Made by a program: the position numbers and the translations under genes. Shown here piece after piece: positions 1 through 64,000 of a DNA stretch of 64,000 nucleotides; position 1 is the first letter of the stretch, and each line of letters begins with the position of its first letter. Origin of the DNA: a virus. The notes below the pieces were generated by a model. That model searched no databases, was not told the origin of the DNA, and was given only the letters and a program-made list of their open reading frames with translations. The stretch is taken from IMG/VR virus record IMGVR_UViG_3300042197_004918, positions 62,001 to 126,000 of that record, one strand, 5' to 3'.

Positions 1-447
1 ACCTTTGAGGGGTTTTCTTTATTGCCCGACAGTTATTTTAACGCATCACCGAATTTCGACGTTAAGATCTATAAAGAGAGATTTGAAAGAACTACTGAGT
101 GGGATAAAAACTGGGGATCTGAATTTCCTTGGGAGAAAATTTTGGAAAACTTGAACCGATATTCAAACATAGTAGTCAAGAAGGGACTCTTTCCGGATAC
201 AGCAGTAGGATTAAACGAGTCGTTCTGTTTCGTTCACCTAGATGTAGATATTTATAAAAGCACTCTTCTCGGCCTCGAATACTTTTACGAAAGATTGGTT
301 CCCGGTGGAAGTATTGTTATTGACGATTATTTCGAGGAACATCGTTATCCCGGAGTTAAAGACGCGGTTGATGAGTGTCGTAAAAAATTTGACATAAAAC
401 ACGTCGATGCAAGCGTGTCAGGTCAGGGTATCATAATAAAACCATGA
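1..447 (+). CDS. TylF/MycF-type sugar O-methyltransferase, C-terminal part
   Basis: The frame is open to the left edge, so this is the 3' part of a gene that starts before the window; the TTG at 22 is probably internal. The visible protein has the TylF-family pattern: a TFEGF segment at the edge, then HLDVDIYKST, a conserved acidic SAM/metal-binding stretch, and PGGSIVIDDY. The family methylates sugar hydroxyls with S-adenosylmethionine. The gene overlaps the next by 4 nt, which suggests co-translation with the two glycosyltransferase-type genes. A role in modifying a virion or host glycan is inferred from this context. Confidence 0.8.
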   Translation, partial: TFEGFSLLPDSYFNASPNFDVKIYKERFERTTEWDKNWGSEFPWEKILENLNRYSNIVVKKGLFPDTAVGLNESFCFVHLDVDIYKSTLLGLEYFYERLVPGGSIVIDDYFEEHRYPGVKDAVDECRKKFDIKHVDASVSGQGIIIKP

Positions 448-1388
448 ACCTAAGTGTAAATCCTGAATTTGGTATAGAACTTACACTGGCGGTTCCCTAC
501 GCACATTTCTTGCATAAGAATGGTCAATTAGAATCAGTGGAAACCTCAATGGGGATGAAACCGTTCTATTTTTTCTGTAAAGATGTCAGAGAGGTTTATC
601 GGGGAAGAAGTTTAGATAATTTAGCCGCGTTAAAACAGGTTCCTAACAAATGGATACACCATAACGCCGAGGCAGTTCTGGGAAAAGATTATAGTCTCCT
701 TACCGACGAAGAGAAAGCGTCTGTAAATGGGGTTCTTGACTACTCGGAATGGCTGCCGGTCGATTTCAAATCCCATTACAGAAACGAAGAATTCAAGTTT
801 GATAAACCAATGGTCTTTGTGACCAATAAGTTTAATATAGAACATGGAGAAGTTCCAATGGGATACTTTGACATAGAATGTCTGTGTTGGATGTTCGACT
901 TTTTTAAAAACAAAGGATACACAGTTATTTATAAACGGGCGACAAACCGAGAAACGGAATTTTCTAAGGATGCCAATGAAATTCAGTCTCTCGAAAATGG
1001 ATACGAAGACATATGCGCCGATGTTGCTGGTATAGGAGTCATTACCGACTTCCAGTTGACAAAATACTTTGATAATGTTATTCTCCTCTCTGATATTGTG
1101 GGAAAATCAAAACAGCCTTATAATGAAGTTCAACTGAAGGTTTTGGCTAACTGTGATAAGTTTGTAAGCGTATGTGGTGGAAATTCGATATTATCTTCCA
1201 TGTTCGGCGGAACCGTGATAAGTTACATTCATAAGGGAAAAGAACTCCGACCAAATTACTTTGGTGTAAATAGTTACTTCAGAAAGTTGTCAGGAGCAAA
1301 CGTAATACCTACAGTAGATAGAACAGTCATGTTTAACGGTGAACATGATTATTCTGAATTGAAGAGTGCAATAGAAAAGAATTTTTAA
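444..1388 (+). CDS. Putative glycosyltransferase-like protein
   Basis: 314 residues, with a start overlapping the methyltransferase stop. No family is firmly recognised. The C-terminal half contains NEVQLKVLANCDKFVSVCGG followed by NSILSSMFGG, which resembles the nucleotide-sugar end of GT-B glycosyltransferases where a sensed residue sits in a GG/NS loop. Its place between a sugar methyltransferase and a GT2 gene supports a glycan role, but this is inference. No signal peptide or membrane segment is seen. Confidence 0.55.
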   Translation: MNLSVNPEFGIELTLAVPYAHFLHKNGQLESVETSMGMKPFYFFCKDVREVYRGRSLDNLAALKQVPNKWIHHNAEAVLGKDYSLLTDEEKASVNGVLDYSEWLPVDFKSHYRNEEFKFDKPMVFVTNKFNIEHGEVPMGYFDIECLCWMFDFFKNKGYTVIYKRATNRETEFSKDANEIQSLENGYEDICADVAGIGVITDFQLTKYFDNVILLSDIVGKSKQPYNEVQLKVLANCDKFVSVCGGNSILSSMFGGTVISYIHKGKELRPNYFGVNSYFRKLSGANVIPTVDRTVMFNGEHDYSELKSAIEKNF

Positions 1389-1391
1389 AAT

Positions 1392-2567
1392 ATGAACATT
1401 AGCTTCATTCAACCATCGCGGGACAATCTGAAATATCTTAAATGGTCTTACGACGCATTAAGAACCAATCTCAGTCACAGAAATCACGAGATATGCGTTG
1501 CCGACGATTTTAGTTCCGATGGAACGGAGGAGTGGTGTAAGGAGATGTCGGAAAAAGACCCACACTTTAAATACATTCGTAATAATGGCCCTAAACGAGT
1601 TGGACATACAATTCTTTACGATAGATTGATAAACGAAGTTGCCACTAATGATGTGGTGATGATTTATCATGCGGATATGTGGGCGTGCCCAAACTTCGAC
1701 CTAGCGGTGGAGAAACACATCAAGCCTGGGACGGTTGTAAGTTTGACCAGAATAGAACCACCGTTGCACCCACCGGGTCCAGAAAAGATTGTTGCGGGAT
1801 TTGGAACCGAACCGGAAGATTTTGACCCAGAGAAGTTTTTGACGTGGTTTAAGTCGCTCAAGAATACATACGAAAACGTCACCACAGAAGGAATCTTCGC
1901 TCCTTGGGCAATATACAAGGCAGATTTTCAATCAATCGGTGGTCACGATAAACTCTTCGCTCCACAGTCTAAGGAAGATAGTGACATCTTTAACAGATTT
2001 CTTTTGAATGGTTACAAGTTTGTTCAAACGTGGGATGGATTTGTGTATCACATGACTTGTAGAGGAAGTCGGTTCAACCCAACGCTTACGGTGGTTGGTA
2101 AAGAAAGCCCCGAGTGGTTAAAACAGAATGAACGGAGTGCTAGGAACTTCATACGAAAGTGGGGTCATTTTGTTAAACATGATTCGTATATGAAACCCAT
2201 CGTTCCGAAACGGTATAACGTTGGTTTTGTAATCCGAAACGCCAATGAGCAGTTTATTGCTGCGTTGGAACCGTGGTGTGACCGTCTATACTCGGATGTA
2301 AATTACAACCGGTATATAGAAATAGAACAACCGAACACGCTTTATGATTTGAGAAGCAAACTGAAATCCGCTAAATCAGAGGAACCTACCGCTGACGTTT
2401 TGGTTGAGTTTGACGCATCTGTGTTTAATAACAATCATTTTAACTTAATATCAAATCTGAGCGATGTCGTCACCGAGACTAACGAGGCCGGGTCGTTTGA
2501 GTTCGACATATTCAAGATAAAAATAAACCAAGTCAGGTCGTTTGAGAAAGACCTCATAAAACTGTGA
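1392..2567 (+). CDS. GT2-like (GT-A fold) glycosyltransferase
   Basis: 391 residues. The N-terminus has a GT2 layout: FIQPSRDNLKYLKWS, then VADDFSSDGTEEW (nucleotide-binding acidic loop), then MIYHADMWACP, where HAD replaces the usual DxD metal site. A later GGHDKLF with DSDIFNRF resembles the acceptor/catalytic ED region. The C-terminal 130 residues match nothing I recognise. It probably transfers a sugar from a nucleotide donor in the cytoplasm and is co-transcribed with its two neighbours. Confidence 0.75.
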   Translation: MNISFIQPSRDNLKYLKWSYDALRTNLSHRNHEICVADDFSSDGTEEWCKEMSEKDPHFKYIRNNGPKRVGHTILYDRLINEVATNDVVMIYHADMWACPNFDLAVEKHIKPGTVVSLTRIEPPLHPPGPEKIVAGFGTEPEDFDPEKFLTWFKSLKNTYENVTTEGIFAPWAIYKADFQSIGGHDKLFAPQSKEDSDIFNRFLLNGYKFVQTWDGFVYHMTCRGSRFNPTLTVVGKESPEWLKQNERSARNFIRKWGHFVKHDSYMKPIVPKRYNVGFVIRNANEQFIAALEPWCDRLYSDVNYNRYIEIEQPNTLYDLRSKLKSAKSEEPTADVLVEFDASVFNNNHFNLISNLSDVVTETNEAGSFEFDIFKIKINQVRSFEKDLIKL

Positions 2568-2731
2568 AGAACTTCAAGAAGTTGCTTGTAAAGTATCTTG
2601 ATTCCAATGGAAACGAGAAGTTGGAACCATCTGAGATATTGTATCCACTTGCACTATTCTTCGTCATAGACATAATGGCCGGGACAATCTCCAATCTTTT
2701 CTACGATTTTATGAAGGGTATACTAAAATGA
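2564..2731 (+). CDS. 55-residue membrane peptide with EF-hand-like loop
   Basis: GTG start overlapping the upstream TGA (GTGA), and a stop overlapping the next ATG (ATGA), so it sits exactly between two genes. The N-terminal half has DSNGNEKLEPSE, matching an EF-hand calcium loop with acidic or amide residues at positions 1, 3, 5, 9 and 12. A hydrophobic helix follows (LYPLALFFVIDIMAG). The tight overlaps support a real gene. Calcium binding is inference from the loop alone. Confidence 0.65.
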   Translation: MKNFKKLLVKYLDSNGNEKLEPSEILYPLALFFVIDIMAGTISNLFYDFMKGILK

Positions 2732-3072
2732 TTGAAATCTACCACAACATGATAGCCGTAAACCTATTCGTATTAATCGTTTGGTTTAAAACCGACGCTC
2801 TGATAGAGTATGCGAAACTTATCAGAGTCGGAAAGTGGATTTATGTAGATGACTTTGAGAAGAAACGGGCGGAAGATTTTGAACTGACATACCTCACTTA
2901 CCTGCGTCAGCACAGGAATTGCTTCTTTACAAGACTCATAACGTGTCCCATCTGTGTAACATCGTGGATGTTTCTTATAACCTTAATATCGGAAAATCCG
3001 ATTCCAAATTTTTCTCTAAATGCTACGATAACACTGGCTCTTTACTATTTATTCTCAAAGTTAATGAGATGA
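2728..3072 (+). CDS. Small membrane protein with CPxC motif
   Basis: 114 residues with a hydrophobic N-terminal helix (residues 8-20), a charged middle, and a C-terminal hydrophobic pair around ITCPICVTSWMFLI. The CPxC-x3-W arrangement at the start of a membrane helix resembles DUF1360-type proteins. It overlaps genes on both sides by 4 nt. The function is unknown. Confidence 0.65.
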   Translation: MIEIYHNMIAVNLFVLIVWFKTDALIEYAKLIRVGKWIYVDDFEKKRAEDFELTYLTYLRQHRNCFFTRLITCPICVTSWMFLITLISENPIPNFSLNATITLALYYLFSKLMR

Positions 3073-3353
3073 TTAGGATAAACCATTTTACAGATTTTTA
3101 CAACCTCATAAATTCAGTGGGGTTATCCTCAACGTCGCCATACGACAATTTCACCAGAACGGTCGATAGGTTTGTCTCACTTTGCGGATGTGACCAAGCT
3201 ACCAAGAAGGCTGAAGCCGGTGACGATTCAAAGAAATTGTATATGTCTCTGGCTCGGTCGGAAATTGGTTCTCAGATTCAAATGATAAAGAAAAAGAGAA
3301 ACGTGTCCAAGATAGAGTTTTATTCTGACAACTCTTTGTTGTCTAAGTATTAA
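3069..3353 (+). CDS. Hypothetical protein, 94 residues
   Basis: The ATG at 3069 overlaps the upstream TGA (ATGA), which decides the start; an in-frame ATG at 2919 lies inside the preceding gene. The protein (MIRINHFTDFYNL...) is soluble, basic toward the C-terminus, and matches no known family. Its stop overlaps the stop of the convergent nuclease gene by 4 nt. Confidence 0.6.
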   Translation: MIRINHFTDFYNLINSVGLSSTSPYDNFTRTVDRFVSLCGCDQATKKAEAGDDSKKLYMSLARSEIGSQIQMIKKKRNVSKIEFYSDNSLLSKY

Positions 3354-4246
3354 TCCTCTTTCGCGTCACACGCCACTTTTTTGTGTGGGCAGTATTTACA
3401 GTTCTTCTTCCCTTTTCCCGGAACCTTTGGATAGTTTCCATTTTTTCTAAACTCTCCGTTTTCGTGGAAACACTCTTCGACAAAGTTGGTGAACCCCGTT
3501 ATAGACTCCACCACTGCACCTTTATTGCTGCATGGCTGGAACAGTTGAATTCTATTCTGAGGGAACGCGACGTTCTCGAATAACTTCCGTTTAACTATAA
3601 AGAACTCGACTTCTATATCTTCAAGTGAGACATTGAATTTTTTGCTGTAGAACGCCTTGTATATTATGAGCTGACTGTATTTGCTTTCATCTTCCTTCAT
3701 ATAGGAATTCCAGCCTGCTGAAGAAGTTTTAAAGTCTATTATCTTGTATTTCCCCGAGGCCTTGTCACGCAACACCAAGTCTATGAAAGCGATGAATTGG
3801 ACATTGTGTTTGATGTCTAACTCAAGCGGCAATTCAGCACCAATGAATTCGTATTTTTTACTTGGGAAGTTCTTTAGACGGTTCACCGGTTTTGTGAAAT
3901 CTCCGATAATATCCTGAGCATCAAAGCAGAATTCGGTGTATTCATCCTCGGTGTATTTTAGTCCGCTTTTAGCTTTACCATCTTCAAGTTCACGTTCAAA
4001 TGCTTTCTTGAAAACATCAAAGAGGTTTAGAGAATCTGCCTCTACGTGAGTTTTTGTGTAGAGAGTTTCTATGTAAAGCTGAAGTGCTTCGTGCATAGCG
4101 GTTCCGAAACAGGTGTTTATGGAACCTTCAAACTTACGAAGATTCTCCAGATAATCCAATCGCCAAGCATTAGGACATTTAAACCATTTTGCGTATTGAG
4201 AATAGCTCACCCGCTTCTTTTTTATCTCGGTTTTTATATCATCCAT
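3350..4246 (-). CDS. RecB-like PD-(D/E)XK nuclease with four-cysteine cluster
   Basis: 298 residues. Nuclease motifs appear in order: GTAMHEAL (motif I His), ELPL (Glu), FIDLVLRD (catalytic Asp), IIDFKTS (D-x-K) and YSQLIIYKAF (Q-x3-Y). One cysteine near the N-terminus (FKCPNAW) and three near the C-terminus (CKYCPHKKVAC) reproduce the 1+3 spacing of the Fe-S cluster in AddB/Cas4-type nucleases. It likely processes DNA ends during replication or recombination. It stands alone on the minus strand between plus-strand blocks, with its own promoter at 4253-4280. Confidence 0.85.
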   Translation of the reverse strand: MDDIKTEIKKKRVSYSQYAKWFKCPNAWRLDYLENLRKFEGSINTCFGTAMHEALQLYIETLYTKTHVEADSLNLFDVFKKAFERELEDGKAKSGLKYTEDEYTEFCFDAQDIIGDFTKPVNRLKNFPSKKYEFIGAELPLELDIKHNVQFIAFIDLVLRDKASGKYKIIDFKTSSAGWNSYMKEDESKYSQLIIYKAFYSKKFNVSLEDIEVEFFIVKRKLFENVAFPQNRIQLFQPCSNKGAVVESITGFTNFVEECFHENGEFRKNGNYPKVPGKGKKNCKYCPHKKVACDAKED

Positions 4247-4252
4247 ACACTT

Positions 4253-4280
4253 ACTATAACATGATTATCGTGATAGTCTA
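4253..4280 (-). promoter_or_regulatory. Promoter of the RecB-like nuclease, near-leaderless
   Basis: On the minus strand a -10 box TATAGT (4253-4258) ends 6 nt before the ATG at 4246. A weak -35 (TAGACT, 4275-4280) lies 16 nt upstream. The spacing puts the transcription start at or next to the ATG. Confidence 0.5.
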
Positions 4281-4292
4281 CTACTTATAGTT

Positions 4293-5060
4293 ATGAGACA
4301 TTTTATACTGATTGCTTTGTTTTTCTCGTGTTTGACGACCATCGCTGCCGTTTATCCGACCCCTACGTATTTATTGAAATCTGCCGGAAAAATCGAAGCC
4401 GTGACATTGAGTGACAATGGGGGTATATCTACAAATAAGTTGGTGGTCGGTGAAACGTATGTCAGAGAGAATTCTCAATCAGACTATAACACGCATACGA
4501 ACGCTTCTTTATCTTTGCTGCTTGCCAACGAAACGATTGTCAGTTTGGATGAAAACACTGAGTTCAAATTACATTCATCGACGGTAGATATTGTAAACCG
4601 AGGTTCACTCCCATCCAGCTCGTCGTTCACTAATAAAAACCATGTCGCATCGCTGATGGGTGGTTCCGTTGACATAATCAACACCTCTTCAAATGGAACA
4701 TTTTTGTTGCAGACGCCCAGAGTTTCTATGACAGTGGGCAAGGGTAAATTTAGGGTGATAGTGCAGGGAAAAACAACAATCGTGGTCGCCCTTGAAGGAA
4801 CGGTGACTTTACATAAACTTGTGGAATCGAAATCAGGAGTAATATCCGATGGGAAATTTGCCCACGTAACTACATACTACAGCCTCGTTACCAAAGGCGT
4901 AGATGTTTTGAATAATGGCAAGGCCACCGCAACGGTCAAACCAATCGACGAAGAAGATTCAAAGAAGATGACAGAATCTTTCAGCGACCTTCTACGCCTA
5001 GGGTCTTCGGTGATGTTCGTTGAGATAGATAATAAAACGGTTGGTGTAAAAATTCGTTGA
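4293..5060 (+). CDS. Exported FecR-like domain protein
   Basis: 255 residues with a clear signal peptide (basic MRH, hydrophobic 4-17, small residues near 18-19). The rest is beta-rich and follows the FecR pattern: LSLLLANETIVSLDENTEFKL, then NGTFLLQTPRVSMTVGKGKF, then VVALEGTVTLHK. In bacteria FecR domains sit in the periplasm and take part in sensing or envelope signalling. This protein lacks the cytoplasmic and transmembrane part of true FecR, so it is a stand-alone exported domain. It lies upstream of the replication genes. Confidence 0.7.
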   Translation: MRHFILIALFFSCLTTIAAVYPTPTYLLKSAGKIEAVTLSDNGGISTNKLVVGETYVRENSQSDYNTHTNASLSLLLANETIVSLDENTEFKLHSSTVDIVNRGSLPSSSSFTNKNHVASLMGGSVDIINTSSNGTFLLQTPRVSMTVGKGKFRVIVQGKTTIVVALEGTVTLHKLVESKSGVISDGKFAHVTTYYSLVTKGVDVLNNGKATATVKPIDEEDSKKMTESFSDLLRLGSSVMFVEIDNKTVGVKIR

Positions 5061-5084
5061 CCATTTATCTATGAATGGTAATAT
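5057..5084 (+). promoter_or_regulatory. Sigma70-like promoter before the replication genes
   Basis: TTGACC (5057-5062), a 16-nt spacer and TAATAT (5079-5084). The -10 ends 6 nt before GTG 5091, which argues for that GTG as the start codon and for a leaderless mRNA. The -35 overlaps the stop codon of the FecR gene. Confidence 0.65.
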
Positions 5085-5090
5085 GGTTTG

Positions 5091-5318
5091 GTGACCAGTG
5101 AAACTTTAAAAACATTTACAGACGATGAATTGGCTCTACTCTTATATGTAGTCAATTCTCATACACCGAAACTTCTTAACGGTGAAGTAACTCCAAACCT
5201 GTTAAAATCCATACACCTGTGGAAACTATCAGAGATGCTCAAGAAAGCAGAACCGAATTTGTTGGATGAAGCCAAACCTATTTTTACTTGTGTTCTCGAA
5301 AAACTTGGTATAAAGTGA
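5091..5318 (+). CDS. Hypothetical small protein, 75 residues
   Basis: The start is taken as GTG 5091 because the promoter -10 box ends 6 nt upstream; TTG 5088 is one codon earlier. The protein is mostly alpha-helical (VTSETLKTFTDDELALLL...) with no recognisable family. It is the first gene of the unit that carries DNA polymerase and ends 6 nt before it. Confidence 0.6.
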   Translation: MTSETLKTFTDDELALLLYVVNSHTPKLLNGEVTPNLLKSIHLWKLSEMLKKAEPNLLDEAKPIFTCVLEKLGIK

Positions 5319-5324
5319 GAGTAG

Positions 5325-7856
5325 ATGTATCAAAATATTTTCGTAGACAAGAAGACAGAAACCATTTTCATATGGGATGACCAAGCGGGCTTAGTGAAAG
5401 TCCCGATTTCTGACGCAACCTATGCTTACAGAAAGCGTGACGGTGGCCGATACAAATCCTTATATGGTGATGAACTTGAACGGATACGAGACTTTTCTCC
5501 CCGCGACCCGTTGCTGTTTGAATCTGACGTCCCGTTGACCACTAGGGTATTGATAGACGCTTATGAGGACTCTGACGAACCCTCCACTGGCCATGTCGTG
5601 CTGTTCCTCGACATAGAAATCGACATTACAAACGGTTTCTCCACTCCGCAGGACGCAGAAAACGAAATCACTGCGATTGCTTTATACGACGACATTACTA
5701 AGAAGTATACCGCGTTAATTCTCGATAAGAAAGGTGACTTGCCTGACGAATCGAATCAATCGGATGCAACTGTATTATCATTCAACTCCGAAGAATCTCT
5801 GCTTTCGTGTTTCTTGAACAAGGTTGAAGAAACTCGCCCAACCATTATTACGGGGTGGAACGTGGCCGAGTTCGATATGCCCTACCTCATTAACAGGATA
5901 ACAAAGGTGCTCGGAAGAAATCAGTCTTCCCGTATGTCACCTATCAACGTCTCATACATCAGCAAGGCTTTTGGAGACGTGGTTGTGGCTGGAGTTTCGA
6001 TTCTTGACTACATGGTTTTGTATAAGAAGTTCATTGGCCGAAACGAACCAAGTTATGCATTGGGAGCGATAGCAAAACGTGTAGTCCAGATGGATAAGTT
6101 GGCCTACGACGGAAACCTGCAGGATTTATTTAGGTCTGACATCAAGAAATACATCGAATACAACTTGAACGACGTCAAGATTGTGGTCGCTATAGACCAG
6201 AAATTAAAGTTCATTGATTTGGCGAGGAACATTTGCCACACGGGCCACGTTCCATACGAATACTTCGGTATGTCAAGCCGATATATCGAAGGAGCGATGT
6301 TGATATACCTTCGCAGGATGGGGCTTGTGGCTCCAAATAAATCGTTGGAAGGTCAAGCAGAGTTTGCTGCAAGGACTGAGGGCGACGAAGATGGGTTTGA
6401 AGGAGCATTCGTTAAAGACCCGGTTCCGGGAAGATATGATTGGGTGTATGACTTGGATTTAACCTCCATGTATCCCAACATTATGATAAGTCTAAACATC
6501 AGCCCGGAGACGGTCATTTCAAAGGTAGAAGGGTGGAACGTAGAGAAATATCTTAAAAACGAATATACGTCAGTCAAGATGTCGGGAACCGAATATCCAA
6601 TTGACGATTTCAAGAAGATGATGGAAGAGAAGAAGTTTTCTATCGCTTCAAATGGTGTAATTTACAGAAACGACAAACCGGGACTGATTCCTTCTATTTT
6701 GATAAAGTGGTTCGATGAAAGAAAAGCGTTGCGTAAGAAAGCCAAGGAATTCGCTGAGGCGGGAGACACGGAACAGTATGAATTCTATAATGGTCGTCAA
6801 GGCGTCCAAAAGATTCTACTCAACAGCGCATATGGTGTCTTGGGATTGGAAGTATTCCGATTTTACAACAAAGACAACGCCGAGGCCGTCACTCTAACGG
6901 GCCAGGATATCATCAAGACCACCAACAAAGCCATCAACCTCTATTACAAGAATGTCCTCCAGAAAGATGGAGATTATGTTGTATATGTAGACACCGATTC
7001 GGCCTTCGCAAGTGCCGTTCCTATCATCGAAAAGACGATGCCCGAAGTAGATTTGAAAGATGATAAACAGATGACGGTCGCAATATTGAAAGTTGCCGGT
7101 GACGTCCAACTGTTCGTCAATAAGTTTTACGATGTCATGGCTAAGAAGTTCTTTAACATCGAAAAACACCGATTTGATATTAAACAGGAAGTAATATCGA
7201 AGTCTAGTTTCTGGCTTGCCAAGAAACGGTATTGCCAACTTATCATAAACAAAGCCGGTTTACCTGTGGATGAACTTGAAATTAAGGGGATTGACGTCGT
7301 AAGAACCGGCTTCCCCGCGATTTTCAGAAAGTTTATGAAAGAGTTCATCGTTGATATTTTGAAGAAAGTTGACCAACGGAAGATAGACGATGATATTGTA
7401 AAGTTTCTGGAAGACATAAACACATTGTCGGTTGTGGAACTTGCTAAGAACACATCCGTAAAGTTTATCAGTTTGGATAAAACCAAGAATTACAATCCGA
7501 AGGAGAGGAAGCCCTTTCAGACCATGAAGGGCACGCCCGCACAAGTCAAGGCTGCCTTGATGTATAATGACTTACTTGAAAAGTGGGAATTGACCAAACA
7601 CGTCCAACCAATCTTTAACGGGCAGAAGATTAAGTGGGTGTATATCCGTGATAATGAGTATGGTATTGATGCTCTTGCTATGAAAGCGGATGGGAATGAC
7701 CCGAAGGAAATGATTGAGTTTATCGCTAAGTATATTGACCGAAAAGCGATGTATGACCAAGAGTTGAAAAGCAAGTTGGGTGACTTCTATTCAATTTTGA
7801 AGTGGGATTATCCAAGTCTGGAGAGTCGAAAAGCAGAGGAGTTCTTTTCTTTTTAA
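5325..7856 (+). CDS. Family B DNA polymerase (T4 gp43-like)
   Basis: 843 residues. The proofreading exonuclease shows FLDIEIDI (Exo I, about residue 95), GWNVAEFDMPYL (Exo II) and YNLNDVKI (Exo III). The polymerase shows DLDLTSMYPNI (motif A, about 376), KILLNSAYG (motif B, about 495), YVDTDSAF (motif C, about 553) and a later KKRY. All catalytic residues are present. Length is close to T4 gp43 (898). With the clamp and clamp loader downstream it forms the replisome core. A short RBS-like GAGAG precedes the ATG. Confidence 0.96.
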   Translation: MYQNIFVDKKTETIFIWDDQAGLVKVPISDATYAYRKRDGGRYKSLYGDELERIRDFSPRDPLLFESDVPLTTRVLIDAYEDSDEPSTGHVVLFLDIEIDITNGFSTPQDAENEITAIALYDDITKKYTALILDKKGDLPDESNQSDATVLSFNSEESLLSCFLNKVEETRPTIITGWNVAEFDMPYLINRITKVLGRNQSSRMSPINVSYISKAFGDVVVAGVSILDYMVLYKKFIGRNEPSYALGAIAKRVVQMDKLAYDGNLQDLFRSDIKKYIEYNLNDVKIVVAIDQKLKFIDLARNICHTGHVPYEYFGMSSRYIEGAMLIYLRRMGLVAPNKSLEGQAEFAARTEGDEDGFEGAFVKDPVPGRYDWVYDLDLTSMYPNIMISLNISPETVISKVEGWNVEKYLKNEYTSVKMSGTEYPIDDFKKMMEEKKFSIASNGVIYRNDKPGLIPSILIKWFDERKALRKKAKEFAEAGDTEQYEFYNGRQGVQKILLNSAYGVLGLEVFRFYNKDNAEAVTLTGQDIIKTTNKAINLYYKNVLQKDGDYVVYVDTDSAFASAVPIIEKTMPEVDLKDDKQMTVAILKVAGDVQLFVNKFYDVMAKKFFNIEKHRFDIKQEVISKSSFWLAKKRYCQLIINKAGLPVDELEIKGIDVVRTGFPAIFRKFMKEFIVDILKKVDQRKIDDDIVKFLEDINTLSVVELAKNTSVKFISLDKTKNYNPKERKPFQTMKGTPAQVKAALMYNDLLEKWELTKHVQPIFNGQKIKWVYIRDNEYGIDALAMKADGNDPKEMIEFIAKYIDRKAMYDQELKSKLGDFYSILKWDYPSLESRKAEEFFSF

Positions 7857-7859
7857 ATT

Positions 7860-8069
7860 ATGAATTCTAAATTAACTCACGCGTGTTTGCCTCCGGATAG
7901 AGAGGAAATATTTCGATTGTTGGATATGTTTGAAGGTGGTGCATATACGGAAAATTATATGGTTGCATCGGTGATGAAACATCTTAGAGGAAGAGCTAAC
8001 CCCGTATTAGTGAGAAACGTCGTCGCGGAATACTTTAAAGGAAGTAATAGAAAGATAAGAGTAGTATGA
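7860..8069 (+). CDS. Hypothetical protein, 69 residues
   Basis: Begins 3 nt after the polymerase stop and overlaps the methylase start by 4 nt, so it is embedded in the replication unit. The protein (MNSKLTHACLPPDREEIFR...) is helical and basic at the C-terminus (GSNRKIRVV). No family is recognised. Confidence 0.6.
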   Translation: MNSKLTHACLPPDREEIFRLLDMFEGGAYTENYMVASVMKHLRGRANPVLVRNVVAEYFKGSNRKIRVV

Positions 8070-8941
8070 AATACAAAAAATTACTTCCCTTCCACGATGA
8101 TGTCAAAGTTATGACTCAATTTGGAATGCTCCCATTGTCTGTTATGGAGTTTGCTAACGATGATAAATGGAACATTGCATACTTTGAACAGGATGAGTCT
8201 GAGAAACGTCGGTCGGATGATTGTGAATATCTTTCTGGATTGGGGATGAGCGAGTTCAGCAGTGCTATCTGTGAATTTATTGTGAGATATTGGAGTTTGG
8301 AGAATGCCAATATAGTTGACCCGTTCGCTGGAAGAGCTACGAGGGCCATCATTGCTTCAAAGTTAAATCGAAAGTATTGTGGATATGAAATCTCTCCAAA
8401 AACATACACTCGTAGTCAAGAACAATACTTAAAGGCCAAGGTTGACCCGATTTTATATCTATCCGACGGCTGTTTTATGAAAGAGACTCCGGATGACTTT
8501 GCCCACTTGGTTATGACCTGTCCGCCATACGGTTCGATTGAGAAATATGAAAGCGTTCCCGGTCAACTGAGCGACAAGAAGAATTATGACGAATTCTTGG
8601 CATCTGTAAGTGTCTGTGTATCCAATATACAACGTGTTTTGAAGCCTGGAGGGTTTTGTTGTTGGGTTGTAGGAGATTGGAGAGATGGGTCTGGGTATCA
8701 CCAGTTTGGTAGCGACAGTATTCAATTGTTTAAAAAGAACGGATTGATTCCCCATGACACCATTATTATAAAGAACAACTCCCCATTCGCGGCCCTACAA
8801 GCTGGTAAATCCGCCAGCAAGAGGATTTCTTCAAAGATTCACGAATACCTCCTTGTTTTCAGAAAAGAGGGTGAGTTGGATTTAACTGGTCTAAAGATGG
8901 AAGAGATTAACAAAACAGCAACGGAGTTTTTTGAATTATGA
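8066..8941 (+). CDS. DNA methyltransferase (N4/N6-type)
   Basis: 291 residues with a SAM-binding motif VDPFAGRATRA (about residue 88) followed by the catalytic VMTCPPYGS (about residue 150), and VLKPGGFCCWVVGDWRDG. The order, SAM motif before CPPY, is that of the alpha/gamma arrangement. No restriction partner lies nearby, so it is an orphan enzyme that probably protects phage DNA. It starts inside the stop of the upstream gene and overlaps the next gene by 4 nt. Confidence 0.82.
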   Translation: MKYKKLLPFHDDVKVMTQFGMLPLSVMEFANDDKWNIAYFEQDESEKRRSDDCEYLSGLGMSEFSSAICEFIVRYWSLENANIVDPFAGRATRAIIASKLNRKYCGYEISPKTYTRSQEQYLKAKVDPILYLSDGCFMKETPDDFAHLVMTCPPYGSIEKYESVPGQLSDKKNYDEFLASVSVCVSNIQRVLKPGGFCCWVVGDWRDGSGYHQFGSDSIQLFKKNGLIPHDTIIIKNNSPFAALQAGKSASKRISSKIHEYLLVFRKEGELDLTGLKMEEINKTATEFFEL

Positions 8942-9093
8942 GAATGTCAGATACACTACTGCTTGAATGGGAGAATTTGGTGATAGATTTTATAAATAGG
9001 GGAATGGGTGCGTCGGATGCTCGGACCCGTGCAACAGAAATAATGGAAGATAGGTATAACAAGTTTACAACGTCAAATGACGTGATAGAGTAA
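8938..9093 (+). CDS. Hypothetical protein, 51 residues
   Basis: ATG overlapping the methylase TGA (ATGA). A short acidic helical protein (MRMSDTLLLEWENLVIDF...), ending 19 nt before the sliding clamp. No family is recognised; the case for a gene rests on the overlap and the clean reading frame. Confidence 0.55.
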   Translation: MRMSDTLLLEWENLVIDFINRGMGASDARTRATEIMEDRYNKFTTSNDVIE

Positions 9094-9112
9094 TAACAGT
9101 CTTAAACAAAAT

Positions 9113-9853
9113 ATGAAAAAACAACTCGTAGATACATTCATCAAGAAATATTCACTCAATGGAATCATAGATTCCGTAAAGTGGACTGTAGATTCCACCA
9201 AGAAGACGTTGACAACCAACGCCATCACCGAAGAGAAGAACGTCTTGATTGCGGTTGAGATAGCCAACTTCGACGCATTGACCGAAAACTGTGAGGTCGG
9301 CGTGTATGAAACATCAAGGCTTTCAAAGATGTTGGCGGTATTATCCGACACGGTTGAGTTGACCTTGAACAAGAAAGATGACCGTATTACATCCGTAAAC
9401 TTCTCGGACGACGTAACCACCGCCCAATTTATTACCTCGGATTTGTCCGTCATTCCGTCGGCCCCAAATTTGAAGAAACTCCCTGAGTTTACCATTGAAG
9501 TCGAACTTGACGCAGATTTCGTCGGACGATTCGTAAAGGCCAAGAATGCTCTTCCAGAAGTTGATACGTTCACACTTCTTATGAACAAGAAGAAGAAGCT
9601 TGAGATGGTTTTGGGCCATTCCAACTTGAATAGCAACCGAATCACCTTGGGCATCACCGCCAAGGATGGAATGAACACCGTCGAACGCAATCTCAGTTTT
9701 AATGCCAAGTATTTCAAGGAGATTCTCACCGCCAATGGAGACTGTGCAGCAGCCGTTCTTCGTGTAAGTAACTCCGGATTATCCACCGTAGAATTCAAGA
9801 ACTCTGACTTCACCTCAACCTATTACATGGTCGAAGTCAAGATGGTTGACTAA
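9113..9853 (+). CDS. Sliding clamp (T4 gp45-like)
   Basis: 246 residues, near the 228 of T4 gp45. It shows the repeated clamp-fold pattern: an N-terminal helix and strands, NFDALTENCEVGVYETSRLSKMLAVL, a lysine-rich central region, and a C-terminal YYMVEVKMVD strand. Location directly before the clamp loader supports the call. It would ring DNA, tether the polymerase and, in T4-like phages, link replication to late transcription. No strong Shine-Dalgarno is seen. Confidence 0.85.
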   Translation: MKKQLVDTFIKKYSLNGIIDSVKWTVDSTKKTLTTNAITEEKNVLIAVEIANFDALTENCEVGVYETSRLSKMLAVLSDTVELTLNKKDDRITSVNFSDDVTTAQFITSDLSVIPSAPNLKKLPEFTIEVELDADFVGRFVKAKNALPEVDTFTLLMNKKKKLEMVLGHSNLNSNRITLGITAKDGMNTVERNLSFNAKYFKEILTANGDCAAAVLRVSNSGLSTVEFKNSDFTSTYYMVEVKMVD

Positions 9854-9865
9854 CTCACTAAAAAT

Positions 9866-10825
9866 ATGAGCTTCAGTTTTGAAGAGGATGATGCCCCAAG
9901 GGGCAAGAACGCCCACACACTCTGGGTAGAGAAGTATCGGCCAGACACACTGGAAGGATATATTGGAAATGAACACCTTAAAGAAACGGTCAAGGCGTTC
10001 TTATCTCGTAAAGATATTCCTCACTTGATGTTCTACGGAACCGCTGGTGTCGGTAAGACGACCCTTGCCAAATTGATAACCAAGAACATTCCGTGTGACG
10101 TATTATATGTCAACGCTAGTGATGAGACGGGGGTTGACACGGTAAGAACAAAGATAAAAGGTTTCGCCTCAACAACGGGGTTCAAACCCCTCAAGGTGAT
10201 TATTTTAGATGAGTCGGATTTCTTGTCACAAGAATCCCAAGCAGCGCTCCGTAACTTAATGGAGACGTTCAGCCTCTCTACGAGATTCATTCTGACTTGT
10301 AACTATCAAGAGAAGATGATTCCCGCTCTTGTTTCACGGTGTCAGACGTATCAGATAAATCCGATAAGTAAGAAAGAAGTGGCGCTTCATTTGAAGGGGA
10401 TTATTGAAAAGGAATCCATCAAATTTAAGATAGAAGACGTCGCACATATAGTGAACACCTATTATCCTGACATACGGAAGGTGTTGAACTACACCCAACA
10501 AAGTGTATTGGCTGGCGAATTGAAATTAAATGCCCACGACGCGGTGGGAACCGACCTAAAGAACAAATTGATAGAAGTGTTGAAGACGGATACTAACATT
10601 CAGTCGGCATTCACGACAATAAGACAGTTGGTTGCTGACAACGACATCAAAATGTTCGATGATTACTATTCTCTGTTGTATGAGAAGTCCGAAGAATATG
10701 CTCGTGGAAAAGACGTGGCGGTAATTCTGACCATCGCTGAATACGTCCACCAAAACACGTTGGTAGTAGATAAAGAAATTACCTTCATGGCTTGTATCGC
10801 CGCAATTCTGAAATCCTTGAAGTGA
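9866..10825 (+). CDS. Clamp loader AAA+ subunit (gp44/RFC small-subunit type)
   Basis: 319 residues with Walker A GTAGVGKTTLAK (about residue 57), Walker B VIILDESDFLS (about 112), sensor I region RFILTCNYQ and the SRC arginine-finger box (about 156), followed by a helical C-terminal collar. It opens the sliding clamp with ATP. The second T4 loader subunit (gp62) is not recognisable here; the next gene is a different family. Confidence 0.9.
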   Translation: MSFSFEEDDAPRGKNAHTLWVEKYRPDTLEGYIGNEHLKETVKAFLSRKDIPHLMFYGTAGVGKTTLAKLITKNIPCDVLYVNASDETGVDTVRTKIKGFASTTGFKPLKVIILDESDFLSQESQAALRNLMETFSLSTRFILTCNYQEKMIPALVSRCQTYQINPISKKEVALHLKGIIEKESIKFKIEDVAHIVNTYYPDIRKVLNYTQQSVLAGELKLNAHDAVGTDLKNKLIEVLKTDTNIQSAFTTIRQLVADNDIKMFDDYYSLLYEKSEEYARGKDVAVILTIAEYVHQNTLVVDKEITFMACIAAILKSLK

Positions 10826-11358
10826 CCAATATACTTAAAAACTCGAAGGTGTATCTGGCAGGGAATATGGAACACACTGCTGGTGCCGAGGGTTGGCGGG
10901 AATTTGTAAAAGAACAATTGTCTCCAATCGGCGTAAACATATTATCTCCAATAGATACAAAGTTCCGTGGATACCCAGTGGAGTCTCGTGAAGATATACT
11001 ACGGATGAAGCAAGAACGAAGTAACGGGAATTTAGAACTGGTGTCTGAATACATGAAACGTGTAATTAGGAAAGACCTGAGGCTCATAGATTTGTCAGAC
11101 TTCGTTATTGTGAACATGGAGGTCCTAAAGCCTACATTCGGAACCATGCACGAACTTGTTATAGCTGGACAACAGAAAAAGCCCATATTCCTATCCGTCT
11201 CGGAGGGTAAACGTGAATGCCCATTGTGGATATTAGGATTAGTGAACCCGAAGTTTATATACAACAGCATAGAAGATGTGGTGGAGACTGTTCTAAAAAT
11301 AGACAACGGTTCCATAGAAATGAACCCCGAACGGTGGAGACTGTTGGAAACCAGTTGA
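10822..11358 (+). CDS. Nucleoside 2-deoxyribosyltransferase-like protein
   Basis: 178 residues from GTG 10822, which overlaps the clamp-loader stop (GTGA). An upstream in-frame TTG would lie inside that gene. KVYLAGNMEH at the N-terminus, DLRLIDLSDFVIVNME and GTMHELVIAGQQKKPIF match the Rossmann-like deoxyribosyltransferase superfamily, where the Asp and Glu contact the nucleoside. A role in nucleotide salvage or modification is plausible. It is the last gene before a strong terminator. Confidence 0.7.
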   Translation: MTNILKNSKVYLAGNMEHTAGAEGWREFVKEQLSPIGVNILSPIDTKFRGYPVESREDILRMKQERSNGNLELVSEYMKRVIRKDLRLIDLSDFVIVNMEVLKPTFGTMHELVIAGQQKKPIFLSVSEGKRECPLWILGLVNPKFIYNSIEDVVETVLKIDNGSIEMNPERWRLLETS

Positions 11359-11379
11359 CATCAACTACATATTAAAAGA

Positions 11380-11405
11380 AACCGGCCAAACAGGTCGGTT
11401 TTTTA
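11380..11405 (+). terminator. Rho-independent terminator
   Basis: An 8-bp stem (AACCGGCC with GGTCGGTT, one G-U pair), a 5-nt loop and a U-run. It ends the replication unit and separates it from the virion/lysis genes that start 39 nt later. Confidence 0.88.
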
Positions 11406-11430
11406 GTTTGTATAAACGGAATCGGCTTGA

Positions 11431-11438
11431 TATTTATA
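11431..11438 (+). promoter_or_regulatory. Candidate late promoter TATTTATA
   Basis: TATTTATA begins 13 nt before ATG 11444, in the only 39 nt between a terminator and the gene, so a promoter must lie here. There is no matching -35 box. The same motif precedes other virion-type genes (18740, 20311, 57634). Confidence 0.55.
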
Positions 11439-11443
11439 GGATA

Positions 11444-11989
11444 ATGAAAATAAACGAGAACGATCTAGGGGATAGGATGATTCTAGGCCTACCGGCAAAT
11501 ACATTCGGTATAGTAAATCCTGGCGTGGGAACCTTCGCTTCCCCAGCGGTTTCTCAGAATCCGACCAGTTTCTTTCCCGATGGTTCGGATAAAGCCGGTC
11601 AAGTAAACCACAACGATGACGTGGGACAGTTGACCAAGAAGGATATTGAAAACATAAAATCCAAAGTCACTCCTGATGAAGTGTTGTGTGGAATTGAATA
11701 CGAACTGAAGCGGATGTTACAGCCCAATAAAGACCAAGCTAAAGCGATTGTTGTCAAACACCTAAAGTCTGACCCCAAATACTACTCCAGTCTTAATATG
11801 TTGATTAAAGGTGACGAACGAGTGAATGAGTCGGTTGACAAGGAAGCTGAGAAGAAAAAGGCTTTTGAAGAAATTTTTGCCGGTATATCAAACAAGCAGA
11901 AGAAATTGTCTGAAAGACCCGTGGATCAACGAGTAGTTGATGCATATAAGGAAACCGCAAAAGAACGTAAAGAAAGGTATGGACGATAA
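11444..11989 (+). CDS. DUF5661-like protein, 181 residues
   Basis: The ATG at 11444 is preferred over an upstream TTG at 11408, which lies in the terminator tail. Residues about 75-115 contain GIEYELKR...AKAIVVKHLKSDPKYYSSL, which matches the DUF5661 pattern also seen in the next gene. The N-terminus is rich in Gly/Pro and the C-terminus is charged. The position behind a late-type promoter suggests a virion or late protein; the function is unknown. Confidence 0.6.
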   Translation: MKINENDLGDRMILGLPANTFGIVNPGVGTFASPAVSQNPTSFFPDGSDKAGQVNHNDDVGQLTKKDIENIKSKVTPDEVLCGIEYELKRMLQPNKDQAKAIVVKHLKSDPKYYSSLNMLIKGDERVNESVDKEAEKKKAFEEIFAGISNKQKKLSERPVDQRVVDAYKETAKERKERYGR

Positions 11990-11992
11990 CTT

Positions 11993-12592
11993 ATGGATTT
12001 AAAAGACTTTTACCCAGAATTCCCCGCACAGGTCCACCAAGACGTCCTGCCCGGAGGCGTCGCCGACAATGCTTCTCCGACCCCACTAGATGTCAACGAA
12101 TTGGCTATGGGAATCAAAGTCGAATTGGAACACACGAACGACCCAAAGATCGCTGTGGAGATAGCCTTGGACCATATCAGAGAAACTCCTGATTACTACT
12201 CAAGACTGTCAACGACCGGACTTTCACCTGAAATCAGCCCGGAACCAAATCAGGCAAGTAAATCGACTCCTCCTATGGGCGGAGACAGCCCAACCGTTTC
12301 ACCTTGCTGCCAAGATAAAGCTGCGGTAGTCAGCAGCCCGGTTATGGAAGATAAATCCACAACCACTTACGACCAATACAAAGACATTGCTAGGAAAGTC
12401 ATAGGACATCTTATGAAAATGTCCAAGAAAAATCCAAAGAACTATTCTGAAGCTGAAAGGGAACTCACACCGAGTCTCGTCAAGAGTGTCTTGATAGGGT
12501 TGGGTGATAGTGACCCGAAATTAAGCGCTGAATTGACCAAGGCCGGAGAGTTTGCTCATAAACCAAAAAAGGTAAGAATGAAGTCAGAGTGA
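11993..12592 (+). CDS. DUF5661-like protein, 199 residues
   Basis: Residues about 35-70 (GIKVELEHTNDPKIAVEIAL followed by DHIRETPDYYSRL) are a clear DUF5661-type domain and a paralogue of the domain in the preceding gene. A low-complexity Ser/Pro linker with a Cys pair follows, then a second helical region. The function is unknown; an internal or late virion protein is a guess from context. Confidence 0.62.
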   Translation: MDLKDFYPEFPAQVHQDVLPGGVADNASPTPLDVNELAMGIKVELEHTNDPKIAVEIALDHIRETPDYYSRLSTTGLSPEISPEPNQASKSTPPMGGDSPTVSPCCQDKAAVVSSPVMEDKSTTTYDQYKDIARKVIGHLMKMSKKNPKNYSEAERELTPSLVKSVLIGLGDSDPKLSAELTKAGEFAHKPKKVRMKSE

Positions 12593-12594
12593 TT

Positions 12595-13899
12595 ATGCTG
12601 ATAGAGAGCCCAGATAAACTCATTGTAAATGGGAGGAAACTGTCTTGGATAGACGGAACCACTTTCTTTGCGTTCAAGACTCCACAGGGAAAGACTCACA
12701 TAGCGATAACCTCTGGAAGCGGAACGGAGTTTCTTTTACAGATAAATCAAGTGGATCTCACGGATTATATCAAGAAAAATATGCCCGAGCTTGCGGTATA
12801 TTTGGACCATGAGAGTCTCGCAAACGTCCTACATCAGTTAAAGCCAGAGATGATAAAGGATAAGATGAATCGTGAAGAGTTTGAGTTCAGTGGAAGACTT
12901 TGGAACGGTAACGGGCGAAACTACATTTCATTTTGGAACAACAAAAAATCTGTAGATAAATCTCTCTTGGATAAGTTCATGGGATATGCAAAAGTAAATT
13001 ATCAGAACACGGTGTTTGAGTTCCCAAATAACCAAGGAGATTACAAGCCGTATGATGAGATAGTGGACAAACCCACAACGTCTTCTCAGAAAAGCGCGGA
13101 AGACAAATTCATGTCTCAGATACACACTTTACCTCCGGGAGCAAAAAAGTGGGCAATGAGAGGAATGAGTATGAGAGAGGCTCTGTTTAGCGAGTCTCCT
13201 GATAATATCTATCCGTTTGAAGGCGACCCCTCGGAGGAACTTACATTTGAATCTAATGAGGTAACGTCGGTATTTTCAATTTTCAAAGACACGGTTACGA
13301 ATAAAATCAGAATGATTGTGGCATTTTGTAAGAACGGAGAAGCATACAAAATAACGACCGGAGATAAAGATTTAGATGCTGAAATAGACGTTAATAAGAT
13401 GGTTGAGGATAATCGGGGATTTGCCATGATACACTCTAATCTACTTGCTCCGATTGCACGGAGAATAAGTGATTTCGGCGACACCTATGAGATGAGAGAC
13501 TTTGCTCGACTATCTGGAAGAACATTTCTGGTCGAAGGAAAAACCTTTATATCCGTTTGGAACGAAATACGTTTTCTTGTGAGAGAAAAACGACAGATAG
13601 ATATTCTCATTGAGAAACTAGGTGCGACGAAGGAGAAGGTTCTTTTTGAAACGGTGGATTTTCCTGGGGAGTATAAAAGTTACAGTGAGATTTACGGTTC
13701 AGTTGAGAAAAAGAAATCGGCCCTTTCTTCCGAACAGATAAAGGATTTGATGAAAAAACAACACTTAGACCCGAGAGCAAAGAAGATACTTCGCACTCTG
13801 GCGTCGAGCGACAAACACTTAGATTCACTAAGTCGTGCAGCCAACGGTATGAACATCACAGTAGCTCAGTTGAAGAATATGATGACCGCAGGAGATTGA
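12595..13899 (+). CDS. Internally duplicated protein, 434 residues
   Basis: Start at ATG 12595, just after the upstream TGA; GTG 12589 is a possible alternative. The protein has two related halves. FSGRLWNGNGRNYISFWN...FPNNQGDYKPYDEI...LPPGAKKWAMRGM in the first aligns with LSGRTFLVEGKTFISVWN...FPGEYKSYSEIYG...LDPRAKKILRTLAS in the second. No catalytic motif, signal or membrane segment is visible. It lies between DUF5661-like genes and the endolysin. Confidence 0.65.
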   Translation: MLIESPDKLIVNGRKLSWIDGTTFFAFKTPQGKTHIAITSGSGTEFLLQINQVDLTDYIKKNMPELAVYLDHESLANVLHQLKPEMIKDKMNREEFEFSGRLWNGNGRNYISFWNNKKSVDKSLLDKFMGYAKVNYQNTVFEFPNNQGDYKPYDEIVDKPTTSSQKSAEDKFMSQIHTLPPGAKKWAMRGMSMREALFSESPDNIYPFEGDPSEELTFESNEVTSVFSIFKDTVTNKIRMIVAFCKNGEAYKITTGDKDLDAEIDVNKMVEDNRGFAMIHSNLLAPIARRISDFGDTYEMRDFARLSGRTFLVEGKTFISVWNEIRFLVREKRQIDILIEKLGATKEKVLFETVDFPGEYKSYSEIYGSVEKKKSALSSEQIKDLMKKQHLDPRAKKILRTLASSDKHLDSLSRAANGMNITVAQLKNMMTAGD

Positions 13900-13901
13900 T
13901 T

Positions 13902-14513
13902 ATGATAAGCGAAAAAAGAAAAAGAGCAATATTGAATGCCAAGTTAATCAAGGACACTCCTTTAAACGAGATAAATTACAGGAGCATTGCTGCGGCCGGA
14001 TTGCTTGGATTATCTTCGCTCACTTCTCCATCGGATGCAGCGGAGAAGAAACCGTTGGAGAAATCTGCTCCGGTTAAATATCCATATACGGTGGAGGATG
14101 TTATAGCAGCAACTCTTGTGGATGAAGCCGGTGGTGAGAAGGATGCCGAACGTGGTATGACTGCTGTTTTGAACGTTCTTATGAAACGTGCGAAGGGGGA
14201 TTTTAGACGTGCTGGAGCAGAATGTTTGAAACCAAAACAATTTAGTGGGTGGAATCCGGTGAATAAATCGGATATGAATAGTGTAAATAAGTTTATAGAA
14301 TCCAAGCGAAAACATTCTAAGTATAACATGGCACTAAAACTGGCCGCTCAGGCTAGAGCCGGTAACTTGAAAGATGTAACAAATGGTGCCGACCACTTTC
14401 TAAATGTAAATCTGACCAAGGCACAATCGTCGAAGTCAAGTCTACCAAGTTGGTTCGACCCAAAAAAAGTCACAACCACCATAGGAAATCACACGTTTTT
14501 GAAATTAGGATAA
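13902..14513 (+). CDS. SleB-type cell-wall hydrolase (probable endolysin)
   Basis: 203 residues. The C-terminal domain follows the Hydrolase_2/SleB pattern: LVDEAGGEKDAERGMTAVLN with the catalytic Glu, KPKQFSGWNP, GADHFLN, PSWFDP and TIGNHTFLKL. The family cleaves peptidoglycan. A short hydrophobic stretch near residues 27-42 (IAAAGLLGLSS) could act as a signal-anchor. The start follows the upstream TGA in the same TGATTATG context as the previous gene. Neighbouring membrane genes make this the lysis region. Confidence 0.82.
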   Translation: MISEKRKRAILNAKLIKDTPLNEINYRSIAAAGLLGLSSLTSPSDAAEKKPLEKSAPVKYPYTVEDVIAATLVDEAGGEKDAERGMTAVLNVLMKRAKGDFRRAGAECLKPKQFSGWNPVNKSDMNSVNKFIESKRKHSKYNMALKLAAQARAGNLKDVTNGADHFLNVNLTKAQSSKSSLPSWFDPKKVTTTIGNHTFLKLG

Positions 14514-14517
14514 ATTT

Positions 14518-14778
14518 ATGGAAGAGTTCAGAACTTTAAATTTTGGGGGTCACGACCCGATTCACAATATGCTTGTCCGTAGGAAAAACGGCGAAGCAGA
14601 ACTACCAGCGGTAGTTAAGCACAACGAACAAGATGTTCTTGAGCTGAAAGAATTTTGTCAGCGTCACGGCATCATTGGAGCTAATTTCGGAGGTATGTCT
14701 CCACGCGCAGCTCTGAATATGCTTAAATCTAGGTATGGAGAATCCATGAAGCCACAGAAGGTTCTATTGAAAGGATAA
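14518..14778 (+). CDS. Hypothetical protein, 86 residues
   Basis: Starts 4 nt after the endolysin and ends 2 nt before the membrane lipoprotein gene. MEEFRTLNFGGHDPIHNML, then a helical region with ELKEFCQRHGIIGANFGGMSP. It appears soluble and matches no recognised family. The tight spacing supports it as part of the lysis/virion unit. Confidence 0.6.
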   Translation: MEEFRTLNFGGHDPIHNMLVRRKNGEAELPAVVKHNEQDVLELKEFCQRHGIIGANFGGMSPRAALNMLKSRYGESMKPQKVLLKG

Positions 14779-14780
14779 CT

Positions 14781-15746
14781 ATGAAAATGAAGATAATGTT
14801 TTTGATTGGGTTGTTGGCCTTATCCACGAGTTGTGTACACGTAAGGGATTTGATTGGGTCATCCACGTCTAAATCTGAAGATAAACTTGATAAGAAAAAG
14901 ATAGAACTTCAGTTGAAGAAGGATGAACTTTCTAAAAACAACGAAGTCAAGTTGAAGCAAATTGGGACGCTTTCAAAGGGCGTCGATCATGCACTTAACA
15001 CTGAAACCAATAAATCCAAACCGATAGATGTTGCCAAAGAACTGAATGATAGGGTGTCGTCTTTGGCCAGTAATCCTGATATAAAAGATGTAAACCGAAT
15101 AAAGAAAGTCGTCGATGACCTTGTATCCGAAGTAGAGAAGGAGAGAAAGGTCGGGGAGATGGAATTGACCAAGTTGGACAAAGAACTCCAATATGTCCAG
15201 TCGGAAAGAGATTTGATAAAGACTGCCTACGAGAAGAAGTCGGCTGAATATGCTGCGATTAGTGAAAAAATTGCAGAAGACAATGATAAAAACGAAGCAA
15301 TAGTTGGTGAGATGGACAAGTGGTTTGGATTGGGTGCCGTTTGGTATGGTGTAAAGAAATTCTTAATATCTGCGGTATGGATACTCTCTATCGGAACCAT
15401 AGTGTTCTTGGTGTTGAGAGTGTTATCACAGACGAATCCGGTTGCTGCAGCGGTGTTTGGGTTGTTCGAGATGGCCGGCAGCGCAGTATTACAATTAGTG
15501 AAGGTAGCTATACCAAATTCATTCAGCTACGCGAAATTTGTTGACAAGGGAACGTCTGAAAAATACCGTGGAACATTGGATAAAATCCTAGATACTCTCC
15601 AAGTGTTAAAAGAACAGAACAAACTTGCTCCTGATGATAAGAAGATAGACCTGGAGATGATTTTTGCTGAACTCGATAAGAAATTGGACGATGCTGAGAA
15701 GAGGGTTGTTACCGAAAGACTCCAATCTATGAATTGGAAAATATAA
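14781..15746 (+). CDS. Coiled-coil membrane lipoprotein beside the endolysin
   Basis: 321 residues. The N-terminus is a lipoprotein signal (MKMKIMFLIGLLALSTSC). It is followed by about 150 residues of charged coiled coil, two hydrophobic segments (about 190-230, AVWILSIGTIVFLVL and a Gly/Ala-rich second helix) and a charged helical tail. A lipidated, membrane-spanning coiled-coil protein next to an endolysin resembles a lysis or spanin-like factor, but no spanin family is recognised. Confidence 0.65.
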   Translation: MKMKIMFLIGLLALSTSCVHVRDLIGSSTSKSEDKLDKKKIELQLKKDELSKNNEVKLKQIGTLSKGVDHALNTETNKSKPIDVAKELNDRVSSLASNPDIKDVNRIKKVVDDLVSEVEKERKVGEMELTKLDKELQYVQSERDLIKTAYEKKSAEYAAISEKIAEDNDKNEAIVGEMDKWFGLGAVWYGVKKFLISAVWILSIGTIVFLVLRVLSQTNPVAAAVFGLFEMAGSAVLQLVKVAIPNSFSYAKFVDKGTSEKYRGTLDKILDTLQVLKEQNKLAPDDKKIDLEMIFAELDKKLDDAEKRVVTERLQSMNWKI

Positions 15747-15750
15747 TTAG

Positions 15751-15779
15751 TTGAAATAACGTGGCGAAAGGTATATATT
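15751..15779 (+). promoter_or_regulatory. Sigma70-like promoter before 15791
   Basis: TTGAAA (15751-15756), a 17-nt spacer and TATATT (15774-15779). The -10 ends 11 nt before ATG 15791, so the leader is only a few nucleotides. This favours ATG 15791 over the GTG at 15761, which lies inside the promoter. Confidence 0.65.
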
Positions 15780-15790
15780 GCCAACACGTT

Positions 15791-16090
15791 ATGAAGTATT
15801 ATATTGTAGACACAACACAGTCGGACAAACCTAAAGCATTTGACACGCTACAGAGATTAGTAGAACATCTCGAAGGAACGGTAAAACGCAGATTTAGATG
15901 TGACCGGGCAGCTTACATGGATAACCTCGTAAGCCTCGGTTATGGTTACGATGATGCCGAGGGTGCTACGTTCACCACTTCTCTCTCCGAACATTTTAAT
16001 ATTGGGGTTGTTCGTGACGGGAAACTTCTTAGAACGAACGTCCACGAGGCCGCGACCCACAATAAGTTTCGGGGACAAACGGGAGATTAA
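15791..16090 (+). CDS. Hypothetical protein, 99 residues
   Basis: The start is set by the promoter just upstream. The protein (MKYYIVDTTQSDKPKAFDTL...) is a soluble alpha/beta type with no recognised family. It ends directly before the helicase gene, and its last codons (GGGAG) supply the helicase ribosome-binding site. Confidence 0.6.
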   Translation: MKYYIVDTTQSDKPKAFDTLQRLVEHLEGTVKRRFRCDRAAYMDNLVSLGYGYDDAEGATFTTSLSEHFNIGVVRDGKLLRTNVHEAATHNKFRGQTGD

Positions 16091-17728
16091 ATGGTTTCTC
16101 TTGATGTAAAGTGGTCCGAACCATACCAGTTCAAGACTGAATATGGTGATTGGTGGAAACGTGAGTGGCTTATCCCCGCCCAACATAGGTCGGAGTTTTT
16201 CATTTATTGGAGAGGTAATTCTTTTAAGTTGAAAGACCGTGGATACGGTGTCTTGAAGAAAAATGAAGACTGGTATCTCACCGAGTCTAAGCCCGAAAAA
16301 CACCTTTTTAAAGAATTTTCCCACCTCGCTCCAAAAGAAGTCGAAAAGAATGATTTCTTCCTCGCTCCAAAAGAAGTCAAAGATGTGAGCGGATTACGTC
16401 CTTGGCAGGTTTCCGCTGTTGGAAAAATATGTGCAGCAATAGAAAAATGGGGATGTGCAATAGATGGGTCGGATGTCGGCATAGGTAAGACCTACACGGC
16501 TTGTGGAGTTGCACGAGAGCTTGAAATGGATATTCTTGTCGTTTGTCCGAAGGCGGTCAAGGAGTCGTGGAGAAGGGTAATCAAGAACCATTTTAAAATG
16601 GCCGGGCGACTTGTAGGAATAACAAACTACGAACAGGTCAGGATAGGAAAAGAAGGCTCTGATATAGCTTCTTATGTAAGAAACAAGAAAACCCATGTAA
16701 AAGAGTTTATTTGGAAGATTCCCAAAGAAACACTGATTATATGGGACGAGAGCCAGAAATTAAAGGGAGCCAAAACACAAAACAGCGAAGTCTGTCTCCA
16801 TGCCCTAAAACAGGGGTATAAGATGTTGTTCTGTAGTGCCACGAACGCAACTAATCCTTTAGAATTAAGAACCGTGGGAATGTCCTTGAAATTGTTTGAA
16901 AACAATAAGCAGTATTATGCTTGGTTGTATCGTCACGGTTGTTCAAAGGGAAGATTTGGGTTGGAATTCAACAACAACAAAGAAGTGTTGACCAAATTGA
17001 ACAGAGATATTTTTGTGGACCGGGGAATCCGATTGACAAGAGATACTATTCCAAATTTCCCAGAGAGCCAGATAATAGCCGAGTGCTATGACATGGAAGA
17101 AGAAAGTCGTAATAAAATCGACGCGTTGTATGCTGAAATGAAGGCTGAATTGAATCGGCTTAACAAAAAGGAGAAACGTGGAAAGAAGGATAGCACCTCC
17201 CAACTTACCGCTATCTTGAGGGCTAGACAGAAAATAGAATTGGTAAAGGTGCCATTGTTCATAGACATGATAGAAGAGGGAATTGAAAATGGCATGAGTG
17301 TTGTGGTTTTCGTGAATTTCACCGAGACTTTGGAGACTATCGCGAAACGTTTAAACACTAAATGTATCGTAAATGGTAAAGTTAAAGACGACGACCGGCA
17401 GAGGAATATAGACGACTTCCAAGCAGATAAGGCCCGTGTCATCCTCGTAAACATAGCTGCCGGTGGAGCAGGACTGAGTTTACACGACCTCAATGGAAAA
17501 TATCCGAGATTATCTCTCATATCACCGTCATACTCAGCGGTTCAAATGAGGCAGGCCACCGGACGTGTTTGGAGAGATAGTGCAAAGAGTAAGAGTATTC
17601 AGAAGATTGTATTCGTGGCAAACACTGTGGAAGTCGATGTGTGTGAAGCTGTGAATAGGAAACTTGATAATTTAGACTTGTTGAATGACGGCGATATGGA
17701 AAACTATGGAAAAGCTGATAATAGTTAA
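16091..17728 (+). CDS. SF2/SNF2-like helicase (UvsW-type)
   Basis: 545 residues. Motif Q/I: LRPWQVSAVGKI and GSDVGIGKTYTA; motif Ia VVCPKAVKESW; motif II IIWDESQKLKG (DESQ in place of DEAH); motif III FCSATNATNP; helicase C domain with VVVFVNFTETLE, VNIAAGGAGLSL and QMRQATGRVWR (motif VI). ATP-driven remodelling of branched DNA or loading of recombination is expected. A GGGAG site lies 5 nt before the ATG. Confidence 0.87.
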   Translation: MVSLDVKWSEPYQFKTEYGDWWKREWLIPAQHRSEFFIYWRGNSFKLKDRGYGVLKKNEDWYLTESKPEKHLFKEFSHLAPKEVEKNDFFLAPKEVKDVSGLRPWQVSAVGKICAAIEKWGCAIDGSDVGIGKTYTACGVARELEMDILVVCPKAVKESWRRVIKNHFKMAGRLVGITNYEQVRIGKEGSDIASYVRNKKTHVKEFIWKIPKETLIIWDESQKLKGAKTQNSEVCLHALKQGYKMLFCSATNATNPLELRTVGMSLKLFENNKQYYAWLYRHGCSKGRFGLEFNNNKEVLTKLNRDIFVDRGIRLTRDTIPNFPESQIIAECYDMEEESRNKIDALYAEMKAELNRLNKKEKRGKKDSTSQLTAILRARQKIELVKVPLFIDMIEEGIENGMSVVVFVNFTETLETIAKRLNTKCIVNGKVKDDDRQRNIDDFQADKARVILVNIAAGGAGLSLHDLNGKYPRLSLISPSYSAVQMRQATGRVWRDSAKSKSIQKIVFVANTVEVDVCEAVNRKLDNLDLLNDGDMENYGKADNS

Positions 17729-18008
17729 ATGTGCTGGATGGGAAATGGATGTATCCGTCAACGCTGAGGATTTTGATGACATTTACATCGAGGCGTGCAC
17801 CAGGGCTTTGGAGAAGAACATCAAGTCGTCAAAAATGATTGTGGCCCCATTCATGGAGGCGAGATTGAAGAAATCAAAGACGGTCTACATATTCAACAGT
17901 TATAAGATATTAGCAAATGCAGGGTTTCACACGTTCGCAGAAAATCTCCGAACTAATGTTCGTAGAGAAATGAAAGTGGATTTAAGAAACGAACCGATGA
18001 AAGGCTAA
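17706..18008 (+). CDS. Hypothetical protein, paralogue of the 61128 protein
   Basis: The likely start is ATG 17706, overlapping the helicase end by 23 nt; ATGs at 17685 and 17697 overlap more. DIYIEACTRALE and YKILANAGFH correspond to YDYIEAATRAME and SKIFANAGQH in the 61128-61679 protein, so the two share a domain of unknown function. 100 residues, basic. Confidence 0.6.
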   Translation: MEKLIIVKCAGWEMDVSVNAEDFDDIYIEACTRALEKNIKSSKMIVAPFMEARLKKSKTVYIFNSYKILANAGFHTFAENLRTNVRREMKVDLRNEPMKG

Positions 18009-18719
18009 ATGCAACCAGAAAATCAAGATGCGGTGTTGAAATCGGTCATGGAACAGTTGTCAAAACTGTCCAATGAGGTTGCTGAATTGAAACGTGATAT
18101 ACCCACACAGGAAGAAGTCGTAAAGGAGATTTCCATAACAAAGAACGCTGGCTTCACCATAAAGCCTTTTAAATCAAAAAGAAAACGCGGATTGGGTGCC
18201 ATTCCACTGTTAGAATCCGAGATTAGAGAGGCCCAGGCAAAAGCAAAGAGTGCTTCCCAAGCTTCAAAGTTTTTAAACGTTTCATACATCACCTATAAGA
18301 AGTATGCAAAACTTTACAATCTCCACACCACATTCTCAAATCGGTGTGGAAAGGGGATTCCTAAGCCAAAGGACCCAAATCAAGGAAAGTATCCTCTCAA
18401 TGACATCTTGGCGGGAAAGTTCCCGGAGTATCCGCTGTGGAAGCTCAAAGACAGATTGATAAGAGCGGGATTAAAAGAGGCCTGTTGTGAACAGTGTGGT
18501 TACAACGAACGTCGGATAACAGACAACAAAATCCCCCTTCTGTTGGTTTTCGAGGATAATAATGAAAAGAATCATGCTATCCAAAATATCCGAGTGTTTT
18601 GTTACAACTGTTCGTTTACCGCAGGTAAGATATGGGTAAAAATAAAGGACAGAAAGCGTTGGATAAACGATCCTGACCGATTACAGGGGTCTTCATACGA
18701 TACTGAACAAAGATATTGA
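18009..18719 (+). CDS. HNH-like zinc protein with degenerate active site
   Basis: 236 residues: an N-terminal coiled coil, a basic middle with a helix-turn-helix-like AKSASQASKFLNVSYITYKK, and a C-terminal CEQCGYNERR...NNEKNHAIQNIRVFCYNCSF. The C-terminal layout is that of an HNH domain with two CxxC knuckles, but the usual HH pair is LVFEDNN here. It may bind DNA without cutting. The ATG follows the upstream stop with AAAGG 4 nt before it. Confidence 0.65.
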   Translation: MQPENQDAVLKSVMEQLSKLSNEVAELKRDIPTQEEVVKEISITKNAGFTIKPFKSKRKRGLGAIPLLESEIREAQAKAKSASQASKFLNVSYITYKKYAKLYNLHTTFSNRCGKGIPKPKDPNQGKYPLNDILAGKFPEYPLWKLKDRLIRAGLKEACCEQCGYNERRITDNKIPLLLVFEDNNEKNHAIQNIRVFCYNCSFTAGKIWVKIKDRKRWINDPDRLQGSSYDTEQRY

Positions 18720-18739
18720 TTCTTATTTATTCCACATCC

Positions 18740-18747
18740 TATTTATA
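18740..18747 (+). promoter_or_regulatory. Candidate late promoter TATTTATA
   Basis: TATTTATA followed by GGG, beginning 14 nt before ATG 18754 in the 34-nt gap after the HNH-like gene. No -35 match. Same layout as at 11431. Confidence 0.5.
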
Positions 18748-18753
18748 GGGTAA

Positions 18754-19266
18754 ATGGATAAAGGCATCAATCATATCCTAAACGTCGAAGGGATACTAAA
18801 AAACTTCAGTATCGCTAAGAAGATAAGTTCCTCTGAACTGCGAAGCATAAAGGCCCTTGCTTCAAAATCATGCGCCTCCAAGGAAGATTATTTGGAACTC
18901 CTAAAACGAGAAATCATCCGTTATACCGACGATTATGTGAAGAAGAATAAGATACCTGGTCTTATAATAAAGAAGAAGGATGGGTTGAAAAATTTCACGA
19001 TAAAGGATCCCGCCTACATTAAACTTTACAAAGAGGCGGCTATATTAGCCAAGAACCTAACCAAAAATCGAAACATGGAGAAACGTGAACTCATATTTCT
19101 CATCATGTCTCTTGTCGGAGCATTAGGGCTCACTCAAGAAGATTTTAACAAGTTCAACCGTGAGATAAATAGAAACCCAGACTTCGAGGAAAACGAGAAG
19201 TGGGGTGGTTTTGGTGAGTTTGATGTAGGTGACGAAGATGACGACGATGGTGATGAAATTATATGA
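18754..19266 (+). CDS. Hypothetical acidic-tail protein, 170 residues
   Basis: A helical, lysine-rich body (MDKGINHILNVEGILKNFS...) ends in a strongly acidic tail (GDEDDDDGDE). No family is recognised. It is preceded by a late-type promoter and overlaps the GDP-mannose dehydratase start (ATGA), so the two are probably translated together. Confidence 0.6.
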   Translation: MDKGINHILNVEGILKNFSIAKKISSSELRSIKALASKSCASKEDYLELLKREIIRYTDDYVKKNKIPGLIIKKKDGLKNFTIKDPAYIKLYKEAAILAKNLTKNRNMEKRELIFLIMSLVGALGLTQEDFNKFNREINRNPDFEENEKWGGFGEFDVGDEDDDDGDEII

Positions 19267-20294
19267 ATAAAAAAATAGTTATAACCGGTGTGAGTGGACA
19301 AGTCGGTTCTTATATGTCTGAATATTGTCTTAAATTGGGCCACGACGTTTATGGAATCGTGAGGAGGACATCCACGCCAAATATTATAAACTATAAACAT
19401 CTAATCGGAAATCCTAAATTTAATATAGTCCACGCGGATTTAACGGATGGATCTTCTATAGAGAGCGCCGTCGGAAAAATTAAGCCGGATTATTTTATAA
19501 ACCTAGCAGCACAAAGTTTTGTGGGAGTCAGTTGGTCTATACCAGAAGAAACTTTTAACGTAGATACTTTGGGAGTCATACGGTGTCTGGAATCGGTCAG
19601 AAAATCCGTTCCAAAATGTAGGTTTTATAACGCGGGGAGTTCGGAACAATTTGGTGATGTGGATTACATTCCGCAGGATGAAACTCATCCATTCAAGCCG
19701 AGGAGTCCTTATGGTGCGGCTAAATGTGCAGCTCATCATATCATAAAGGTTTACCGGGAATCTTATGGTATATATGCAGTGCAGGGATTATTATTCAATC
19801 ACGAAAGCGAACGTCGAGGAGAAGAATTCGTTACAAGAAAAATCACAAAGGGGGTCGCGAGAATATTAAAGGAACTCGAATCTGATAAAATAACTGCTAT
19901 TGAACTTGGAAATATAGATTCAAAACGAGATTGGAGTCACGCTGAGGATTTTGTTGACGGTATATGGAAGATGTTAAATCAAGACTCCCCTCGCGATTTC
20001 GTGTTATCAAGCGGAGAAACACATTCTATACGAGAATTTGTCCAATTAGCATTTAAGTTTGCGGGCATAAAAGGTGAGTGGATAAAATCAAACGACAATG
20101 CTGAGAGTGAGGTTTTTGTTTTTGATAATAAAGTGCTGGTAAAAATAAATCCTAAATTTTATCGGCCAGCAGAAGTGGATATTTTATTGGGTTCGAGTGA
20201 ATGCATTCGGAGAGAATTGGGTTGGAAACCATCCGTGAGTTTTGAAGGATTGGTTGAGAGAATGGTCCAAAATGATTTAATTATTGTTGGTTAA
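19263..20294 (+). CDS. gmd: GDP-mannose 4,6-dehydratase
   Basis: 343 residues. Extended SDR with the Rossmann motif GVSGQVGSYM, RRTSTPN (NADP site), DLTDGSS, the SSEQFG segment, the catalytic YGAAK and the NHESERRGEEFV loop typical of GMD. It converts GDP-mannose to GDP-4-keto-6-deoxymannose, a precursor of fucose or rhamnose donors. With the glycosyl- and methyltransferase genes at the left edge it suggests phage-directed glycosylation. It sits just before the fibre genes. Confidence 0.9.
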   Translation: MNKKIVITGVSGQVGSYMSEYCLKLGHDVYGIVRRTSTPNIINYKHLIGNPKFNIVHADLTDGSSIESAVGKIKPDYFINLAAQSFVGVSWSIPEETFNVDTLGVIRCLESVRKSVPKCRFYNAGSSEQFGDVDYIPQDETHPFKPRSPYGAAKCAAHHIIKVYRESYGIYAVQGLLFNHESERRGEEFVTRKITKGVARILKELESDKITAIELGNIDSKRDWSHAEDFVDGIWKMLNQDSPRDFVLSSGETHSIREFVQLAFKFAGIKGEWIKSNDNAESEVFVFDNKVLVKINPKFYRPAEVDILLGSSECIRRELGWKPSVSFEGLVERMVQNDLIIVG

Positions 20295-20310
20295 ACCGTC
20301 TCGTCTTTAT

Positions 20311-20318
20311 ATTTATAA
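20311..20318 (+). promoter_or_regulatory. Candidate late promoter TATTTATA
   Basis: TATTTATA starting 14 nt before ATG 20325, at the head of the fibre operon, without a recognisable -35. Confidence 0.55.
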
Positions 20319-20324
20319 AGAGAT

Positions 20325-22154
20325 ATGGCACTAAAAACCAAAATAAGTGAATTTCCGTCGTCTTCTTTTTTGTCGGGAAGCGATTTACTTCCGATAGTCC
20401 ATAATTCCTCCGGCAGTTTAACGAATTATAAGACTAATTTAGACGACATCAAGGGGTGGATGGTAACTACGATTCCGATTGGCGTTCCTACTGATGCTGT
20501 ATACACGGACGGATTTTTCGACACATTCACTTCCACAACCATTCTGGCTGATGCCATAGACGATATAAGTGAGGCATTTTTAGACTTAGCTCCTGTAAAA
20601 GCAGGAGTATTAACTTCTACAAACTTGACCATATCCGGTTTGACACTGTATTCCGGTTACTTGGCATCCGGTCTAAATTCTCATTGGTATAGCGGTTCTT
20701 ATTCAGCAGGAAGTTCAATTTCATCATTTGCAAATCAAACCAATCTAAAACTGTCATCGTCCGGGTCAGCTATATTTAGGTCAGGAAAATACAGCGACTT
20801 CTCAGCTCTGAGCGGAGGCGTCACTGCAAGCTTTGCTACAGGAAGCAATGCTTCTGTTGCAGCATCAAGTGCATCAATACTCCGTTCAACAAGTTCAATA
20901 GTGTCGAGCAGTTTAGCTGTAGGAACGGGGATCCTCCCATCTACCTACATCAATGGAACTTCTCGGTATAACACATTTTGGACACAGACCTCCGCTTCAA
21001 TAAGCCACTCCCTCTCAGTCACGGGTTCATCAACATACAAACTGACGGCGGACAATGGTGCTGGTTCTAGCCTACCGTATACGATATGGTTTGCTACTAA
21101 CTCAACTGATTATCCTGACCAGACCGTGTTTGCCACCGCAAGTATATCGTCCGTGACTTTAAAATATTTGAGCGGAATGGCATATCTATCGGGTTCGTCA
21201 ACGGTGAACGTGATGGTGTCTGCGAGCAATTTACACAATCCTGTCTATAATACCACGCCGATTTCATTTGCTTTTTCAAATCCTACAATCGGTTCTATAT
21301 CAGCTACAGGAAGCGTAACAACGCCAGCTCATGGTGCATCTATAGTTGTGACATCATCCTTTTCTTTGACCACGGGCAATTTGGTGGCATCTACTCCTTG
21401 GACAACAAACCCAACGGTAGTTCTCACCGCCACAAAGCCAGGAAAATCCTCGGCTGGCTCGGAAGCAGTTCCCGTCTATCCTAGACCCGTGAACACATAC
21501 GCAAATCCGGCATCAGGAACAACAAACGGTGCAAACACTATAACGGAGTTGTTCTTGGATGAGTATTACAGATTGGGTAACTTGAAGAGTGGTTCTTTGT
21601 CTACTTACGGTCCCGGATTCTCATCCTCTTTAAATTTACAAACGGTCGTTTCAAGTGCTGACAATGCACATCTTCAAGTTCAAAACGGAAGACTTATCGC
21701 CGGCGGTGCTTCCGGCCAAGGAGACTACAGCGGATTCGCTGCGGGGTCTTCGGGCGGAACATACGCAAATTATTTCAGGAGATTGGATATTATCTCTGAC
21801 AACGTGGAGAGTGGACAGTTAACCATGTCATTTAGCGGATTTACGACAGTCGAAGCGTGGGGAACATCGACAGGCGCTGGACCGGAGGTCGCATTGGTTC
21901 TTTCTTCAAGTATTACAAACAATTTGACAGCGAGCAGTTTATTTGATCTCGGACTTGGAACGGGGCTTTATTCGGGAGATAATGTTACAGGGTCGCAAAA
22001 CTCAGGGCTTTCGTCTCTATCGTCGGGAAGAGTGTATTGGGCTCTACCATTGGGGGTAAATACGGGTCCTGCATCGACGAATCATCTTATTCTATGGATA
22101 CGTTATAAGAACGCGACCACTAATTATATAGACGATCTAACCTTCAAAATTTAA
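20325..22154 (+). CDS. Tail fibre/baseplate-associated structural protein
   Basis: 609 residues, very rich in Ser, Thr, Gly and Ala, beta-type throughout. The N-terminus (KTKISEFPSSSFLSGSDLLP followed by IVHNSSG) resembles the attachment end of phage fibres, and the middle contains Ig-like or fibronectin-like strands. No enzymatic domain is recognised. It is the first gene of the fibre block and is followed after 10 nt by a second fibre gene. Confidence 0.7.
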   Translation: MALKTKISEFPSSSFLSGSDLLPIVHNSSGSLTNYKTNLDDIKGWMVTTIPIGVPTDAVYTDGFFDTFTSTTILADAIDDISEAFLDLAPVKAGVLTSTNLTISGLTLYSGYLASGLNSHWYSGSYSAGSSISSFANQTNLKLSSSGSAIFRSGKYSDFSALSGGVTASFATGSNASVAASSASILRSTSSIVSSSLAVGTGILPSTYINGTSRYNTFWTQTSASISHSLSVTGSSTYKLTADNGAGSSLPYTIWFATNSTDYPDQTVFATASISSVTLKYLSGMAYLSGSSTVNVMVSASNLHNPVYNTTPISFAFSNPTIGSISATGSVTTPAHGASIVVTSSFSLTTGNLVASTPWTTNPTVVLTATKPGKSSAGSEAVPVYPRPVNTYANPASGTTNGANTITELFLDEYYRLGNLKSGSLSTYGPGFSSSLNLQTVVSSADNAHLQVQNGRLIAGGASGQGDYSGFAAGSSGGTYANYFRRLDIISDNVESGQLTMSFSGFTTVEAWGTSTGAGPEVALVLSSSITNNLTASSLFDLGLGTGLYSGDNVTGSQNSGLSSLSSGRVYWALPLGVNTGPASTNHLILWIRYKNATTNYIDDLTFKI

Positions 22155-22164
22155 TTTGTAACGT

Positions 22165-23577
22165 ATGTCACTTAACAAAACCGATTTGGCCTTTAAGAAA
22201 CTGATAAACCGTCAGTTTTCTACACCGAACCGAGCATTTTACCAAGAAGTAGGAGCGAACACTTTAGAAGTAGATGCTGGAATGATTTACTCCAGTAATA
22301 TACCAGAATCTCGTGCTGCCGCAATATCTTCCGGCGTAGTTAGATTGATGCAATGTGTTTTGACAAAGGATTACAGTGGAACGGTATCTACTTCTTCATT
22401 TTATGTCATATCTGGAAGCGGATATACAGTTGATTCAAACAACTACAACGCTGACTTCACAACTCGTGGAGCTAACTACTTCAGTGTAAGCAGTTCCCAT
22501 GTTCAGAGAAATTTTTTGAGTGAAAAGTATGGTAGTCAATATGCGGTAGATATAAGAAATAGTGCTGGAACACAGTTGTCGCAGGATTCTTCTATAAACT
22601 GGTATTTCGATTATAAATCCGGCGTTCTTCACGTTGCTGACCCATCTCTAAGCACCGCACCATATTCCATAACAGCGTCACAGTATATCGGAACGTTCTT
22701 ATCCACTACGTTCGCGGGGGCCTCAGTGTCAGCGAGCTATATAACCGCAAGTATTGTATCAGCAAGTGTCATAACTGCTAGCGCAATTCATACGGATAAA
22801 TTTGAACAGGGAAGTGTGGTGAATGCAGTGGGGTCATACTCTCACGCACAAGGAAACGGATCGGTTTCATACGGAAGCATATCTCACGCTGAGGGCGGCG
22901 CCACGGTTTCAAGTGGAAGTGGTGCTCACAGCGAAGGTGCTTACACGGTAGCTTTCGGAGAATATTCTCATGCCGAGGGTTATCTCACTAGAGCCGGAGG
23001 AGACTATTCTCATGCTGGAGGATTGCTTACTACCGCGAGTGCCACCGGACAGACAGTATTTGGAAAATATAACGTAGCCAGTTCTAACACAGACGACGTA
23101 TTCATCGTAGGAACGGGAACGTCTATCTCTGCTAGAAGTAATATGTTCGTGGTAAACACCACAAGCGCCCTTGTTGGCGGCAACATCAGTGCCAGCGGAC
23201 ATCTGATACTAGGTTCTTCTCCGGAACTTCTTACGTATCAAAAATCAAAAATCCGATCTGACGGAGCCTTGGTTGATTTCAAGAATATAGGATATTACAT
23301 AAACGCAGAATCGACCGGTGGATTCCACTCCGCCTTCTACGATTATGTTGTCGCTAAAGATTCCAATATAAGAGCGGGCACGATTCAAGCGGCCTTTGTA
23401 AGCGGAAGTATCGTTTATAACGACGTGGTTACGACTGATATAGGAAATACCAGTGAAATCACTTGCAGCGCAGTATTAGTGACCTCCACCGTCCGTTTTT
23501 ACGCATATGTTTTTACAGGATCTATCGGGTCTTCGCCTACTAATTGGACGGTAAAGGTAATGTCAAGATATGTATGA
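22165..23577 (+). CDS. Fibre protein with short SHAEG (YadA-head-like) repeat
   Basis: 470 residues. Residues about 220-295 carry about six 14-residue repeats of the SHAEG type (HAQG, HAEG, HSEG, HAEG, HAGG) like the left-handed beta-roll of YadA-type adhesins. They are followed by FGKYNVASSNTDDVFIVGTG, a cap also found after the long repeat array of the next gene. The N-terminal part is a distinct structural domain. Probably a trimeric fibre or receptor-binding component. Confidence 0.75.
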   Translation: MSLNKTDLAFKKLINRQFSTPNRAFYQEVGANTLEVDAGMIYSSNIPESRAAAISSGVVRLMQCVLTKDYSGTVSTSSFYVISGSGYTVDSNNYNADFTTRGANYFSVSSSHVQRNFLSEKYGSQYAVDIRNSAGTQLSQDSSINWYFDYKSGVLHVADPSLSTAPYSITASQYIGTFLSTTFAGASVSASYITASIVSASVITASAIHTDKFEQGSVVNAVGSYSHAQGNGSVSYGSISHAEGGATVSSGSGAHSEGAYTVAFGEYSHAEGYLTRAGGDYSHAGGLLTTASATGQTVFGKYNVASSNTDDVFIVGTGTSISARSNMFVVNTTSALVGGNISASGHLILGSSPELLTYQKSKIRSDGALVDFKNIGYYINAESTGGFHSAFYDYVVAKDSNIRAGTIQAAFVSGSIVYNDVVTTDIGNTSEITCSAVLVTSTVRFYAYVFTGSIGSSPTNWTVKVMSRYV

Positions 23578-23616
23578 TATAGAAGTTTTCCTGGAAATTG
23601 AAGGGAATTACAAATT

Positions 23617-26600
23617 ATGGCAAATGAATTTAAAGTAAAACATGGACTTATAGTCCACGGAAACACCGCCGTCACAGGTTCTCTAACCACCACGGGAGTT
23701 ATATCAGCGATCTCTTTCAGATTATCCGGCTCTAGCGCTGGAACCCCCGAGATGTATGGTGCAGTTGGTGATGGAACCACTGACGATTTCTTAGCATTCA
23801 AACACGCTCTTATAAGCCACAGTGTTGTAGAATTGGGTGCTAAGACATACGCCGTCCGTGGTTACATAGGAATGCCATCACACCGTTCTCTTATAGGAAA
23901 GGGAAAAGATAGAACGGTCATAAAACTGATGAACAATTCTCCGTATGGATACGGGTCTTCTGTTTATGTAATACAAAACACGGTTTTACAAGATACTGTA
24001 AACTGGACAGGTTCAGTAGTAGGAACGACCGATAATACGGGGTCAGTTCTATTGGATTACAGGGATACAACTGTTAGAGATCAATCCCCATCAAGCCCAT
24101 TTTATCAACAGACACAATCTCAACCTTTCGCTGGATTAGGTTACTGGCAATATGACACCAGCATCCAGTCTATTGGTGGACGAAGAGACATTTTAATCGA
24201 AGGATTGACGGTAGACTGTAACTTCGATAGACAGGCAAGACACGCGAGTTATAACCACTCTGATAACCCATATTCAGCGTCAAGGGTGACCGGTGGAACA
24301 TACTACATACCTCAGTATGCAAACCGAGTAAGGTCCACAGTTCACGCTATAGTTCTAAATGGTGAAAACATAATTTTAAAAGATGTAAAGGCTGTAAATT
24401 ATGGTTATGGATGTGATGCTGCGGCAAACGGTCCATTGAATTATGCTGACTCAACCACTATCCCACCATACAACGAGAATTTTCCTCTATTGGTAAATGC
24501 AGATAACTCCGCGTTAAATTATACCTCTTCTGATTACGACATAGGATCGGATTCGGCAGGTCTTTCACGTTGGAGAGGAAATTATGCCATAGGATGTGAA
24601 GTTCTTGCTCCAGGAAGCACGGATTTACTTAACCCATTCTCGAACGCCACTGCAATCTATGTAACAAATCAATCTGTAAATACTTCTACTGGACGAAGCA
24701 GTTTCTCATCCGAAGGTGGAATTTTTGATTCTATAGTTGACCCGGGAGAGAGAATCAAAGCACCATCTGCGAGCCTTTGGAGCGGTTCTTATCTCGACGG
24801 GTTTAAAAGTTCAAGCCTCAAACAGACAGCTGCATCCCTCGCTGAGTGGTTATATACGGCACAGGGATCTCTGACTGGATCGAACAACGACATCGCACTA
24901 AGCTATGGATCTCCTGCTGGAGCGGTAACGGTCCACATGAAGAAGATAAGTGGAAGTTGGTATCCAGTTGGTAACGGATATTCTGTTCAAGAACACTATG
25001 TTCAGGGATTCTCTGGATATAGAATGTCCAGATGTTTGGCTAGAAACCTTGAGATCGGTTTTTATTTGGACAGCTGGAGGAATAATGCTTTCTTGGATAA
25101 CAACCAGATGGTCGATGTTACAAGCGGATTCAGATATGTCGTATCTGATATAGGATTGACTTCGAGTTATAAAAACGTAGTTATAAAAGATAACTACATA
25201 AAACTTTCTGCACACGAAAGGCCCTATGATGCTCAGGGACATGGTGTGATAAACTATGCTGTGGATCTGTCAAATGGTTCCGGTTCAATGTTACGTCACA
25301 TAGATAACTTGGTTATTGAGGATAACGTTTTTGAACTTCCTATTTCCAGTTCAACAAACACGTATGGTTTGGGAAATACGACATTTAGAAACTATCCGAG
25401 ATATGTAGGATTTTATCTTCAACACGATGTAACTCCATCCGGGTCTTTGCCTAGGACCCACCGAGCTGCTTCGATAAAAAACAACAAGTTCTTTAACTGG
25501 AATCCGTTAAAATCCGCGACCACCTCTGCCGGAGAACTTTATGGATACAATCTTCCATTCTATTTTGCATTCACCACCGGAAGCATGGGTATGGACGCGG
25601 CCGATCCAGCAGCAGGACCATATCCTCTATCGGTAGAGAAGTTCAAACGAGAAGTTCTTCCAAACTGGATAATATCGGACAACACGTATTCGGATTCCGA
25701 TTATCCGTCCACGAGTTCTATTGTTCCAATTACAATACAGATAACAGGAACAGGAACAAACTACTTCTATCCGATTGACCAGGTAAACAGATTCGCTGGA
25801 GTCACCGCGAACTCAATCACAAGCACTACTGCTTCGATTAGAGTTCTTAATGCTACCGGAAGTTTACAAGGAAGTTCAAGTTTTGCCACAACCGCAAGTT
25901 ATGTTTTAACATCGAGCCACGCCGTGACATCAAGCTATTCGGTTAATGCTGGAACAGCAGCAACTGTAACCACAAATGCATTGACTGGTTCATCCTTGAT
26001 GTTAACTGACCATTTAAACAATGGAGCTTCAAACGTAATAGCTGCTGGTGCATCGTTCTCCCATGCTGAAGGATTTTATACAAGAGTAGAGGGTTTCGCT
26101 GCCCACGCTGAAGGATTCCAAACTTCAGGAAGCGGTCAGTATTCCCACGCCGAAGGTGGTTACACCCGCGCATCGGCAGATTATTCCCACGCCGAGGGTG
26201 GAACAACTATAGCATCTGCTCAAAGTTCTCACGCCGAGGGTGACACAACTCACGCTGCGGGATTCGGTTCTCACGCAGAAGGTTATATCACTCGTGCTGG
26301 ATCATCCGGAGCTCACTCGGAGGGTTATGCTACATCTGCGAGTGCAACGTATTCTCATGCTGAAGGAAGTTTCACTAGAACTCTTGCTTCATGGGCCCAC
26401 GCGGAGGGGTCATACACAACGGCATCTGGAATAGGAGCTCACGCCGAGGGTTCTTCGTCGTATGCTTCCGGATCATACTCTCACGCTGAGGGTGGTTCCA
26501 CTCGCACCGCAGCGGATTACTCCCACGCGGAGGGTTCTTCCACAAGTGCATCCGCTGAGGCCGCACACGCTGAAGGATTTATGACTAAGGCGACAGGGCT

Positions 26601-29436
26601 TTTCTCTCACGCTGAAGGCGGCGCCACGGTCGCAAGTGGTCAACAGAGTCACGCTGAGGGTGGAGTAACTATGGCTTCGGGACACTCGTCTCATGCTGAG
26701 GGAACCAATACAAGTGCTAGTGCTGATTATGCTCACTCTGAGGGGTCTTTCACGAAGGCCACTGCTGATTATGCTCACTCTGAGGGAAATTTAACATTGG
26801 CTACGGCTGCTGGTGCTCACGCCGAAGGATGGGAAACCTTAGCTAACGCATTATACTCCCACGCCGAGGGGTATCATTGCACCGCATCTGGACAAACATC
26901 CCATGCTGAGGGTCAATCGACCACTGCTGCCGGTTTAGGCGACCATGCCGAGGGATTGTTCACAAGAGCTGAAGGCGGAACATCGCACGCCGAGGGATAT
27001 GGAACATTAGCTTTGGGTGGAAGAGCGCACTCTGAGGGTTATTTCTCCACCGCAAGTGGTGATTATTCTCACGCTGAAGGTTACTTTGGACGTGCTGGGG
27101 GAGAATCTTCTCACGCTGAAGGATACTACTCAAGTGCAAGTGGATGGTTCGCTCACGCGGAAGGAAACAGCACGACGTCCTCCGGTCAGGGGTCACATTC
27201 CGAAGGTGAAGGAACTATTGCTTCAAACACGAGTGCCCACGCAGAAGGTTATCATACTATAGCAAGTTCGGCAGTTGCTCATGCCGAAGGAAACAGAACC
27301 ACCGCATCTGGAGTCGGTTCTCATTCTGAGGGTGATACAACCGTCGCTTCGGGAAATTATTCTCACGCTGAGGGATATGGTTCCACATCCACTGGGTTGT
27401 TGGCTCACGCTGAAGGTGTATTAACCCTTGCATCTGACGTCGGTGCCCACGCTGAAGGAAGATACACGACAGCATCTGCTGAATATGCTCACTCAGAGGG
27501 AACCTGTAGTAGAGCCATCACAAGTTACTCCCACGCAGAAGGATTTTTCTCTCAGACGTTCGGATCGGGATCACACGCTGAAGGACATTATACCAGAACG
27601 CACGGAAAATGGTCCCACGCTGAAGGAAGTAATAATACTTCAAGCGGAGATTATTCTCACGCTGAAGGGTTTAACTCTCAGGCATTTGGAACGGGTTCCC
27701 ACGCCGAGGGTTATTACGCCGTCGCTTCTGGTTCAAGTGCTCACGCTGAAGGTGGAAACTGTTACGCATTTGGAAACTATTCTCACGCTGAAGGCGACCT
27801 TGCCATGGCAATCGGTGTTTCATCTCACGCTGAAGGATATAACTGCACGACGTCTGGTTCATATTCCCACGCCGAGGGTCAATACACGAATGCTATCGGA
27901 ATATACTCACACACAGAGGGTTCTGCCACAAGAACTTCCGCTGGAGCTCTTTATGCTCACGCTGAAGGAGCTACTACACTGGCCAGCGGAAGTTATTCCC
28001 ACGCTGAGGGTGTAAACACTGTGGCTAATGCACCATATTCTCACGTCGAGGGTGGTCAGACAAAAACCATCGGAACCGGTTCTCACGCTGAAGGATATTA
28101 TACCACAGCGAGCGCTAATTACTCTCACGTCGAGGGTGATGCTACAATTACATACGGATTGTATTCTCACGCTGAAGGATATAACACGGTTGCTAGTGCA
28201 AGTTACTCTCACGCTGAAGGAGGTCTTGCCCACGCAAGCGGATTGTATTCTCATGCTGAAGGATCTTACACCTCAGCAAGTAATTATGCGGCCCACGCTG
28301 AAGGATACCTAACTCTCGCCAGCGGACAACAGAGTCACGCAGAAGGTGCACAGACCTTGGCATCGGGAAATGGTTCTCATGCTGAGGGACAACACACCAC
28401 TGCGAGCGCCCACTACCAACACGTTTCCGGTAAATACAACGTGGCGAGCGCCAATGCCGACGACCTATTCATGATCGGTGCAGGAACAGCACACACTCTC
28501 CGTTCTAACATAGTGTTGGTAAATCGTAAGGGTGTATATATAAACAACGGCGGGTATGTGTCTGGAAGCGGATTCAATACTGTCTCACAGAGTTCGTTGT
28601 GTATCAATACCACAGAACCTTACGCCGACCGTGAATTTTGGAGTGCTTCACTATCAGTTGCTGGTGGAATGATTATCAAAAACGGTATATTACTTGTTAC
28701 CGGTTCCGAGGCCAACGGTGGAGGAAATGATGCGGGGTCGATATTTGTTAAAGGCTGCGGGTCTGCTCCATTCTTGACTTTGGCCTCAAAACAGGATGGA
28801 CCTACGGACACCCAGAGATACGGTTTGGTTCAGTCTTCCGGAAAACGTCTCTGGCTCGCTGCCGGAACATCTCCCGGAATCCTTTGTATAGGAAATGACG
28901 ACGAGGATAACGCGGTGTCGATAGGAACCACTCCGATTAGTTCGTATACTCTTAATGTGGGTCCTGGAACAGGAACATATTCGATACTCGCACAGGGTGG
29001 TATATCTTCCAGTGGAAATATTTATTTACAGGGAAACATAGATGCGTTATCAGGTGTCACTTCGAGTGTCACTTCGAGAGTAGGATTCTCTGGGTATATG
29101 CCTGCTGAGTTTATGGTTGCTGTATCCGATGAAATAAGCAACTTGGCTTCGGGAAGCAATAAACTACGATTCATATTCCCATATGCTATGACGGGTTCAT
29201 CATTGACCGCATATGTTCACACCGCTCCAGAGGGTGCTTTCATAACCTCAAGCGTTAGACTTGCTGGGGGAATAACGATAAGTGCTTCCATAAGCGGTTC
29301 GATGTTGTCTGGTTCCGATGACCAAGAGTATTTTATCGAAAAATACCAAGAGTTGTCGGTGGACGTAGAACAGGTCGGCTCGGTTACAGCCGGTGTGGGA
29401 CTCAAACTTATATTCAATGGAATTCGCAAGGTATGA
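23617..29436 (+). CDS. Giant tail fibre: pectate-lyase-like beta-helix plus 57 SHAEG repeats
   Basis: 1939 residues. N-terminal FKVKHGLIVHGNTAVTGSL is a phage fibre attachment motif. YGAVGDGTTDDFLAFKHAL begins a Pectate_lyase_3-type right-handed beta-helix (to about residue 720), which may bind or cleave polysaccharide. Residues about 815-1605 are 57 tandem 14-residue repeats ending in GKYNVASANADDLFMIGAG. The last 330 residues form a beta-rich tip. AGGG lies 11 nt before the ATG. A trimeric receptor-binding fibre is the likely role. Confidence 0.85.
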   Translation: MANEFKVKHGLIVHGNTAVTGSLTTTGVISAISFRLSGSSAGTPEMYGAVGDGTTDDFLAFKHALISHSVVELGAKTYAVRGYIGMPSHRSLIGKGKDRTVIKLMNNSPYGYGSSVYVIQNTVLQDTVNWTGSVVGTTDNTGSVLLDYRDTTVRDQSPSSPFYQQTQSQPFAGLGYWQYDTSIQSIGGRRDILIEGLTVDCNFDRQARHASYNHSDNPYSASRVTGGTYYIPQYANRVRSTVHAIVLNGENIILKDVKAVNYGYGCDAAANGPLNYADSTTIPPYNENFPLLVNADNSALNYTSSDYDIGSDSAGLSRWRGNYAIGCEVLAPGSTDLLNPFSNATAIYVTNQSVNTSTGRSSFSSEGGIFDSIVDPGERIKAPSASLWSGSYLDGFKSSSLKQTAASLAEWLYTAQGSLTGSNNDIALSYGSPAGAVTVHMKKISGSWYPVGNGYSVQEHYVQGFSGYRMSRCLARNLEIGFYLDSWRNNAFLDNNQMVDVTSGFRYVVSDIGLTSSYKNVVIKDNYIKLSAHERPYDAQGHGVINYAVDLSNGSGSMLRHIDNLVIEDNVFELPISSSTNTYGLGNTTFRNYPRYVGFYLQHDVTPSGSLPRTHRAASIKNNKFFNWNPLKSATTSAGELYGYNLPFYFAFTTGSMGMDAADPAAGPYPLSVEKFKREVLPNWIISDNTYSDSDYPSTSSIVPITIQITGTGTNYFYPIDQVNRFAGVTANSITSTTASIRVLNATGSLQGSSSFATTASYVLTSSHAVTSSYSVNAGTAATVTTNALTGSSLMLTDHLNNGASNVIAAGASFSHAEGFYTRVEGFAAHAEGFQTSGSGQYSHAEGGYTRASADYSHAEGGTTIASAQSSHAEGDTTHAAGFGSHAEGYITRAGSSGAHSEGYATSASATYSHAEGSFTRTLASWAHAEGSYTTASGIGAHAEGSSSYASGSYSHAEGGSTRTAADYSHAEGSSTSASAEAAHAEGFMTKATGLFSHAEGGATVASGQQSHAEGGVTMASGHSSHAEGTNTSASADYAHSEGSFTKATADYAHSEGNLTLATAAGAHAEGWETLANALYSHAEGYHCTASGQTSHAEGQSTTAAGLGDHAEGLFTRAEGGTSHAEGYGTLALGGRAHSEGYFSTASGDYSHAEGYFGRAGGESSHAEGYYSSASGWFAHAEGNSTTSSGQGSHSEGEGTIASNTSAHAEGYHTIASSAVAHAEGNRTTASGVGSHSEGDTTVASGNYSHAEGYGSTSTGLLAHAEGVLTLASDVGAHAEGRYTTASAEYAHSEGTCSRAITSYSHAEGFFSQTFGSGSHAEGHYTRTHGKWSHAEGSNNTSSGDYSHAEGFNSQAFGTGSHAEGYYAVASGSSAHAEGGNCYAFGNYSHAEGDLAMAIGVSSHAEGYNCTTSGSYSHAEGQYTNAIGIYSHTEGSATRTSAGALYAHAEGATTLASGSYSHAEGVNTVANAPYSHVEGGQTKTIGTGSHAEGYYTTASANYSHVEGDATITYGLYSHAEGYNTVASASYSHAEGGLAHASGLYSHAEGSYTSASNYAAHAEGYLTLASGQQSHAEGAQTLASGNGSHAEGQHTTASAHYQHVSGKYNVASANADDLFMIGAGTAHTLRSNIVLVNRKGVYINNGGYVSGSGFNTVSQSSLCINTTEPYADREFWSASLSVAGGMIIKNGILLVTGSEANGGGNDAGSIFVKGCGSAPFLTLASKQDGPTDTQRYGLVQSSGKRLWLAAGTSPGILCIGNDDEDNAVSIGTTPISSYTLNVGPGTGTYSILAQGGISSSGNIYLQGNIDALSGVTSSVTSRVGFSGYMPAEFMVAVSDEISNLASGSNKLRFIFPYAMTGSSLTAYVHTAPEGAFITSSVRLAGGITISASISGSMLSGSDDQEYFIEKYQELSVDVEQVGSVTAGVGLKLIFNGIRKV
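26059..28431 (+). repeat. Tandem coding repeat, 57 units of 42 nt
   Basis: Degenerate 42-nt units encode SHAEG followed by about ten variable residues, commonly with TxASG in the middle. One unit has two extra residues (HTEG unit near 27910), and the last reads HVSG. The pattern equals the YadA head repeat. Long open frames on the minus strand here are by-products of the repeat. Confidence 0.95.
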
Positions 29437-30134
29437 TACTGCTAAGTCCTTTACAAAGTTATCCATTAAGCCAGACTAATCTGTTGAAGGTATTTGTCTT
29501 GTTTAATGGAAAAAATAACACGGATTTTTTAACAAATGGAGTCGGTGTATACGGTTATAGCGCGGATTACAGTTCGTCGCTCATACCATCACAGATAATA
29601 ACATCCGTCGTCGAAGATTCTACGGCCACACTGATTAATGGTTCCGGTCCGACATATAACAGAACCAGAGTTGTAAGTGGTCTGGTGACCGGGTATAACG
29701 ATGTATACAATAACTCATCGAGTCTGACCATGAGCATCGGAGCCAATGCGGGATTGTATGGGTATGTAGGTGGTCCTTATAGTCCAGGAATAATGTGTTC
29801 GACGTATCAATATTTATACGGAGCGCCAACATACATAACCATGTCTGGATTGAACGTGGGAACATATGATTTATACCTTTACGCGGTCGTAGACGACGAC
29901 GGAAGTAATCAATATAGCAAATTTACTTTACAAACTGGATCGGGGATAGAAAAATCTACATCGAACGTTGCCAGTCTAGGAAACGGAGATTTTCCGGTAT
30001 TTGTTGAAAACAACTCATACGTAAAATTTTCAAACCATTACACTTCCGATGGAATTATACGAGTGGCGTGGGCAATCGCAGATGGGGCGGATTATGGACC
30101 AATAAACGGAATACAGATTGTCCAAACTAAATAA
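29433..30134 (+). CDS. Beta-rich protein downstream of the giant fibre
   Basis: 233 residues, with an ATG overlapping the fibre stop (ATGA). Gly/Ser/Tyr-rich beta structure with ITMSGLNVGTYDLYLYAVVD and FTLQTGSG, a pattern like jelly-roll sugar-binding modules. A fibre tip, fibre chaperone or accessory receptor-binding protein is plausible from position; no family is certain. It is the last gene before a terminator and a convergent unit. Confidence 0.6.
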   Translation: MILLSPLQSYPLSQTNLLKVFVLFNGKNNTDFLTNGVGVYGYSADYSSSLIPSQIITSVVEDSTATLINGSGPTYNRTRVVSGLVTGYNDVYNNSSSLTMSIGANAGLYGYVGGPYSPGIMCSTYQYLYGAPTYITMSGLNVGTYDLYLYAVVDDDGSNQYSKFTLQTGSGIEKSTSNVASLGNGDFPVFVENNSYVKFSNHYTSDGIIRVAWAIADGADYGPINGIQIVQTK

Positions 30135-30156
30135 GTTTAACTGGAAAACTTTTTTA
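30133..30156 (+). terminator. Terminator at the fibre operon end
   Basis: AAGTTT and AAACTT pair around a 7-nt loop and are followed by a U-run. It overlaps the fibre-block stop codon and the 3' end of the convergent small gene. Confidence 0.65.
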
Positions 30157-30301
30157 GAAGATTAGAGAAAAACTTTGTCAATCCACGTTCGGTCAATCGA
30201 ATCCGCTTAGTCTCTTGTTTGTAAAAATTGAGCGTAGTTTCGGTCAACTCTACTTTTTCGGTTTCCCCTGTCGTATTTACAAGCGTGATTGTTTTCTTCA
30301 T
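30137..30301 (-). CDS. Hypothetical small protein, 54 residues
   Basis: Start taken at the ATG encoding MKKTITLVN (30301); an upstream ATG at 30319 lies in the hairpin region. A GGGAG sits 12 nt upstream but inside the right arm of a stable hairpin. The protein is basic with a helical C-terminus and no recognised family. It is the last gene of the minus-strand block. Confidence 0.55.
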   Translation of the reverse strand: MKKTITLVNTTGETEKVELTETTLNFYKQETKRIRLTERGLTKFFSNLLKKFSS

Positions 30302-30309
30302 ATAAAAGG

Positions 30310-30343
30310 TTTCTCCCAAAGGGAGTTAACCCTTCGGGAGAAA
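30310..30343 (-). promoter_or_regulatory. Long hairpin between HNH gene and small gene
   Basis: TTTCTCCC and GGGAGAAA, plus inner AAGGG and CCCTT, form a 13-bp stem with one mismatch and a 6-nt loop. It could terminate the HNH transcript, or mask the GGGAG ribosome site of the 54-residue gene. Confidence 0.6.
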
Positions 30344-30349
30344 TTTGTT

Positions 30350-31003
30350 CTAATTCGTTCCACTCGCTTCGAGGAAGTGCTTCCAGTCAGCGTGCTTCGC
30401 CTCGGTGATTAAGTCACAGACTCGGACCGGTCCAGGAGCGATAGGCTTCCGAATCAACTTCAATCCGACTTCCTCATTCAACTTGTTTCCCTTACGGGTG
30501 TTGATTTCTCTGGAAGTAACCACCATGTTTGTCCACGTGTCCTTACCACCCCTGCTCGACGGGACAATATGGTCAATGTTTGCCTCATTCTTATTCAAAG
30601 GCTTTCCGGTGTATTGGTCAATACCACCGTCACGTCTCCAAAGAGCTTCCTTTGTAGGCTTGCCTCTGAACATTCTGACAGGCATCTTGGTGTAATTCGT
30701 TGCAACCACGACTGTAGGAACTCGGATTTCACTCTGAGCACTATTGATAGTTACATCCCAAGAACGGATTGGGAGTTTGACCCACTCATCCCACGTTAAA
30801 GGGATTATTTGAGTTGGCTTGTCAAAGTCCGGGTTTCCATCGACATCAACCTCGTAGTGAATATCCAAAGCAACCGAAGACGGTTCCGTTTCAAAGGATG
30901 CTCCACAGAGCTGAATGATTGTATCCTTGACGGTTTTGTAACCAACAACCTTCCAGTTGCGGTTAAGACTCAAACAGATTAACTTTTGTGCGATGTTGCT
31001 CAT
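30350..31003 (-). CDS. HNH endonuclease
   Basis: 217 residues from ATG 31003, supported by the promoter just upstream. The C-terminal domain has DQYTGKPLNKNEANIDHIVP, then SSRGGKDTWTN and SREINTRKGNK, the McrA/HNH_5-type layout with the catalytic DH and N. The zinc cysteines of some relatives are absent. It may act as a homing-type or packaging-associated nuclease; the isolated position does not decide which. Confidence 0.82.
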   Translation of the reverse strand: MSNIAQKLICLSLNRNWKVVGYKTVKDTIIQLCGASFETEPSSVALDIHYEVDVDGNPDFDKPTQIIPLTWDEWVKLPIRSWDVTINSAQSEIRVPTVVVATNYTKMPVRMFRGKPTKEALWRRDGGIDQYTGKPLNKNEANIDHIVPSSRGGKDTWTNMVVTSREINTRKGNKLNEEVGLKLIRKPIAPGPVRVCDLITEAKHADWKHFLEASGTN

Positions 31004-31013
31004 AACAGTATTA

Positions 31014-31042
31014 AATATACACGGACTTATGAAAAAAGTCAA
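31014..31042 (-). promoter_or_regulatory. Sigma70-like promoter of the HNH gene
   Basis: On the minus strand TTGACT (31037-31042), a 17-nt spacer and TATATT (31014-31019); the -10 ends 10 nt before ATG 31003, leaving a leader of a few nucleotides. Confidence 0.7.
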
Positions 31043-31088
31043 CGACTTTTTTTACATCTACGGAAATCTGTAGAATGTGGGGAATTAT

Positions 31089-31742
31089 CTATATGATTTC
31101 GTCAATCAATCCCAATTTGAGACACTCCTCGGGGGACAAACAGAGGTCGTGCTTGAGGAGTTCGTTCAACTCTTTTTCTTTGAATTTGGTATGTTTGAGG
31201 TAGATTTTTTTAATCATCGACATAACCAACTCCAAATTCTTCATTTCGTCTTCAAATTGTGCAAAATTTCCCCACATAGCGCTCGAACACTGATGGATAA
31301 GCATATTAGCGTTTTTACGCATATATCTGCGACGGCCAACGACACTCAAAAGTGTTGCAGCAGAGGCGGCAATGCCCTCTACATAAGTATCCACTGGAAT
31401 TTTGCTTGAGAGAATCCTATCCACAGCGGTAAAACCGCTATAAATCTCTCCGCCTTCACTCGAAATATACAATTCTATCGGAGGAACGACCGGTATATTG
31501 TATTGAATTTGAACAAGCCTTAATTGTTTCTCAACTTCCACCATCTGTCGGTTTAAGTTGTAAATACTTTCTCGGGTAACATCGCTATAGAAAAACAATT
31601 GATTGGTCTGACTAGAAAAATTCCCCAAATCTCTTTGGGGTTTTGATTCGTCACCTTCATCAGCTGAGATTGATAGGGAATACCGTGGGGTTCTTTGAGG
31701 TGATTTCATAGTAATAGGAACATAACCTTTCATGCTATTCAT
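31089..31742 (-). CDS. ClpP-like serine protease (S14)
   Basis: About 217 residues from ATG 31742; ATGs at 31733 and 31709 are alternatives. ELYISSEGGEIYSG (oxyanion region), VEGIAASAAT (catalytic Ser), MLIHQCSSAMWG (catalytic His) and HDLCLSPEECLKLGLID (Asp region) reproduce the ClpP order. The first 50 residues are a non-conserved extension. In phages, ClpP-fold proteases often mature the capsid, but here the gene lies among early-type genes, so a role in host proteolysis is equally possible. Confidence 0.82.
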   Translation of the reverse strand: MNSMKGYVPITMKSPQRTPRYSLSISADEGDESKPQRDLGNFSSQTNQLFFYSDVTRESIYNLNRQMVEVEKQLRLVQIQYNIPVVPPIELYISSEGGEIYSGFTAVDRILSSKIPVDTYVEGIAASAATLLSVVGRRRYMRKNANMLIHQCSSAMWGNFAQFEDEMKNLELVMSMIKKIYLKHTKFKEKELNELLKHDLCLSPEECLKLGLIDEII

Positions 31743-31781
31743 AAATATCAAACGGTCAGAACAAAGTATGATTTTTGATTA

Positions 31782-32246
31782 TTAAACTAAGATGACTTCA
31801 TCGAACCCTTCCGACGTAGATGGACGCACGTATTTGGAAATCATCTTATCAATCACAAACTCGGGAACTTCTCTTCCGCCGGCGGCTTTTCTTTTGGCTT
31901 GATTTTTCATCAAGGTGTTCTTATCACGTTCGAGAACATACGCCACAACTTTAGCGGAATATCTCTTCGCCGTGAGAATATAATCCTTACGTTCACGCGG
32001 ATTAAGGCTCGTCGCATCAACCATAACGTCTTTACCTGCTGCCAAGTCCCGATTTAAGTTGTATTTGATTGTAGAAAATACTTGAGCCGTCACCGACTGG
32101 TCGGTTTCATCCCTACCGAGAATCCCCCTAAGTTTGTCGCTGCTGTGGACAATGACGTTGGGATGAGACTTCAGAAAATTTTCAATAAATGTGGATTTTC
32201 CTGCGCCTGAAATTCCAACCATGACATATAGTGTGTTCAGATTCAT
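31782..32246 (-). CDS. Polynucleotide kinase-type P-loop kinase
   Basis: 154 residues. Walker A GISGAGKST, then HSSDKLRG, VDATSLNPRERKD (substrate-binding lid region) and arginine-rich KNQAKRKAAGG. This is the 5'-kinase domain of the T4 Pnk family without the C-terminal 3'-phosphatase. It overlaps the cREC gene by 4 nt. Together they suggest RNA or DNA end repair in the cytoplasm. Confidence 0.82.
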   Translation of the reverse strand: MNLNTLYVMVGISGAGKSTFIENFLKSHPNVIVHSSDKLRGILGRDETDQSVTAQVFSTIKYNLNRDLAAGKDVMVDATSLNPRERKDYILTAKRYSAKVVAYVLERDKNTLMKNQAKRKAAGGREVPEFVIDKMISKYVRPSTSEGFDEVILV

Positions 32247-32647
32247 AATAGTTCGTATGCTCTCTTAAAGTTTTCGATATAAGACTCGATATTTGTCTTT
32301 CCAATCGGATTCATACTGTGACATACGTAACCAGGAAAAGTCAAACCGTTTTTCATACAGTAATCTACTGCCCACTTAGCACAATGATATCCAGTCTTCT
32401 CTTTGAACGAATCGTAAAGTTGGTTGTAATCCCGTGGGTTATCGCTATACATGGCCGGATGGTATTGGTCCGGTCCGAGGTCGTGGTCAAATGAAATGAA
32501 TTCGGGCATTCCACAACTCTCAATTTTTGAAACAAATTGGTCGTAACTTCTGACAATTTCCCAAGGAACCAGAGGCAGATTTACCCAAGTGACGGCTTTT
32601 GGAATCCGAATGTCATCCAAAAATAAGTAGTAAAGTTTTTTATCCAT
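32243..32647 (-). CDS. Cyclic-phosphate-processing receiver-domain protein (cREC)
   Basis: 134 residues. LFLDDIRIPK, ISFDHDLGPD, GYHCAKWAVDYC and VCHSMNPIGKTNI match the cREC family, a receiver-like fold proposed to act on 2',3'-cyclic phosphate RNA ends. The direct overlap with a polynucleotide kinase supports an RNA-repair module that could answer host anticodon nucleases. It is the first gene of its unit, with its own promoter. Confidence 0.78.
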   Translation of the reverse strand: MDKKLYYLFLDDIRIPKAVTWVNLPLVPWEIVRSYDQFVSKIESCGMPEFISFDHDLGPDQYHPAMYSDNPRDYNQLYDSFKEKTGYHCAKWAVDYCMKNGLTFPGYVCHSMNPIGKTNIESYIENFKRAYELL

Positions 32648-32656
32648 TCACCTATC

Positions 32657-32684
32657 AATGTAACACGGATATTCGAGGTGTCAA
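32657..32684 (-). promoter_or_regulatory. Sigma70-like promoter of the cREC-kinase unit
   Basis: Minus-strand TTGACA (32679-32684), a 16-nt spacer and TACATT (32657-32662); the -10 ends 9 nt before the ATG. The -35 overlaps the stop codon of the upstream DUF1553 gene. Confidence 0.75.
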
Positions 32685-35600
32685 TTAACAAAAACCATCT
32701 CGTTGCTTAATATAAGAATGTGAGTGTATCTTTCCCAACTATTAAGCTCTCTGTCAGATTTTTTAAGAGGTCCTTTGAAGTCTAACTTTGAATCCCAGGT
32801 TACAGGGGTGAGTGAATCTGCGTCTTTGACCTCGGATACCTTTACTGCCAGTGTGTAATCTTTATTAATATTGGTTTCGTTAGACATAACGAACTCCAAT
32901 TTATCGTTTACAGCAAGAGTGACGTTGAAATTGAAAGGAACCTCCGTTGTTGGGTTTATCGAAACCTTGTTTTGAAAGACGCCATTTTTATAAACCAACA
33001 GTTGTGAGGATTCTCCAACGCGACCTTTCGCTCCAACTGACCCTGAAACTGTGAACGAACCGTTTCTAGGAGAAATCCACTGTCTCACTGATTTTATGGA
33101 TGGGTTTTTCGACAACGTTCCACCATTTCTGGTCACTGTTACCCCTTTGAAGAAGTCGTTGGTTGAACCATAGACCTCTTTATCAAACTTTTGAAACTCG
33201 AAGAACGAGGAAGAACTTCTGGCATCGGAAACACGATACCCATATCTCCAATTGTATTCTTTTTTCACGTCCGACATATCCTCTTTCATTGCACTTTCGA
33301 TGTATCGGATTCCGATTTTAATCTCCAAGTCAGATGGTTCACGTTGAAAGCAGATTCTATACAAAGTCCTGATTCTCTCTTCCTCGGTTATAATACGGGT
33401 GAACTCTGGTCGAGTGACCATGTTTCTTACCTGTTCTATCACCATCGCATTGTTCATTAAAAACAATGCCTGTTTTGGAACGGTTGTCTGGAACCTTTTT
33501 CCTGTGGTCATTTCCGGGGTGGCAAAGTCAAACGTGGTAAAAACCTCCGGTAGGCGACCTCTATCAACCAAACCGTAAACGGTTCTTCTCGTGGAATACT
33601 CCCCACCATTGGCGGCAACAAGATTAACACCCTGTCCTCCCATGTTAGTATCCAATTTTCCTCCAAGGAATAGAATCGTGTCTCTAAGAGTCTCGAAATC
33701 CAATCGAGTGTTGTTCATCTTCCAATAAAGCCTGTTGTAAGGGTCAACCAACGATTTCTTTCCGTCACCATTCGATACTTGCCGGTAAGTCGAAGAAGAC
33801 ATGATAAGACGGTGCATATCCTTAACCGACCAACCGCTCTTTATAAATCTATCCGCAAGGTAGTTCAGAAGGTCGTAGTGAATTGGCTGTGGAGTGTTTA
33901 TTCCGAAGTCATCTACTGACGTTACCAATCCTTCACCGAAATGAAACTGCCATATTCTATTGACGATGACACGCGGAGTCAGTGGGTTCAACGGGTGAGC
34001 TATGGTTTTTGCTAGCTCAAGCCGACCACTTCCGTTTGTAAATGGGTTGGCGTTGAGATAATCGAACGTCGTAATGAAACGCCTTCCTACCACCGGCCCA
34101 CGAGTTCCTGGGTCACCCTTGATTAGCACCGCCGAGTCAATTGCACGAGGTTTGTCACCGATTACCATTGCTCTTGCCGGAGTGAACGGGTGGTTAATCT
34201 CGTGAGTTATTAGTTTCCCACGTTGCTGCCTAAGTTCGTTATCATATTGCATCGTTTTCTGATTACTACTATAGAACCTCGAAAACGAATCTCGGTCTAT
34301 ATCAAGAGGTCCACCATTTTTAAAAATTGCTGATGAGAATGCTTCCAATCCAACTATATTCGTCGGTGTAGTATTCACGGCCAAGACGGCATTGTGATAT
34401 GCGGATGCCAAATCTCTCATATTCTTTATCACGCCGATTTTCTTTATGTGAGACAGAAGGTATGGGTTAGTGTTTTCAGAATTCTCCGATAGGAATGTTG
34501 CGAATTCATCTTTAAATTTACCGTCTTCCACGTTAAACATCGTTCCGAACGGTAGAAACACCGCCGACTTTGGATTTGTCGTGGCGGATTTCGTTCCTTT
34601 TGGTGTGGATTGAACGGCCACGCCTGCGTCACTTGAAACCACCGTCAATTCCATTCCACCCCTCATATTAGGCGTCCGGACATTTATCATAGATGTCCAT
34701 CGTTGAATCATCCTTACATTCAAGCCGGAATCTCGAATGTAATCCGTCCTATTTGAAGATGCTACGGAATTTAGAGCGTATCCACCGTATATGTTTTTGA
34801 AAGTGTTTGTTCTAAATTCTGTCAGTGCCGCCAGATGCCGAGAGTTTATGAAACTTTCGATTTCTCCTTCTATCGTATTTCGTTTGTTTAGATAATCCTT
34901 GTAACCACCCGTCTCTGATACCGGGTTCAGAAGAGGTTTTTCGGAATCACTTGGAAAATAGGAACTATTCATCACGCCATGTAGAGCGTAATAATCTTTT
35001 GTGCTTACGGGGTCGAACTTGTGGTCGTGACAACGGGCACAAACAACTGTCGTGGCCATAAACCCCTTAAATATTACATCTATTTGGTCGTCGATAATGT
35101 CATTGGCGTTTCCAGAGTTCTTACCGAGCGTCAAGAATCCAAGACCTGCCAAATCCGGCTTCTTGATGTCGTTCAATCTGTCTCCTGCTATCTGTTCCAG
35201 TATGAATCTATCAAAAGGTTTATTCTCATTAAAACTTCGGATTACATAGTCACGGTAGGTGTATGAATATGTGTAACGGGGCTCTCGGTTTCCATTCACC
35301 GTTCCAGTGGTGTCACTGTATCTTGCGGTGTCGAGCCAGTGGCGACCCCACCGTTCACCATACATGGGATTGTCTAAAAGTCTATCCACTAATTTAACGT
35401 AAGCATCCGGAGAAGAATCTTTAAGGAAGTTCTCAACCTCTTTTTCAGTCGGAGGCAATCCGATTAGGTCAAAATATGCTCTACGAATGAGGATTTTCTT
35501 GTCAGCTATCTGTGAAGGCATCAAATTTGTTTTGGATAGTTCCGAAAAAACAAAGTTGTCGATGGGATTGGCAATCCACTTGCTTTTTGAAGTCGGAGGC

Positions 35601-36043
35601 ACCGGCTTGATTGGTAATGGAGCATAGGCCCAATGTTTCTTTGCTTCCGCATTGACATCCACGGTTTTAATCTTATCAATTCTCGGATCAGCCGCTCCAC
35701 TCTTCACCCATGCCTCAAAATCAGAAATGATTTGCGGAGAGAGCTTTCCATCCGGAGGCATTTGAAGGTCTTTATCTGAATATCGTATCGCCTTGATTAA
35801 TAAACTCTGTTCCAAGTCATTAGGAACGACAGCAGGACCATTCTCCCCACCCTTTAGTGTGGATTCCTGATTGTCAAGTAAAAGTTGTCCCTTGGCCTTT
35901 TTGTGTTCAGCGGAGTGACACTTGTAACACTTCTCCACTAGAACGGGCCGAATCTTCTTTTCAAAGAAATCCGACTCGTCTTTGGTTATTCCGTTTACAG
36001 ATATTGCGCACAGAAGTGCGACGAACGTTAAAATTCTCTTCAT
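32681..36043 (-). CDS. Planctomycete-type cytochrome-DUF1549-DUF1553 protein
   Basis: 1120 residues from the ATG encoding MKRILTF. Signal peptide (1-18), then a PSCyt1 c-type heme domain with CYKCH (39-43) and an axial-Met candidate in LQMPP (Met95). DUF1549 follows (about 160-380: IDNFVFSELS, RRAYFDLIGLPPT, MYGERWGRHWLDTARY) with a second CARCH at 335-339. DUF1553 runs from about 675 (NPLTPRVIVNRIWQFHFGEG, PEVFTTFDFATPEMTTGKR) to the typical ending ERYTHILILSNEMVFVN, with a beta-sandwich inserted near 980-1080. It is full length and shows no decay. The family is exported; its biochemical role is not established. Confidence 0.93.
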   Translation of the reverse strand: MKRILTFVALLCAISVNGITKDESDFFEKKIRPVLVEKCYKCHSAEHKKAKGQLLLDNQESTLKGGENGPAVVPNDLEQSLLIKAIRYSDKDLQMPPDGKLSPQIISDFEAWVKSGAADPRIDKIKTVDVNAEAKKHWAYAPLPIKPVPPTSKSKWIANPIDNFVFSELSKTNLMPSQIADKKILIRRAYFDLIGLPPTEKEVENFLKDSSPDAYVKLVDRLLDNPMYGERWGRHWLDTARYSDTTGTVNGNREPRYTYSYTYRDYVIRSFNENKPFDRFILEQIAGDRLNDIKKPDLAGLGFLTLGKNSGNANDIIDDQIDVIFKGFMATTVVCARCHDHKFDPVSTKDYYALHGVMNSSYFPSDSEKPLLNPVSETGGYKDYLNKRNTIEGEIESFINSRHLAALTEFRTNTFKNIYGGYALNSVASSNRTDYIRDSGLNVRMIQRWTSMINVRTPNMRGGMELTVVSSDAGVAVQSTPKGTKSATTNPKSAVFLPFGTMFNVEDGKFKDEFATFLSENSENTNPYLLSHIKKIGVIKNMRDLASAYHNAVLAVNTTPTNIVGLEAFSSAIFKNGGPLDIDRDSFSRFYSSNQKTMQYDNELRQQRGKLITHEINHPFTPARAMVIGDKPRAIDSAVLIKGDPGTRGPVVGRRFITTFDYLNANPFTNGSGRLELAKTIAHPLNPLTPRVIVNRIWQFHFGEGLVTSVDDFGINTPQPIHYDLLNYLADRFIKSGWSVKDMHRLIMSSSTYRQVSNGDGKKSLVDPYNRLYWKMNNTRLDFETLRDTILFLGGKLDTNMGGQGVNLVAANGGEYSTRRTVYGLVDRGRLPEVFTTFDFATPEMTTGKRFQTTVPKQALFLMNNAMVIEQVRNMVTRPEFTRIITEEERIRTLYRICFQREPSDLEIKIGIRYIESAMKEDMSDVKKEYNWRYGYRVSDARSSSSFFEFQKFDKEVYGSTNDFFKGVTVTRNGGTLSKNPSIKSVRQWISPRNGSFTVSGSVGAKGRVGESSQLLVYKNGVFQNKVSINPTTEVPFNFNVTLAVNDKLEFVMSNETNINKDYTLAVKVSEVKDADSLTPVTWDSKLDFKGPLKKSDRELNSWERYTHILILSNEMVFVN

Positions 36044-36062
36044 ATTTTGTAACACCTTTAGT

Positions 36063-37451
36063 TTAGGCTATGACCGGCTTTGCAACTTCACCAAATACAT
36101 CGGTGAGTCTGAAATCTCTTCCATTGTATCGGTAATTGAGTTTTTTGTGGTCAAATCCAACGAGATGTAAAATTGTTGCGTGAAGGTCGTGAATAGACAT
36201 TTTATCGGTGACAACTTGAGCACCGAGTTCGTCAGTCTCACCATAAACCGTTCCGCCCTTGACGCCGCCACCAATAAGAACGGATGACATGGCTCTGTTC
36301 CAGTGACTTCTTCCGAATCCGTTAGGGCCACCAACACCGTCTCTTGATGGAGTTCTTCCAAATTCACCGGTCATCACGATAAGGGTCGAGTCGAGCAATC
36401 CACGGTCTTTTAAATCTTTGATTAAAGCAGCTATTGGACCATCAACTTGGTCAGCAGCATTCTTGAGAGAACGACTGATTCCATCATGGGTATCCCATCC
36501 GCCAGTCCAAACTTGAACGAAGCGAACGCCCTTTTCAACCAACCGTCTAGCAATCAACATTTGTTTGCCTTGGTTTCCGGTTCCATACGAATCTCTAACC
36601 GAGGCAGGTTCCTTGCTGATGTCGAATGCATCCGTGGCTTCGGTCTGCATCTTGAACGCCAATTCAAAGGATTGAATCCTTGCGTCGAACGCTTCATCTT
36701 TTTGAAAGTTTTGGCGATGGAGTTCGTTGAGAGCTGAAAGTGTATCCAACTGACTACGTTGTTCTTTCAATGATGCGTATTGACTCTTGATGTTTTGAAT
36801 CATTCGGTCAACTGAACCCAACGAGGTATCAATTGGTGTTCCTTGATACATACCGGGCAGAAACGCGCTTCCGAAGTTTTGTGTTCCTCCGGTGGGCATT
36901 CCACCACTACGTAGGCTTATGAAAGATGGGAGATTGTTGTTTCCACTACCCAAACCATAAACTACCCAAGCACCGAGGCTTGGTCGGACGAGCCGGAGAT
37001 TTCCGGTATTCATCAGTATCGTGGCTGTCTCGTGCGCCGGGACATCGGTTGTCATGCCACGGAGAACAGCAGCGTGGTCAATATATTGAGCGGTCTTACT
37101 GAAAACTTCACTTACTTCGATTCCACTCTTACCACTTTTGATAAATTTGAAAGGTGAACCACAGGCCAATCCATTTACACCCGGCATCGGCTGTCCGTCC
37201 ATTTCAACCAACTTTGGCTTCGGATCCCAAGTGTCAATGTGCGACTGACCACCGCTGAAAAATATATGAATGACGTGCTTGGCCTTAGCAGGAAAGTGTG
37301 TCGGTAGAGATTCTGCCGCACCAAGGGAATTTTCAAACAATGAAGCCGCTCCGAGCATTCCCATTCCCATTCCAAATCGTGAAAGGAACTGTCGCTTGGT
37401 CATAATTAAGTCGGTGGGCTTTACTTGGTCTTGGTTGCAGTATTCTTTCAT
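36063..37451 (-). CDS. DUF1501 protein (alkaline-phosphatase/sulfatase fold)
   Basis: 462 residues. TKRQFLSRFGMGMGMLGAAS near residue 18 is a Tat-like signal with KR in place of RR. HVIHIFFSGGQSHIDTWDPK, VPAHETATILMNTG, VQVWTGGWDTHDG, TLIVMTGEFGRTP and SIHDLHATILHLVGFDHKKL are DUF1501 hallmarks, including metal-ligand Asp/His residues. It lies 20 nt upstream of the cytochrome-DUF1553 gene and shares its promoter. The two families are commonly paired in Planctomycetes and Verrucomicrobia. Confidence 0.93.
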   Translation of the reverse strand: MKEYCNQDQVKPTDLIMTKRQFLSRFGMGMGMLGAASLFENSLGAAESLPTHFPAKAKHVIHIFFSGGQSHIDTWDPKPKLVEMDGQPMPGVNGLACGSPFKFIKSGKSGIEVSEVFSKTAQYIDHAAVLRGMTTDVPAHETATILMNTGNLRLVRPSLGAWVVYGLGSGNNNLPSFISLRSGGMPTGGTQNFGSAFLPGMYQGTPIDTSLGSVDRMIQNIKSQYASLKEQRSQLDTLSALNELHRQNFQKDEAFDARIQSFELAFKMQTEATDAFDISKEPASVRDSYGTGNQGKQMLIARRLVEKGVRFVQVWTGGWDTHDGISRSLKNAADQVDGPIAALIKDLKDRGLLDSTLIVMTGEFGRTPSRDGVGGPNGFGRSHWNRAMSSVLIGGGVKGGTVYGETDELGAQVVTDKMSIHDLHATILHLVGFDHKKLNYRYNGRDFRLTDVFGEVAKPVIA

Positions 37452-37462
37452 AAGTAGGGTGT

Positions 37463-37491
37463 ATTAAATATAACTATCAATCAGTGTTCAA
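37463..37491 (-). promoter_or_regulatory. Sigma70-like promoter of the DUF1501-DUF1553 pair
   Basis: Minus-strand TTGAAC (37486-37491), a 17-nt spacer and TTTAAT (37463-37468); the -10 ends 11 nt before ATG 37451. It is the same architecture as other phage promoters here, so the pair is wired into phage transcription. Confidence 0.62.
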
Positions 37492-37504
37492 AACGTATCG
37501 AGAA

Positions 37505-37765
37505 TTAGTAACTCGTTTGACGTCTTAGAGTGAAGCCAAATCCTAACAATTTGACTGAAAATGCCCAATAATATTTTACTCCGTCATCAAACCTTGTATC
37601 TATATAAAGTATCTCGGTCGGAAAGGATATGGACGCTTGGGAACCTTTATCATCCTCAAATATACACTGACGTTTCTTGGTAAAGACAAATTCCGGGAAG
37701 TAATGGATGGTAAGTGTGAGATAATGGAAATCTCCCTGCCTTAATATATCCCAAGTTTTGTTCAT
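37505..37765 (-). CDS. Hypothetical protein, 86 residues
   Basis: ATG 37765 overlaps the upstream stop (ATGA). The protein (MNKTWDILRQGDFHYLTL...) is beta-rich and soluble, with no recognised family. Last gene of a small unit that begins at 38889. Confidence 0.6.
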   Translation of the reverse strand: MNKTWDILRQGDFHYLTLTIHYFPEFVFTKKRQCIFEDDKGSQASISFPTEILYIDTRFDDGVKYYWAFSVKLLGFGFTLRRQTSY

Positions 37766-38184
37766 TTTACTGTTGGTTTGAAACCACATAGGATTGCGCT
37801 CTCTTTACAGAGGGTCTTCATTAAGAATCCCCGTTTGCACATATCTCCGATTCCACCTGTGAGTTCACAAGTATCCAAGGAGAGGTCTTCATATTTTGAA
37901 ATCACGGCATTAACTTCTTTCCACACCTGTTCTTTGGCATCGCCATCAATTTTTACGTAAAATCTCAATCCACCAAACTTCTCTTTAATTTGTGTGGCCA
38001 CGACCTGACTTCCATACGCATCGGACCAACCTTGGAGTTCTTCACATAGGTTGTATATCAAATCATACCAACCATCATCACATGATATTCCGTATGCCAT
38101 ACAGGTGTGCTGCGGATTTCCATACATATCCACTAACAACTTCGGAAATCTTTCTCTGAGTTTTAATTCTAACGATTTAGTCAT
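37762..38184 (-). CDS. Conserved phage-type hypothetical protein, 140 residues
   Basis: CDDGWYDLIYNLCEELQ and IKEKFGGLRFYVKIDG are patterns I associate with small conserved hypothetical proteins of phages. Several cysteines in the C-terminal half (DTCELTGG, MCKRGF) could bind metal. It overlaps genes on both sides by 4 nt. The function is unknown. Confidence 0.65.
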   Translation of the reverse strand: MTKSLELKLRERFPKLLVDMYGNPQHTCMAYGISCDDGWYDLIYNLCEELQGWSDAYGSQVVATQIKEKFGGLRFYVKIDGDAKEQVWKEVNAVISKYEDLSLDTCELTGGIGDMCKRGFLMKTLCKESAILCGFKPTVK

Positions 38185-38492
38185 ATTACGGTAGTATTTA
38201 GGTTTATGGAAACGATGTCAGACTTCTTTATAACAAGAGAATCGAATAAATTTACTAGGTCTTTATCCTCGGAAGTTTTAAGGCTTTCAACGACTCTCTT
38301 AATTTCTTCACAAAGTTCTTTTTTCAGTTGAATGAATTGTTCTCGGGTGACACAATCTTCTTTGGAAATATATTCGGATAATCTCCCATCAGTTGCTGAC
38401 CGGAATACTACTTTGACACCAACTGAACCAAAGCCCTTGGCTCTAGCCAGAATTTTTTCTACATCATCGTCTGCGTTTTTATACCACGGCAT
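38181..38492 (-). CDS. Hypothetical protein, 103 residues
   Basis: Charged, mostly helical protein (MPWYKNADDDVEKILARAKG...) with a C-terminal beta segment. No family is recognised. It overlaps the next gene by 4 nt and starts 4 nt after the preceding stop. Confidence 0.6.
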   Translation of the reverse strand: MPWYKNADDDVEKILARAKGFGSVGVKVVFRSATDGRLSEYISKEDCVTREQFIQLKKELCEEIKRVVESLKTSEDKDLVNLFDSLVIKKSDIVSINLNTTVI

Positions 38493-38496
38493 AATG

Positions 38497-38889
38497 TTAA
38501 ATTCCTTCTCCTTGAGCGGCCAAATCTGTTCTATGTTCGGCCCACTTCAAAATTTGTTCGTAAACTTTCATAAGATGGTCATAATCATAATCCTCTTCCG
38601 AGGCAATACGTCCAGGCAATGCCGGGTCGGTTTTGTATTTTGCCAATCTCACTAAATCATTCACATTTCCCGACCAATCCCAGTGGGGTTGATTCGGCCC
38701 CTCATCATCGGATATTCCTCCGCCGGTGATGGATGCCCATGTATCATAACATGAACAATGTCCGTATTTGGTCAAGGCGGCCCAATCTCCGACCACCACG
38801 GCGACCCAACCTGACTCGGAATAGTCACAGTCATCGTCCTGTGCGATTATGGATTTTTGAAATAAATCTCTTTGTCCTTTAGTTATCAT
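38497..38889 (-). CDS. Hypothetical protein, 130 residues
   Basis: Acidic, Trp-rich protein (GWVAVVVGDWAALTKYGHCS). It looks like small accessory proteins of large phages. The ATG lies 6 nt after the -10 box of a strong promoter, which makes the mRNA start at or beside the start codon. Confidence 0.65.
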   Translation of the reverse strand: MITKGQRDLFQKSIIAQDDDCDYSESGWVAVVVGDWAALTKYGHCSCYDTWASITGGGISDDEGPNQPHWDWSGNVNDLVRLAKYKTDPALPGRIASEEDYDYDHLMKVYEQILKWAEHRTDLAAQGEGI

Positions 38890-38895
38890 TGGGAT

Positions 38896-38924
38896 ACTTT
38901 ACTTCACCTTTAATGAAGTGTCAA
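38896..38924 (-). promoter_or_regulatory. Sigma70-like leaderless promoter
   Basis: Minus-strand TTGACA (38919-38924), a 17-nt spacer and TAAAGT (38896-38901), then 6 nt to ATG 38889. Confidence 0.78.
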
Positions 38925-38926
38925 TT

Positions 38927-39154
38927 CTAAAAACTATTCGGTTGTATTGTTTCTCCGTCTATTATAGGAAGTGGAATCGGATTCTCGCTCCAAAGAGAAC
39001 CGTTTTCATATTTTACTTGAAACCCGTATTCTTCGTTACTTGCATAAAATCCTCTGCCCATCTTTTCTACATGAAGAATACACGGCGTATGCTCGCCCAT
39101 ATCTGACCACCAATAATATCCCGCTTTAGTCGGAATCTTTTTTGTCATTTTCAT
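38927..39154 (-). CDS. Hypothetical protein, 75 residues
   Basis: Start at MKMTKK (39154) or MTKK two codons later; the longer reading to 39181 would lie deeper in the zinc-ribbon gene. TKKIPTKAGYYWWSD and a compact beta-rich body suggest a small accessory protein. No family is recognised. Confidence 0.5.
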   Translation of the reverse strand: MKMTKKIPTKAGYYWWSDMGEHTPCILHVEKMGRGFYASNEEYGFQVKYENGSLWSENPIPLPIIDGETIQPNSF

Positions 39155-39269
39155 AGTTTTTCTTACACTTTTTACACACACCGTCGAACCGTATATAATT
39201 GAATCTGAAAAACTTCTTTTCAGAGAGCATACATTTACACACTCTACACTTGATGCTTACTACGGTCAT
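39126..39269 (-). CDS. Zinc-ribbon peptide, 47 residues
   Basis: Short frame with CRVC near the N-terminus and CKKC near residue 32, a four-cysteine zinc ribbon, and a basic surface. The ATG overlaps the stop of the SMR-like gene (ATGA) and its end overlaps the next gene start. The paired knuckles and overlaps support a real gene. Confidence 0.6.
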   Translation of the reverse strand: MTVVSIKCRVCKCMLSEKKFFRFNYIRFDGVCKKCKKNYENDKKDSD

Positions 39270-39586
39270 TTAATGCTTAGGATTACAATTGAAGTCACGC
39301 CCAGTAAAATTCCTACCCAGTCAAGGAGTTTAAGAGGTTCTTTAAAAATTCCACAGCCCACAAATAAACCGGCAAACACTGCTGCAACACCGAACAACAC
39401 CGCTCCCTTACCAATATCCATTCCTCTTTTTATACAAAACAACCACACAACGGATGTGACTACGTAACTTAGACATGAAAGTATTGCTAGGGTTAAACTG
39501 TTAGATTCTCCGAACTTTTTTGAAAAAAAGTCCCCGAAACCATACGCTAGTATCAAAATCATTCCGATTAAAAAGAAGTTAGTCAT
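39266..39586 (-). CDS. Small DMT/SMR-like four-helix membrane protein
   Basis: 106 residues with four hydrophobic helices (MILILAYGFGDFF, ILSCLSYVVTSVVWL, GAVLFGVAAVFAGLFV, WVGILLGVTSIVIL) and the order of SMR/EamA half-transporters, including the Gly-rich third helix and FKEPLKLLDWVGILLG before the last. The conserved N-terminal Glu of drug-exporting SMR proteins is not obvious. It may dimerise to move a small solute; the substrate is unknown. Confidence 0.65.
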   Translation of the reverse strand: MTNFFLIGMILILAYGFGDFFSKKFGESNSLTLAILSCLSYVVTSVVWLFCIKRGMDIGKGAVLFGVAAVFAGLFVGCGIFKEPLKLLDWVGILLGVTSIVILSIK

Positions 39587-40001
39587 ATTTTTGAAAAATG
39601 TTTCCGATGACTTTTATGGAAGACCTAAAGTTATGGATTTGCTGACCAGCGAACTCAACCCCCACACCGTCAAATTTGTATCCTACTGGGAAAACCGCCC
39701 AGCCGCAGTAAAATTTAGACCATCGGACCTCTTGGTCCAGTCTGTATCCATCTTTGTCGTCCCAGTCTTCATATGAAGTAAATTCTACTATATCTCCCTC
39801 AAAAATAGGGTCGCCGTCCACATCATTCATTTCGGTGTATCTCTGAACAACGTAATCCGGGTCGTCGGTTCTTGTGAGAGATATTTCGTTGCCGGTGTGC
39901 AGCCATAGAAGATGGTGGCCGCACGCACCCAAGAATGGAATGTCTGAAAAATGTTGTGAGATTTTACACCAGACACGAATTTTGTTTTTTAGAGTCATCA
40001 T
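39579..40001 (-). CDS. YopX-family protein
   Basis: 140 residues. IRVWCKIS at the start, YVVQRYTEMNDVDGDPIFEG followed by DIVEF, and IKVIGNIFQKYD at the end match the YopX fold common in phages. The function is unknown. Start ATG 40001 or 39998. A paralogue lies at 40869-41255. Overlaps the downstream gene by 8 nt. Confidence 0.78.
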   Translation of the reverse strand: MMTLKNKIRVWCKISQHFSDIPFLGACGHHLLWLHTGNEISLTRTDDPDYVVQRYTEMNDVDGDPIFEGDIVEFTSYEDWDDKDGYRLDQEVRWSKFYCGWAVFPVGYKFDGVGVEFAGQQIHNFRSSIKVIGNIFQKYD

Positions 40002-40013
40002 ATCAAGTATACC

Positions 40014-40268
40014 TTATCTGTATTTTAAACACAAGACTAAGTTTAATGCAGCCAGTGTAGTAAATATTATATTACTTACTAAAAAATGATAAGGAATCGG
40101 AACTGTTGTGACGGAAGATAGGCACGCGAAAATATTTCCAAATAAAGCGATAACACAAGAGGATGGATTTATATCTTTTGTACTCTTTGTTTTTAAAATT
40201 TGTAATATCTGCGGAACATTACACGTTATAAAACAAATTGTCATTAATAATACGAATATCTCTGTCAT
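40014..40268 (-). CDS. SemiSWEET/PQ-loop-like membrane protein
   Basis: 84 residues with three hydrophobic helices. The first helix ends in CNVPQILQILKTKSTKDINP, the PQ-loop signature (PQ followed by TKS), and the second carries SSCVIALFGNIFAC. Size and topology fit SemiSWEET transporters, which dimerise to move sugars across the inner membrane. The gene overlaps the upstream gene by 4 nt. A viral sugar channel is an inference from the motif. Confidence 0.72.
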   Translation of the reverse strand: MTEIFVLLMTICFITCNVPQILQILKTKSTKDINPSSCVIALFGNIFACLSSVTTVPIPYHFLVSNIIFTTLAALNLVLCLKYR

Positions 40269-40867
40269 TTTTCTTGAAAATAACTAGGTTTCAAATCATA
40301 AAACATCCACTCTTGACTCTGTGATTCGCTCCCAGAACCCTTTCCGTCCTTCCCACCTTTTTGACCGGGAAACCCTTTTCCATCTTTTTGTCCCTGACCG
40401 TCAGCAAAACCCTTCGTTAGAGTGCCTCTGACCATTTGCCCACGTTGGGTCCGTTTTATGACGCTTCGTTCTTCGCCCTTTGATAACTGTTCGTGTAGTT
40501 TTCGACTGTATGGTAATCCAAACAATCTAGGTTCACTATCCTTGACATTGTAACCAAAAAGGTTAAGAGTATATTCGTTATATTTTACGGTGGGCTGTTC
40601 TACTAAGAACCAGATTCCTCCTTGTTCGTTGTTAATTTGGTTTGGCTCTTTCACCACGACGGACCTAATACTTAATATCTCTGGCAAAGCCCTCGGCGGT
40701 GCTCCCCATCCAAGAAATGAAATCGTCGAATTGTAAAATGCCACGGTGAAGAATGAAAATCCCAAAATTAACAGAACTTTTAATTGCCACTTAACATTCG
40801 ATGACGCTAACACCCAGAAACTAAGTGAGAAAAGACAGAGGAGAAGAATGGATAATGAGACACTCAT
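40265..40867 (-). CDS. Membrane protein with low-complexity tail
   Basis: 200 residues. Two N-terminal hydrophobic helices (LSILLLCLFSLSFWVLA and VLLILGFSFFTVAFY), a globular region about residues 60-145, and a Gly/Lys-rich tail (GFPGQKGGKDGKGSGSE). No family is recognised. It begins 1 nt before the YopX paralogue end and overlaps the SemiSWEET-like gene. Confidence 0.6.
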   Translation of the reverse strand: MSVSLSILLLCLFSLSFWVLASSNVKWQLKVLLILGFSFFTVAFYNSTISFLGWGAPPRALPEILSIRSVVVKEPNQINNEQGGIWFLVEQPTVKYNEYTLNLFGYNVKDSEPRLFGLPYSRKLHEQLSKGEERSVIKRTQRGQMVRGTLTKGFADGQGQKDGKGFPGQKGGKDGKGSGSESQSQEWMFYDLKPSYFQEK

Positions 40868-40868
40868 A

Positions 40869-41255
40869 TTAAGGTTTATCGAAAATATTTCCTACAACTT
40901 CATACCGCTTTATAGCACAAGTCAAGTGACCTATACAAATTTTGTAATCAATGTCAAACAAAATCCACGAACAGTCGCCCCAACGGATTTCTGCGTTTAT
41001 GATGTTCGACATATCGGATGCAAGGGGATATTTGATTATATCCCCTTCGTAAATTTCTTTTCCATTCTTGTCCTTCACCCCGGTGAATTGTTGAATCACG
41101 TATCTGATTTCATCAAGAACATACCCACCTTTAATATACCATTCCCCCGAGTTAGAGTATGTCAAATCAATATCGTCATAATCATTACCCGTCCACGGAA
41201 TTATAAAGTGGTTTTCCTTTTTATCCCAAACTCGTAGTTTTAATCTGTGACTCAT
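40869..41255 (-). CDS. YopX-family protein, second copy
   Basis: 128 residues: RLKLRVWDKKENHFI, then YVIQQFTGVKDKNGKEIYEG with DIIKY, and YEVVGNIFDKP at the C-terminus. A clear YopX domain and paralogue of the 39579-40001 gene. Its function is not known. Confidence 0.82.
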   Translation of the reverse strand: MSHRLKLRVWDKKENHFIIPWTGNDYDDIDLTYSNSGEWYIKGGYVLDEIRYVIQQFTGVKDKNGKEIYEGDIIKYPLASDMSNIINAEIRWGDCSWILFDIDYKICIGHLTCAIKRYEVVGNIFDKP

Positions 41256-41497
41256 ATATTTTTAAATCCGCAGTCGTGACAAATATACCCATCCCACGCC
41301 GACTCTCCGCACTGGGGACATTTTTCAAGTTCTATTTCTGGTTCCTCGTCAACGTTACATTCAACCGCAGGAGCCTTTAGAAACCCAACGATTTCTTCAA
41401 GAATAGTAACTAATTCCTTAGTATCGGTCGGTCTTTCAAAGGTGACGGACGTTCCGAGGATTTCTTCGTTGTTGAATTTGATGGAAATTCTGTTCAT
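41252..41497 (-). CDS. Small zinc-ribbon protein
   Basis: 81 residues: a beta-rich N-terminus and a C-terminal CPQCGESAWDGYICHDCGF zinc ribbon. The ATG overlaps the YopX start region by 4 nt downstream. A 57-nt gap upstream contains no clear promoter. Possible nucleic-acid or protein-binding adaptor. Confidence 0.62.
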   Translation of the reverse strand: MNRISIKFNNEEILGTSVTFERPTDTKELVTILEEIVGFLKAPAVECNVDEEPEIELEKCPQCGESAWDGYICHDCGFKNI

Positions 41498-41554
41498 TTT
41501 TTGTGCAAGTAGTATTCGGAAACCGAGTCTGATTTTACTTCGTTAGAAAGGTAT

Positions 41555-41770
41555 CTAAATCCTCACCCAAAAGGTTTCGTATTCGTATTCGTATGTAGAA
41601 CTAAACCAATGTTTCTTTTTAGTTGGTCGTCTGCTACTTTCAATGGAACGATGTAATCCACCGTCAAAAAACCTTACCGTTCCCTCCACGATGGATTCTT
41701 TAGACCTCCACGGATATTCGTCTCCGCTTCTGGTATAAATTTCATCTAAGATTGAAGTTTTCATAAGCAT
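41555..41770 (-). CDS. Hypothetical protein, 71 residues
   Basis: Starts 2 nt after the ExbD-like stop. A basic, aromatic-rich C-terminus (KKKHWFSSTYEYEYETFW). No family or membrane segment is recognised. Confidence 0.5.
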   Translation of the reverse strand: MLMKTSILDEIYTRSGDEYPWRSKESIVEGTVRFFDGGLHRSIESSRRPTKKKHWFSSTYEYEYETFWVRI

Positions 41771-41771
41771 T

Positions 41772-42359
41772 TCAGTTATCCTTCACGTTCTGCGCTACAA
41801 ATGATTGCATACTGTTTATGTTACTCACTTTTCCATCTTTGTCGAGTGTAAAACGAAAGAAAGTGGTTTCATCACCGGCAGTTATCATCATATTTGTCTT
41901 GACGATGACCTCTGCATGAGGTTTCATTTTGACCAACTTTATTATCACAGGAGTAGGAGTGGTATCTGTTTTCCGATAGACATGACAGTTAGCGATGTAT
42001 TCTCCCGGAGTGATTCCTCTAATGGCAATGACTTCTTGGTTGAAATCCAACTGTGTCCCTTGTTGATTTTGAGAATATCCGAGGTTATCATGGTTCAGAT
42101 TCATCAAAGAGCCGTCGCCGCCTTCTCTACGTTTGAATCCAACGATATGTCCCTCCGAGTCACTTGCCCATAAATCCATGTCGTCATTCGACTTAGAAGG
42201 CCACTCCATAACGAGAGTGTATGCGGCTTGAAATGATTGCGTAGGTGTAGAATCTTTAACTCTGTGATTCACCACAAGAATAATTGCCAAACAACATAGA
42301 AGAAGTGAAAATAACACGTCCAAAAATGGAGTCATTGATTGATTGGATTTGTATGTCAT
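41772..42359 (-). CDS. ExbD/TolR-like protein with a beta-sandwich periplasmic domain
   Basis: 195 residues. The single N-terminal helix SMTPFLDVLFSLLLCCLAII closely follows the ExbD/TolR helix, with the proton-carrying Asp (residue 14). The periplasmic part is not the usual ExbD fold: it has WPSKSNDDMDLWASDSEGHI, LNHDNLGY and ITPGEYIANCHVY, a pattern of YfaP/DUF2135-like beta sandwiches. It probably partners the TolQ/ExbB-like protein at 43666-44142 in a proton-driven complex. It overlaps the deacetylase by 4 nt. Confidence 0.72.
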   Translation of the reverse strand: MTYKSNQSMTPFLDVLFSLLLCCLAIILVVNHRVKDSTPTQSFQAAYTLVMEWPSKSNDDMDLWASDSEGHIVGFKRREGGDGSLMNLNHDNLGYSQNQQGTQLDFNQEVIAIRGITPGEYIANCHVYRKTDTTPTPVIIKLVKMKPHAEVIVKTNMMITAGDETTFFRFTLDKDGKVSNINSMQSFVAQNVKDN

Positions 42360-43054
42360 AATTTTGAAAGTTTTTCCGCGACATTCCCAAAGGTGTCCGT
42401 GACTATTTCCGACTTTTTAGATGAGAGGTAGTTTAAGAGATTGTTATGAGTCTCCGTGGAAACTGACATATTTCCTTCGCCTATTCCATGAAAGTATAAA
42501 ACCAGCCAGCCTCCGTCTCCGATAGCATTAACTCTATCAACTAAGTCACCCGCACGGGAGGCTTCCACGCCGGGTATCTCAAATCGTGTATTTCGGATGT
42601 GTTCCTTGGCATCGGAACCATACATTGTTCCACCACCAGCGAGTCTAGCAAATTTATGAAATTTCGATACAACGTGAATGTATGATGCCTCGAATTTTCC
42701 CATTGTCGTGATTCCACAGGGATATGCGAATGACGGGACGGAAGAACAACCAAGTTCCATTATGGCTTCGACGCCTCTGGATATTTCTCTTTCTATTCCA
42801 GACTCTCCCAATTCCTCAAAAGTGTTTCCTGACACCGCCCACCTAGCCTCCTTCGGACCGGGGTGAGAGAATGTGTGATTGGCGATTTCATGGTCGCTTT
42901 TCATCACATCTTTCCACCTTGATTCGTTTTTTCTGAAACCGGAAGTTCCCGTATTAACAAAAAACGTCCCTCTCAATTTTCGAGAACTTAGTTCCATAAC
43001 CGCCCTAAAATGGCTCTGTAATGCGTCGTCGTATGTTAGTGAAACGTAAGTCAT
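42356..43054 (-). CDS. NodB-type polysaccharide deacetylase
   Basis: 232 residues. SLTYDDAL (motif 1 Asp pair), HEIANHTFSHP (metal His pair), SFAYPCG (motif 3) and WLVLYFHGIG (motif 5 His) give the CE4 deacetylase core in order. It would remove acetyl groups from peptidoglycan or another glycan. There is no signal peptide, so it acts in the cytoplasm or is released at lysis. Overlaps neighbours on both sides by 4 nt. Confidence 0.82.
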   Translation of the reverse strand: MTYVSLTYDDALQSHFRAVMELSSRKLRGTFFVNTGTSGFRKNESRWKDVMKSDHEIANHTFSHPGPKEARWAVSGNTFEELGESGIEREISRGVEAIMELGCSSVPSFAYPCGITTMGKFEASYIHVVSKFHKFARLAGGGTMYGSDAKEHIRNTRFEIPGVEASRAGDLVDRVNAIGDGGWLVLYFHGIGEGNMSVSTETHNNLLNYLSSKKSEIVTDTFGNVAEKLSKL

Positions 43055-43296
43055 AAGTCTTTTTCGGTCAATCTATTAACCGTGGATAGGATTGTTGATT
43101 TACATTCGTCATTATCAGCGGGCACCCAGTCTGGATGTCCATCACACAATTTCGCAGCTCTCAACATCCCTTCTTTAATTGCATCAATCTGAATCTGTTT
43201 GATAATAAACGAATACTCACTCTGCATCAACGGATAGCCATCTTGTCTATCAATCGCTGCTCCTATTTGTTTTGCCCAGTCTTCTGCGGGTTTCAT
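43051..43296 (-). CDS. Hypothetical protein, 81 residues
   Basis: The start is set at ATG 43296 (MKPAEDWAKQIGAAID), 5 nt after the upstream stop; a longer frame to 43443 runs through the upstream gene. Soluble, helical, with two cysteines. No family is recognised. Confidence 0.55.
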   Translation of the reverse strand: MKPAEDWAKQIGAAIDRQDGYPLMQSEYSFIIKQIQIDAIKEGMLRAAKLCDGHPDWVPADNDECKSTILSTVNRLTEKDL

Positions 43297-43300
43297 AGAG

Positions 43301-43663
43301 TTATTGCCTTTCTGCCCAATCCCACGCCCAAATCCAAGCTCCGATTGTCGCCAAAAACCCAGCCAAATAGTGAAACGGTGTAGGAGACTCCTTGTATGCG
43401 TGCCATAGAGATGACAAAGCAAGGAAAGCAAGGAATAATACAACGATTAGAACGAAGCATCCGATGACCAACATTGTTCCGCTAGTAATAAGTTCGGCGA
43501 CAATTTTTCTCCAACTTTGTTTTTTTAGATATGCGAAGTAATTTTTCATATTATTTGTCAGTAGCTTAGTCCCTCTTAAAAAGTATCCATAGATCACTAA
43601 TCCGATATACAAAACCACAAGTGTTCCTATTGCTATAATAAATTCCAACATTTCATCACTCAT
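43301..43663 (-). CDS. Three-helix membrane protein
   Basis: 120 residues with hydrophobic helices at about 8-28, 58-84 and 97-113, and a Lys/Arg-rich loop (YLKKQSWRK). It lies 2 nt downstream of the TolQ/ExbB-like gene. No family is recognised; it may be a further subunit of the envelope cassette. Confidence 0.62.
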   Translation of the reverse strand: MSDEMLEFIIAIGTLVVLYIGLVIYGYFLRGTKLLTNNMKNYFAYLKKQSWRKIVAELITSGTMLVIGCFVLIVVLFLAFLALSSLWHAYKESPTPFHYLAGFLATIGAWIWAWDWAERQ

Positions 43664-43665
43664 AA

Positions 43666-44142
43666 TTAATCCTTCATCGAATACTCAGCAATAAACATCT
43701 GCAATCTGAGAATCAAATTTGCGACCATCCCGACAAGGGTAGGAATGAAAGCCGTGCTAAGACCATTCTTAATCGCGCCTATGAGAGAATTAACATCGCT
43801 GCCCATACCGAGGAACATCATAACGAGGCCGACGATGGTGGAGAGAAGCCCGAGGTCGAAACATATCTCCGAAGCGAATCTCACTAATCCTATCTCTTTT
43901 AAGATAACATCTTTTTCGGGATAATACGCAGAGGAACATCTATATGTTGCGTTCCACACATCAATTTCTTTTGATACTTTCCCCATTAAACACGCCGCTG
44001 CCGTGGCAACTGCAATGATGACGAATCCTAAATAAGAGCTGTCGTATTTAAGAAGCCCTGTGAATGCTCCGGCTTTTCCTGCGAAGTAACATCCGACTGT
44101 TGTAGATGCCATTATGATTGTCCAACGTGTGAATATTTTCAT
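43666..44142 (-). CDS. TolQ/ExbB/MotA-like proton channel subunit
   Basis: 158 residues from ATG 44142, since the longer frame runs into the upstream gene. Helices 1-2 are at about 10-50; the last two contain FDLGLLSTIVGLVMMF and LSTAFIPTLVGMVANLI, matching the conserved GLLGT and AL-TTxxG helices of the MotA/TolQ/ExbB family. It is shorter than ExbB (about 240). With the ExbD-like gene in the same unit it suggests a proton-driven envelope machine. Confidence 0.72.
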   Translation of the reverse strand: MKIFTRWTIIMASTTVGCYFAGKAGAFTGLLKYDSSYLGFVIIAVATAAACLMGKVSKEIDVWNATYRCSSAYYPEKDVILKEIGLVRFASEICFDLGLLSTIVGLVMMFLGMGSDVNSLIGAIKNGLSTAFIPTLVGMVANLILRLQMFIAEYSMKD

Positions 44143-44146
44143 TATC

Positions 44147-44971
44147 TTAATTATTGGTTCTAGTTGTCGGTGTATTTGTGACTCCGATAAAATTGTTTGT
44201 AGAGAACCTAAACGGGAAACCATTGGTTCCTTCTGGAACCATAAAAAGTTTAACAATAGGTCTGATTGGGTCGCCCATATAGTCTCGATTGTAGTGCCAC
44301 GGCGGGTTTATACCCGATTCATACGCTACCTTCTCAATCATCTTAGAATAAGGCTTGTTGGTGAATCTGTCAAGGTGGAACGAATAGAAATTGCTTACAG
44401 TAAGTTGGCAATATAAATCGAACGACATATCAATGGGTCGTTCAATTTTAGCTCTGACCGTATGTTCTACGTCAAGATTGCTTGCGTGAAGACACTCGTG
44501 AATAACAGTGCTTCCGAAATCTCTCATCGCATTCAAGTCGTGAATACTAGGCGGTTTCAGTGACGTGGTTATTGCGATAAACGCCCTCCACGGTTCTCTA
44601 TATTGATGGAACACTGTCATTCCAAGAAGGGAGTTGTTGGTTCCCATGCTTGTCAACATATCATCCGACCAATACATATTTTTGTAATCTACATTGTATT
44701 TGATTCCAGTGATGTTCTCCATAAACGTGACTGCGAGTTGAGCCACAGCAACATCTTGTGTAGAAAACTTTCGTGAAAACGTCCAATCTACACCAGCAAA
44801 TTCGTCGTTTTCTCGTGGGACATTGATTTTTACTGCTGACATCCTCTTGCCGGTTACGTTTTCTAATTGAATCGGTGTTCTAGGGTCAGCGACCGTAGTA
44901 AATGACTCTGGTTTTTCTTTACATCCTAGTAAAAATAGGAGCCCAATAATAGTTAATGTAACGATTTTCAT
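44147..44971 (-). CDS. Lipoprotein with HExxH zinc-peptidase motif
   Basis: 274 residues. Lipoprotein signal MKIVTLTIIGLLFLLGC (Cys17). FGSTVIHECLHASNLD about residue 150 has the HExxH zinc motif (HECLH). FRFSTNNFIGVTN near the C-terminus. An exported lipid-anchored metallopeptidase is likely; the family is not recognised. It is the first gene of the envelope cassette, only 5 nt before the TolQ/ExbB-like gene. Confidence 0.68.
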   Translation of the reverse strand: MKIVTLTIIGLLFLLGCKEKPESFTTVADPRTPIQLENVTGKRMSAVKINVPRENDEFAGVDWTFSRKFSTQDVAVAQLAVTFMENITGIKYNVDYKNMYWSDDMLTSMGTNNSLLGMTVFHQYREPWRAFIAITTSLKPPSIHDLNAMRDFGSTVIHECLHASNLDVEHTVRAKIERPIDMSFDLYCQLTVSNFYSFHLDRFTNKPYSKMIEKVAYESGINPPWHYNRDYMGDPIRPIVKLFMVPEGTNGFPFRFSTNNFIGVTNTPTTRTNN

Positions 44972-45014
44972 AACACACTTGACCGCAAATAATACGTATC
45001 AATTTGTAACCAGA

Positions 45015-45416
45015 TTAATTGAATTTGTTTTCTGGAAACACATCTAATTCTGGATTCCAAACTCCTTGAGAAATCATCTTTTCCTTGAGTCGTTTTCTAG
45101 GTTGCATTTTTCTCTTTTTTGCTACAAATTCAACTGTGGCCCAGTCTTCAATCTTTTCGTATAAAGAAAAGAACCCGGGGAGGTCATTCAGTGTCAGACA
45201 ATCCGAGTCAGCACCAGGACCAAAACAGTCATTACAATTTAGGAAGAGAACAATAGTTTCTTCCATAACTTCTTTGTTAAATGGGTCTACAAATTTTCGG
45301 CTATTGCAGAATAGAACGTCTTCATCCAAGAGTTTAGCCAACATGGATTCCTCATTAGGGATACGTTTTCCGTCAATTACGAACCAATATTCGTTTTCAA
45401 TCATAAAATCATTCAT
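45015..45416 (-). CDS. Hypothetical protein with CNDC motif
   Basis: 133 residues. EYWFVIDGKRIPNEESM, VDPFNKEVM and LNCNDCFGPGADSDC. The 55762-56199 protein shares the same order (WYVIGEEF, LDPWNRPF, DCNDCIG), so they may be distant paralogues. Function unknown. Overlaps the next gene by 4 nt upstream. Confidence 0.58.
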   Translation of the reverse strand: MNDFMIENEYWFVIDGKRIPNEESMLAKLLDEDVLFCNSRKFVDPFNKEVMEETIVLFLNCNDCFGPGADSDCLTLNDLPGFFSLYEKIEDWATVEFVAKKRKMQPRKRLKEKMISQGVWNPELDVFPENKFN

Positions 45417-45730
45417 TGCATGAAGAGGATGTCTACCCGGAGTCCAGTTTCCGTGGAACAGATAGCAACGTTTCTCCCGTAATCCTTATCCGCATAGACT
45501 CTGAAGTTTTCTCTCGCCGATTCACTCATGGTTACACCTAAAGATTCAAGAAGCGCGTTCTTATCAAAGGGCATCTCTGGATTATGCGGATATGCAATCA
45601 CGTCGAAGTCTTTTGTGGATTTCCCCTTGAATAGAACTGATCCTGTAAATCCGAGGTGGAAGTTCTGTGCTGCCGCAATTGGTTCTTTCTCTCGTATCCA
45701 ATTTATTGCGATTTCGGGTGTAATGGTCAT
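45413..45730 (-). CDS. Nucleotidyltransferase-like protein, 105 residues
   Basis: Start at MTITPEIAI (45730), overlapping the upstream stop (ATGA); the longer frame to 45796 lies inside that gene. FHLGFTGSVLFKGKSTKDFD followed by VIAYP gives a G-S and D-x-D-like site, and GLRVDILFM supplies a third acid, as in minimal nucleotidyltransferases. The target is unknown. Confidence 0.6.
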   Translation of the reverse strand: MTITPEIAINWIREKEPIAAAQNFHLGFTGSVLFKGKSTKDFDVIAYPHNPEMPFDKNALLESLGVTMSESARENFRVYADKDYGRNVAICSTETGLRVDILFMQ

Positions 45731-46338
45731 AGTTTGTTTATTATGTATGATTCTATTGTTCTGGACGTAGGTATCCACCGCGTAAGTCTTCTCCATGTTT
45801 TGAATATCTGATGAATTGCATTCTCCAGTGGTTTGGGTTTCATCGAATTGAAGAGGGCGTCTAATCTGGCTTCTCTTTCAGACCTATCTCTACGCTCAAA
45901 CTTCAACAGTTTTACATCTGACATGATGGAGTTTGAAAACGTGACTTCGTATTCTATCCAATAATCGAATTTGGTAGTATATTCATACCGTTCATCCATA
46001 GGCGAATAGAATTCGTGGATTGTGATGGTTTTATTGTGAACATAATAAGGGACCCACGTTATGTTATATTTTACTGACTTTTGGAGATTGGTGCTGATGT
46101 CAAATAGTTCGGAATATTTCTTAGAATACTCCGGGTCGTCCACGTATTTTAAATCATACTTCTCAGCCCAGAGAGTTCCGTCTTCACGCAGTTCGTAACT
46201 ACCCATTCCCCTTCCAAGGCCTTTTGTCTGAAAAGAAACCAAGCTTTCGATTGACTTCCCGCCAAACTCTGATAATAATCCCTCATCTTTTGGGAGGGGA
46301 AGCTTGATTTTACATCTTATTGTGTCGTATAATCCCAT
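45727..46338 (-). CDS. Conserved phage-type hypothetical protein, 203 residues
   Basis: MGLYDTIRCKIKLPLP at the N-terminus is a pattern seen in small conserved phage proteins. The body is beta-rich (YYVHNKTITIHEFYSP), with a basic C-terminus. The function is not known. It overlaps the nucleotidyltransferase-like gene by 4 nt. Confidence 0.6.
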   Translation of the reverse strand: MGLYDTIRCKIKLPLPKDEGLLSEFGGKSIESLVSFQTKGLGRGMGSYELREDGTLWAEKYDLKYVDDPEYSKKYSELFDISTNLQKSVKYNITWVPYYVHNKTITIHEFYSPMDERYEYTTKFDYWIEYEVTFSNSIMSDVKLLKFERRDRSEREARLDALFNSMKPKPLENAIHQIFKTWRRLTRWIPTSRTIESYIINKL

Positions 46339-46347
46339 AATAAATCC

Positions 46348-46626
46348 TTATTTTCTGAAAATTAAGTCTGAAAGGTGTTGGTGGAGTTCGGTGAGCGCAT
46401 CTTGTTTGCCCTTCAAAACTCCCTCATCGTATGCACGAGTGTTAACTATGGTCAACAATTCTCCCATATCGTGAACATGAAAATCCAACGGAACGTATAT
46501 TCTTCTGAAATGTAAATGCCATACGGAGTGTCTATCTGATATGTCTGCTACCGGCAGCCCGCCCATGAATTTCAAATAATTGACCGTTGCTTCATCGGGA
46601 TGATCTCTGTGTGCGTAGTATGCCAT
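46348..46626 (-). CDS. Hypothetical protein, 92 residues
   Basis: Histidine-rich N-terminal half (YYAHRDHPDEATV, HSVWHLHFRRIYVPLDFHVH) and a helical C-terminus. It could bind metal. No family is recognised. It follows the MazG-like gene by 1 nt. Confidence 0.55.
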   Translation of the reverse strand: MAYYAHRDHPDEATVNYLKFMGGLPVADISDRHSVWHLHFRRIYVPLDFHVHDMGELLTIVNTRAYDEGVLKGKQDALTELHQHLSDLIFRK

Positions 46627-46627
46627 A

Positions 46628-46945
46628 TTACTTTGTTGTAGGTGGTGGAACAGCTAGATATGCGATGGAAGAAAGATTGTGGTTTGAAACGGTTCTTGGG
46701 TCAACTCTCGTTCCATCCTCGAACGCTGATTTTGTTGCTTCCGTCATCTTTAAAAGGTCGGTAAGACTTAAATTATGTCGTTTCTTTGAAAATGCTTCGA
46801 TTGCACCTAACAAGTCTGATAGTTCAACCAGTGCCATGACCGGGTTTTCCGTTTCGAGCGCATCCTTAAATTCGAGGTATTCTTCGTCAATTTTACTAAC
46901 CTCTCCTAAAACTCCCTTTGGTATTTTATTTTTGTGGTATCCCAT
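46628..46945 (-). CDS. MazG-like nucleotide pyrophosphohydrolase
   Basis: 105 residues. VSKIDEEYLEFKDAL (ExxE-type metal site) and VMALVELSDLLGAIEAF (ExxD) give the all-alpha NTP pyrophosphatase pattern. It would hydrolyse nucleoside triphosphates or alarmones. Overlaps the aaRS-like gene by 20 nt. Confidence 0.72.
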   Translation of the reverse strand: MGYHKNKIPKGVLGEVSKIDEEYLEFKDALETENPVMALVELSDLLGAIEAFSKKRHNLSLTDLLKMTEATKSAFEDGTRVDPRTVSNHNLSSIAYLAVPPPTTK

Positions 46946-47501
46946 ATTTTTCCATTACTCGTGACAACCGTGGTTCCGCTACACCAGTAGCATACACCCA
47001 ACTCAAAAAGTCACAACTTCTTATACCATAACTTCCAAGTTCGATATTGTCAAATGAAATGTCGTATTCTCTTCCGGGAACGATGGTTTGAATCACAACT
47101 CGGTCGCCGAGCCTAGTTTGAAAAAAATCGAACGCTGTGCCCAACACGTAATCCAAAGAATCTTCATCAACTTGGTCGGTTTTAATGAGTTCGTTTTTTA
47201 AGAAATACTTGGTATGAAATGAATCGAATGAATCTTCACGGAAGCATGGAGTCACGGTCTGAAACTGGCCCTTGGGTAGAAACCCCTTATTGTAAAGATA
47301 TAAAAACGATTGTTCTCCGGAAGCCACAAGGACTTTGTTTTTCTCCTTGATGGTGAAATCTGGAAGAGTTTCTCCTGGGCCGAATACGGGCTTAGTTATA
47401 TCGGAGATAGCCTTCGTCACCGTCCACGGGCTTTCTACTCTCTTAAAACCACGTTTTTCGTAGAATTCTATTGAATCTTGGATGTTCTTGTAATTTATCA
47501 T
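46926..47501 (-). CDS. Class II aminoacyl-tRNA synthetase-like fragment protein
   Basis: 191 residues. VTPCFREDSFDSFH followed by TKYFLKNELI corresponds to class II motif 2, and IELGSYGIRSCDF to motif 3 (G-x-G-x-R). No anticodon-binding domain is present, and the protein is much shorter than a true synthetase. It may charge or adenylate something other than tRNA, or assist the phage tRNAs. Similar short paralogues exist in large phages to my knowledge. Confidence 0.6.
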   Translation of the reverse strand: MINYKNIQDSIEFYEKRGFKRVESPWTVTKAISDITKPVFGPGETLPDFTIKEKNKVLVASGEQSFLYLYNKGFLPKGQFQTVTPCFREDSFDSFHTKYFLKNELIKTDQVDEDSLDYVLGTAFDFFQTRLGDRVVIQTIVPGREYDISFDNIELGSYGIRSCDFLSWVYATGVAEPRLSRVMEKYGIPQK

Positions 47502-47764
47502 ACAGTTGGTTTTAACTTTAGAATGTCAGTCAATACTCCGCCAGTAGCAAGAACTAAATGAACGTAATCTAGGTTATCATCTATTAGGACGCCGCCGAAA
47601 ATGTCTCCATTCATAGGTTTCCATAGATATTCGGCTCCAGCGAAGTGACGTTTATGTTCGTCCGTGAGTTGTGAAATGTCCGTGAAAGATGCGGCAATTT
47701 TTGTTTTCTTTCCAGACTTCAACCAACCGTCTAACAGTGATTCCAGTTCTTTTACGGTTCTCAT
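47498..47764 (-). CDS. Hypothetical protein, 88 residues
   Basis: Alpha/beta protein (MRTVKELESLLDGWLKSG...) with no recognised family. It overlaps both neighbours by 4 nt, so it is translated in a tightly coupled chain. Confidence 0.58.
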   Translation of the reverse strand: MRTVKELESLLDGWLKSGKKTKIAASFTDISQLTDEHKRHFAGAEYLWKPMNGDIFGGVLIDDNLDYVHLVLATGGVLTDILKLKPTV

Positions 47765-47991
47765 AAATCAATTATTTCCACATCAAACTCATTCTTACTA
47801 CAGAGTTCTCCGTCCGTGCTTCCATCGGGCATCATTCCTCTCACACAAATTCCCCATCCCAGGTCGTCTTCTTCCCATTTTTCCAAAGTGATATGTTTCT
47901 TTAATTCGTATTCCTCATTATAGTCATACACTTGGGTCCCTGACCTAAACCACGAAGAAGGTTCTTTTACTGTAAGTTTTACGTATTTCAT
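47761..47991 (-). CDS. Hypothetical protein, 76 residues
   Basis: Beta-rich acidic protein (MKYVKLTVKEPSSWFRSG...). No family is recognised. ATGA overlaps on both sides support it. Confidence 0.56.
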   Translation of the reverse strand: MKYVKLTVKEPSSWFRSGTQVYDYNEEYELKKHITLEKWEEDDLGWGICVRGMMPDGSTDGELCSKNEFDVEIIDL

Positions 47992-48245
47992 ATCAATATC
48001 AATGCCAACTTTTCTTTTCTCGAAAGTTTCTTTATTTGGTGTTCACGCTTTAATGCTTCGGATTTGGTTTTTAACTCTTCTGAATACACTAATGTCACCG
48101 GTGTTCTTCGTCGAGTATATTTAGCGCCCTTCCCACGATTATGAGTCTTTACTCGTTTTTCCAAATCATCGGTGTAGCCACAATATAATGTGTTATCTAC
48201 ACATCTCAGTAGGTATACAAAGTAAACTTTTGTGATATTATTCAT
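47988..48245 (-). CDS. GIY-YIG endonuclease-like protein (YhbQ type)
   Basis: 85 residues: VYFVYLLRCVDNTLYCGYTD (the GIY-YIG pair read as VYLLRC and YCGYT), DLEKRVKTHNRGKGAKYTRR (catalytic Arg) and SEALKREHQIKKLSR (Glu). It is the single-domain UPF0213/YhbQ form. A nuclease acting on nucleic acids is expected; the biological role is unknown. Confidence 0.82.
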   Translation of the reverse strand: MNNITKVYFVYLLRCVDNTLYCGYTDDLEKRVKTHNRGKGAKYTRRRTPVTLVYSEELKTKSEALKREHQIKKLSRKEKLALILI

Positions 48246-48438
48246 TTATTCCTGCGAACTCTTCCGCTCCAGAACTTACATCGGAATAAAAAAACCTTGT
48301 GTTTCCGTGGACATTAAGTTCCAAATTTCTTTCTAAATCCATCCTTGAACAATTCTCAAGGGTTGAATAAATTTGGTCAGTTGACTTCTGAAACAGTCGA
48401 ATAGTGGTATCTCTGACGATTGATATGTTATTCCCCAT
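48238..48438 (-). CDS. Hypothetical protein, 66 residues
   Basis: Start taken at ATG 48438 (MGNNISIV), inside the 3' end of the upstream gene; an ATG at 48447 is three codons earlier. Soluble protein, no recognised family, overlapping the GIY-YIG start by 8 nt. Confidence 0.5.
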   Translation of the reverse strand: MGNNISIVRDTTIRLFQKSTDQIYSTLENCSRMDLERNLELNVHGNTRFFYSDVSSGAEEFAGINE

Positions 48439-48634
48439 ATAAAGCATAAACTAGGTTTAAATCTGATATTGTCCGAACGGCACTTTCGATTGGAATTGAA
48501 ATAGATTGTGCTTCTATTCTATCCATTGTTTCTTTTGAAATTTCGTATAAGCATCTATTTGTCGAATTATGGTCTACCGAGTGGCTAAATTTTTCAAATA
48601 CCCTATCAATTCGTCTGTTTGCTGACAGTTTCAT
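48428..48634 (-). CDS. Hypothetical protein, 68 residues
   Basis: ATG 48634 (MKLSANRRID) overlaps the upstream stop (ATGA), which decides the start. Basic N-terminus and helical body. No family is recognised. Confidence 0.55.
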   Translation of the reverse strand: MKLSANRRIDRVFEKFSHSVDHNSTNRCLYEISKETMDRIEAQSISIPIESAVRTISDLNLVYALYGE

Positions 48635-48924
48635 TTCATGTCTATGTAATGGAACACTAGCCCTGCCCATTCATCTTGAAGAAAATCGACTTCATCCGAA
48701 TTTAATCTCGAAGAAATGGTTTTTGGCATATCAAGATAATCGGGGTAATCAAACGAACAAGCAAGGTCATCACTTAACGACTCACATTCACGTTTGGTTA
48801 ACAACCTCATGCCATGTTCTGTAGCATATTCCTTTATTATTCGTTTTCCATTTCGATTAAACCACTCAACTGCCTTTTTGAGAGTTTTAGTGACTCGGCC
48901 GTAAGGATAGTCGGATGATTTCAT
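48631..48924 (-). CDS. Hypothetical protein, 97 residues
   Basis: Helical, charged protein (MKSSDYPYGRVTKTLKKAVEW...). It overlaps the thymidylate synthase stop by 4 nt. No family is recognised. Confidence 0.56.
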   Translation of the reverse strand: MKSSDYPYGRVTKTLKKAVEWFNRNGKRIIKEYATEHGMRLLTKRECESLSDDLACSFDYPDYLDMPKTISSRLNSDEVDFLQDEWAGLVFHYIDMK

Positions 48925-50039
48925 ACAGCCACCGCCGCTTTAATTGCATCCTGCGGATGGTATCCGGTCAATTCTATGTCTTCAAATTTTATATCAAATA
49001 TGGATTTGCCCGGAGTCTTAATCGTCACTCTTGGAAGTTCTCCGGGATGTCTTCCCAGTTGAGTCTTGGACTGTTCGACATGATTCTCATACAAGTGTAG
49101 GTCAGCTATACTTGCTACCAACGTTCCTACCACCATGTTTAGTTGATTTGCTACCAGATGGGTTAATAGGGCGTAGAATGCGTCATTATAAGGCTTTCCT
49201 AAGAAAATATCGTTTGACCTCATCGAATAGTAACAATTCAATCGCCTGGTAGGAATGTTATGATACTTTCTTTCTCCCTCCGAACCGTTTCCGGTGAAAG
49301 GTTTATCTTTTGGCCAACACTTTTCGTGAAGCAATCTGTTTTGTTCATCCAACGTCAGCTCTTCCGTCCCAAATTGAATATAGTTGTGACAGGCAGGAAG
49401 AACCGCATCTTCCTTTCGGTTACTGTGGAACGGGTGCCATGCTGAAATGATTATCCTACGACTGTCTGGGTTTGTTTTTAAATCGTTTAAGGCGGTTGAC
49501 AACTGGTCGATTTCGATACTGTCTTCTTCATACGACATATCCGCGCCTGCCTGCCACGTTCTAGCCGGAAATCTCCGCCACAGACCACCGTAAGCAAACT
49601 TTCCCACGCTACCGAATCGAAATGCAAAGATTTCGTTGTCAACAATCCGTTGTTCAAATTCTTTTTGTGTAAACGGTCGGTTACTTCTAGCACCAATATC
49701 CATGCCATAAAATGTTCCTCCCTCGGTGCAAATTGCCATACCGTTTTCTTCATAATGTTTGAGATATGACTGATACGGCCACTCCGTCCAGAAAGTCACT
49801 CCGTTTTGAAGCAAATAACGGATGTTTGTGTCTCCGTGAATCATCCACAAAAGTTCGTGAACCACACTTTTCCAATACATCTTCTTTGTGGTCATCAAAG
49901 GAAATCCCTGATTCAGGTCAATGTGTGTCTGCCGGCCCCATACCTTACGGGTATCAATTCCTGTTCTGTTTGAGGATTTTCTACCGTTTGAAAATACATC
50001 GAATAACAATGCAAAGTAATCTGATTCGTATTTATTCAT
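48921..50039 (-). CDS. thyA: Thymidylate synthase (ThyA type)
   Basis: 372 residues from ATG 50039 (MNKYESDYF). SSNRTGIDTRKVWG, RRIIISAWHP, LPACHNYIQF with the catalytic Cys, YYSMRSNDIFLGKPYNDAFY and DLHLYENHVEQSKTQLGRHP are the ThyA core. The Asn before DAFY argues for dUMP rather than dCMP as substrate. It is about 100 residues longer than the E. coli enzyme, with insertions before and after the Cys. Works with DHFR and dCMP deaminase of the same block to make dTMP. Confidence 0.92.
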   Translation of the reverse strand: MNKYESDYFALLFDVFSNGRKSSNRTGIDTRKVWGRQTHIDLNQGFPLMTTKKMYWKSVVHELLWMIHGDTNIRYLLQNGVTFWTEWPYQSYLKHYEENGMAICTEGGTFYGMDIGARSNRPFTQKEFEQRIVDNEIFAFRFGSVGKFAYGGLWRRFPARTWQAGADMSYEEDSIEIDQLSTALNDLKTNPDSRRIIISAWHPFHSNRKEDAVLPACHNYIQFGTEELTLDEQNRLLHEKCWPKDKPFTGNGSEGERKYHNIPTRRLNCYYSMRSNDIFLGKPYNDAFYALLTHLVANQLNMVVGTLVASIADLHLYENHVEQSKTQLGRHPGELPRVTIKTPGKSIFDIKFEDIELTGYHPQDAIKAAVAV

Positions 50040-50226
50040 ATTCTTCTTTAATAATCTCCAAAAGACTTTGTAGTTCGTCTTTATCAATGCCACCGTTCAT
50101 ATAGGCCACGAACGGATAGTAACCTTTTTTAATCTCAACTGTGGCAGCACTGTTCTCATATACATCAGTTTTCTCTATGAGACTCCACTGATGGCCGCCG
50201 ATATACTCCCATTTTCTGTTTTTCAT
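50032..50226 (-). CDS. Hypothetical protein, 64 residues
   Basis: MKNRKWEYIGGHQWSLIEKT, then a helical C-terminus. It overlaps thyA by 8 nt and the upstream gene by 4 nt. No family is recognised. Confidence 0.52.
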   Translation of the reverse strand: MKNRKWEYIGGHQWSLIEKTDVYENSAATVEIKKGYYPFVAYMNGGIDKDELQSLLEIIKEEYE

Positions 50227-50417
50227 AAAATCGGATTAACGTCACGATTTAATTGGACTATAAACGCAACATCAGCTGTATAGGCAGCTTTGGATAATGG
50301 GTCTATGAACAGCATATATGGAGAATTGAGTTCCCAACCTGCTTTTGCTAAAAATTCGTTGATATACTCGACGGCTTCTTTCCCAGCTTCCACTCGTTCA
50401 CTCGTTCTCATATTCAT
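50223..50417 (-). CDS. Hypothetical protein, 64 residues
   Basis: Start 50417 or the second ATG at 50411. Helical N-terminus (RVEAGKEAVEYINEFLAKAG) and a short beta segment. No family is recognised. Confidence 0.5.
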   Translation of the reverse strand: MNMRTSERVEAGKEAVEYINEFLAKAGWELNSPYMLFIDPLSKAAYTADVAFIVQLNRDVNPIL

Positions 50418-50427
50418 AAATCAACGG

Positions 50428-50676
50428 TTATCTTTTAACAAATTTACTAAATTTTCGGTATTCATTCGCGTGGTCGTAAGAGTCGAACGACATACGTTTG
50501 TCACAATCAAGACATCTTACCACCACCCAATATTTATCATCCATAGGATCAAAATTTCCCGTATTTGAATCATAATGTGCATCAACACTCTCATGTGAAC
50601 ATTCGGCTTGAAGATTTCTCAACTGAACATTGAGTTTATCAATTTTCTTGATGACGGATTCAATTTTCGTATTCAT
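50428..50676 (-). CDS. Small zinc-binding protein, 82 residues
   Basis: N-terminal coiled coil (ESVIKKIDKLNVQLRNLQAE) followed by CSH, then VRCLDCDKRM, a Cys/His set that could bind one zinc. No family is recognised. It overlaps the upstream gene by 17 nt. Confidence 0.56.
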   Translation of the reverse strand: MNTKIESVIKKIDKLNVQLRNLQAECSHESVDAHYDSNTGNFDPMDDKYWVVVRCLDCDKRMSFDSYDHANEYRKFSKFVKR

Positions 50677-50959
50677 AAATCATCTTTTCCACTTTTGCCC
50701 ACTCTTCGTTGGACTTTTTAGCAACAGCAAGTTCTACAGCCATGTGGCCTGCGGCCACTTCTATCTGAGCTTCCACGGAATTCATCTTTTCGGTGAATCC
50801 AAGGGAGAACCTTTCGTCCGATTTTTCCATCCTATCCTTTAATTCCATCAATCTGTCAAATTCTGCAATCCAGAAGTTGGCGGAGGATTTAATCATGGTG
50901 TCGGATTCGCCTTGGTCTATTAACCTCTCACGGGATTTCTTTGTAAGTGTCTTTTTCAT
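50660..50959 (-). CDS. Hypothetical helical protein, 99 residues
   Basis: Almost entirely helical and charged (FWIAEFDRLMELKDRMEKSD). It overlaps the DUF5662-like gene by 4 nt. No family is recognised. Confidence 0.55.
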   Translation of the reverse strand: MKKTLTKKSRERLIDQGESDTMIKSSANFWIAEFDRLMELKDRMEKSDERFSLGFTEKMNSVEAQIEVAAGHMAVELAVAKKSNEEWAKVEKMIYEYEN

Positions 50960-51429
50960 TCGGTGAAGTATTCTCTGACGGTGTTTTCTAGTATTTTTCT
51001 GAGCTGTGGTGGGATGTTGTATTTTTGAGAGTTGATTTCGATGGATTTTCTTATATTTCCATCTTTATTCCGCATCGTAGCAGCTTTCCAGTCGGCCAAC
51101 ATTTCCAATACGTCAACCAACGTCATGTCTTCTACACCATTCGGCCAGTGTTCAGGGTGATGACGGTTCTTTGAATAATGGTGGGTTATGGCCGGGCGGA
51201 CTTCATCCAACAATTTCTTATATTCATCGCTTCCATAAACAGTTTCACCTAATTTGTGAGTGTTAGCTGCGAAGATTTCAAGTTCCGGTTCTTCAAACTT
51301 GGAATTATCGTGGTTTTCTCCACGGATGATTAAATCGGTAACGAACAGATTGAGGTTTTTCTGAACGGTTCTTACGTGTTTATGAGTCTCGGCCAAACAA
51401 TGGCTAATCTCATGGTCTGTAGCTTTCAT
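50956..51429 (-). CDS. DUF5662-like protein
   Basis: 157 residues: HVRTVQKNLNLF, RGENHDNSKFEEPELEIF, YGSDEYKKLL, HHYSKNRHHPEHWPNG and LVDVLEMLADWKAAT form the DUF5662 pattern, a histidine/aspartate-rich helical fold similar to HD-type hydrolases. Metal-dependent hydrolysis is possible, but no substrate is known. Confidence 0.75.
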   Translation of the reverse strand: MKATDHEISHCLAETHKHVRTVQKNLNLFVTDLIIRGENHDNSKFEEPELEIFAANTHKLGETVYGSDEYKKLLDEVRPAITHHYSKNRHHPEHWPNGVEDMTLVDVLEMLADWKAATMRNKDGNIRKSIEINSQKYNIPPQLRKILENTVREYFTE

Positions 51430-51430
51430 A

Positions 51431-51901
51431 TCACCGACTATATTTCACAACACGATGTCCGTCAAATTCTTTTACCACCGACTGTGTAGGCAATAAATGT
51501 TCAAACGGAGGCATGAATGTGTCGCCTTCATATTTCCCCGCGACGTGTGTGACGTAAAACTCGGTGATTCTATGTAAGAACTGTTCGTAAATCTTGGCGC
51601 CGCCACAGATTATAACATCTTCCGGTGCTTCGTCGGCAACTATTTTACCACAACTTACAATAAACCACTCTTCAATCGTGGTGTCGCCCTTCATCCAATT
51701 CTCCGTATTGGATGCTACTACAATATGTCTCTTCGGGAGGTATCCCCTACCAAAAGATTCGTAGGTTTTTCTCCCAACCAAAATGGTTTTATCCATAGTG
51801 ATTGATTTGAACCATTTAAAATCCTCTTGGATTGACGGCCAAGGAAGCCTTCCGTTTAACCCCAAGACTCTCCCCTCTGACATGGCAGCAACAGCAATCA
51901 T
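51431..51901 (-). CDS. folA: Dihydrofolate reductase
   Basis: 156 residues, the usual DHFR length. MIAVAAMSEGRVLGLNGRLP followed by WPSIQEDFKWFK (active-site region), ILVGRKTYESFG and VIICGGAKIYEQFL (NADPH site) are characteristic. It regenerates tetrahydrofolate for the thymidylate synthase. The ATG overlaps the stop of the upstream small gene. Confidence 0.92.
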   Translation of the reverse strand: MIAVAAMSEGRVLGLNGRLPWPSIQEDFKWFKSITMDKTILVGRKTYESFGRGYLPKRHIVVASNTENWMKGDTTIEEWFIVSCGKIVADEAPEDVIICGGAKIYEQFLHRITEFYVTHVAGKYEGDTFMPPFEHLLPTQSVVKEFDGHRVVKYSR

Positions 51902-52053
51902 TCGAGTGCGACCATTTTCTTAGATACACCGTTGGTGTTATAGGCGTAGTTAATCGTTTCCACATCCTTCTTGGAAAGAAGGTATTCAACGTTATCCACT
52001 CTGTCACCTGTGACTGAATCTACAAGTTTGTATTTTTCGTAGTTTTTTTCCAT
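51898..52053 (-). CDS. Hypothetical protein, 51 residues
   Basis: Short frame (MEKNYEKYKLVDSVTGDRVD...) whose stop overlaps the folA start (ATGA). It reads as a small structured alpha/beta peptide. No family is recognised. Confidence 0.58.
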   Translation of the reverse strand: MEKNYEKYKLVDSVTGDRVDNVEYLLSKKDVETINYAYNTNGVSKKMVALE

Positions 52054-52056
52054 ATC

Positions 52057-52455
52057 TTATGTAGTTTTAATTGTCATTACTCTATACACCGACTCAAACC
52101 CATTGACGTCAGCAATCTTAATCACCAAATCTTTTTCCGTTGAGAAATAGTGAGTCACAAACTTAAATTTTGAAGACTTATCTTTGAATCCCTTCTCAAG
52201 AGCCTTCTGTAAGAACTCCGTGAACTCTGCTTCAGATAATTCGGTTTTCTTTGCTTTATCTACAGCCGGTTCTTCTGACTCGATACCAGATAAAAACGCA
52301 TCAACCTTCTTGTCGTCGTGAAACACTCTATCTCTTAAAATAGATACTAATGCTTCTCTACTCTCCGACTGGTCAATTTTTTCAAGAGTCGGATCCTTAG
52401 AAATTTCTTTGGTGAGTTTGAGTTTTACTTTGGTTGCGAGGGTTTTCAATTCCAT
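52057..52455 (-). CDS. Hypothetical protein, 132 residues
   Basis: Start at MELKTLATK (52455), which lies 6 nt after a strong -10 box; a longer frame to 52482 would run over the promoter. Helical charged N-terminus and beta-rich C-terminus. No family is recognised. Confidence 0.62.
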   Translation of the reverse strand: MELKTLATKVKLKLTKEISKDPTLEKIDQSESREALVSILRDRVFHDDKKVDAFLSGIESEEPAVDKAKKTELSEAEFTEFLQKALEKGFKDKSSKFKFVTHYFSTEKDLVIKIADVNGFESVYRVMTIKTT

Positions 52456-52461
52456 AGAAAC

Positions 52462-52489
52462 ATGATAGTAGATTTCTGCCAAAAGTCAA
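52462..52489 (-). promoter_or_regulatory. Sigma70-like leaderless promoter
   Basis: Minus-strand TTGACT (52484-52489), a 16-nt spacer and TATCAT (52462-52467), then 6 nt to ATG 52455. It heads the folA-thyA stretch. Confidence 0.76.
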
Positions 52490-52502
52490 TTCCGTAATTA
52501 CT

Positions 52503-53099
52503 TCAATCCCAAAGGTTTCTGAAGTATTTTCCGAAAAGTTCAAATCCCTCGTCAACTCTTTTTTCGTGATTGAAAACAGGTGACCAATCAATAGGGCGTT
52601 CATCCGCTGCTTTGAATGTAGTTCCTCTTTCCTCAACCGAAACCACAATTTGACGTTTATCGTATCCGGGTGGATAAATTGGGTCAACGTCATCCCCATG
52701 ATGTTCCATAGACCAGATGATTTTGTCTAAAATAGCTTCCCACTTTTCGTGAGCAGTGGGCGTCACGGTGACATCCTTAATAAAGTCGAAATAAAGCTGC
52801 TGAGTTGCATTCAAGTCGTCAGCCTCAGTGCAAAAATACACAGGATGTCCACTTAGATTGTCTCTAAGCTGTTTAAGTCTCGGTAAAGACCACTTTGAAC
52901 AGTGAGAATAGAAGTCAAAAGACTCTTCGGACGGAAATCCATCACGAATCGACTGCCCCTTTTTTCTAAACCAATATGAAATGTCATTCCACCACCATTT
53001 CGGTGTGTATTGGATCCGTTCCCACCACTTTAGCGGAGTAAAATCAAACCCAAATGCTGAAACATAATCTCCGACTTTTAATTCTTTTCGTTTAGCCAT
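52503..53099 (-). CDS. Conserved phage-type hypothetical protein, about 198 residues
   Basis: Trp-rich N-terminus (PLKWWERIQYTPKWWWND), then HCSKWSLPRLKQLRDNLSGH and WEAILDKIIWSMEHH. This looks like a conserved structural or scaffolding-like protein of large phages, but no function is known. Start ATG 53099; ATG 53105 is two codons earlier. Confidence 0.6.
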   Translation of the reverse strand: MAKRKELKVGDYVSAFGFDFTPLKWWERIQYTPKWWWNDISYWFRKKGQSIRDGFPSEESFDFYSHCSKWSLPRLKQLRDNLSGHPVYFCTEADDLNATQQLYFDFIKDVTVTPTAHEKWEAILDKIIWSMEHHGDDVDPIYPPGYDKRQIVVSVEERGTTFKAADERPIDWSPVFNHEKRVDEGFELFGKYFRNLWD

Positions 53100-53110
53100 A
53101 ACCATTTATA

Positions 53111-53410
53111 CTACGACTCATCCTCAATGTCAATACCTTCGTTATAATATGAATATTCACAACACGGATACTCTCTACCAAGTTCATCGGTGTGGACCCA
53201 TACCATGCCTTCTTTTATCCACTTGAACTCCTTTTCTGGAGGATTTTGTCCCACATTTAATCCGTCATAAGTAGCATCCGGGTTCTCCGGCGTAAGTTCT
53301 CGGTTACAGCTACATCCACGAGAAACACAGTTTTCACAAAAATCTCCGTTTCCTGGCATATAAGACCACACAGCCATTTCCTTTGCACACGTATCACACA
53401 GTTTTTTCAT
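53111..53410 (-). CDS. Zinc-ribbon protein, 99 residues
   Basis: CDTCAKEM, CENCVSRGCSCNRE and later YPCCEYSYY give several Cys pairs, probably one or two zinc sites. Remaining sequence is acidic. No family is recognised. Confidence 0.58.
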   Translation of the reverse strand: MKKLCDTCAKEMAVWSYMPGNGDFCENCVSRGCSCNRELTPENPDATYDGLNVGQNPPEKEFKWIKEGMVWVHTDELGREYPCCEYSYYNEGIDIEDES

Positions 53411-53411
53411 T

Positions 53412-53894
53412 TTAAGTTAAACGTATGTATTTTATCTCTTCCGACGAAAGCTTTTGTTTAACAGATTCCCAAATTTTTGACTTCTTTTCTTTAAGAGCAT
53501 CTCTCTTCTGTTTTAACGTCAACTTCTTCTGTTCTACGACTGACTTATGTTTGGATACCTCTCTATCAAATTCTTTTTTAAAATCCGCTTCCCATAACCA
53601 TCTAGTAGGAAACGAGTTATCGCAACCGTAAGGTTCTGGTAAAGATGCATAATCCCCACCTACGGTTATTTCCGTCTTATACTCGACTATATCAAAATCT
53701 CCGTCGTGGCCGTCTTCTCCATATCCACAGTTTCCGTAGTCAATCCAACCTTTTTTGTTGATATTCGGAAGCATGACGTTAACAATTTCATAAAATCGGT
53801 CATTTATTTTCGATATTATCTCATCATATCTTTGACAAGTTATCTTTGGATTATACAACGACTCGAAATCTTTTTTTGTTATCGTATTATTCAT
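53412..53894 (-). CDS. Hypothetical protein, 160 residues
   Basis: Start at MNNTITKKDFES (53894), overlapping the upstream gene by 8 nt. Helical N-terminus, a Gly/Asp-rich middle (NCGYGEDGHDGDFD) and a long basic C-terminal coiled coil. No family is recognised. Confidence 0.56.
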   Translation of the reverse strand: MNNTITKKDFESLYNPKITCQRYDEIISKINDRFYEIVNVMLPNINKKGWIDYGNCGYGEDGHDGDFDIVEYKTEITVGGDYASLPEPYGCDNSFPTRWLWEADFKKEFDREVSKHKSVVEQKKLTLKQKRDALKEKKSKIWESVKQKLSSEEIKYIRLT

Positions 53895-54264
53895 ATGTTT
53901 CTTCAAAGTGAGTGTATCCGGCCTTTTTTAACTTCTCAAGTCCCTCGTTTAAGTCAGCGGTATATTCATAGGTGCTTTCCATAGACTCGTGAAATCCATT
54001 CGGAATAAATCTACCAAAATTCTTCAAACCCGAGTTGTAATAGAAATCTTTGAACTCACCTTTCTTGATTATCCCCAAAATATATTGAGGTGGCCCACCG
54101 TATGCGGCCCTGAGATATTGAACTGCAAGGGTCAATTTTTTAGACTTCGCTTCGGCTTTTATCGAATTGTTACTCAGTGACTCTTCATACTCAGCAACAT
54201 CCTTATGTCGGCGCCTCACTTCGGCAAGCAAATCTCCGATTGGTATTTTTGATAAATCTTTCAT
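53887..54264 (-). CDS. Hypothetical protein, 125 residues
   Basis: Helical N-terminal part and a mixed C-terminal part (YGGPPQYILGIIKKGEF). It overlaps the dCMP deaminase stop by 4 nt. No family is recognised. Confidence 0.55.
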   Translation of the reverse strand: MKDLSKIPIGDLLAEVRRRHKDVAEYEESLSNNSIKAEAKSKKLTLAVQYLRAAYGGPPQYILGIIKKGEFKDFYYNSGLKNFGRFIPNGFHESMESTYEYTADLNEGLEKLKKAGYTHFEETYE

Positions 54265-54785
54265 ATTTCGTAAATCTTTCCATCTAACATAGTCTTGACC
54301 CCCAACTTAGCACTCACAACTCTGACTTTGATGTGGGATTCATAAATCATCAAGTCGCTTCTTGCTCCACTAGCCGCCCACTTCTCTCGTGCAGCCTCTA
54401 ATGAAAGCCCATGTTCCCACTCCTCGTGCAAAACTATCTCTGAAATTCCTGATTGGATTATGGCCCGAGTGCAATCGCTACACGGAAGTCCCTGTGTGTA
54501 TAGAGTTGTTCCTAAAGTAGATATACCATTTCTGGCACAGTGGTAGATGCTGTTCCTCTCCGCGTGTTCTGCCCAAAAATACTTTTCGGGTCTTTCGTGT
54601 CGTTCGGGGAAAGTGTCTATAACTCCTCGACAAAATCCGTTATATCCCTCACTTATTACCGCATTGTTTCTTACAATTACCGCACCAATCTTTGTCATCT
54701 TATCCTTGCTTTTTGAAGCAATAAGATATACGTGTCTCAAAAACAATTCATCCCAATTTGGGATTTTCCAATCAGAATGGTCCAC
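54261..54785 (-). CDS. dCMP deaminase
   Basis: 174 residues from GTG 54785, chosen because GGAGG lies 6 nt upstream and the protein then starts 9 residues before NWDELF, the usual family start. Zinc site: FWAEHAERNSIYHC (HAE) and GLPCSDCTRAIIQSG (PCxxC). It deaminates dCMP to dUMP to feed ThyA. The 5' end overlaps the upstream gene by 14 nt. Confidence 0.88.
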   Translation of the reverse strand: MDHSDWKIPNWDELFLRHVYLIASKSKDKMTKIGAVIVRNNAVISEGYNGFCRGVIDTFPERHERPEKYFWAEHAERNSIYHCARNGISTLGTTLYTQGLPCSDCTRAIIQSGISEIVLHEEWEHGLSLEAAREKWAASGARSDLMIYESHIKVRVVSAKLGVKTMLDGKIYEI

Positions 54786-54984
54786 TATATCCCTCCATAA
54801 TGTCCTGTCCAGCATGAAACGTCTCCCACCATTCTGAATATTGTTGAACTTGATTCTCGTGGATAAGGTCATTCAAAGCACATTTTAAAGCCTCTACGTT
54901 GGCTACATCTTCGGTTGTGAATCCATGACTATCCACGAGGTCAATGATTTCTTCGACGAGCTGATATGGTGATTTCTCTGTCAT
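54772..54984 (-). CDS. Hypothetical protein, 70 residues
   Basis: Acidic helical protein (MTEKSPYQLVEEIIDLVDSH...). The ATG lies 6 nt after a promoter -10 box, so its mRNA is leaderless or nearly so. No family is recognised. Confidence 0.6.
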   Translation of the reverse strand: MTEKSPYQLVEEIIDLVDSHGFTTEDVANVEALKCALNDLIHENQVQQYSEWWETFHAGQDIMEGYSGPF

Positions 54985-54990
54985 AAAGGT

Positions 54991-55018
54991 ATCTTACATC
55001 CGAACAATGCTCGGTCAA
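54991..55018 (-). promoter_or_regulatory. Sigma70-like leaderless promoter
   Basis: Minus-strand TTGACC (55013-55018), a 16-nt spacer and TAAGAT (54991-54996), then 6 nt to ATG 54984. The -35 overlaps the stop codon of the phosphoesterase gene. Confidence 0.74.
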
Positions 55019-55677
55019 CTTTTTTCATTAACATGGTGGTCAACTTCTTTGATTTTTTTCTTGGACATTACACTCTTAATGTCATCGAAGGAATATGGTC
55101 CGAGATTTCCATCCCATCCGATGTCCAGTATCAACCCTTCCTTAGCGTCTGCCCTGGTAGCAGGAAAGCTATAGTGACTGTGTCCACAAAGCATGAATGC
55201 ACCTTCCTTCATAAAGTTCCACACAGAAAGAGGGTAGTGCATCATAATCAAAATCTGTCCATCAAGAAGAAGTTCTTGATAGTCTCCAAGAAAAATTACG
55301 TTCTTATAACGAAACGGCGTGACCTTAATATCCTCTCCATACTTCGCGAAAACTTCCCTCCGATAGACAGATTCCACCGGATTGTTATGGTTCCCCCACA
55401 ACATATAGATGTTCTGGCAATTAATCCGTGAAAGATACCCCTCAAATTGAGACTCTTTTGTGTTTAAACAAAAATCTCCGATGAAGAACAACTTATCTTC
55501 TGGCTTAACCTTCTCGTTCAGTGTTGAGATGATATAATCTGTGCATTCATCTACGTTTTTGTGACCCCTCTTCTCCCAAACAAACGGTTTGTTATGTCCG
55601 AGGTGAAAGTCGCTACTAAACCAGACCTTAGAATTTTCTTCGGTCTTCATCTTCATCATGTGTGATATGTTTGACAT
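55015..55677 (-). CDS. Calcineurin-like metallophosphoesterase
   Basis: 220 residues from ATG 55677. Metal-binding motifs appear in order: WFSSDFHLGH, FIGDFCLN, WGNHNNP, MMHYPLS and CGHSHYS. The family hydrolyses phosphate esters, including nucleic-acid ends and cyclic nucleotides. It heads the leftward block, behind its own promoter and opposite to the plus-strand gene at 55762. Confidence 0.85.
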   Translation of the reverse strand: MSNISHMMKMKTEENSKVWFSSDFHLGHNKPFVWEKRGHKNVDECTDYIISTLNEKVKPEDKLFFIGDFCLNTKESQFEGYLSRINCQNIYMLWGNHNNPVESVYRREVFAKYGEDIKVTPFRYKNVIFLGDYQELLLDGQILIMMHYPLSVWNFMKEGAFMLCGHSHYSFPATRADAKEGLILDIGWDGNLGPYSFDDIKSVMSKKKIKEVDHHVNEKS

Positions 55678-55687
55678 TGTTTCTTCT

Positions 55688-55716
55688 AATGTAACACTCC
55701 GTTTGTAAATAGTCAA
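55688..55716 (-). promoter_or_regulatory. Sigma70-like promoter, leftward arm of a divergent pair
   Basis: Minus-strand TTGACT (55711-55716), a 17-nt spacer and TACATT (55688-55693); the -10 ends 10 nt before ATG 55677. Confidence 0.74.
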
Positions 55717-55726
55717 CGATATTAAA

Positions 55727-55755
55727 TCGACAATCTTTCAGTGAATGTGTAATGT
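55727..55755 (+). promoter_or_regulatory. Sigma70-like leaderless promoter, rightward arm
   Basis: TCGACA (55727-55732), a 17-nt spacer and TAATGT (55750-55755), then 6 nt to ATG 55762. Confidence 0.72.
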
Positions 55756-55761
55756 GTTGAT

Positions 55762-56199
55762 ATGGATACAGTCCCACCACCAAGTTTTGTAAAAAACCGA
55801 TACAAACCGGTTACTCAACGATTTGATGGGTCGTTTCATAAATTTGGGCCAGAGATGACTAAGCTGTTATCCGCCTATCCGTCGGAAAATCCTATTTGGT
55901 ATGTGATTGGAGAAGAATTCATAACCTCATACAAGTTAGTTAGAAGCGACGCACAACTTCTCGACCCCTGGAATCGTCCGTTTCCTGATGAAATGATTTC
56001 TAAGATGGTCACAGTGGAACTTCCCGAAAAACACGTAAAAATTCCAACCACTGTCAGTGGAACACTGTATATGTGCAATGTTTATGTGCGGGATTTAAAT
56101 CAATTGGAGATCGACTGTAACGATTGTATAGGCAGAAACGAGTGTATAGAATGTAATAAAACTCGTCGGAAAATTGTCGTATTTCCAAAAATGAATTGA
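55762..56199 (+). CDS. Hypothetical protein with CNDC motif
   Basis: 145 residues. The order WYVIGEEF, LLDPWNRPF, DCNDCIGRNECIECN resembles the 45015-45416 protein (WFVIDGKR, VDPFNKE, NCNDC), so a distant shared family is possible. The extra CxxC pairs suggest zinc binding. First gene of the rightward unit behind a leaderless promoter. Confidence 0.6.
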   Translation: MDTVPPPSFVKNRYKPVTQRFDGSFHKFGPEMTKLLSAYPSENPIWYVIGEEFITSYKLVRSDAQLLDPWNRPFPDEMISKMVTVELPEKHVKIPTTVSGTLYMCNVYVRDLNQLEIDCNDCIGRNECIECNKTRRKIVVFPKMN

Positions 56200-56200
56200 A

Positions 56201-56208
56201 TATTTATT
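56201..56208 (+). promoter_or_regulatory. Candidate late promoter TATTTATT
   Basis: A one-base variant of the motif, 11 nt before ATG 56212. It overlaps the end of the preceding gene by position; weaker than the fibre-operon cases. Confidence 0.4.
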
Positions 56209-56211
56209 GGC

Positions 56212-56586
56212 ATGAACGAACTTTTGAAGAGTATCTTTATCGTGTCGATTTCCGTGGCATTATCAATGCAATGGTGTCATTCTCATTTTGATAAACGGCT
56301 GCCACCAGCTAGAACTGACTCGCCAGCGCCAAAAAACATCCCTGCGTCAAAAATGATGACAGTGACAAACTACCTTACCATCACGAATTACGTCACGGTA
56401 ACGAATATCGTCGAAAGTGTGCCAGCGGAGAAGAAATCAATCCTTTCTCCAGGAATACCGCTTCAGCAAGACACCCAATCGGTTTCATCCGTTGACATTC
56501 AACCACCGATTGAAAACGAAACTCGTCTCCGTAAGATAGCCAAAGAGTTGACAGACATCTTAGATGAGGTTAAGATAAAGAAATGA
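56212..56586 (+). CDS. Exported or anchored protein with TNY repeats
   Basis: 124 residues. Hydrophobic N-terminus (LLKSIFIVSISVALSMQW) like a signal or anchor, a Pro-rich linker, then a three-fold repeat MTVTNYL-TITNYV-TVTNIV, and a helical tail. No family is recognised. It overlaps the nucleotidyltransferase start by 4 nt. A virion or envelope role is a guess. Confidence 0.6.
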   Translation: MNELLKSIFIVSISVALSMQWCHSHFDKRLPPARTDSPAPKNIPASKMMTVTNYLTITNYVTVTNIVESVPAEKKSILSPGIPLQQDTQSVSSVDIQPPIENETRLRKIAKELTDILDEVKIKK

Positions 56587-57602
56587 TAAAGTTAAAACCT
56601 ATCGCGGAATCTATTATTAAGGAGGGAGGAAAGCTCTTTGGAGCCAGAGCTCAACGTGTTTCCACGGCTGAAATGAACGCGGTTTTCAATGAAATTCAAC
56701 AGGTCCTAAAACCCAACTTTCAGAGAATGGAACTTTCCCGTGCGCTGAAGACAAAAGCAGACCACGGTGACATCGACATCGTGATTTTAAATCGAGACAA
56801 ACTACTGATGATGGACGTTCTAAAGAAAGCGTTCGGAGACAGAATAGAAGACCTCAGTAGAAATGGAAACATATACAGCATCCTTTATAGATCTCCAGCA
56901 ATAGGAAAAACCGTCCACATTGATTTTCTGACCGCAGCCTCACCGGAGGCTTTCGATTCACAATGGGAATATCTAAGCTATAACGATTTCAGCGGAATCT
57001 TAGGAGTCTTCGCTCGTAGAATGAAGTTCATTTACGGGACACATGGTTTTTTTAAAATCTACATAGACAAAAAAGGAACGCACCATCACGTTTTTATAAC
57101 AAATGATTTGAGAAAGGGGCTCAAGATATTGGGTTACACTGATATTAAGAAATATGACGACATAAGTTCGGTGGATGACATAGTTTCCTTCATAATAGAC
57201 TCTCCGCTGTTCGCCAGCGAGGATTATGTGGGTCAAACCATGAATCACAGTGATAGAAAGAGAGTCCGTTCGGGTAGACCAACGGCCGATTACATCCGTA
57301 ATAAGTTGATTTCTCTTAACATCCCTCGGAAGATAACCGACGAAGACTACTTCTTCAAGAAGCTTTATCCCGATGATTATACCAAATATTTAAAGAAGTG
57401 TGAGGAGATAGAATCGACCGTCATACCAAAGAGTAAATATAACGGAGGATGGTTGATGGCTAATTTTCCAGAAATAAAGCCCGGTCCGTTTGTAGGGAAG
57501 GTTATTAAATTCTGGTTCGACACCTTTGGGGATAAACTGGATGATGTGGATGAAAGTGAACTTAAAAGAATTACGGCTGAATTCTTGAAGAAGAATACGT
57601 GA
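56583..57602 (+). CDS. Nucleotidyltransferase-fold protein (CCA-adding-like)
   Basis: 339 residues. KADHGDIDIVIL provides the D-x-D, and KTVHIDFLTA the third acidic residue of a pol-beta-type nucleotidyltransferase; IKPGPFVGKVIKFWFD recalls the C-terminal helices of CCA-adding enzymes. Possible roles are tRNA 3'-end repair or another nucleotidyl transfer; several phage tRNA genes here lack an encoded CCA. It lies just before the Ig-domain fibre. Confidence 0.65.
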   Translation: MIKLKPIAESIIKEGGKLFGARAQRVSTAEMNAVFNEIQQVLKPNFQRMELSRALKTKADHGDIDIVILNRDKLLMMDVLKKAFGDRIEDLSRNGNIYSILYRSPAIGKTVHIDFLTAASPEAFDSQWEYLSYNDFSGILGVFARRMKFIYGTHGFFKIYIDKKGTHHHVFITNDLRKGLKILGYTDIKKYDDISSVDDIVSFIIDSPLFASEDYVGQTMNHSDRKRVRSGRPTADYIRNKLISLNIPRKITDEDYFFKKLYPDDYTKYLKKCEEIESTVIPKSKYNGGWLMANFPEIKPGPFVGKVIKFWFDTFGDKLDDVDESELKRITAEFLKKNT

Positions 57603-57633
57603 ATAAATAACGTCGGCAATCCGTGGTAGACTA

Positions 57634-57641
57634 TATTTATA
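57634..57641 (+). promoter_or_regulatory. Candidate late promoter TATTTATA
   Basis: TATTTATA followed by GGGAGATAT, 21 nt before ATG 57655. The GGGAG leaves room for a normal ribosome-binding site, unlike the other copies. Confidence 0.55.
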
Positions 57642-57654
57642 GGGAGATATAGAT

Positions 57655-60333
57655 ATGGCAAACGTAAAAATCTCCAATTTATCCGCCACCTGGACATCCT
57701 CAGCTGAGCTGACGGCTATTAAGATGGACGTGACCGACACGGCTTCGTCAGGTTCAAGCAAACTCATGGACCTACAGTTAGGTTCGGTGAGCAAGTTTTC
57801 CGTCAGAAAAGACAGCGTAGTTACTGCTACATCATTTGTCGGTGGTCATACCGGGTCATTAGTAGGAACCTCCAGTTTTGCGGTAAGTTCAAGCACCGCT
57901 CAGTATAGTTCGACTGCGAGCTATGCTTCATCGGGCATCAGTGCGAGTTTTGCACAACAAAGCAATCAATCAGTGACGTCAAGCCACTCTGTAAGTGGTC
58001 TTAGCTCAAGTTATTCTTCATATAGTGGTCAGAGTAATACTTCGTTGAGTTCAAGTCAATCCAACTGGTCAAACACCGCAAGTTATGCTCTGAATGCGGG
58101 CAGCAGCGCAGGAACAACTTTGAACAGCGGTAGCTCCTATAATATCACAGCATCTTGGTCAGTTTCATCGAGTTATGCGTTAAATTCTTCGGTAGGAACT
58201 ACACTTGAAAGCGGAAGTTCTTACAATATAACCTCGTCGAGATCGATTTCTGCAAGCTTCGCTCACTCCGCTAGTTCGGCTATGACAGCAAGTTTTGCTT
58301 TAAGTGCAATTGCATCTCTTTCTTCGGGGAGTTCTTACAATATAACTGCCAGCCGTGCGGTCACTGCGAGTTATGTTCTGTCTTCCAGTTATGCTATCAC
58401 AGCAAGCTTCGCTGAACGGTATGCACCATACTGGCCTTCAAATGTAGAAATTTCTGGTGCCGGCCTAACTCCATCACTTAACAATGTGGTGAATTATGTG
58501 GCAACAAGTGGGTCATTTAGTTTATTCGCGAGTGCTCTAGGGAACACCCCTCAGTATTTTAAATGGTATATCAACTCCTCTTCATTATTACAACAGGGAA
58601 CAGCGAGTGCATACAATGTCACTTCTTCTATGAAGAATCCCAACAGCGGCATTTATACGTGCCAGGTGACCAACAGTTATGGCTCAGCGACTTCACAAAA
58701 CTTTCAAGTTCAAGTCCTCGATCCTGTGGAGTTAGTGTCAGAAACTGCTCCAACTCCAACTCCCTCGGTCAACTCAATGGTCTATTTCATCGTGAGTGCG
58801 ACTGGAGACCTTATCCGTTACAGGTGGAAGAAACGTGGAACAACGCCGGCTTTAGACACCTATGTTGTAGACGGTGTGCCTAGTATTCTTAATGAGGGTT
58901 ATGCATCTTCAACGTTAACCATCCAAGCCATAAGTCCAGAATCCGAGGGGTCTTATTTCTGTGAAATATCAAACAGCGTCAGTAACACATCTTCCTCAAA
59001 TATGTTGATTTATGTTACAGCACCTACAATCGTGACACAACCGGAAGATTTGGATACATTTGGAATGGCCACGGTATTGGCAACCGGCTCGGCCATCAGT
59101 TATTCGTGGCAATATAATGGCATTGATATAGTCGAACAGACCGCAGCGACTTTGAATTTATCCACTGCTGTCAACGCTAATTATTTTACTCAGCCGATGA
59201 TGGATCAATTATACTCCTTACGGTGTAAGGTCTATAACGGAGTCGGATACAACCTTAGCGATTCTATTCAAGTCAAACCGTTTAAGAAGGCCGGTGTCGC
59301 ACTATCAGGTCACGCTGGGTCTGCCACGAGAACCGATCACTTTGTCGTCGCAATAGATGCTGCCTCTCAAATCATAGCCCCAGTGGGAACAACGTATGCA
59401 GTCGTTAAAAACAACGTTAACGTGGGTTCCGATGTCACTGCTTTGGGAGAGTCTACGCCAAAACTTACTCTCCATAACGTCCAATCGTCGGACGCGGGAA
59501 CATATGCTGTAAGTGCCAGTTTCAATGGACTTAGTGTTACAAGTGACGCGATATCTCTGACCATTGCCGAGAATGCTAGTTATCATAACGCGTTTCCTTT
59601 GATCAGGTATGTTTTTGACGATGAAACTCATACATTAGTCGCGGACTATGGAATGTCGCTTGGAACCACATATAACGGCCCCAACGGCACACCTCCAGGA
59701 ACTTATTACATAGGTCGCGCCATCCGCCAGTCTCAGAACTTCACTGCATACGACCAGGCCGATTTGAATGGAAGTGTTTCATGTCCCGATCACGCGCCGT
59801 TTCCGACCACGTTGGGTTTTCCAACTTCCACGGTCACAATTACTGGCCGAAACATATCCGGCTCGTCTTCCTCGGGTTCTACAAGCATATTTTACCAATA
59901 CGCTTACTCATACACGTTCGCCTCTTGCCCAACCAACTCTGTTAGCACTCCTAATCCGTGGCCGTGCGTCCACCCTGACACGTTGGCAGACACCTGCTCG
60001 GGTGGACAAACAGCCACGTCGGCTGCCAATCTAATGACCGTCACCGTAATGAGTTTTGGTAATCTTGGAATTACCGTCCATCCGACTGGTAGCCAGTCAA
60101 AAGCCACCGGAAGCGCCGTGGTGCTTAGAACCGTCGGAACTGCCGGTGGCGCAGACCTACACTACAGATGGTATAGGAACGGTGTAAGAATCCCTGACTC
60201 TGATTCAAGCCTCTATTCTATATCCAGCGTTGCACTGAGCGACTCGGGCTCTTATTATTGTATTGTCGGTGCTAAATCCACACTGTCTTATAGAACGATG
60301 CAGTCGTCTGCATCTATACTTAACGTGGTGTAA
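57655..60333 (+). CDS. Structural protein with Ser-rich stalk and Ig-like domains
   Basis: 892 residues. N-terminal KISNLSATWTSSAELTAIKM is fibre-like and parallels the 20325 protein. Residues about 70-260 are a Ser/Ala/Tyr-rich low-complexity stalk (ASYA, SSYS repeats). The rest holds several Ig-like domains with the W...Y-x-C pattern: YFKWYINSS...GIYTCQVTNSYGSA, YRWKKRG...GSYFCEISNSVSN, and a last one with YRWYRNG...GSYYCIVGA. Surface Ig domains often bind carbohydrate or assist adhesion. Confidence 0.8.
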   Translation: MANVKISNLSATWTSSAELTAIKMDVTDTASSGSSKLMDLQLGSVSKFSVRKDSVVTATSFVGGHTGSLVGTSSFAVSSSTAQYSSTASYASSGISASFAQQSNQSVTSSHSVSGLSSSYSSYSGQSNTSLSSSQSNWSNTASYALNAGSSAGTTLNSGSSYNITASWSVSSSYALNSSVGTTLESGSSYNITSSRSISASFAHSASSAMTASFALSAIASLSSGSSYNITASRAVTASYVLSSSYAITASFAERYAPYWPSNVEISGAGLTPSLNNVVNYVATSGSFSLFASALGNTPQYFKWYINSSSLLQQGTASAYNVTSSMKNPNSGIYTCQVTNSYGSATSQNFQVQVLDPVELVSETAPTPTPSVNSMVYFIVSATGDLIRYRWKKRGTTPALDTYVVDGVPSILNEGYASSTLTIQAISPESEGSYFCEISNSVSNTSSSNMLIYVTAPTIVTQPEDLDTFGMATVLATGSAISYSWQYNGIDIVEQTAATLNLSTAVNANYFTQPMMDQLYSLRCKVYNGVGYNLSDSIQVKPFKKAGVALSGHAGSATRTDHFVVAIDAASQIIAPVGTTYAVVKNNVNVGSDVTALGESTPKLTLHNVQSSDAGTYAVSASFNGLSVTSDAISLTIAENASYHNAFPLIRYVFDDETHTLVADYGMSLGTTYNGPNGTPPGTYYIGRAIRQSQNFTAYDQADLNGSVSCPDHAPFPTTLGFPTSTVTITGRNISGSSSSGSTSIFYQYAYSYTFASCPTNSVSTPNPWPCVHPDTLADTCSGGQTATSAANLMTVTVMSFGNLGITVHPTGSQSKATGSAVVLRTVGTAGGADLHYRWYRNGVRIPDSDSSLYSISSVALSDSGSYYCIVGAKSTLSYRTMQSSASILNVV

Positions 60334-60365
60334 TTTTATAAAGTCCGTTCAACTATATATTGAAT

Positions 60366-60536
60366 ATGAGATATTTCACAGGCATGGTACCACTCCAACC
60401 AATCGGAGGACTCGTCACAAACAACCCAGCTACGACCGTTCAGGAACAAGCTGATAAACAGAAGCAAGAAGCGGCCATCAAAGAGGCCATGAGGCAGACA
60501 CAGTTGGAAAAGGAAGAGAAGAAGAAAGCCAGATAA
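60366..60536 (+). CDS. Hypothetical protein, 56 residues
   Basis: MRYFTGMVPLQPIGGLVTNN, then a Glu/Lys/Gln-rich helix (KQKQEAAIKEAMRQTQLEKE). TATATA lies 12 nt before the ATG. Short but with a clean stop 5 nt before the 2H phosphoesterase; it may be a small virion-associated or chaperone peptide. Confidence 0.55.
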   Translation: MRYFTGMVPLQPIGGLVTNNPATTVQEQADKQKQEAAIKEAMRQTQLEKEEKKKAR

Positions 60537-60541
60537 AGCGT

Positions 60542-61051
60542 ATGGACGAAGATGTGAGAGAATACGGTTGTTTAATGGCGTATATCGAACCGGCTTCTGC
60601 GAATAAAGTGGTGGAGCTTGGAAAAAAGATTATACCTCAATCAATTCTCTACGAGGTTCCTGGTGAAGAATATGGTAGAGAGACAGAACCTCACGTCACC
60701 ATAAAGTATGGTTTCACCCGAGATTTGACCGACGAAGAAGTAAAGAAAATCATCGGAAAAACAAAATCATTCTCCGTAGTCGCTGAAGGCCTAAGCACGT
60801 TTGATGGTAAAGAATTTCAAGTTGTAAAATTTGATATTCGCAGGGATGGGGTATTGTTATCCATGCGTAAGCTATGTGACGCATTTCCAAATAAAGACTC
60901 GCACCCCGACTTCCATCCTCACATGACATTGGCATACACAAAGCTAAAGTCATTCCCACACAAAAAGACCGGTCTATCTCTATCCTTTCGAGTAAACAAA
61001 TTTGTCTACTCTCCTATAACTGGAAAAAAGAGAGACTATAACCTATCTTAA
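60542..61051 (+). CDS. 2H phosphoesterase (LigT-like)
   Basis: 169 residues with two H-x-T motifs, PHVTIKYG (about residue 43) and PHMTLAYT (about residue 127), the signature of the 2H superfamily. Members act on 2',3'-cyclic phosphates or 2',5' links in RNA. Together with the kinase/cREC pair this points to RNA end processing, though it is far from that pair in the window. Confidence 0.82.
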   Translation: MDEDVREYGCLMAYIEPASANKVVELGKKIIPQSILYEVPGEEYGRETEPHVTIKYGFTRDLTDEEVKKIIGKTKSFSVVAEGLSTFDGKEFQVVKFDIRRDGVLLSMRKLCDAFPNKDSHPDFHPHMTLAYTKLKSFPHKKTGLSLSFRVNKFVYSPITGKKRDYNLS

Positions 61052-61054
61052 TGT

Positions 61055-61076
61055 GATGCCCAAATATATGGGCATC
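61055..61076 (+). terminator. Hairpin after the 2H phosphoesterase gene
   Basis: GATGCCCA and TGGGCATC pair perfectly (8 bp) around AATATA. No U-run follows, so termination may be weak or Rho-assisted. Confidence 0.5.
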
Positions 61077-61115
61077 AATGAGATAAAAACTTTACTTTAA
61101 GCAGGCATGAGTTAG

Positions 61116-61123
61116 TATTTATT
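61116..61123 (+). promoter_or_regulatory. Candidate late promoter TATTTATT
   Basis: Variant motif 12 nt before ATG 61128, in the 76-nt gap after the hairpin. No -35 match. Confidence 0.42.
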
Positions 61124-61127
61124 CAAA

Positions 61128-61679
61128 ATGAGTAACGATACCACAAAGTTTTATGTAGAGAGTGGGAACTGGAGAGGTTGCATCTCTTTGCCGGTGAAGA
61201 GGTCTGAGGTATCTAACTATGATTATATTGAAGCTGCCACCAGAGCAATGGAAGCGGTGTTCGATGAACGAAAAGAGATAGGCAAAGAGTTTGAAATTAT
61301 AAGTCTGCTCGATAAATCAGGAAAAGATTACTTCGACTCAGAGTTCACCGGACAGTTGAGTGATGTTCCTGAATGTCTCTTCGGATTGCTTACTGCCTGC
61401 TTCCTTGAAAAAGATGTAAACAATCAGGAAAATTGGTGGTATTTCCTATCAAGTAAGATTTTCGCCAATGCTGGACAACATAGAAACGTTTCCCTTGCTA
61501 CTGCGGTAGAGAAACAGTATTCCAAAGAGGTAAATGAGTTTAAAGCCAGAGAGGAAGAGCTCATAGATTTAGACAAGCGGGGAGAAATGGATGCCCGGAT
61601 AGCGGAAGCGAAAAAGAAGATGAAGAAAAAATCTCCTCCCAAAAAGGACTCCGGAAATGAATCTGATAATCAGTTGTGA
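61128..61679 (+). CDS. Hypothetical protein, paralogue of the 17706 protein
   Basis: 183 residues. YDYIEAATRAMEAVF and SSKIFANAGQHRNVS match segments of the 17706-18008 protein. This copy has an inserted middle region and a Lys/Glu-rich C-terminal tail (KKKMKKKSPPKKDS). Function unknown. Confidence 0.6.
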   Translation: MSNDTTKFYVESGNWRGCISLPVKRSEVSNYDYIEAATRAMEAVFDERKEIGKEFEIISLLDKSGKDYFDSEFTGQLSDVPECLFGLLTACFLEKDVNNQENWWYFLSSKIFANAGQHRNVSLATAVEKQYSKEVNEFKAREEELIDLDKRGEMDARIAEAKKKMKKKSPPKKDSGNESDNQL

Positions 61680-61950
61680 ATTGACTGCCCCTCCCAGTGA
61701 GATTGGAGCCTTCCGAAATCTCACTCTTTATGCGACGATTTTCAAAAAAATGGATTGTCTCATAGAAGCCGAACCAGATGAAGTTGATTTTTACTACAAC
61801 TGGCTGAAACGAAATTATGCCTACGATTTCGTCAAACAGTTTGTGAAGAAACGTGAAGTCACGGGAATAAGATTGAATTACGATAGAATCCAACGTCTCA
61901 CATTCAACAACTTAAATGATATGATATTCGTAGTGAGTATGGCAAAATGA
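61657..61950 (+). CDS. Hypothetical protein, 97 residues
   Basis: MNLIISCELTAPPSEIGAFR, then a mixed alpha/beta body. It starts within the 3' end of the preceding gene (overlap 23 nt). No family is recognised. Confidence 0.52.
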   Translation: MNLIISCELTAPPSEIGAFRNLTLYATIFKKMDCLIEAEPDEVDFYYNWLKRNYAYDFVKQFVKKREVTGIRLNYDRIQRLTFNNLNDMIFVVSMAK

Positions 61951-61951
61951 C

Positions 61952-61980
61952 TTGACAAAAAAACGGACTGTTTGTATATT
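61952..61980 (+). promoter_or_regulatory. Strong sigma70-like leaderless promoter
   Basis: TTGACA (61952-61957), a 17-nt spacer and TATATT (61975-61980), then 6 nt to ATG 61987. It has the best -35 of the set. Confidence 0.85.
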
Positions 61981-61986
61981 GCTGTA

Positions 61987-62157
61987 ATGGATAATGCCCG
62001 CCTTAAAGAAATCGTCCTCAAGTTGATGGATGATAAGCAGAAATCTACTTTGGTATGTGACCACGGAGATTATAAAGTGATGTTCCCATACTGTATTATG
62101 CAGCATCTAAACGAATTGGAGGATCTTTATGCAGATGAAACTTCGCAAGAAAGTTAA
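61987..62157 (+). CDS. Hypothetical protein, 56 residues
   Basis: ATG 61987 is set by the promoter; an in-frame TTG at 61972 lies inside the -10. Helical protein (MDNARLKEIVLKLMDDKQKS...) with a C-terminal acidic tail. It overlaps the next gene by 29 nt. No family is recognised. Confidence 0.62.
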   Translation: MDNARLKEIVLKLMDDKQKSTLVCDHGDYKVMFPYCIMQHLNELEDLYADETSQES

Positions 62158-62335
62158 ACTTTACAATATCAAGGAACGTCCCGACGGAAACTGGAAACTA
62201 TGTCCACTTTGCGACTCGGAATTGGATTCTTGCCATATCGGAGTATTTTGTTCAAGTAAAAAATGTCGTTATGTAGATGGTATCGCTTTTTTGACCAAAG
62301 GCGAATACAAAAAATTTAAAGATAAAATCGAATAA
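62129..62335 (+). CDS. Zinc-ribbon protein, 68 residues
   Basis: A basic N-terminus, then CPLCDSELDSCHIGVFCSSK, a Cys/His zinc finger, and a Lys-rich C-terminus. GGAGGA lies 7 nt before the ATG, a good ribosome-binding site. Possible nucleic-acid-binding regulator. Confidence 0.6.
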   Translation: MQMKLRKKVKLYNIKERPDGNWKLCPLCDSELDSCHIGVFCSSKKCRYVDGIAFLTKGEYKKFKDKIE

Positions 62336-62373
62336 TTTAGCGGTTTTCAAAATTTCGTAATATGTATTGGATA

Positions 62374-62460
62374 ATGAACGTAGAATCGTATTTACCGTCA
62401 CTGTCTGTGTGGGCACCAGTTGCCCTCGGGAGTGCTGTATTGTCAGCCCCTCTCGGGTAA
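62374..62460 (+). CDS. Possible 28-residue hydrophobic peptide
   Basis: MNVESYLPSLSVWAPVALGS and so on, hydrophobic and Pro/Ala-rich, closed by a stop 31 nt before the terminator stem. No ribosome-binding site is seen. It may be chance. Confidence 0.2.
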   Translation: MNVESYLPSLSVWAPVALGSAVLSAPLG

Positions 62461-62490
62461 CCTTTCTAACGGCATATCTTTACATAAGGA

Positions 62491-62517
62491 CCGTTGGAAA
62501 AACTTCCAACGGTTTTT
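62491..62517 (+). terminator. Rho-independent terminator
   Basis: CCGTTGGAA and TTCCAACGG form a perfect 9-bp stem with a 4-nt loop and a U5 run. It closes the protein-coding block before the tRNA region. Confidence 0.9.
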
Positions 62518-62546
62518 GACGTTTTTGGGATGGTTGAAGAAAGTAG

Positions 62547-62574
62547 TTGACGGATTTGAAAAGAAGTGTAAGAT
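62547..62574 (+). promoter_or_regulatory. Candidate promoter of the tRNA region
   Basis: TTGACG (62547-62552), a 16-nt spacer and TAAGAT (62569-62574), 30 nt downstream of a terminator and about 145 nt before the first tRNA. Confidence 0.5.
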
Positions 62575-62717
62575 AGTAACAGTTGAATTTGAAACAAGAC
62601 GTTCGGTTGAAACTCCGAACCGTAGAGGCAGAGTCTAAAAGACAGAGCCGGTCGGGCTAGTCCCGGTCACCACACGATAGGTCTGCCGACTAACCCCCGG
62701 AAAATAAAAGGGTCAAC
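62575..62717 (+). other. Non-coding leader of the tRNA region
   Basis: No supported gene. It contains a CGGG-CTAG-TCCCG hairpin and a GTCGG/CCGAC pairing around 62651-62690, so the transcript upstream of the first tRNA is probably folded. Function unknown. Confidence 0.35.
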
Positions 62718-62791
62718 GCGGGTATGATGTAATGGTAGCCTATAACTTTGCCAAAGTTGATGCGAGGGTTCGATTCCCTTTACCCGCTCCA
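62718..62791 (+). tRNA. tRNA-Gly (GCC)
   Basis: Acceptor GCGGGTA/TACCCGC, discriminator T, encoded CCA. Anticodon GCC at 62750-62752 in a TTGCCAA loop, T-arm GAGGG/CCCTT with TTCGATT. All arms are present. Confidence 0.9.
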
Positions 62792-62887
62792 GTAAATTGT
62801 TGTGTAAGTGGATTTAACCACCTTGACAACGGATATAAACCCCTTAACTGGGTTTTCCAATGTAGTCACAACGATTTATCAATTAAT

Positions 62888-62961
62888 GCGGAATTGTTGT
62901 AATGGTAGCGATTCTGATTTACACTCAGACAGAGGGGGTTCAATTCCCTCATTCCGTACCA
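62888..62961 (+). tRNA. tRNA-Val (TAC)
   Basis: Acceptor GCGGAAT/ATTCCGT (first pair G-U), encoded CCA, anticodon stem TCTGA/TCAGA with TAC at 62920-62922, T-arm GAGGG/CCCTC. The 96-nt gap before it contains an AACCC/GGGTT hairpin with a short T-run, possibly a terminator or processing site. Confidence 0.9.
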
Positions 62962-63052
62962 ATTAATTTGTTAACAAAGAAAGCCGAAACCCTTCTGGTA
63001 TGGGAGCGTTTTTATCGGGGGTAAAAGTCCCAACTATCACCGCATTTTCAAT

Positions 63053-63129
63053 GGCCCCGTCGTCTAAGGTGGGTAGGACTTTTGATTCTCAATCAAAGAA
63101 ACTCGGTTCGACCCCGAGCGGGGCTACCA
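63053..63129 (+). tRNA. tRNA-Glu (CTC)
   Basis: Acceptor GGCCCCG/CGGGGCT, encoded CCA, anticodon stem TTTGA/TCAAA with CTC at 63088-63090. The D-arm (TCGTCTAAGG) is typical of glutamate tRNA. Confidence 0.9.
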
Positions 63130-63386
63130 AATTTAAGGCAAAGCATCCTTTAATCCCAAACCGCACGTAAAGCGGGGATGGAAGCTTGACAGCTGGAGAG
63201 AAAGCACCAATTTTAATGGTCGGCGTATGACACCTCTACAACGGGTTGCTCTGTTGAACAGTGAATAATTACGAGGATCCCCGGCCGCCAACTTAAATCA
63301 CGGAAGTTAGGGTTCGAGGTCCTTGGGTCTTCTTGTAGGGAGGACACTTAATGTAAGTGGAAGCATACCGTGATTTGAAGTTTTTT
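63130..63386 (+). other. Non-coding stretch with folded RNA elements
   Basis: No gene is supported in this 257-nt stretch. It holds an ATCC/CCGC...GCGG/GGAT hairpin near 63149-63180, and the three-way element at 63295-63376. No protein reading frame of note. Confidence 0.5.
63295..63376 (+). ncRNA. Folded 82-nt RNA element
   Basis: AAATCACGG (63295-63303) pairs perfectly with CCGTGATTT (63368-63376). Between them are a GAAG...CTTC arm enclosing AGG/CCT and a CACTT-AATGT-AAGTG hairpin, giving a three-way junction. It is not a tRNA: no anticodon arm in the right place and no CCA. Confidence 0.45.
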
Positions 63387-63461
63387 GGGGGATTAGTGAT
63401 AATGGTAGCACGACTGATTTGCACTCAGTAGGTACTGGTTCGATTCCTGTATCCTCCACCA
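63387..63461 (+). tRNA. tRNA-Ala (TGC)
   Basis: Acceptor GGGGGAT/ATCCTCC, encoded CCA, anticodon stem ACTGA/TCAGT with TGC at 63420-63422, T-loop TTCGATT. All arms present. Confidence 0.9.
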
Positions 63462-63462
63462 A

Positions 63463-63535
63463 CCGTTCGTAGGATAATGGCTATTCCGCCTGCTTTGGGA
63501 GCAGGATATTGTGAGTTCGAGTCTCACCGAGCGGA
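63463..63535 (+). tRNA. tRNA-Pro (TGG)
   Basis: Acceptor CCGTTCG/CGAGCGG, discriminator A; the following bases are CAG, so CCA is not encoded and must be added. Anticodon stem CCTGC/GCAGG with TGG at 63496-63498. Confidence 0.88.
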
Positions 63536-63543
63536 CAGCGTAG

Positions 63544-63595
63544 CGCCGGGTTGGGTATTGCTCCAACGGTAATGTGTTAGTGTTAACGCCCGGCG
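63544..63595 (+). ncRNA. Folded 52-nt element between tRNAs
   Basis: CGCCGGG (63544-63550) pairs perfectly with CCCGGCG (63589-63595). Inside are TTGG...CCAA and GTTA-GTGT-TAAC arms. It looks like a tRNA-sized fold missing its T-arm; it may be a decayed tRNA or a separate small RNA. Confidence 0.4.
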
Positions 63596-63604
63596 GTCAC
63601 GTAT

Positions 63605-63678
63605 GCTCAAGTGATGTAATTGGAAAACATCTTTGTCTCAAAAACAGAGTTTTGTGGGTTCAACTCCCACCTTGAGCA
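63605..63678 (+). tRNA. tRNA with CAA anticodon (Leu-type codon) but short variable loop
   Basis: Canonical cloverleaf: acceptor GCTCAAG/CTTGAGC, D-stem ATGT/ACAT, anticodon stem TTTGT/ACAGA, loop CTCAAAA with CAA at 63639-63641, T-arm GTGGG/CCCAC. The bases after the discriminator read CCG, so CCA is incomplete. Leucine tRNAs normally have a long variable arm; this one has 5 nt. Confidence 0.75.
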
Positions 63679-63680
63679 CC

Positions 63681-63760
63681 GTTCAGTTGATGAAAATCGT
63701 AGGGAAACATCTGGGACGAAAATCTCGGTTTTGTAGGTTCGACTCCTACACTGAACACCA
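63681..63760 (+). tRNA. tRNA-like gene with abnormal anticodon arm
   Basis: Acceptor GTTCAGT/ACTGAAC and T-arm GTAGG/CCTAC are perfect and CCA is encoded. The anticodon arm (63711-63728) can only pair with wobbles: CTGGG/CTCGG leaves an 8-nt loop ACGAAAAT, while TGGGA/TCTCG leaves 6 nt. GAA (Phe) is the most likely triplet, with C rather than U before it. Probably altered or decaying, or a non-standard decoder. Confidence 0.6.
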
Positions 63761-63764
63761 TAAT

Positions 63765-63839
63765 GGTCACGTAGCCCAATTGGCAGGAGGCGCAACGTCG
63801 AGAACGTTGACAGTGTGAGTTCAAATCTCACCGTGACTA
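63765..63839 (+). tRNA. tRNA with GAG anticodon and C33
   Basis: Acceptor GGTCACG/CGTGACT, anticodon stem CAACG/CGTTG, loop TCGAGAA (63798-63804). The triplet GAG lies at 63800-63802, but position 33 is C instead of the near-universal U. Short variable loop, T-arm GTGAG/CTCAC. CCA is not fully encoded (CCG). Confidence 0.72.
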
Positions 63840-63848
63840 CCGTATTTT

Positions 63849-63936
63849 GGGCAAGTATCCAAATGGTGAAGGAGACTGACTGTAAATCAGTTGCCATGTG
63901 CTAAACTTACAGGTTCGAGTCCTGTCTTGCCCACCA
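63849..63936 (+). tRNA. tRNA-Tyr (GTA), class II
   Basis: Acceptor GGGCAAG/CTTGCCC, encoded CCA, anticodon stem ACTGA/TCAGT with GTA at 63882-63884, and a long variable arm of about 20 nt as expected for bacterial tyrosine tRNA. Confidence 0.92.
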
Positions 63937-64000
63937 AACATCAAGCTCCCTTGAATTACACAACCTATGCATGGGTCAACGAAATGGTGTATTAACCGAT

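What the first reader, a model, noticed from the sequence alone, without database searches (positions are those of the whole stretch)
41772..44971. A phage-encoded TolQ/ExbB-ExbD-like pair inside an envelope cassette
In one tightly packed leftward run: an HExxH lipoprotein (44147-44971), a TolQ/ExbB-like subunit (43666-44142), a three-helix protein, a NodB deacetylase (42356-43054) and an ExbD-like protein with the conserved TM Asp (41772-42359). The ExbD-like protein has a YfaP/DUF2135-like beta sandwich instead of the usual periplasmic domain. Together they could form a proton-driven machine acting on the cell wall or outer membrane, for lysis, exclusion of other phages or envelope remodelling. 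This is the best candidate for an undescribed system.
Basis: partly seen in the sequence, partly recalled or inferred. Interest (0 to 1): 0.86.

Follow-up and report, generated by a model that had tools for sequence, protein, structure and literature searches.

The report
Three-gene phage proton-motor module
This phage carries a widespread but undescribed three-gene set that looks like a proton-powered motor of the inner membrane; the same three genes, in the same order, sit in many marine phages, in rhizobium phages and in bacterial chromosomes, yet no family database names two of the three proteins.

Summary
The ExbB-like protein (A, 43666-44142) passes Pfam MotA_ExbB. The ExbD-like protein (B, 41772-42359) is in no ExbD family, but has one TM helix with a near-invariant Asp and a confidently predicted beta sandwich. 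A third subunit was missed (C, 40265-40867: two TM helices, small domain, tail). A-B-C is the conserved unit: same order in 85 of 86 loci of the first search (viral contigs and rhizobium phages) and in 43 of 43 loci from bacterial genomes. B occurs in 32 of 274 and 39 of 289 sampled genomes of two proteobacterial classes. The NodB deacetylase and three-helix protein are local insertions; the HExxH lipoprotein is shared with one sister phage only. Viral copies form their own large clade. Best reading: a PMF-driven inner-membrane motor of MotA/ExbB type with a new periplasmic head and an extra subunit, acting on the host envelope or on transport across it. Lysis or superinfection exclusion is possible but has no positive support. 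No family model, and no paper found in the held library, describes it. Stoichiometry, proton flow and function are inferred.

The parts
43666..44142 (-). Subunit A: MotA/TolQ/ExbB-family channel subunit, 158 aa, four hydrophobic cores
   Evidence: PF01618 30.0 bits, above cut-off; four cores and short positive loop; hhalign to E. coli ExbB E 2.3e-5
41772..42359 (-). Subunit B: ExbD-like axle, 195 aa, TM helix with Asp14 plus periplasmic beta sandwich
   Evidence: 67% identical relative L002; 27 rhizobium phage records; AlphaFold pLDDT 89; Asp in 101 of 102
40265..40867 (-).
   Evidence: A-B-C order in 85 of 86 loci; fold pLDDT 73; tail motif 68 of 102 versus 22.8 in shuffles
44147..44971 (-). 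Accessory: HExxH lipoprotein, 274 aa, shared with the sister phage only
   Evidence: 63% identical in L002 directly before A; no other viral relative found
42356..43054 (-). Insertion, not part of the conserved module: NodB-type polysaccharide deacetylase
   Evidence: PF01522 E 1.8e-12; absent from all other fetched loci
43301..43663 (-). Insertion, not part of the conserved module: three-helix membrane protein
   Evidence: no family at its cut-off; no homologue in any other fetched locus
43051..43296 (-). Insertion: small ORF between the three-helix protein and NodB
   Evidence: ORF; no homologue elsewhere
40869..41770 (-). Insertion between B and C: three small genes, the last one YopX-like (40869-41255)
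   Evidence: ORFs; YopX PF09643 E 1.6e-17; absent between B and C in L002

Best explanation
A, B and C are the three subunits of one proton-driven inner-membrane machine of the MotA/ExbB type. Shown: A belongs to the MotA/ExbB family; B has one TM helix with a near-invariant Asp and a predicted beta-sandwich head; C has two TM helices and a small domain; the three genes stay together in fixed order in very different phages and in bacteria. Inferred: A forms the ring and a B dimer the axle; protons pass by way of B Asp14 and A Thr102, Thr130 and Thr135; movement is passed on by B's head and C's tail to a partner in the periplasm or outer membrane, which in the bacterial version is often a lipoprotein encoded right after C. 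In phages the machine most likely keeps up or alters a host envelope function (energised transport or envelope integrity) during infection rather than causing lysis.
For: A passes PF01618. ExbB Thr148 and Thr181 line up with invariant A Thr102 and Thr135. B Asp14 in 101 of 102, in register with ExbD Asp25. Sandwich fold of B, pLDDT 89. A-B-C order in 85/86, 77/80 and 43/43 loci (exceptions are contig ends). Distances of A, B and C correlate among viruses (r 0.80, 0.70, 0.68), as expected also from shared descent alone. Lipoprotein gene within 10 bases of C or overlapping it in 13 of 45 bacterial loci. Long-lived viral clade. dN 0.27-0.29 with saturated dS between window and sister, so all three and the lipoprotein are under purifying selection.
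Against: B is in no ExbD family and the TM match is weak. ExbB Glu176 is replaced by Thr in A. No lipoprotein neighbour in most phages. No complex was predicted and nothing was assayed. Neighbours in phages and bacteria do not converge on one function.
Confidence: 0.5

Rival explanations
1. Energised uptake: the module powers import of a nutrient, cofactor or peptide across the outer membrane, with C as a TonB-like tether, and phages carry it as an auxiliary metabolic function.
For: SbmA/BacA peptide transporter genes beside the module in 8 of 50 non-redundant, mostly viral, loci; PQQ-dependent dehydrogenase genes near 10 and PQQ-type ABC transporter genes near 11 of 45 bacterial loci; C has a hydrophilic linker and conserved end motif. 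MccJ25 needs TonB-ExbB-ExbD and SbmA (PMC3652737 abstract).
Against: No TonB domain in this record; no receptor gene seen next to the module; SbmA absent from this record; neighbours vary.
Confidence: 0.22
2. Lysis machine: the proton channel collapses or uses the PMF to time or drive lysis.
For: Phage-borne proton channel; lysozyme gene within 4 kb in RHph_X2_25; Peptidase_M15 beside the module in 2 loci.
Against: Most loci have no lysis gene adjacent; the module is in bacterial chromosomes; late-promoter motif upstream of A in only 3 of 43.
Confidence: 0.08
3. Superinfection exclusion or Zorya-like defence against other phages.
For: A weakly matches ZorA2 models (E about 1e-6).
Against: Scores are far below the ZorA cut-off (27.7 against 700 bits); A lacks the long ZorA tail (158 aa against 550 positions); B and C match no defence model; no other defence gene adjacent.
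Confidence: 0.1
4. The first reader's five-gene envelope cassette, including NodB and the three-helix protein, acts as one machine.
For: The genes are tightly packed, with NodB and B overlapping by four bases.
Against: The sister phage has lipoprotein-A-B-C without NodB or the three-helix protein; no other relative has them; NodB has no signal peptide in its sequence.
Confidence: 0.04

Closest known systems
Ton system ExbB-ExbD(-TonB)
   Same: A shares the last two TM helices and proton-path threonines with ExbB; B has the TPFxDV TM motif and one TM helix.
   Different: B's periplasmic domain is a beta sandwich, not ExbD's; no PF02472; no TonB found; a third subunit C; A has four TM cores, not three.
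MotA-MotB stator
   Same: Four TM cores and loop charge pattern in A; best solved match is a MotA, E 0.0033.
   Different: Much shorter cytoplasmic loop; B has no peptidoglycan-binding domain; no flagellar context.
Zorya ZorA-ZorB
   Same: A weakly matches ZorA2 models.
   Different: No long ZorA tail, no OmpA-like domain in B, no other Zorya gene; scores far below cut-off.
PHROG 1735 and DUF2135 (unknown function)
   Same: 11 of 44 B homologues match PHROG 1735 (best E 2.7e-5); one matches DUF2135 (E 3e-4).
   Different: The window's own B matches neither at E 0.01; neither family has a known function.

Membership tests
MotA/TolQ/ExbB proton channel family (PF01618) | Score above the curated cut-off | tested here: met
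   30.0 bits against 22.9; 40 of 40 relatives match at E 0.01
ExbD/TolR family (PF02472) | Score above the curated cut-off | tested here: not met
   no match in B or its 43 relatives, nor anywhere in the record; control genomes ring
ExbD/TolR family (PF02472) | Single N-terminal TM helix with conserved Asp | tested here: met
   helix 10-31; Asp14 in 101 of 102
Ton system | TonB force transducer | tested here: not met
   no TonB_C in the record (the record may be incomplete)
MotAB stator | OmpA-like peptidoglycan-binding domain in the B subunit | tested here: not met
   B has no Pfam match to it; beta sandwich instead
Zorya | ZorA above the model cut-off | tested here: not met
   27.7 bits against 700
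DUF2135/YfaP beta sandwich | Profile match | tested here: inconclusive
   1 of 44 relatives at E 3e-4, not the window's B; sandwich fold predicted
Ion-driven motors with five A around two B | 5:2 assembly with ion flow coupled to movement | not testable with these tools
   no complex prediction and no assay available

The most novel reading that the evidence does not exclude
An undescribed class of proton-driven inner-membrane motor, made of a four-TM A subunit, an axle with a beta-sandwich head and a new third subunit with a tethered tail motif, exists both as a bacterial chromosomal system and as a long-separate phage lineage that phages use to run the host envelope during infection.
Probability: 0.45. 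Interest if true: 0.82.

Novelty: new variant of a known kind. Interest (0 to 1): 0.66.

Why it matters
Ion-driven motors of this kind are known for flagella, outer-membrane transport, cell division, gliding and phage defence. In the passages searched of two papers on their diversity (PMC12505986, PMC9389320) no phage-encoded example appeared. If phages have long kept their own version, infection must need an energised envelope function that the host does not supply well enough. Rhizobium phages, including the laboratory temperate phage 16-3, carry it, so it can be tested now. The bacterial version turned up in roughly one in eight sampled genomes of two proteobacterial classes, and two of its subunits have no Pfam or NCBIfam model.

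Tried and rejected
Searching with the window's A alone found no relatives in viral contigs or phages; the way in was B. A PDB profile search with B found nothing meaningful; Foldseek of C nothing credible; Foldseek of B only weak sandwich matches in the PDB and some uncharacterised viral proteins. The HExxH lipoprotein has no Pfam, PDB or wider viral relatives. A common lipoprotein neighbour in phages was sought with a simple lipobox rule and not found (1 of 169 near, 6 of 442 far). A trypsin-like protease near the module in some rhizobium phages and two other viral contigs is local. Bacterial copies as hidden prophages: four copies (L247-L250) share with 16-3 and X2_25 only the module itself, among chromosomal-looking genes, and nearly all other bacterial copies form a separate clade, so rejected for most. 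Late promoters upstream of A: 3 of 43, too few to call timing. dS was saturated, so no dN/dS ratio is given.

Full report
What was checked. The window is bases 62001-126000 of a 173,817-base virus record. A (43666-44142) passes the Pfam MotA_ExbB cut-off and NodB passes Polysacc_deac_1; B (41772-42359), the three-helix protein and the HExxH lipoprotein match no Pfam family at its cut-off. PHROGs has nothing significant for any of them.

The real unit. A alone finds no relatives in the viral collections, but B does: one close relative at 67% identity (L002, a 164-kb viral contig) and 27 rhizobium and sinorhizobium phage records, named 'hypothetical protein' except for 'p040' of phage 16-3. In L002 the order is lipoprotein, A, B and then a 191-aa membrane protein, contiguous. 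Its homologue in the window lies beyond three small genes after B, at 40265-40867: subunit C. The rhizobium phages have A, B and C side by side. Profile searches found 98 relatives of B in IMG/VR (80 kept), and with a narrower profile 131. Iterated profiles found A, B and C in this order in 85 of 86 loci, the exception being cut at a contig end, in 77 of 80 of a further set, the other three lacking one gene on truncated loci, and in 43 of 43 loci from bacterial genomes. NodB, the three-helix protein and the small ORF between them have no homologue in any fetched locus other than the window's own stretch, and NodB was not found in the sister record (no positive control). The lipoprotein occurs in the sister phage only.

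Anatomy. A: four hydrophobic cores with a short positive loop between the second and third, as in MotA; Thr102, Thr130 and Thr135 invariant in 40 homologues; hhalign aligns the last two helices with E. coli ExbB (E 2.3e-5), which puts Thr102 and Thr135 at ExbB Thr148 and Thr181, and Thr130 at ExbB Glu176 (ExbB roles from general knowledge). B: one TM helix (10-31), then a beta sandwich, pLDDT 89; Asp14 in 101 of 102 non-redundant homologues, and W53, D60, D62, L88, D91, G94 and E109 in all 102. The acidic set in the sandwich could bind a metal such as calcium; this is inference. The match to ExbD's TM motif is in register but weak. C: two TM helices and a small domain (pLDDT 73), no PDB match, a positive loop between the TM helices, which by the positive-inside rule puts the domain in the periplasm, then a hydrophilic linker and a terminal motif like FYDLP..PEK (68 of 102 against 22.8 in shuffles).

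Distribution and descent. B is present in 32 of 274 genomes of one class and 39 of 289 of another, drawn evenly. The centres are Parathalassolituus and Devosia loci, so by name Gammaproteobacteria and Alphaproteobacteria; some of the matches are weak. In a tree of A plus B the viral copies form one large clade (support 91, with one bacterial copy in it), apart from a bacterial clade; phage 16-3 and RHph_X2_25 group with a second bacterial lineage; window and sister sit together on a long branch (a quick tree with many open forks). So phages have carried their own version for long, with at least one further exchange between phages and bacteria.

Surroundings. In phages the neighbours vary: SbmA/BacA, ClpS and HSP20 in 8 loci each, glutaredoxin and acyl-carrier domains in 4, T4-type tail sheath stabiliser and Peptidase_M15 in 2; topoisomerase subunits and a late sigma factor in Pootjesviridae. 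In bacteria a lipoprotein follows C within about 10 bases, or overlaps it, in 13 of 45 loci; others have a VWA-FHA protein, a DUF302 protein and an L,D-transpeptidase; PQQ-dependent dehydrogenase genes lie near 10 and PQQ-type ABC transporter genes near 11. This points to work at the periplasm and outer membrane, but to no single substrate.

Mechanism and doubts. The best reading is a PMF-driven inner-membrane machine of the MotA/ExbB kind with a new head and a third subunit. What is shown stops at family membership of A, the TM Asp and predicted fold of B, and the conserved trio. Stoichiometry, proton flow, contact and function are inferred. Uptake, exclusion and lysis remain possible, in about that order. 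The bacterial B and C tested belong to no Pfam or NCBIfam family. Literature searches in the held library found no description of a phage-encoded motor of this kind, which is weak evidence because most subscription papers and all preprints are missing.

Noticed in passing
window 32681-37451 (-): A PSCyt1/PSCyt2/PSD1 protein and a DUF1501 protein, a pair typical of planctomycetes and verrucomicrobia, lie inside this phage genome; the sister phage record also has DUF1501, so it is real phage cargo and hints at the host.
   Followed up: partly
L066:7545-8510 and seven other mostly viral loci: SbmA/BacA-like peptide transporter genes lie beside the module in aquatic phages.
   Followed up: partly
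L093:9109-9861 and 12 other bacterial loci: A lipoprotein family without Pfam or NCBIfam model follows C in a tight operon in bacteria.
   Followed up: partly
L088:7160-8059, L089:4511-5158, L004:7456-8148, L081:4030-4722, L079:9023-9679: A trypsin-like protease gene lies within a few genes of the module in some rhizobium phages and related viral contigs.
   Followed up: partly
window 40014-40268 (-): A small hydrophobic protein overlaps the end of C; by eye it resembles PQ-loop transporters; no significant PHROG match.
   Followed up: no
window 62718-63936 (+): A cluster of eight tRNA genes at the right end of the window.
   Followed up: no
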